DNA from: Gammaproteobacteria bacterium
GTDB lineage: Bacteria > Pseudomonadota > Gammaproteobacteria > Burkholderiales > Thiobacillaceae
Direction: 5' to 3'
DNA length: 21,385 bases
Assembly (NCBI GenBank): GCA_018820745.1
Contig: JAHJNP010000068.1
Span: 1 to 21,385 of the forward strand
Shown: positions 1 through 21,385 of the stretch, piece after piece
Layout of the letters: each line of letters begins with the position of its first letter
Position numbering within the stretch: the stretch's first letter is position 1
Position numbers and translations under genes: made by a program
The notes under the pieces: model-generated
What the model was told of the DNA's origin: nothing
What the model saw: the letters and a program-made list of their open reading frames with translations, nothing else
Database searches by the model: none

Positions 1-419
1 GCGCGCGCGCCGAAGTCGTAGAGCACGTAGGCCAGGCCGAAGCTGGGGCCGTAGCGATGCAGCGTCGGCGCCGTTGCGCCGGAACTCGACAGCGAGCGGC
101 TCCGGGTAAAGTTCAGTTGCCCGGTCAGCGTCGGCCAGTTGGCGGCCTCCGCGCCATCCAGCCTTGCCGCCTCGGCCTGGATGCCGAGCCAGGCGGCGCG
201 CGCTTCGGGACGCTGGCGCAGGGCGTGCTCGGTCAGCGCGGCCAGGCTGTCGAAACGGGCAGGGGCGGGGCGGGCCGCCGGCGCCAGGACAGGCAGCGCA
301 TCGCGCTGCAGCCAGAATGCGCCGGGGCGCTCAGGCAGATCGAGCGCGGCTGCATGGCCCCACGACGACCACAGCGCAAGCGATGCGCACAACAGGAGGC
401 GATGTGGAATGGGGTTCAA
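1..419 (-). CDS. TolC-family outer-membrane efflux protein, N-terminal part (truncated by window edge)
   Basis: An open frame runs leftwards off the window and shows about 139 N-terminal residues. It begins with a short hydrophobic segment typical of a Sec signal peptide (RLLLCASLALWSSWGHAAA). A stretch typical of the first TolC/OEP repeat follows: SLAALTEHALRQRPEARAA, then a helix ending NWPTLTGQL, then YGPSFGLAYVLYDFGAR, which matches the family's 'L.W.LFDFG' strand motif. TolC-family proteins form trimeric outer-membrane channels for RND or ABC exporters and type I secretion; which partner this one serves is outside the window. An in-frame TAG lies just upstream, so the likely start is the TTG at 419-417, with only a weak ribosome site. 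An internal TTG seven codons later is possible. Family assignment is firm; the substrate is unknown. Confidence 0.8.
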   Translation of the reverse strand, partial: MNPIPHRLLLCASLALWSSWGHAAALDLPERPGAFWLQRDALPVLAPAARPAPARFDSLAALTEHALRQRPEARAAWLGIQAEAARLDGAEAANWPTLTGQLNFTRSRSLSSSGATAPTLHRYGPSFGLAYVLYDFGAR

Positions 420-702
420 GGTAAAGCGATTCTAAACGAGTCTCAAATCAGACTGTGCAGAATAGTCGCGAGATCCGGCTCCACCCGGGCGGGAAAATTG
501 GGCGCACATGCCCTGGCCGGCCGCTGGATCGAGCATGAACTGGAAGAACCCGATTTATCCCGTGCGCTGAAATATGCATGACATCAGGGACCGATAGGAT
601 GCTTCGCGTACCGGGTCGACTGAGTGTGGCGCTGAGGGACATCCGAAGACGCTGCCGACCGGCACAACCTACATTCATTCATTATTGAAAGGGAACTCCT
701 CC
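420..702. other. Intergenic region between divergent tolC-like and phoX-like genes
   Basis: No convincing gene. The short frames here (for example one ending near 581 and one on the minus strand 448-678) have no good ribosome site and no recognisable family. The last 30 bases before the phoX-like gene are AT-rich, with a repeated ATTCATTC at 672-684, and probably hold that gene's promoter or leader. No clear Pho box was seen. Confidence 0.5.
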
Positions 703-2091
703 ATGATGCTCAAGAAACTCTCGCTCGCAATCGGCCTGGTTCTGGCCGGGTCCACGGCCTTCGCCGGCGGCACCTCCTTCGAAGACTTCACCCCCATGGT
801 CGGTGATGTCGGCGCCGGCACGCTGCCCGAGTCAGCGCCCTACAAGCTGTCCTCGCCGCACTTCAGCCAGATCAACATCGCCAGCCGCGACGTGACCCAG
901 GCCAACCGTTTCGACAGCGGGAACTGGGACATGCACACCGTCAACGAGAACGGCCCCGAAGCCGGCCGCTTCCTGTTCACCGTGTTTGAAACCGGCCAGG
1001 CCGGCATCCAGCGCACCGATCTGCGCACCATGCAGACCGAGACCATCTGGCACAGCCCGGCGGCGTCCCCCGCGCTTGACAGCCACAAGTCTTTCGACGC
1101 CTCCCGCTGGACCCCGTGGGGCACATTCATCACCGCCGAGGAATCGTGGAGTGATCCGGCCGCCGTCCCCACCAGCCATTATGGCCGCCTGTTCGAAGTG
1201 ACCAATCCGCTGGCCGCTCCCGCCGACATCGTGATCAAGCACCGCGACATCCTGCCGCGCGTCTCGCACGAAGGCCTGGCGTTCGACAAGAAGAACAACC
1301 TGTACTTCATCGACGAGCGCAACGACAGCCACATTTTCAAGTTCACCTCGGCCAACCCGAAGGCCGACAACGGCGATGACTTCTTCGCCGCCGGCCAGAC
1401 CTTTGTGCTGCGCGTGGGCGACGGCACGGTTGAGGAAGCCACTGGCACCGCCACCTGGATTCCGCTGACCGACATGAACGGCATCGCGTTGCCCGGCGCA
1501 GTCATCGTCACCGACCCCAATGGCCTGACCGCGATCGACGGCCGCGCCACGCCGAACCTGCCCGAGTTCCTGGGCACCAACTTCGACCGTCCCGAAGATC
1601 TGGAAATCAAGACGCTGAAGAACGGCAAGCAGATGCTGTTCGTGGCGACCACCACCAACAGCAAGGTGTTTTCCATCGACCTGCGCACCAACACGGTCAA
1701 GCTGTTCGCCGACCAGAACACGCTGGACATGGCCACCGGCCAGCCCGTCGGTGCCACCTTCAAGAGCCCCGACAACCTGGCGATCGATGCCGACGGCAAC
1801 ATCTACATCGTCGAAGACCAGCCGGGCGGTATCGAAGACGTCTGGTTCGCCAAGGACGAGAACAACGACGGTGTGGCCGAAGCGGTTGGCAAGTGGGCCA
1901 GCCTGTCGACCGTCGGCGCGGAAAGCACCGGCCTGTACTTCGACCCGTTCAAGTCGAACACCGCCTACATCAACGTGCAGCACCCTTCCAGCAAGGTCGA
2001 TCGCACCATCATGCTCACCACGCCTTGCCAGAAGACGAAGGGCGACCATGGCCACCACTATGGTCATGACAAAGGTCACGACAAAGACTGA
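703..2091 (+). CDS. Secreted PhoX-like (DUF839) protein with histidine-rich C-terminus
   Basis: 462 residues from ATG 703, preceded by AAGGGA at good spacing; an in-frame ATG at 706 is equivalent. Residues 1-21 form a Sec signal peptide ending AFA. The body is a beta-propeller-like sequence of the PhoX/DUF839 family: WTPWGTFITAEESW (about 137-150), SHEGLAFDKKNNLYFIDE, RPEDLEI and SPDNLAIDADGNIYIVED. True PhoX enzymes are Ca/Fe-dependent phosphomonoesterases exported by Tat. Here there is no twin-arginine signal, and the family's 'WGT.LTCEE' cysteine, an iron ligand in characterised PhoX, is alanine. The last 15 residues (from GDHGHHYGH) contain five histidines and several acids, suggesting metal binding. 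Family membership is secure; phosphatase activity is not. The gene stands alone and ends at a strong terminator. Confidence 0.85.
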   Translation: MMLKKLSLAIGLVLAGSTAFAGGTSFEDFTPMVGDVGAGTLPESAPYKLSSPHFSQINIASRDVTQANRFDSGNWDMHTVNENGPEAGRFLFTVFETGQAGIQRTDLRTMQTETIWHSPAASPALDSHKSFDASRWTPWGTFITAEESWSDPAAVPTSHYGRLFEVTNPLAAPADIVIKHRDILPRVSHEGLAFDKKNNLYFIDERNDSHIFKFTSANPKADNGDDFFAAGQTFVLRVGDGTVEEATGTATWIPLTDMNGIALPGAVIVTDPNGLTAIDGRATPNLPEFLGTNFDRPEDLEIKTLKNGKQMLFVATTTNSKVFSIDLRTNTVKLFADQNTLDMATGQPVGATFKSPDNLAIDADGNIYIVEDQPGGIEDVWFAKDENNDGVAEAVGKWASLSTVGAESTGLYFDPFKSNTAYINVQHPSSKVDRTIMLTTPCQKTKGDHGHHYGHDKGHDKD

Positions 2092-2152
2092 ATGAGGCGG
2101 CCCTGAACAGGGCTTCCGCCTGCCGTCGGCTGGTTTGACGGCAGTTGATCTG

Positions 2153-2183
2153 GCCCCGCTGGCGCAAGCCAGCGGGGCTTTTT
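2153..2183 (+). terminator. Rho-independent terminator of the phoX-like gene
   Basis: A perfect 11-bp stem (2153-2163 with 2168-2178) closes a GCAA tetraloop and is followed by five T. It lies about 60 bases after the phoX-like stop codon and before the convergent DUF202 gene. Confidence 0.9.
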
Positions 2184-2226
2184 CATGCAGCACGCGCGGC
2201 AGCCTGTCCAGCGCGTCATCACACCG

Positions 2227-2245
2227 AAAACGCGCGGAATCGCGC
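2227..2245 (-). terminator. Weak terminator candidate for the oxyR-DUF202 operon
   Basis: Read on the minus strand, a 5-bp GC stem (2245-2241 with 2236-2232) with loop ATTC is followed by GTTTTC, just after the DUF202 stop codon. The stem is short, so this is tentative. Confidence 0.4.
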
Positions 2246-2251
2246 CGGCAA

Positions 2252-2617
2252 TCAGAGTTCTGAAAACAGATACGCCAGCACCGCGATGCCCAGTACCACC
2301 ACCGACAGGTTCATCGCGATCCCCGACCAGGTGCAATAGCGCGCGGGAATTCCGATCGGCTTCAGCGTAGCGAGCACACGCCGGAACTGCACAATGGAGA
2401 ACCCGATCACCGTCAGCGCCAGGATGATGAAGGCGATGCCGATCCAGAATGACAGATCGCGCCCTGAGTGGCTTGGGTCCTGACGCAGCAAGTGGAGAAA
2501 CAGACCGAAGCGCTCCAGCACGAAGCCGAATGCCATCAGGGTGAGCCCGGTACGGGTCCACGCCATCAGCGTGCGTTCGGCGGCGAAAAAGACGCGCGGG
2601 TCGTTGCGATCGGACAT
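2252..2617 (-). CDS. DUF202 (YidH-type) small inner-membrane protein
   Basis: 121 residues from ATG 2617. The N-terminus (DPRVFFAAERTLMAWTRTGL) is the hallmark of DUF202/YidH proteins. Three membrane helices are predicted at about residues 20-40, 55-77 and 97-118. No biochemical function is established for the family. The start lies 2 nt after the oxyR stop codon, so the two genes are almost certainly cotranscribed and perhaps translationally coupled. A longer frame continues upstream inside oxyR but adds only unrelated Arg-rich sequence. The position behind a peroxide sensor suggests, but does not prove, a role in oxidative-stress physiology. Confidence 0.85.
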   Translation of the reverse strand: MSDRNDPRVFFAAERTLMAWTRTGLTLMAFGFVLERFGLFLHLLRQDPSHSGRDLSFWIGIAFIILALTVIGFSIVQFRRVLATLKPIGIPARYCTWSGIAMNLSVVVLGIAVLAYLFSEL

Positions 2618-2619
2618 GT

Positions 2620-3525
2620 CTAGACGGGCTCCACATCGCCGGGCAGCGCGTTTTTCAAGGTCTGCGCCAGTTGCTCGAAGGTCTCCGGGAACGGCGCACG
2701 CTTGCGCCACACCAAGGCAATGGTGCGCCCCGGCGGCGGCGACTTGAAGGGGCGGATTTCGACCGCCTTTTTGCTGACGCGCGGCCCGGCGTCCACCGCC
2801 AGCGCCGGCAGTAGCGTCAGTCCCAGCCCCATCGCCACCATCTGGCGCAGGGTTTCCAGGCTGGTGGCGCGCACCTCCTCGCGGCCGCGCGAGCCGGTGC
2901 CGCAGACGTCGAGCGCCTGATCGCGCAGGCAGTGCCCTTCGTCGAGCAGCAGAAGTTTCTCGTTGATGATGTCGGACACCTTCAAGGTGTCGCGTTTGGC
3001 GAGCGGGTGCCCGGCGGGCAGCGCGGCCAAAAAGGGTTCGTAGAACAGCGGCTCGACGCGCAGGCTGTCGTCGCTGACGGGCAGCGCCAGCAGGCCTGCA
3101 TCGAGCTTGCCGTCGACCAGGTGCTGCAGAATCTGCGGCGTCATTTCCTCGCGCAGCAGCAGCCGCAGGTCGGGGTGCTTTTTGTGCACCAGGGTCAGCG
3201 CATGCGGCAGGTAGTACGGCCCCAGTGTGGGGATCACGCCGAGGTGGATCGTGCGTGCCATCGGGTCCTGGGCATGCTTCGCCAGTTCACGAATGCGCTC
3301 GGATTCCTCGACGATGCTGCGCGCGGCCTGCAGGATTTCGCGACCGATCGGCGTCGGGGTGACGCGCTTCAGGCTGCGATCGAACAGCGTCACGCCGAGA
3401 AAATCCTCCAGCTTCTTGATCTGGGTGGACAGCGTCGACTGGGTGATGAAGCAGGCCTCGGCTGCACGGCCGAAATGGCCGTGATCGGCCAGCGCCACCA
3501 GATATCTCAATTCTTGCAGGGTCAT
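2620..3525 (-). CDS. oxyR: OxyR, LysR-family hydrogen peroxide sensor
   Basis: 301 residues, close to the usual OxyR length. An N-terminal winged HTH (about 1-60, with GRAAEACFITQSTLSTQIKK) precedes a LysR substrate/regulatory domain. The redox cysteines are Cys199 and Cys208 in GHCLRDQALDVC, the same numbers and spacing as in E. coli OxyR, where peroxide drives their disulfide and activates target promoters. The region TPTLGPYYLP is also typical of OxyR. The gene is divergent from katG, a classical OxyR target, across a 117-bp gap, and is followed 2 nt later by the DUF202 gene. Autoregulation through the shared gap is likely by family precedent. Confidence 0.95.
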   Translation of the reverse strand: MTLQELRYLVALADHGHFGRAAEACFITQSTLSTQIKKLEDFLGVTLFDRSLKRVTPTPIGREILQAARSIVEESERIRELAKHAQDPMARTIHLGVIPTLGPYYLPHALTLVHKKHPDLRLLLREEMTPQILQHLVDGKLDAGLLALPVSDDSLRVEPLFYEPFLAALPAGHPLAKRDTLKVSDIINEKLLLLDEGHCLRDQALDVCGTGSRGREEVRATSLETLRQMVAMGLGLTLLPALAVDAGPRVSKKAVEIRPFKSPPPGRTIALVWRKRAPFPETFEQLAQTLKNALPGDVEPV

Positions 3526-3540
3526 GACAGTCGTTCGATT

Positions 3541-3597
3541 TTGTCAATGAATTCATTCTAGACTATTCATTATACAAATTCTCATTCATGGTCTTAA
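3541..3597. promoter_or_regulatory. oxyR/katG divergent promoter region with palindrome
   Basis: The AT-rich gap carries a perfect TATAAT on the minus strand (3574-3569) with TTAAGA 17 bp upstream (3597-3592), a good sigma-70 promoter for oxyR with a leader of roughly 37 nt. On the plus strand, TTGTCA (3541-3546) and TATTCA (3564-3569) sit 17 bp apart as a candidate katG promoter. A perfect 12-bp palindrome AATGAATTCATT (3546-3557) and a further ATTCATT (3565-3571) overlap both. I did not find a clean full ATAG-N7-CTAT OxyR consensus, so the exact operator is inferred. Confidence 0.6.
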
Positions 3598-3603
3598 ATG
3601 TAG

Positions 3604-5823
<2,220 letters not shown>

Positions 5824-5845
5824 CCTCGGGGATAAACCTGACGCC

Positions 5846-5868
5846 GGGCGGGGCGCAAAGCCCCGCCC
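5846..5868 (+). terminator. Hairpin after katG (no U-tract)
   Basis: A perfect 9-bp GC-only stem (5846-5854 with 5860-5868) with loop GCAAA lies 23 bases after the katG stop. There is no T-run after it, so it may stabilise the mRNA end or act with Rho rather than terminate on its own. Confidence 0.5.
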
Positions 5869-5889
5869 AAACCATCAAAAAGAGAAAAC

Positions 5890-6081
5890 ATGATCGCCAT
5901 CAGCATGTTGAGTACTGACGATGAATACCGCCGCGATTCGATCGCGTCCGCACCGGACTATCCCGCTCCCACGCATCCGCTTCGCCGCGCGTTGACACAT
6001 GCGCTGGTCATGATCGGCCTCGGCCTCGGCGTCGGCGGCATGGCCGCAGTGGACGCTGATGAAGCGCCGGGCATTGGCTAA
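5890..6081 (+). CDS. Small putative membrane protein, 63 aa, unknown
   Basis: ATG 5890 follows a purine-rich AAAAAGAGAAAAC leader. The protein has a polar, Pro/Arg-containing first half and a single hydrophobic segment at about residues 34-53 (THALVMIGLGLGVGGMAAV), then an acidic tail. It ends 9 nt before the ZIP transporter start, consistent with cotranscription. I recognise no family. The opposite strand is also open here because of high GC, so coding status is uncertain. Confidence 0.45.
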   Translation: MIAISMLSTDDEYRRDSIASAPDYPAPTHPLRRALTHALVMIGLGLGVGGMAAVDADEAPGIG

Positions 6082-6090
6082 AGTGAATCC

Positions 6091-7008
6091 ATGAACATCG
6101 CCGCCCGTGCCTTGCAGGATTATTTTGCCGACCCGCGTCACGCCGTCGCACTCAAATTCGGCAGCGGCGGCCTGGTACTCGCGTTGCTGGCGGGGCTGGG
6201 GTGGGTGGCGTGGGCACAGGGCGGCACCCGGCTCGACACCCCGATGGGGATGGCGCTCGCCGGTTCCGCCGTGGCGGCGCTGGCCACCGCGCTGGGCGCA
6301 TTGCCGGCGCTGTTCATCCGCAAGATTTCCACGCGATGGGAAGACATCATGCTCGGCTTCGGCGCCGGCGTGATGGCGGCGGCGGCGGCTTTTTCGCTGA
6401 TCCTGCCGGGGGTCGAGGCAGGCACCGACATCCTCGGCAGCAAGCCGGCGGGCGCCGCCATTGTTGCCGTAGGAATGGTGCTGGGCGCGCTGTTCCTGCT
6501 GCTGGCCGACAAGGCGGTGCCGCACGAGCATCCCGGCGCCGGCCGCCACGGACCCGGATGGGTGAAGCTGCGCCGCGTCTGGCTGATGGTGTTCGCCATC
6601 GCGCTGCACAACTTCCCCGAAGGCATGGCGATCGGCGTCGGCTTTTCCGGCGGCGACACCTCGGTCGGCGTGCCGCTGGCCGCGGCGATCGCGATCCAGG
6701 ATATCCCGGAAGGCCTGGTGGTCGCGGTGGCGCTGCGCACCATCGCCTACGCGCCGTGGCAGGCGGTCGCCTTCGCCGCGCTCACCGGGCTGGCTGAGCC
6801 GCTCGGCGCCATCGTCGGCGTCGCGCTCACCTCGGGATTCGCGCCGCTCTACCCGGCCGGGCTGGGCTTTGCCGCCGGCGCGATGATCTGGGTGGTGTCG
6901 CACGAAATCATTCCGGAAACCCACCGCAAGGGCCACGAGCAGGCCGCCACGTTGGGCATCATCGGCGGTTTCGTCGTCATGATGATGCTGGACACCGCAC
7001 TGGGATAA
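6091..7008 (+). CDS. ZIP-family divalent metal transporter (GufA/ZupT-like)
   Basis: 305 residues with about eight hydrophobic segments. The ZIP signature histidine/glutamate motifs are present: HNFPEG at 173-178 (TM4) and QDIPEG at 203-208 (TM5, Gln for the more usual His), plus HEIIPE at 271-276. A short His-containing loop (PHEHPGAGRHGPG, 144-156) precedes TM4. ZIP proteins import Zn, Fe or Mn into the cytoplasm across the inner membrane; the metal cannot be told from sequence. The N-terminus (about 45 residues with an extra hydrophobic helix) resembles GufA-type members. Its place downstream of katG may link metal supply to peroxide defence, which is inference. Confidence 0.9.
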   Translation: MNIAARALQDYFADPRHAVALKFGSGGLVLALLAGLGWVAWAQGGTRLDTPMGMALAGSAVAALATALGALPALFIRKISTRWEDIMLGFGAGVMAAAAAFSLILPGVEAGTDILGSKPAGAAIVAVGMVLGALFLLLADKAVPHEHPGAGRHGPGWVKLRRVWLMVFAIALHNFPEGMAIGVGFSGGDTSVGVPLAAAIAIQDIPEGLVVAVALRTIAYAPWQAVAFAALTGLAEPLGAIVGVALTSGFAPLYPAGLGFAAGAMIWVVSHEIIPETHRKGHEQAATLGIIGGFVVMMMLDTALG

Positions 7009-7021
7009 GGCTGCAATCCGT

Positions 7022-7041
7022 GCCGGCGCCAGCGCGCCGGC
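7022..7041. terminator. Bidirectional hairpin between convergent ZIP and HPP genes
   Basis: A perfect 8-bp GC stem (7022-7029 with 7034-7041) with loop CAGC fills the 35-bp gap between the two convergent stop codons. There is no T-tract on either side, so the termination role is only suggested by position. Confidence 0.45.
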
Positions 7042-7043
7042 CG

Positions 7044-7751
7044 TCAGCGCACGGCTTCGGCCGGCTGTGACGTGGCTTCCGGGGCGGGCTGCGGTTGCCC
7101 CGCCAGCGCCAGCGCATAAATCCGCTGCAGGTCGTCTTCGCTGATGTCGACGAAGGTGTCGATCTGGGACAGCGCGTAAACCAGGCTGCTGTGCGGAATC
7201 ATGCTTTTTTCGGCTGTCATGGCAACGGGCTTGGTGCGCTGATGCCAGCTTTGCGGGTAGCGCCGCCAGGCGAACGGATAGTTGAACACCACCGCCACCG
7301 TCACCAGCACGACGATATTGAGCAGCACCGGGCTGAACAGGTAGCCATAGCCGAGCGCATGCACGGTTTCGCCCCCGAGCACGGCGTACAGCGCGGTCGC
7401 CCCGCCAGGCGGATGCAGGCAGCGCAGGCCGTACATGGCGGCGATCGACAGCGCCACCGCCAGCGAGGCCGCCAGCATCGGCTCGCCGCCCAGCCAGCGC
7501 GCGCAGGTCACGCCGATCAGCGCCGACACCAGATGGCCGCCGAGTACCGGCCACGGCTGCGACATCGCACCATGCGGCGCGGCAAACAGCAGCACGGCCG
7601 ACGCCCCCATCGATGCGATCGCCAGCACGCCGCCGTGGCCGTCGAGCCAGAAATGGCTGGTCCACAGCACCGCAAGGATGCCGAGCAGGCCGCCGGCAGC
7701 CGAAATCCAGTGCTCGCGCTCCGAAACCGAATAGGCCAGCCTGCGCACCAT
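7044..7751 (-). CDS. HPP-family integral membrane protein
   Basis: 235 residues from ATG 7751. This start overlaps the stop codon of the upstream DsrC-like gene (TGATG) and has GGAG at good spacing, so translational coupling is likely; the frame stays open 16 codons further upstream. Five or so hydrophobic segments occupy residues 15-160. The family signature is LRCLHPPGGATAL (109-121), with the namesake HPP at 113-115. Residues after about 165 form a soluble tail with IDTFVDISEDDLQRIYALAL. HPP-domain proteins have been linked to nitrite transport in cyanobacteria and chloroplasts; the role of this bacterial member is unknown. Confidence 0.85.
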   Translation of the reverse strand: MVRRLAYSVSEREHWISAAGGLLGILAVLWTSHFWLDGHGGVLAIASMGASAVLLFAAPHGAMSQPWPVLGGHLVSALIGVTCARWLGGEPMLAASLAVALSIAAMYGLRCLHPPGGATALYAVLGGETVHALGYGYLFSPVLLNIVVLVTVAVVFNYPFAWRRYPQSWHQRTKPVAMTAEKSMIPHSSLVYALSQIDTFVDISEDDLQRIYALALAGQPQPAPEATSQPAEAVR

Positions 7752-8089
7752 CAACCCGTGCTCCAGGCGCGGGGCCGCCTCATGCCGGCTATTTTGCAAG
7801 CCTGCTTCACGTAGCCGTAGGGGTAAAGGTCGAACAGCTTCTTCTGCGCATCCCTCCCCATCCGCTCGGCCAGGTGCTTGATGACGAAGCGGGCATCGGC
7901 GATGACCTGATGCTCCTCGTAGTGGTCGCGCATGAAGCGGATCGTGTCCCAGTGGTCGTCGGTGAGCTGGATGTTTTCTTCCTGGGCCAGGGCTTGAGCC
8001 ACCTCCTCGTTCCAGTTTTCGGGCTCGATCAGATAGCCCTCAGCATCGCGCTCGGGCATCAAGGCCGCGAAATCGGGGGTTTGATTCAT
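7751..8089 (-). CDS. TusE/DsrC-family protein lacking the penultimate cysteine
   Basis: 112 residues from ATG 8089, with AAGGAG just upstream. The fold markers of DsrC/TusE are clear: DAEGYLIEPENWNEEVAQAL, LTDDHWDTIRFMRDHYEE and the C-terminal arm LYPYGYVKQACKIAGM. In DsrC two cysteines on this arm, ten residues apart, carry trisulfide or persulfide sulfur; TusE keeps only the penultimate one for tRNA thiolation. Here Cys98 matches the inner cysteine, but the penultimate position is Trp109 (ending RPRAWSTG). The protein therefore cannot act as a normal TusE or full DsrC and may be a regulatory or specialised sulfur-trafficking paralogue. It is the first gene of an operon with the HPP gene and is divergent from a LysR regulator. 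Confidence 0.88.
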   Translation of the reverse strand: MNQTPDFAALMPERDAEGYLIEPENWNEEVAQALAQEENIQLTDDHWDTIRFMRDHYEEHQVIADARFVIKHLAERMGRDAQKKLFDLYPYGYVKQACKIAGMRRPRAWSTG

Positions 8090-8166
8090 GGCAGGCTCCT
8101 TCTGTTGCGATGGAGCCAGTTTAGGGATCTCTTATATATCCATCCAACGATAAATTTTGCTATCTA

Positions 8167-8185
8167 ATATCGAATAATTCGATAT
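8167..8185. promoter_or_regulatory. Candidate LysR operator, 19-bp palindrome
   Basis: ATATCGAATAATTCGATAT is a perfect 9-bp inverted repeat around one central base and contains the LysR T-N11-A core. It lies 11 bases before the LysR gene start, in the 107-bp AT-rich gap shared with the DsrC-like/HPP operon. A TATATAA on the minus strand (rc of bases near 8132-8139) could be the -10 of that operon. Binding by the adjacent LysR protein is inferred from position. Confidence 0.7.
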
Positions 8186-8196
8186 ATAAACCCCGC

Positions 8197-9054
8197 ATGG
8201 ATACCGAACTCGCCCGCACCTTCCTGACGGTGGCCGCCACCGGCAACTTCGTCGCCGCCGCCAGCCGCCTGCACGTCACCCAATCGACCGTGAGCGCCCG
8301 CATCCACACGCTGGAAGCCGCGCTCGGCGCCCGCCTGTTCCAGCGCGGCCGCAACGGCGCCGAACTGACGCCGGCCGGCAAGCGCTTTATGCGCCACGCC
8401 AAGCACCTGGTGCGCACGGTGGAGCAGGCGCGCCACGACGTCGGCCTGCCGCAGGGCTTTCGCGACGTGCTGACGCTGTCGGGAAGGATCGCGCTGTGGG
8501 AAGGTTTTCTGCCGCACTGGGTGGCGTGGATGCGCGAGGCCGCGCCGGATGTGTCGCTGCGCCTGGAAATCGGCTTCGAGGCCGACATCATGCAGGGGCT
8601 GATCGAGGGCACCGTCGACATCGGCGTGATGTACACGCCGACCTCGCGCTCCGGCCTTACGGTCGAGCCGCTGTTCGACGAAACCCTGCTGCTGGTGACC
8701 AGCGACCTCAAACGCGGCTGGCCGGATGAGGGTTACATTCACATCGACTGGGGGCCGGAATTCCACGCCCAGTTCAGTGACCATCATCCCGACGCCCCGA
8801 CGCCCGCGCTGGTCGCCAACATCGGCTGGCTCGGCGTGCAGCAGCTGCTGACCTACGGCGGCAGCGGCTATTTTCCGCTGCGTCTGGTGAGGGCTTACAT
8901 CGAAGCGGGACAACTGTGGCGCGTGCCGCATGCCCCGCAGTTCAAGCTGCCCGCGTGGATGGTGTACCCGCGCGACAGCGACAACGCCACCCTGAAAAAC
9001 GCCCTCGACGGCCTGCGCCAGCTGGCGCGCGAGGAACAAGCGCACGGCGAATGA
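8197..9054 (+). CDS. LysR-family transcriptional regulator
   Basis: 285 residues from ATG 8197, with no clear Shine-Dalgarno sequence and AT-rich DNA right up to the start, so the message may be nearly leaderless. The N-terminal winged HTH (about 1-60; FVAAASRLHVTQSTVSARIHTLE) is followed by a LysR effector domain with the usual GTVDIGVMYTP and LLLVTSD segments. It resembles the HdfR-type subgroup only in general terms. It is divergent from the DsrC-like/HPP operon with a palindrome in between, so it probably controls that operon and itself. The effector is unknown. Confidence 0.9.
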   Translation: MDTELARTFLTVAATGNFVAAASRLHVTQSTVSARIHTLEAALGARLFQRGRNGAELTPAGKRFMRHAKHLVRTVEQARHDVGLPQGFRDVLTLSGRIALWEGFLPHWVAWMREAAPDVSLRLEIGFEADIMQGLIEGTVDIGVMYTPTSRSGLTVEPLFDETLLLVTSDLKRGWPDEGYIHIDWGPEFHAQFSDHHPDAPTPALVANIGWLGVQQLLTYGGSGYFPLRLVRAYIEAGQLWRVPHAPQFKLPAWMVYPRDSDNATLKNALDGLRQLAREEQAHGE

Positions 9055-9309
9055 TTGGGGGATTCACACACCCTTGCGTGATGACGTGGCCAGAATGCAA
9101 AGGGCGCAAATCGGCCAGAAGCGGTCATCTGGGCATTTCTCCCATAGCAGACGTTCTATCCGGATTATCATTGCGCATGCAAACAGATAGCCTCTACAAG
9201 CCGACCATGAATCAAGCCGCTTTACCACAACAGCAGGTTCTACGAATTTCAATAATTCAGACCGGCGGAGCTGGTGAATACCTTTTAACCGGCGCGCTAG
9301 GGAGTGAGG
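9055..9309. other. Non-coding stretch at left edge of the cassette island
   Basis: No supported gene. Base composition falls after about 9170. The short frames across it (such as 9064-9252 minus) have no ribosome site or family. No clean attC or attI core could be assigned here, so the left boundary of the island is undefined. Confidence 0.5.
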
Positions 9310-9858
9310 ATGATTGAATGGAGCCAGATGATCGAGAATGCAGCCCCCGCTGCACTATCAACCTTCGTGGTTTCCGCACTAATGTTGTTCCTAAACCACC
9401 GCGCGAGCCGACGCTTGGAGAGATATAAGACCGAACTCGAACTTCAACTTGCCAACGACCGGGCGCGCCTAGAGGAAAGTATTCTTCGGCGCTCTGCGTG
9501 GTATGAGAAGCGGTCTGCGGCCCTCGTCGAACTTTACGGCGCCTTCTACGCGTATCTGGACTTTCTTCGCCGCCACTTGTACTTCGACCAGAGAGCGGAC
9601 GATGTCACGCCGATGCACGAGTTCCGAAGCGCGTGTGATTCCCTCTCCGTGTTTCTTACGGACGATCTCAAAGCGAGAATGGACCAGTACACTGGCGAAC
9701 TCCTGCAGTTCTGGAACTGGGCTGTGCAGAATCGGGAAACCGACCAGGAGGAGATTCGCCGCCGTCTCGACTACGAGATTCCCGGCTACCTTGATCGCCT
9801 GCGCGTCGATATCGGCCGATACCTTGATGATGTGCCTAGTACAGAGAGCAAGGAGTAA
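9310..9858 (+). CDS. Cassette-borne membrane-anchored protein of unknown function
   Basis: 182 residues from ATG 9310, with GGAG five bases upstream; a GTG at 9304 is in frame but coincides with that ribosome site. Residues about 11-30 are one hydrophobic segment (AALSTFVVSALMLFLNHRAS). A charged, probably coiled-coil helix follows (RRLERYKTELELQLANDRAR, about 34-53), then a soluble helical domain rich in Arg, Tyr and acids. I recognise no named family. GC and codon use are visibly lower than in flanking core genes. Its stop codon sits at the start of an attC-like site, the standard layout of an integron gene cassette. Confidence 0.75.
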   Translation: MIEWSQMIENAAPAALSTFVVSALMLFLNHRASRRLERYKTELELQLANDRARLEESILRRSAWYEKRSAALVELYGAFYAYLDFLRRHLYFDQRADDVTPMHEFRSACDSLSVFLTDDLKARMDQYTGELLQFWNWAVQNRETDQEEIRRRLDYEIPGYLDRLRVDIGRYLDDVPSTESKE

Positions 9859-9913
9859 TTGTGCGTACGCTGCGCGATAAAGCCGCGCAGCGCCGGTTAG
9901 CTCTACGTTATGT
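9856..9913 (+). other. attC-like recombination site 1
   Basis: The segment begins at the stop codon of the preceding gene. It contains a perfect 9-bp stem (CGCTGCGCG 9868-9876 with CGCGCAGCG 9884-9892) and ends GGTTAGCTCTACGTTATGT, with a core GTTATGT at 9907-9913 close to the GTTRRRY consensus. The left half is shorter than the right, so the outer arm is imperfect. The central part matches attC-like site 2 almost base for base. Confidence 0.65.
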
Positions 9914-9934
9914 TTCTCGGAAAGGGAGCCGCTG

Positions 9935-10531
9935 ATGGAGAAAGTACGCGCTAGGCACAGTGGGCACAAGAACATCTATGTGCACAACGATCTCTCCAAT
10001 GCCGCACATCATTTCATGGAGGTAATCAGTGCGAAGCTTGCCTCAGGCGACCATAAGGGAATCACTTTCGATTACATGGCATGTCTGATCTCGTTGGCGT
10101 TCACCTTCGAGGCAAGAATCAACTTCCTTGGTCACAAGCGGGTCAAAGGTTGGAAGGAGCGTCAGCCATTCAATGACAAGATCGAAGAGGTCCTAGCTAC
10201 TTTAAAGGTCATACCGGATTTTCAGGTGCGGCCGTACAGCTCCATTGAAATGCTCAAGACGTTTAGAGACACCCTTGCACATGGGAAGCCAGTTGAAGTT
10301 CAGTTCGACGAAGAAGTTGTGCTTCCTGCAGATGCAATAGATCGGCGAATCGATCTCGACGGAGAGTGGGCAGCCTATTGCGAACACGAGAACGTGTTCA
10401 ATGCACATGCCGACATTGATGCAATATGGAAAGAGCTTCTGCAACTGGGGAGCCTCGACTTATACGAAACAATCACACACGGCTCCAGTGGGCTTACGTT
10501 CATTGAAACATTTGTGGATGCCAAAACATAA
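9935..10531 (+). CDS. Cassette-borne soluble protein of unknown function
   Basis: 198 residues from ATG 9935, with GGGAG six bases upstream. No signal peptide or membrane helix is seen. The sequence is predicted largely helical, with two notable segments: FDYMACLISLAFTFEARINF (about 46-65) and MLKTFRDTLAHGKPVEVQFD, where 'FRDTLAHGKP' recalls HEPN-like or abortive-infection helical proteins, though the RxxxxH-type motif is not proven. Codon use is AT-richer than the neighbourhood. The gene lies between two attC-like sites, so cassette 2 would run from about 9908 to 10588. I recognise no family with confidence. Confidence 0.75.
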   Translation: MEKVRARHSGHKNIYVHNDLSNAAHHFMEVISAKLASGDHKGITFDYMACLISLAFTFEARINFLGHKRVKGWKERQPFNDKIEEVLATLKVIPDFQVRPYSSIEMLKTFRDTLAHGKPVEVQFDEEVVLPADAIDRRIDLDGEWAAYCEHENVFNAHADIDAIWKELLQLGSLDLYETITHGSSGLTFIETFVDAKT

Positions 10532-10594
10532 CACTTCGGTCAACACGGACCTTGCGCGAAAAGCCGCGCAGGCCGGTGAATTCAGATGTTGAAC
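10526..10594 (+). other. attC-like recombination site 2
   Basis: 69 bp overlapping the stop codon of the preceding gene. The left core is ACATAAC (10526-10532), near RYYYAAC, and the right core is GTTGAAC (10588-10594), an exact GTTRRRY. Inside, GGACCTTGCGCG and CGCGCAGGCC pair with two unpaired bases (T and A), like the extrahelical bases of attC hairpins. The size is within the normal attC range. It shares TGCGCGA-AAAGCCGCGCAG and CCGGT with site 1. Confidence 0.7.
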
Positions 10595-10723
10595 GTCCAC
10601 TTTCCGAATCGGCCAATTTCCGCTTAGGGTCGCTAACGGAAGATCGCGTCAACCAAAGCAGCACCGCATGGCACTCAGGAGGGCCGTCCGTGTTCTGTTC
10701 CTTGGGGACGGGCATGGGCACGA

Positions 10724-10751
10724 AAATCGCGGCGAGGACGCCGCTCCTACA
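10724..10751 (-). repeat. REP-like element, copy 1
   Basis: 28-bp unit, read on the minus strand as TGTAGGAGCGGCG followed by TCCTCGCCGCGATTT. It carries a GCGGCG/CGCCGC hairpin behind a conserved TGTAGGAG head, as in REP sequences of Pseudomonas and related bacteria. It matches copy 2 at 27 of 28 bases in inverted orientation. Confidence 0.8.
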
Positions 10752-10840
10752 GGCCTGCGCTGTTTTATCCGCCTGGGCGGAACCGTGCATTTTCACCCTC
10801 GGATAAGCACCGCCACCGGCGACGGGCCACCTGCCCCTCT

Positions 10841-10868
10841 TGTAGGAGCGGCGTCTTCGCCGCGATTT
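10841..10868 (+). repeat. REP-like element, copy 2
   Basis: TGTAGGAGCGGCG then TCTTCGCCGCGATTT; inner 6-bp stem with TCTT loop. It is inverted relative to copy 1, 89 bp away. The head-to-tail inverted arrangement matches a REPIN-type doublet. Confidence 0.8.
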
Positions 10869-10940
10869 ACGCGCCGCTGCAATCACCACGGCATCGGGCA
10901 GGGCCGGCCCGCACCTCCGTACGGAACAATTGACGCCCGA

Positions 10941-11546
10941 TCAGCCCGGCTTTTTCGCAACCAGCTCGATCAGCGCGGACATGCCGTGATGGTGGGTGCC
11001 CTCGCTGATGACCGACTCGTGTTCGGCAAGATGCTGGATGTCCCAGTCGCCGAACCACTCGCGCAGCAATTCGGCGGTGTACATGTTGGCGGCATGCGGC
11101 GGGCCGCCGGTGGCGAACTCGATCTGCTTCGGCGTGTAGCCCTGCAGGATCAGCGTGCCGCCCGGCTTCAAGGTGCGGCGGATGCCTGCGATGATGCGGT
11201 CGCGCTCGGGCGGCGGCGCGAACTGGATGAAGATGGCCGCGACCAGATCGTAGGCCGCTTCGGGCCAGGTCCAGTCGAGGATGTCGGCCTGTTCGATCTC
11301 CAGCGTCACCCCGCGTTCACCGGCCAGCTTGCGCGCTTTCTCCAGCGCCAGCGGCGACACGTCGATGGCATGCACCTGCGCGCCCTGCTCGGCCAGCCAG
11401 ACGCCGTTGCGGCCTTCGCCGTCGGCAATGGCCAGTGCGCGCATGCCGGGACGGATCAGCGCGGCCTGGCTCGCCAGGAACACGTTCGGCGCGGTGCCGA
11501 AAATGTAGTCGTCGGTCGCATAGCGCGCGTTCCAGAAATCGGACAC
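10941..11546 (-). CDS. Class I SAM-dependent methyltransferase
   Basis: 201 residues from GTG 11546, which lies 2 nt after the dsbC stop codon. The frame is open far upstream through dsbC but homology-like sequence begins at SDFWNARY. The Rossmann-type motif I is ALAIADGEGRNGVWLA (37-52) with acidic Asp62 ending strand 2 (HAIDVSP); post-motifs FIQFAPPPERD and LKPGGTLILQGYTPKQ are typical of small-molecule methyltransferases of the TehB/thiopurine-like type. The substrate is not deducible. It is the last gene of the minus-strand cluster. Confidence 0.85.
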   Translation of the reverse strand: MSDFWNARYATDDYIFGTAPNVFLASQAALIRPGMRALAIADGEGRNGVWLAEQGAQVHAIDVSPLALEKARKLAGERGVTLEIEQADILDWTWPEAAYDLVAAIFIQFAPPPERDRIIAGIRRTLKPGGTLILQGYTPKQIEFATGGPPHAANMYTAELLREWFGDWDIQHLAEHESVISEGTHHHGMSALIELVAKKPG

Positions 11547-11548
11547 GA

Positions 11549-12259
11549 TTATTTGGCGTTGGCGGCGAGCAGTTTTTCCAGTTGCGCCGCGGGCACCATG
11601 CCGGGCACGCGCTGGCCGTTGGTGAAAATCAGCGTCGGGGTGCCGGACACCTTCAGCTTGTTGCCCAGCGCGATGGTGGCCTCGACCGGATTGGCGCACT
11701 TGCCGTCGTTGTTCGGCACGCTGCCGCGGGTGATGTAGTCGTCCCATGCCTTGTTGCGGTCGGGCGCACACCAGATCTGCTTCGAGGCCTGCACCGCCTT
11801 GGGGTGCAGCCCCTCGATCGGGTAGAGGAAGGTGTAGACGGTGATGTTGTCGACCTTGGCGAGCTCAGCCTCGAACTTGCGGCAGTAGGGGCAATCGACG
11901 TCGGAGAACACCACCAGCTTGCGCGCGCCGTTGCCCTTGACGGTCTTCAGCGCATTGCCGAGCGGCAGGCTGTCCCACTTGATTGCCTGCAATTGATTCA
12001 AACGCGCCTGCGTCAGGTTGCTGCGCTTCTTCAGGTCGATGACGTCGCCGGTAAACACGTATTGCGCCTTGGCGTCGACGTAGATCAGCTGGCCGTCGAG
12101 ATAGACCTCGAACAGTCCGCTGTAAGGGGTTTTTTGCACCGAGGCGATGTTGGCGCCGGGAAACTGCCCGGTCAGCGCCTTGCGGATCACCGACTCGTTG
12201 GCCTGCGCGGACGCAGCAAACATCAGGGTGGCGGCCAGCGCCAGGGGGGTGAATTTCAT
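11549..12259 (-). CDS. dsbC: DsbC-type periplasmic disulfide isomerase
   Basis: 236 residues from ATG 12259, with GGAG upstream. Residues 1-20 are a Sec signal peptide ending AQA. An N-terminal dimerisation region (about 21-85) leads into a thioredoxin-fold domain with active site CPYC (123-126) in FSDVDCPYC and the cis-proline motif SGTPTLIF (Pro208). Cys164 and Cys188 probably form the second, structural disulfide known in DsbC. The enzyme rearranges wrong disulfides in exported proteins and is kept reduced by DsbD. Disulfide isomerisation is known to help LptD maturation in E. coli, a link to the nearby lptD. It lies 28 nt after the ubi gene. Confidence 0.93.
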   Translation of the reverse strand: MKFTPLALAATLMFAASAQANESVIRKALTGQFPGANIASVQKTPYSGLFEVYLDGQLIYVDAKAQYVFTGDVIDLKKRSNLTQARLNQLQAIKWDSLPLGNALKTVKGNGARKLVVFSDVDCPYCRKFEAELAKVDNITVYTFLYPIEGLHPKAVQASKQIWCAPDRNKAWDDYITRGSVPNNDGKCANPVEATIALGNKLKVSGTPTLIFTNGQRVPGMVPAAQLEKLLAANAK

Positions 12260-12287
12260 TCGAGACTCCAAGGGAAACAATCAAAAA

Positions 12288-13445
12288 TCAGGACATCGCC
12301 TCGCGCACCAGCGCCGCCTTCAGCGGCGGCAGGTGATCGGCGACCTTCATGCCTGCATTGCGCAGCCACGCAGCGCGTTCGTCGGAAAACAGATGATGCA
12401 GGCCATGTGTGACAGCCTGCATACGCCGCACCGGCTCGGCGCGTTGACGGGCATACGCCTGCAGGACGCGCACATCGCCGCAACGCGCGTGGCGGTGTTG
12501 CGCCAGCATGTCGACCAGTGCCTCGGCGTCGCCGAAGCCAAGATTGACACCCTGCCCGGCCAACGGGTGCACGCCGTGGGCGGCGTCGCCGATCAGCGCC
12601 ACGCCCGGCGCCACAACCGAATCCACCCGGATGAGGCGCAGCGGAAACGCCGCGGCGGGGGTCAGCAGCTGCAGTTCGCCCAGCCTGTCATGACCGGCTG
12701 CGCGCACCTTGCCGGCCAGCGCCGCCGCATCCAGCGCGACCAGCTCGTCTGCATGCGTCGTCTGAGTTGACCAGACCATCGACAGGCGGTTCCCGGGTAG
12801 CGGCAGCCAGGCGAGGATGTCGCTGTCGAAAAACCACTGGAAAGCGGTGCCGCGATGCGGTATCCCGCATGCGAAATTCGCCACCACGCCGCTCTGGCCA
12901 TAGGGCGTCAACGTCGAGGCCAGGCCCGCCCATTCGCGGATGCGCGAGGCGGCGCCGTCGGCGCCGACGACCAGCTCGGCCTCAAGCGTCGAACCGTCGG
13001 CCAGCGACAGTTGCGTATACGGTTCACCCCATTGAATCGAATCGATGGCAGCCGGGCAGTGCAGCGCCACGTTGCCGTCGGCCTGCAGCGCCTGCCACAG
13101 CGCGTGCTGCAGGCGGCCGGCCTCGACGATGGTGGCCAGATGGGACACGCCGGCTTCGTAGGCATCGAGCCGGATCGCGCCGAAGCTGTCGCCCGCCACA
13201 TCCATGCGGAACACCGACTGGATGCGGCCGGCATCCATGCGCTGCCAGACACCGAGGCGTTCGAGGTAGCGCTGGCTGGCGGGGCTGATGGCGTAGATGC
13301 GGGTATCCCAGGTTTCGTCCGGCACCTGCGGCGGCTGGCGCTCGACCAGCGCGACCGTGAAGCCCTGCCGGCCGAGCGCGAGCGCGGCCGCAGCGCCGAC
13401 CAGCCCGGCGCCGACGATGACGACTTGATAGCGTTTGCCGTTCAT
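12288..13445 (-). CDS. UbiH/UbiF/COQ6-family FAD-dependent ubiquinone hydroxylase
   Basis: 385 residues. N-terminal FAD-binding GAGLVG (12-17), the second nucleotide-binding segment ELVVGADGAASRIR (157-170) and the flavin motif LIGDAAHGVHPLAGQGVNLG (284-303) identify a group of class A flavoprotein monooxygenases that hydroxylate the ubiquinone ring. The GDAAH form separates it from the adjacent UbiH. UbiF, UbiI, UbiL and UbiM cannot be told apart by eye, so I give no symbol. Its ATG overlaps the ubiH stop codon by 4 nt (ATGA), so the two are coupled; dsbC follows 28 nt later. Confidence 0.9.
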   Translation of the reverse strand: MNGKRYQVVIVGAGLVGAAAALALGRQGFTVALVERQPPQVPDETWDTRIYAISPASQRYLERLGVWQRMDAGRIQSVFRMDVAGDSFGAIRLDAYEAGVSHLATIVEAGRLQHALWQALQADGNVALHCPAAIDSIQWGEPYTQLSLADGSTLEAELVVGADGAASRIREWAGLASTLTPYGQSGVVANFACGIPHRGTAFQWFFDSDILAWLPLPGNRLSMVWSTQTTHADELVALDAAALAGKVRAAGHDRLGELQLLTPAAAFPLRLIRVDSVVAPGVALIGDAAHGVHPLAGQGVNLGFGDAEALVDMLAQHRHARCGDVRVLQAYARQRAEPVRRMQAVTHGLHHLFSDERAAWLRNAGMKVADHLPPLKAALVREAMS

Positions 13446-14608
13446 CCACGCGCCCCGAAAATCATCCGCCGCGCGACAAAGCGTTTCAGCGGCGGCAGCA
13501 CTTCCAGCGCCAGCAGGCCGAGCCCGCGCGCGTGGCGCAGCGGCGCGAGGTCGTTGGAGAACACGCGCACCAGAAAATCGGTGAAGCCGACGCCGCCGAG
13601 CACGTCGGCGCGCCGTCCGCGTGCGTAGGCGGCCAGCATGGCGGCGCTGCCGATTTCGCTCGCCGGCGTGTCGCCGCGCTGGATTGATTCATTCTGCGTG
13701 TCGCCGCACAGGCTCGCCAGTTCCCAGGCGTCGCGCAGGCCGATGTTGAATCCCTGCCCCGCCACCGGATGCAGCGTCTGCGCGGCGTTGCCGATGCGCA
13801 CCACGCGGTCGGCCGCCTCGCTGCCGGTCCAGGCGAGTTTCAGCGGGAAGGTCTTGCGCGGGTCGGCGGACAGGAAGCGGCCCTGGCGCCCGCCGAAGTG
13901 ACGGGCCAGCGCAACCAGGAATTCAGCATCCGGAAGCTGGGCAATACGCTCGGCAGCTTCGCGGCTTGCAGTCCACACCAGGGCGTAGCGGTCGCCTTTC
14001 GGCAGCAGTGCGGCCGGCCCTTCGGGCGTGAAGCGCTCGTAGGCCTGGTTCGCGTGCGGCAGTTCGGTCTGCACTTCGCACACCACCGCCATCTGGTCGT
14101 AGTCGCGTTCGAATCGGGGTTTGGGTGCCGCCTCGCCGCGTCCGCCGTCGGCCACCACCACCAGCGGGGCGGCACGGGCGCTGCCGTCTGCCGCATGCAG
14201 GCTTGCCATTTCGGCGCCGGGCTCGATGCGTTCCACCGCCACGCCGTAGTCGACCGCGATGGCGGCATCTGCCAGTGCCTGTTTGAGCGCCGCAGTCAGC
14301 GCGGCGTAGGGCAGCACGTAGCCCAGCGCCGGCACCTTCACCTCGTCGGCTGAAAGCCGCGCCACGCCGAACGCGCCGCGCTGCGAAATATGGATGCGGG
14401 TGATCGGGGTGGCGTCTTCGAGCCTGTCCCACACGCCGAGGCGGTCGAGGATCAGGCGCGAGCCGTGCGACAGCGCCAGGGTGCGGCTGTCGGCGCGGGC
14501 GTCTTCCGGCTGCGCCTCGACCACCTGCGCAGCGATGCCCTGCTGCTGCAGTGCCAGCGCGCACACCGCGCCGACCGGGCCGGCGCCGACGATGAGAACT
14601 GCGCTCAT
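13442..14608 (-). CDS. ubiH: UbiH, 2-polyprenyl-6-methoxyphenol hydroxylase
   Basis: 388 residues from ATG 14608, whose ATGA overlaps the pepP stop codon. The frame is open 65 codons further but that part lies inside pepP and is not protein-like. FAD motif GAGPVG (8-13), GDG-equivalent VVVADGGRGEA (150-160), and the distinctive RIGNAAQTLHPVAGQGFN (271-288), the NAAQTLHP form typical of UbiH. The enzyme adds a hydroxyl to the quinone ring during ubiquinone biosynthesis, probably at the inner membrane face. Coupled to a second monooxygenase of the same superfamily. Confidence 0.92.
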   Translation of the reverse strand: MSAVLIVGAGPVGAVCALALQQQGIAAQVVEAQPEDARADSRTLALSHGSRLILDRLGVWDRLEDATPITRIHISQRGAFGVARLSADEVKVPALGYVLPYAALTAALKQALADAAIAVDYGVAVERIEPGAEMASLHAADGSARAAPLVVVADGGRGEAAPKPRFERDYDQMAVVCEVQTELPHANQAYERFTPEGPAALLPKGDRYALVWTASREAAERIAQLPDAEFLVALARHFGGRQGRFLSADPRKTFPLKLAWTGSEAADRVVRIGNAAQTLHPVAGQGFNIGLRDAWELASLCGDTQNESIQRGDTPASEIGSAAMLAAYARGRRADVLGGVGFTDFLVRVFSNDLAPLRHARGLGLLALEVLPPLKRFVARRMIFGARG

Positions 14609-15906
14609 CCCTTCATCCACGCCTCGATCTCCGCCACGGTTTTCGGCGGCGTGGTGAGCACCTCGCAGCCGGATTCGGTCACCGCGACGTCGTCCTCGAT
14701 GCGGATGCCGATGTTCCAGAACGCCTCGGGCACGTCGTCCGCCGGGCGGATGTACAGGCCCGGTTCGACCGTCAGCGTCATGCCGGGCACCAGCGGGCGC
14801 CACTCGCCCTTGAGCTTGTATTCGCCGGCGTCGTGCACGTCCATGCCCAGCCAGTGGCCGGTGCGGTGCATGTAGAAGCGGCTGTAGGCGTTCGATTCGA
14901 TCAGGCCGCCGACCTCGCCGCGCAGCAGGCCAAGGTCGACCAGACCCTGCGTCAGCACGCGCACCGCCGCCTCGTGCGGGGCGTTCCAGTGGTTGCCGGG
15001 GCGCACCGCTGCGATGGCTTCCGTCTGGGCCGCGAGCACCAGTTCGTAGGCATCCTTCTGCGCTGCCGAGAAGTGGCCGTTCACCGGAAAGGTGCGGGTG
15101 ATGTCGGCCGCATAGCTGCCGAATTCGGCCGCGGCATCGATCAGCAGCAGGTCGCCGTCCTTGAGCGGCCGGTTGTTGAAGACGTAGTGTAGCACACAGG
15201 CGTTGGCGCCGCTGGCGACGATGGAGGTATAGGCCGGCGCCTCGGCGCCGCCGCGGCGGAAGGCGGACAGCAGCTCCGCCTCGATTTCGTATTCGTGGCC
15301 GCCCGGCCGGGTTGCACGCATGGCGGCGCGGTGCGCGCCGGTGGAGATCTCAGCGGCGCGGCGCATCAGGGCGAGTTCGTGGCCGTCCTTAACCAGGCGC
15401 ATCTCGTCCAGCCAGATGCGCGCGTCGACCATCCTGTTCGGTGCGTGCACGCCGCTGCGGGCCTTGCCGCGCACCGTGTTGAGCCAGCCCATCATCTGCG
15501 TGTCCCAGGCCATGTCGCGGCCGATGAGGTAGGCAAGCGTCGGCTGGTTTTCCAGCAGCCTGGGCAGTTCCGCGTCCAGCGTGTCGTAGGCGAAGGCGTC
15601 GTCGAAGGCGAAAACCTCGCGCGCCGCTGCCGGTCCGTAGCGGAAGCCGTCCCAGATCTCCCGCTCCTCGTTGCGCTCGCGGCAGAACAGGATGTGGCGC
15701 GGCTCTTTGCCGCCCACCAGCACCACCACCGCCTCGGGCTCGGCAAAGCCGGTCAGCCAGTAGAAGTAGCTGTCGTGGCGATAGGGATAGTGGGTGTCGC
15801 GGTTGCGCGGCACTTCCGGGGCGGTGGCGATGACCATCACCCCTTCGCCCATCTCGTTCAGCACCCGCTGGCGGCGGGCAAGGTAAATTGCGGAATCAGG
15901 CTGCAT
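14605..15906 (-). CDS. pepP: Xaa-Pro aminopeptidase (aminopeptidase P)
   Basis: 433 residues, matching PepP length. An N-terminal creatinase-like domain (about 1-170, including YPYRHDSYFYWLTGF) precedes a pita-bread metallopeptidase domain. The dinuclear metal ligands are all present: Asp257 and Asp268 (LLLIDAAAEFGSYAADITRTF), His351 (HRTGHWLGMDVHD), Glu381 (TVEPGLY) and Glu404 (IRIEDDV). The enzyme removes an N-terminal residue preceding proline. It overlaps murU by 11 nt upstream and ubiH by 4 nt downstream. A pepP-ubiH neighbourhood is common in proteobacteria; ubiH control is thus probably by read-through. Confidence 0.95.
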   Translation of the reverse strand: MQPDSAIYLARRQRVLNEMGEGVMVIATAPEVPRNRDTHYPYRHDSYFYWLTGFAEPEAVVVLVGGKEPRHILFCRERNEEREIWDGFRYGPAAAREVFAFDDAFAYDTLDAELPRLLENQPTLAYLIGRDMAWDTQMMGWLNTVRGKARSGVHAPNRMVDARIWLDEMRLVKDGHELALMRRAAEISTGAHRAAMRATRPGGHEYEIEAELLSAFRRGGAEAPAYTSIVASGANACVLHYVFNNRPLKDGDLLLIDAAAEFGSYAADITRTFPVNGHFSAAQKDAYELVLAAQTEAIAAVRPGNHWNAPHEAAVRVLTQGLVDLGLLRGEVGGLIESNAYSRFYMHRTGHWLGMDVHDAGEYKLKGEWRPLVPGMTLTVEPGLYIRPADDVPEAFWNIGIRIEDDVAVTESGCEVLTTPPKTVAEIEAWMKG

Positions 15907-16621
15907 GGTGCTGTCTCAGTTCCTCGTCCAGGGCGGCCAGGCGGGCCGGCGTGCCGACGTCTTCCCAGCGCCCGCCAAAATGTTCGCCGCTCGCGCGGCC
16001 GGCATCGATCGCCCGCCGCAGCAGCGGCGCCAGCGGCGCCCTTTCGCCTGCCGGGGTGTCGGCGAACAGCGCGCGGTGGTAGACCCCGATGCCGGAGAAG
16101 GTGAGGCGTGAGGGATAAGGCGTGAGGGGGGAGTCATTCTTCACGCGGCCATCGTCGAGCACGAAGTCCCCCTTCGGATGCTGCGGCGGGTTGTCGACCA
16201 GCACCAGATGCGCCTGGTCGTGGCCGGCGGCGAGCCGCGCCATCGGCTCGGCCAGGCGGCTGAAATCGTATTCACAGTAGATGTCGCCGTTCACCACGGC
16301 AAAGACCTCGGCATCGATCAGCGGCAGCGCGGTGGCAATGCCGCCCGCCGTTTCCAGCGCGCTGACTTCGCGCGAATACTCGATCGACACCCCGAATGCG
16401 GCGCCGTTCCCCAGCGCCGCCTCGATCTGCTGGCCGAGATGGGCGTGGTTGATGACGATGTGCGTGAAGCCCGCCGCACGCAGGCGCTCGATGTGCCACA
16501 CCAGCAGCGGCTTGCCGCCGACTTGCAGTAACGGTTTCGGCATGTGATCCGTCAGCGGGCGCATGCGCTCGCCGCGGCCAGCGGCGAGAATCATTGCAGT
16601 TTGAGTTTGTATGGCGTTCAA
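15896..16621 (-). CDS. murU: MurU, N-acetylmuramate-1-phosphate uridylyltransferase
   Basis: Up to 241 residues. The start is uncertain: TTG 16621 gives nine residues before MILAAGRGERM, whereas ATG 16594 begins at that motif and would clip the first beta strand; neither has a clear ribosome site. The nucleotidyltransferase signature is AAGRGERMRPLTDHMPKPLL (13-32), with NGDIYCEYD (111-119) carrying the metal-binding Asp and GRWEDVGTPARLAAL near the end. MurU converts MurNAc-1-phosphate to UDP-MurNAc in the peptidoglycan recycling route that bypasses MurA. Its partner AmgK lies upstream on the same strand but is separated by a repeat region. Residues about 161-173 (KNDSPLTPYPSRL) look like an inserted repeat-derived peptide. 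Confidence 0.88.
   Translation of the reverse strand: MNAIQTQTAMILAAGRGERMRPLTDHMPKPLLQVGGKPLLVWHIERLRAAGFTHIVINHAHLGQQIEAALGNGAAFGVSIEYSREVSALETAGGIATALPLIDAEVFAVVNGDIYCEYDFSRLAEPMARLAAGHDQAHLVLVDNPPQHPKGDFVLDDGRVKNDSPLTPYPSRLTFSGIGVYHRALFADTPAGERAPLAPLLRRAIDAGRASGEHFGGRWEDVGTPARLAALDEELRQHHAA
16101..16130. repeat. Short direct repeat inside murU
   Basis: AGGCGTGAGGG occurs twice (16104-16114 and 16118-16130, the second with A-A-GGCGTGAGGG) at 14-bp spacing. On the coding strand this reads as CCTCACGCCT-type units and encodes the Ser/Pro/Leu/Thr-rich SPLTPYPSRLT of MurU. Such units usually occur between genes. Confidence 0.6.
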
Positions 16622-16713
16622 AATAAAGACTTTTGCGAGTCGATAAAAGCATAAATAGTAATCGCAAACGCCCAGTCATCGCCGCCCTGGTTTTGACTTT
16701 CATCCCCTTACAG

Positions 16714-16852
16714 CCCCGCCGAAAATCGGGCCTGCCGGGTGGATCAGCGGCAAAGGTGTTTGAGCCCCGCTCACAAAAATTAAATAACATTACAAAAGCG
16801 GGGCGAGTTCTTTGCCGCCCGCCCGGCAGGCTCGGTTTTCGGGAATTCGGGG
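16714..16852. repeat. Large imperfect inverted repeat (about 56-bp arms)
   Basis: The left arm (16714-16771) and right arm (16797-16852) are reverse complements with few mismatches and small gaps. Shared blocks, read left to right on the left arm, include CCCCG, CCGAAAA, CCTGCCGGG, CGGCAAAG and CCCCGCT. The arms are separated by a 25-bp A/T-rich loop. Transcribed on either strand, it would fold into a long hairpin. Confidence 0.8.
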
Positions 16853-16874
16853 ATGTCGGGGTCGCCTTTCTTTG

Positions 16875-16907
16875 GTTACTTTACTTTGGCGAGACAAAGA
16901 AAGTAAC
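16875..16907. repeat. Stem-loop of a recurrent intergenic element
   Basis: GTTACTTT-A-CTTTG (16875-16888) pairs with CAAAGAAAGTAAC (16895-16907), leaving one bulged A. The surrounding words (CTTTCTTTGGTTACTTT, GACAAAGAAAGTAAC) are ones I recall as widespread extragenic repeats in beta- and gammaproteobacteria; this recollection was not checked. Confidence 0.65.
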
Positions 16908-17011
16908 TAGCTGCCGGGCTACCCCCGGCCAACGATCCTCAATCCCGATAACACTTCAGCTACTGGATTGCTTCGCTCCGCTCGCAATGACAAGGCATTG
17001 GGCCGTGCCCC

Positions 17012-18025
17012 CTAAAACGTGTATCCCACCTGCGGTTGTTTATCCTGCAGCGCATCCAGCAGGAACAGCAGCGGCTTCAGCTCGTCGTAGCGCTCGCAAA
17101 CCGTGCGCAGATAGCCCATCACCCGCGGCATGTCCTTCAGATAGCCGTCCTTGCCGTCGCGGTGATACAGCCGCGCAAAGATGCCGAGCACCTTGAGGTG
17201 GCGCTGCGCGCCCATCCATTCGAAATCGCGCCAGAATGCGCCGAAATCCTCGGGCACCGGCAGGCGGGCGGCGCGCGCCTTTTCCCAGTAGCGGATCACC
17301 CAGTCGAGCTGCTGCTCCTCGTCCCACTGGATGTAGGCGTCGCGGTAGATCGAGGCGAGGTCGTAGGTGATGGGGCCGTAGACGGCGTCCTGGAAGTCGA
17401 GGATCCCCGGATTGGGGTCGGACACCATTAAATTGCGCGAATGCCAGTCGCGGTGCACGTACACCTGCGGCTGCGCCAGGTTGTTGGCGAGCAGGCGCCC
17501 AAACACGGTGTCGAGCGTGGCCGTCTGCTCATCCGTCATGGTCACACCGAGATGCTTCGCCACATACCACTCGGGAAACAGCATCAGCTCGCGGGCGAGC
17601 AGCGCGCGGTCGTATTCCGGCAGCACGCCGGGACGGCTCGCCTGCTGGATGCGGATCAACGCGTCGTTCGACGCCAGATACAGTTCGCGCGCCACGCCTT
17701 GATCGGGGGCGGCTTCGTTCAGCGCCGACAGATAGGTGGTATTGCCCAGATCGGTCAGCAGCAGGAAGCCCTGATCGAGATCCTGCGCCAGCACCTGCGG
17801 CACATGCACCCCGGCATCTGCGAACAACCGGGCAATGGTGACAAACGGCCGGCAATCCTCATGCGCCGGGGGGGCGTCCATCACGATATAATCGCGGCCT
17901 TTGGCGGTGACGCGAAAATAGCGGCGAAAGCTGGCGTCCTCCGACGCCGGGGCGATGTCCAGCGACTCCCCCCCCAACTGTCGGACGGCCCAATCCTGTA
18001 ATGCTTGCAAACGTTCCACTGCCAT
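17012..18025 (-). CDS. amgK: AmgK, N-acetylmuramate/N-acetylglucosamine kinase
   Basis: 337 residues from ATG 18025, with GGAG five bases upstream. It is an aminoglycoside-phosphotransferase-fold kinase: the nucleotide-binding lobe includes SFRRYFRV and YIVMDAPP (46-53), the catalytic loop is HRDWHSRNLM (191-200, catalytic Asp193) and the metal-binding DFQDAVYGP starts at 210. AmgK phosphorylates MurNAc and GlcNAc at the anomeric carbon; MurU then uses the MurNAc-1-phosphate. In pseudomonads the two genes are adjacent; here a repeat mosaic lies between. The gene is divergent from lptD with the start codons overlapping, so the two must share regulatory DNA or have promoters inside each other. 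Confidence 0.92.
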   Translation of the reverse strand: MAVERLQALQDWAVRQLGGESLDIAPASEDASFRRYFRVTAKGRDYIVMDAPPAHEDCRPFVTIARLFADAGVHVPQVLAQDLDQGFLLLTDLGNTTYLSALNEAAPDQGVARELYLASNDALIRIQQASRPGVLPEYDRALLARELMLFPEWYVAKHLGVTMTDEQTATLDTVFGRLLANNLAQPQVYVHRDWHSRNLMVSDPNPGILDFQDAVYGPITYDLASIYRDAYIQWDEEQQLDWVIRYWEKARAARLPVPEDFGAFWRDFEWMGAQRHLKVLGIFARLYHRDGKDGYLKDMPRVMGYLRTVCERYDELKPLLFLLDALQDKQPQVGYTF

Positions 18026-20270
18026 GCTGCTCCGAATAACGCTAATTCAAATAACCTTGGCCCAGATTTTACATCGCTTGTCCACCCTGCCCGGCTTTGC
18101 ACTCGTCGTGCTGTTGCTGACCGCCTTTTCTGCGACTGCGGGCGAGCTCGCGCTGAAAAAGGATGCCGAGCTGAGCGACGCTGCTGTGGCCGGCCCGGAA
18201 GGGCCGCTGTTCCTGATGGCCGACCGCATCGAATCGAACGCGCCCGGCATCGTCGAAGCCAGTGGCCGCGTGGAAGCGCGTCAAGCCGGACAGAATTTCT
18301 TTGCCGACTGGCTGCTCTACGACATCACGCTGAACGAAGTCCAGGCGCGCGGCAATGTGCGGCTGGAACAGCCCGCGCTGCTGGTGGCGGGGGATTCGCT
18401 CAGGCTCAATCTCAACGATTACAGCGGCGAACTCACCCAGCCGGTTTACCGCTTCACCGCCCAACCGGGACGCGGCGACGCCGAGCGCATCGATTTCATC
18501 GACAAAACCCACTACACGCTGCAGGACGCCACCTACACCACCTGCCCGGTCGACGACGACGACTGGTTCCTCAAGGTGCGCGACCTCGACCTCGACAAGA
18601 CCCGCAACATCGGCACCGCGCGCAATGCCTCGCTGCATTTTCTTGGCGTACCCATCCTCTACACGCCGTGGATGAACTTCCCGCTCGACGACGCGCGCAA
18701 GACCGGCATGCTGGCACCCACCATCGGCACCACCGAACGCAGCGGCCTCGATATTTTGGTGCCGTACTACCTCAATCTCGCACCCAATTACGACGCCACG
18801 CTCTACCCGCGCCTGCTGTCCAGCCGCGGCGTGCAGCTGGGCGGCGAATTCCGCTATCTGCTGGGCGAGGCGCGCGGCGTGAACCGCCTCGAATACCTGC
18901 CCAACGACCAAGAGACCGACCGCTCGCGCTGGAGTGTGGCGCTCAACAACACTTACCGCCTCGGCGCTTCGACCCAAGCCGGCATGCTGTTCAACCGCGT
19001 ATCGGACGACGATTATTTCCGCGACCTGTCCAATCTGATTTCAGCCACCTCGATCAGCCACCTCAATCGCGAAGCCTGGGTGACCACGCAGCGCGGCCAC
19101 TGGAACGCCGAGCTGCGGGCGCAAAGCTTCCAGACCCTGCAGGACTCCACCGCGCTCACCCCGATCGTCGAGCCCTATGCACGACTGCCGCACGCCCGCC
19201 TGGGAATGGCGCAGACCCTGGGCAACGGCCTCGAACTCAAGCTGGAAAGCGAAGCCACCCGCTTTGCCCACCCCACCCTGACCGAAGGTACGCGGGTGCT
19301 GGCCTACCCCACGCTGCGACTGCCGCTCACCAACTCGTTCGGCTTCCTCACCCCGCAAATCGGCTGGCACAGCAGCTACTACGCGCTGGACGGCAATGCG
19401 GCCGAGCAGCGCATCACCCGCAACCTGCCCATCTTCAGTCTCGACAGCGGCGTCTATTTCGACCGTCCGTTCCGCTTTGCCGGGCAGGACTACGAACAGA
19501 CGCTGGAGCCGCGCGCCTATTACGTGTTCGCGCCATTCCGCAACCAGGACAATATCCCGGTGTTCGACACCGCGCTGCAGGATTTCAGCTATGCGCAGAT
19601 GTTTACCGAAAACCAGTTCATCGGCGGCGACCGCATCAACGACGCCAACCAGCTGACGCTCGCGGTCACCAGCCGTTTTGTTGAATCTGAAAGCGGGCTC
19701 GAACGCCTGCAGCTCACCCTCGGCCAGCGCTATTACTTCAGCGCGCAGCAGGTCACCCTGCCCGGCGTGGCGCCTCGCACCACCAACGCCACCGACCTGC
19801 TGGCCGCCGTCAGCGGACAGATCACGCGCGACTGGCGCATCGACACCGCCTGGCAGTTCGACACCCAGAACGGCACCACCATCCGCCAGAACCTCGGCGC
19901 GTCCTACCGGCCCGGTCCCGGCCGCGCGTTGAACTTTGGCTACCGCTTCATAGACCAAACCACCGAGCAGATCGATCTGTCCGGCCAGTGGCCGCTCGGC
20001 CGCCGCTGGTACGGCATGTTCCGCTACAACTACTCGTTCCAGGACGACAAGCTGGTCGAAGGCCTGGCGGGGCTTGAATACAATGCCGGCTGCTGGGCAA
20101 TGCGCGCCGTGTTCCAGCGCCTCGCCACCAAGGAGACCGAGTCCACCGATGCGCTGTTTTTCCAACTGGAGTTGAGTGGCATGGGGCGTCTCGGCGCCAA
20201 CCCGCTCGACGTTTTGAAACTAAGTGTTCCCGGATACAGGCCCAGCAATGAAATCCTTCAAACGCCCTGA
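18024..20270 (+). CDS. lptD: LptD, LPS-assembly outer-membrane protein
   Basis: 748 residues from ATG 18024; the frame is open to 17955 but that part lies inside amgK. No ribosome site is seen, and TTG 18057 or 18078 are alternatives. A signal peptide ends near SATAG (about residue 39). The N-terminal OstA/LptA-like beta-jellyroll follows (ADRIESNAPGIVEASGRVEA to DSLRLNLNDYSGEL, about 60-140), then the beta-barrel beginning around VPILYTPWMNFPLDDARKTG. LptD forms the outer-membrane plug-and-barrel with LptE that delivers LPS to the cell surface. Only two cysteines are present, Cys174 (YTTCPVDDDD) and Cys690 (NAGCWAMR), consistent with a single domain-linking disulfide. surA follows. Confidence 0.95.
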   Translation: MLLRITLIQITLAQILHRLSTLPGFALVVLLLTAFSATAGELALKKDAELSDAAVAGPEGPLFLMADRIESNAPGIVEASGRVEARQAGQNFFADWLLYDITLNEVQARGNVRLEQPALLVAGDSLRLNLNDYSGELTQPVYRFTAQPGRGDAERIDFIDKTHYTLQDATYTTCPVDDDDWFLKVRDLDLDKTRNIGTARNASLHFLGVPILYTPWMNFPLDDARKTGMLAPTIGTTERSGLDILVPYYLNLAPNYDATLYPRLLSSRGVQLGGEFRYLLGEARGVNRLEYLPNDQETDRSRWSVALNNTYRLGASTQAGMLFNRVSDDDYFRDLSNLISATSISHLNREAWVTTQRGHWNAELRAQSFQTLQDSTALTPIVEPYARLPHARLGMAQTLGNGLELKLESEATRFAHPTLTEGTRVLAYPTLRLPLTNSFGFLTPQIGWHSSYYALDGNAAEQRITRNLPIFSLDSGVYFDRPFRFAGQDYEQTLEPRAYYVFAPFRNQDNIPVFDTALQDFSYAQMFTENQFIGGDRINDANQLTLAVTSRFVESESGLERLQLTLGQRYYFSAQQVTLPGVAPRTTNATDLLAAVSGQITRDWRIDTAWQFDTQNGTTIRQNLGASYRPGPGRALNFGYRFIDQTTEQIDLSGQWPLGRRWYGMFRYNYSFQDDKLVEGLAGLEYNAGCWAMRAVFQRLATKETESTDALFFQLELSGMGRLGANPLDVLKLSVPGYRPSNEILQTP

Positions 20271-21385
20271 ATGGCGCCGCCCGCAGTGGGCAATAGCCCG
20301 CATGTTTCATAAACTGACGCTCGGACTGGCGCTGCTGGTCGCCGCATCGACCCTGCTGCCGGCGCACGCCGCCGTGCAGCCGCTCGACCACATCGTTGCC
20401 ATCGTCAATGACGAAGTCATCACCCGCCAGGAACTCGCCAAGCGTTACGCCGAAGTGACGCAGAACCTGGCGCGCCAGAACACGCCGCTGCCGCCACGCG
20501 AGGTGCTGGAAAAGCAGCTTCTCGAACGCATGGTCACCGAACTGGCGCTGCAGCAGCATGCGCGCAACACCGGCATCCGGGTCGACCCGACCCAGATCGA
20601 ACGCGCGCTGCAGCGCATCGCCGCACAGAACAAGCTCGACATGGCCGGCCTCGCGGCCGCGCTGGAGAAGGAAGGCCAGAGCCTCGACAGCATGCGCAAC
20701 ACCATCCGCAATGAAATCCTCATTGCACGCGCCCGCGAACGCGACGTCGACAACCGCGTCGCCGTCAGCGATGCCGAGATCGAAGGCTATCTGCAAACGC
20801 AGGTGCAGCAGGGCGCGGAGACGGAATACGATTTCGCCCACATCCTCATCGCCGTGCCGGAAAACGCCTCGCCCGAGCAGATCCAGGCACGCCGCGCCCG
20901 CGCCGACGAGGTTCTCGCCCAGCTCGCTGCGGGTGCCGATTTCGCCCAGCTGTCGGCCAGCTATTCCGACGCCCACAATGCGCTGCAGGGCGGCGCCTTC
21001 GGCTGGCGCGCCAGCGGCAAGATTCCTGCGATGTTTGCCGATGTGCTGAAGCCGCTGCAACCCGGCCAGATTGCCCCGCTGCTGAAAAGCAGCAACGGCT
21101 TCCACATCCTCAAGCTCAACGACAAGCGTGGACTCGACGCCACCCTCAGCGTCACCCAGACGCACGCGCGCCACATCCTCATCAAGACCAACGAACTCAC
21201 CTCGGAAGCCGATGCCAAGAGCCGCCTGCTGCAACTGAAGGAACGCATCGAGAACGGCGTGAAATTCGACGAGCTGGCACGCCTGCATTCCGAGGACGCC
21301 AGCGCCTCCAAGGGCGGCGACCTCGGCTGGATCAACCCCGGCGATACCGTGCCCGACTTCGAGAAGGCCATGGACGCCCTGCAGC
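20248..21385 (+). CDS. surA: SurA, periplasmic chaperone and peptidyl-prolyl isomerase (3' end outside window)
   Basis: 379 residues are visible before the window ends. ATG 20248 overlaps the lptD end by 23 nt and has a weak ACAGG upstream; ATG 20302 would give a cleaner signal peptide (MFHKLTLGLALLVAASTLLP, cleaved after AHA) and is equally possible. The mature part shows the SurA N-terminal helical domain (DHIVAIVNDEVITRQEL, about 47-175), a first parvulin domain (FAHILIAVPENASPEQ to FHILKLNDKR, 196-294) and the start of the second (ARHILIKTNE, from 307). SurA escorts outer-membrane proteins, LptD being a principal client, so lptD-surA is a functional pair. The next genes in this order are usually pdxA and ksgA. 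Confidence 0.95.
   Translation, partial: MKSFKRPEWRRPQWAIARMFHKLTLGLALLVAASTLLPAHAAVQPLDHIVAIVNDEVITRQELAKRYAEVTQNLARQNTPLPPREVLEKQLLERMVTELALQQHARNTGIRVDPTQIERALQRIAAQNKLDMAGLAAALEKEGQSLDSMRNTIRNEILIARARERDVDNRVAVSDAEIEGYLQTQVQQGAETEYDFAHILIAVPENASPEQIQARRARADEVLAQLAAGADFAQLSASYSDAHNALQGGAFGWRASGKIPAMFADVLKPLQPGQIAPLLKSSNGFHILKLNDKRGLDATLSVTQTHARHILIKTNELTSEADAKSRLLQLKERIENGVKFDELARLHSEDASASKGGDLGWINPGDTVPDFEKAMDALQ

Follow-up and report, generated by a model that had tools for sequence, protein, structure and literature searches.

The window, that is, the whole stretch of 21,385 nucleotides analysed here, carries two cassette genes located between a gene for a LysR-type regulator on one side and a methyltransferase gene on the other. 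The original prediction had interpreted these two genes, each with a hairpin behind it, as an integron remnant (CALIN) at positions 9310..10594. Both genes and both hairpins with their shared centres (TGCGCGA, AAAGCCGCGCAG, and CCGGT) are present in the sequence, as are the terminal cores GTTATGT and GTTGAAC, and the GC content of the genes (0.556 for gene 1 and 0.486 for gene 2) is lower than that of the whole window (0.644). The proposed interval proved too narrow: the full unit spans 9112-10632 and is composed of a leader of ~177 nt, two cassettes, and a tail of ~45 nt (Table 1). The tail starts within the core of attC2, that is, the last attC core runs directly into the right end of the element, and both ends are imperfect inverted repeats of ~45 nt. 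What the remnant interpretation captured is a pair of cassettes without an adjacent integrase; what it missed is that the leader and the tail around them recur together.

Table 1. Features of the element in the window (positions count from the first letter of the window).
Feature	Position	Strand	Evidence or remark
Left terminal inverted repeat, CGGCCAGAAGCGGTCAT...GCAGACGTTC	9112..9158	+	Model R2, E 2.2e-9; resembles the ends of relatives in alignment A1
Conserved leader	9112..9287	+	Recurs across the genus
attI-like site at the 3' end of the leader (GACC..GGTGAAT plus core)	9252..9290	+	Core decayed
Cassette gene 1, 182-184 aa	9310..9858	+	No family match above cut-off
attC1, decayed	9834..9913	+	Model R1, 11.7 bits, E 0.19
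Cassette gene 2, 198 aa, probably HEPN-fold	9935..10531	+	Homologues, predicted structure
attC2	10526..10594	+	Model R1, 25.7 bits, E 3.5e-5 (match 10529-10591)
Tail and right terminal inverted repeat, ending ..CCGCTTAGGGTCG	10588..10632	+	Model R2, E 7.0e-10

attC sites, cassette genes, and genomic place

Because no Rfam family reached its cut-off in a scan of the window, a covariance model of the attC sites of the genus (model R1) was built from 21 Thiobacillus sequences, 18 of them from relatives and three from other contigs of the genome to which the window belongs, with none from the window itself. In its alignment, 88.6% of cells are paired and 75 cells are changed on both sides, versus 27.8 in shuffles. 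Run over the window with filters off, R1 ranked attC2 first and attC1 second, the next match reaching 10.1 bits. Two significant covariance hits had been anticipated, and this was borne out for attC2 but not for attC1, which is decayed (Table 1). The claimed overlap between attC and stop codon was likewise recovered at attC2, whose R'' box (ACATAAC) overlaps the stop codon of gene 2 and whose R' box is GTTGAAC. Both boxes of attC1 (R'' GCCTAGT and R' GTTATGT) are decayed, and an attC on contig C191 of the same genome matches its 3' end in 47/47 nt.

A search of this genome for intI and for further sites, which had been suggested as a check, returned both. A frameshifted intI pseudogene, belonging to a type referred to below as IntI-B, is located on contig C209, and 12 more attC matches (E <= 0.014) were identified in what is a 75%-complete draft, three of the 12 being part of the training set of R1. 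None of the IntI matches in the genome lies on the window's contig, and no tblastn match was obtained within the window, so that the reported lack of a visible integrase holds locally but not for the genome as a whole. Downstream of the element, window positions 10700-10880 contain a palindromic intergenic repeat of the GGAGCGGCGTC..CGCCGCGA type, which has many matches across the genus and is unrelated to the element.

Neither cassette gene matched a family above cut-off in Pfam, PADLOC, or NCBIfam. Gene 1 has 42 homologues, the two best of which match at 98-99% (carrying no source label, as the window's own) and the next at 89%; its product has a single N-terminal hydrophobic stretch as read by eye. 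Gene 2, with 106 homologues, encodes the motif R111-x4-H116, in which R111 is invariant and H116 is present in at least 90% of 35 rows (34 homologues and the window's protein). Its AlphaFold2 model (pLDDT 91.9) resembles HEPN structures, which make up most of the best structural matches (Z < 13, the Foldseek result alone being not significant), and gene 2 therefore probably encodes a protein with a HEPN fold. We take the motif R-x4-6-H to be a mark of HEPN RNases; proteins of this fold frequently act as RNases within toxin-antitoxin or phage-defence systems. Cassette proteins with RN..HG-like motifs, which could be HEPN-like as judged by eye, were also seen at loci L043, L045, L049, and L182.

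The segment had been expected to be absent from related strains, and this was confirmed: at the place between the LysR and methyltransferase genes, 20/20 relatives lack the element, save for 13 nt like its left end in genome G009. In at least 10 of 56 genomes the two flanking genes are immediate neighbours (<= 30 bp between matches), and other relatives have different genes in this place, resembling by eye NsrR and Hmp, UppP, or Dcm and Vsr. In G009 the place opens with CGGCCAGAAGCGG after a similar flank and continues with other genes. Locus L148 of G009 (338-2924), which starts with CGGCCAGAAGCGG, contains genes resembling a Vsr endonuclease and a DNA cytosine methyltransferase (by eye).

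Recurrence of leader and tail across Thiobacillus

A DNA search with the element region returned matches in 37 of 60 genomes. The matches listed are of four kinds (leader, attC1, attC2 with tail, and the palindromic repeat), and among them there is no leader outside the genus. Within the genus, 38 full or partial leader matches were identified in 19 of 56 genomes, including the window's own; 25 of these cover at least 150 of 179 nt and the rest are partial. In genomes of named species, an exact leader pattern matched nine stretches, in Thiobacillus, Hydrogenophilales or Betaproteobacteria bacterium genomes.

Leader and tail recur as a pair around other cassettes at different places. An alignment of 14 copies shows conserved ends with differing interiors and, mostly, differing flanks; similarity between loci breaks off at CGGCC on the left and at GGGTCG on the right. 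A cassette is common to only two of 14 elements as read by eye, and blastp among 12 of them recovered the same single cassette-sharing pair only. The elements are 0.7-3.3 kb in size with their cassettes inside. For 30 leader loci drawn from the 38 matches, a same-strand attC is present <= 1.5 kb downstream of the leader in 15, the window's included, and a same-strand tail in 14 (excluding the uncertain tail of L189); in five further leader loci the right end is located farther out. No IntI was detected by tblastn in 44 loci spanning 32 leader copies.

Elsewhere in the window's genome, contig C188 (L205, 5438-3806) contains a remnant with a truncated leader and part of a tail, and contig C84 (L302, 782-685) one with only an attC and a right end. 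Locus L303 of genome G002 (196-2859) has 2.9 kb between a leader scrap and a right end, with genes that resemble, by eye, those for a caspase-like protease and a nucleotide-binding partner. A reading frame in the leader (MNQAV..GE) was considered as a leader peptide and rejected: variability at codon positions 1-3 is 0.094, 0.131, and 0.112, so the third position is not the highest, and the frame is shifted in several copies.

The spread of the leader appears to be old, because the nearest neighbours among 21 compared copies are 78-91% identical and are rarely found in the same genome (the same-genome partner is the nearest neighbour for only one of the 13 copies having such a partner). Only one of the 21 is more diverged than the window's leader, whose nearest neighbour is 79% identical. 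Some places are shared between species (G019/G067 and G016/G060), left flanks are common to G002 and G021, and a few left flanks hold shared repeats. The place of G016's element is occupied, in locus L288 of genome G005 (217-2184), by another attC-bearing insert, which is oppositely oriented. No match was found in a plasmid collection searched for carriage of the element.

Alignment A1, made from the left and right ends of relatives (10 each), revealed that left and reversed right ends have CGRCCMRAAGCGG in common and, farther inward, GCAGACRTTC; the end motifs are CGGCCAGAAGCGG and CCGCTTTGGGTCG. By shuffling, an inverted repeat is supported at <= 26/1000 in eight of 12 elements, the other four being individually without a significant one, and for the window's element 10/1000 shuffles score as high (5/1000 in a separate run). 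The end model (R2) was run over the 56 genomes with strict filters and a limited number of candidates. Its strong matches are mostly elements of this family, and at least seven strong right ends are without a full leader; no transposase was seen inward of five such right ends and one weaker match in frames read by eye. A partial, by-eye reading recognised no parent transposon with the same ends, and the non-exhaustive R2 search recognised no stand-alone miniature element with both ends.

Target-site duplications of at least 4 nt were not found flanking 12 elements. The element is missing from the G029 site in 36 of 56 genomes, since the outer flanks lie within ~210 bp of each other there; insertions are layered at this site, with 665 bp of different sequence in G013. 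A joined-flank search with five candidates per genome gave no match crossing the flank junction by >10 nt among the matches listed, and neither it nor the G029 site yielded a precise empty site.

Relationship to IntI-B integrons

The attI of the main integrase type of the genus reads ..TTTAACGTTAGGC, that of an IntI-B example ..GACCCATGGGTCTCTATATTAACTGTTAGGC, and the 3' end of the leader ..GACCGACCGGTCTGGTGAATAACTGTTAGGC. IntI-B is 46-53% identical to the main type over most of its length. When the leader was compared with the IntI-B attI of the window's own genome with the core removed, 0/2000 shuffles were as good, and for a main-type attI the figure was 1709/2000; taken individually, three of five IntI-B attI sites show a weak likeness to it (129, 137, and 932 of 2000 shuffles). 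A pattern drawn from the leader and IntI-B attI was found only at leaders and IntI-B-type attI (in 1.48 Mb of overlapping loci), and some of the IntI-B-type sites with this pattern lack intI. The window's attI-like site, with the core TTTAACC where most aligned leader copies have GTTAGG, is too decayed for the shared pattern. That the leader could be the attI of the main integron was considered and rejected, as that attI differs and the leader is absent from 30 main-type intI loci, which gave just two tail-like matches of 17-19 nt.

The leader is present in six of eight genomes with a recognised IntI-B versus 13 of 48 others (Fisher p 0.014), a comparison in which some partial IntI matches are left untyped and drafts make up many of the genomes. 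Between IntI-B loci and the leader, the match is confined to the attI end (L033 and L313). After one match to the left end had already been noticed, a 17-nt matrix was run over the 320 nt that follow intI on its 3' side. A left end outside intI in the expected orientation was identified at five of nine IntI-B loci (control fractions 0 to 0.008) and at 0/13 main-type loci; the match at L308, which overlaps the end of intI, is excluded from the five. Four of the nine IntI-B loci, the window's own genome among them, are without a convincing left end, as is an attI-B array with a truncated intI in G005.

In genome G060, a left end is joined to an IntI-B promoter-attI region from which intI is missing. 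This left junction is identical in place to that of G016's element; the G060 contig ends shortly after, and the matching right flank and right end are found on a separate contig. The IntI-B integrons of G032 and G077, which have different surroundings, have a common right end of ~65 nt just past the last attC. Past a short stretch, these right ends are no longer like the element tail, and the end model gave no match at IntI-B loci.

Origin of the element and implications for CALINs

Because leader and tail recur together with different cargo and with an attI-like site of their own, membership in a dispersed family of carriers, without integrase and with inverted-repeat ends, describes the element better than the label of integron remnant. 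We consider it fairly probable that 9112-10632 is a worn, old copy of a dispersed, non-autonomous Thiobacillus carrier, derived from an IntI-B integron bounded by terminal inverted repeats and loaded with cassettes in trans. In the course of events proposed here, such an integron would have lost intI and kept attI, giving rise to the carrier family, and its intI-less derivatives would have been dispersed around genomes. Because IntI joins attC to attI, cassettes may be added and exchanged at the carrier's attI by an integrase acting from elsewhere, and the whole carrier, judging from its ends alone, might be moved by a transposase in trans. The case for a carrier is slightly reduced by the elements that share places between species and by the seven right ends without a full leader. 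The copy in the window is probably inert now, because its attI core, its attC1 core, and the IntI-B gene of its own genome are all broken.

In the usual explanation of CALINs (PMC9024848, PMC8618304, and PMC11389934), deletion or rearrangement has removed the integrase from part of a chromosomal integron, and no carrier takes part. The broken intI and scattered attC arrays of the window's own genome would agree with it, as would the places or flanks that different species have in common (places in G019/G067 and G016/G060, left flanks in G002/G021). It is nevertheless an unlikely origin for this element, given that leader and tail with matching ends are conserved at many places, and that the main integron has a different attI and its loci lack the leader. 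The window's element has attC-bearing cassettes without a nearby intI, as CALINs do, but the carrier differs from them by its own attI-like site and its conserved, dispersed ends. Two attC sites are the default for a CALIN in IntegronFinder 2 (PMC9024848); the window gives one significant site of two, at E 3.5e-5 for attC2 and E 0.19 for the decayed attC1. The survey in PMC9024848 reports CALINs to be about as numerous as complete integrons and interprets them as products of integron degradation.

The cassettes might instead have been trapped by two independent miniature elements in the style of IMU or TIME-COMP. Such structures are known for integron material (PMC13367494), and the short, gene-less ends of the element would suit them, but these ends do not represent two copies of a single element: the left one is ~177 nt with an attI-like site and the right one ~45 nt starting from an attC core, which makes a composite quite improbable. 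Gene-less inverted-repeat ends around integron material and the need for a transposase in trans are features that the carrier has in common with the Tn3-derived IMU and TIME-COMP. Unlike them, it is one element rather than two bounding copies and exists in many copies with different cassettes, and the 5-6 bp duplications that mark TIME-COMP transposition (PMC13367494) were not found at the 12 carrier elements compared. Off-target insertion of cassettes into chromosomal secondary sites (attG) by an integrase elsewhere, a published route named in PMC8618304 and in a title cited in PMC11389934, would fit the variable LysR-methyltransferase place with its other genes in relatives but is very hard to credit, since it would not surround each insert with the same ~177-nt leader and 45-nt tail.

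Other known systems resemble the carrier in part. Its short, dispersed, gene-less ends with inverted repeats are like those of a MITE, but it is 0.7-3.3 kb in size with cassettes, and neither a parent transposon, in a partial reading by eye, nor a target duplication of at least 4 nt was found for it. With mobile integrons, in which intI, attI, and cassettes lie within a transposon, it shares an attI-like site and cassettes within inverted repeats; it differs in that it is without intI and no transposition gene was seen. Compared with an integron, the window has an attI-like site, decayed, but without an adjoining intI. The IntI-B integrons of the genus may themselves be of the mobile-integron kind. 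Among open-licence papers, no title or abstract opening that was listed describes an attI element lacking an integrase and having inverted-repeat ends; as evidence of absence this is weak.

The carrier reading of the window suggests that some integron cassettes here ride tiny carriers rather than being leftovers of broken integrons. More tentatively, Thiobacillus could harbour doubly dependent elements, that is, gene-less carriers with terminal inverted repeats and attI but without intI, which a transposase from elsewhere would move and an integrase from elsewhere would fill, with cassettes spreading around the chromosome as separate small islands; this wider picture is a proposal that we hold possible rather than probable. 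If true, CALINs would in part be a kind of mobile element, beyond wreckage. A dispersed carrier with an attI-like site is a testable second route to CALINs that brings a landing site to new places, and it would help account for scattered islands of one or two cassettes. With the leader family, recombination in trans could also be studied at a natural attI that has no intI beside it.
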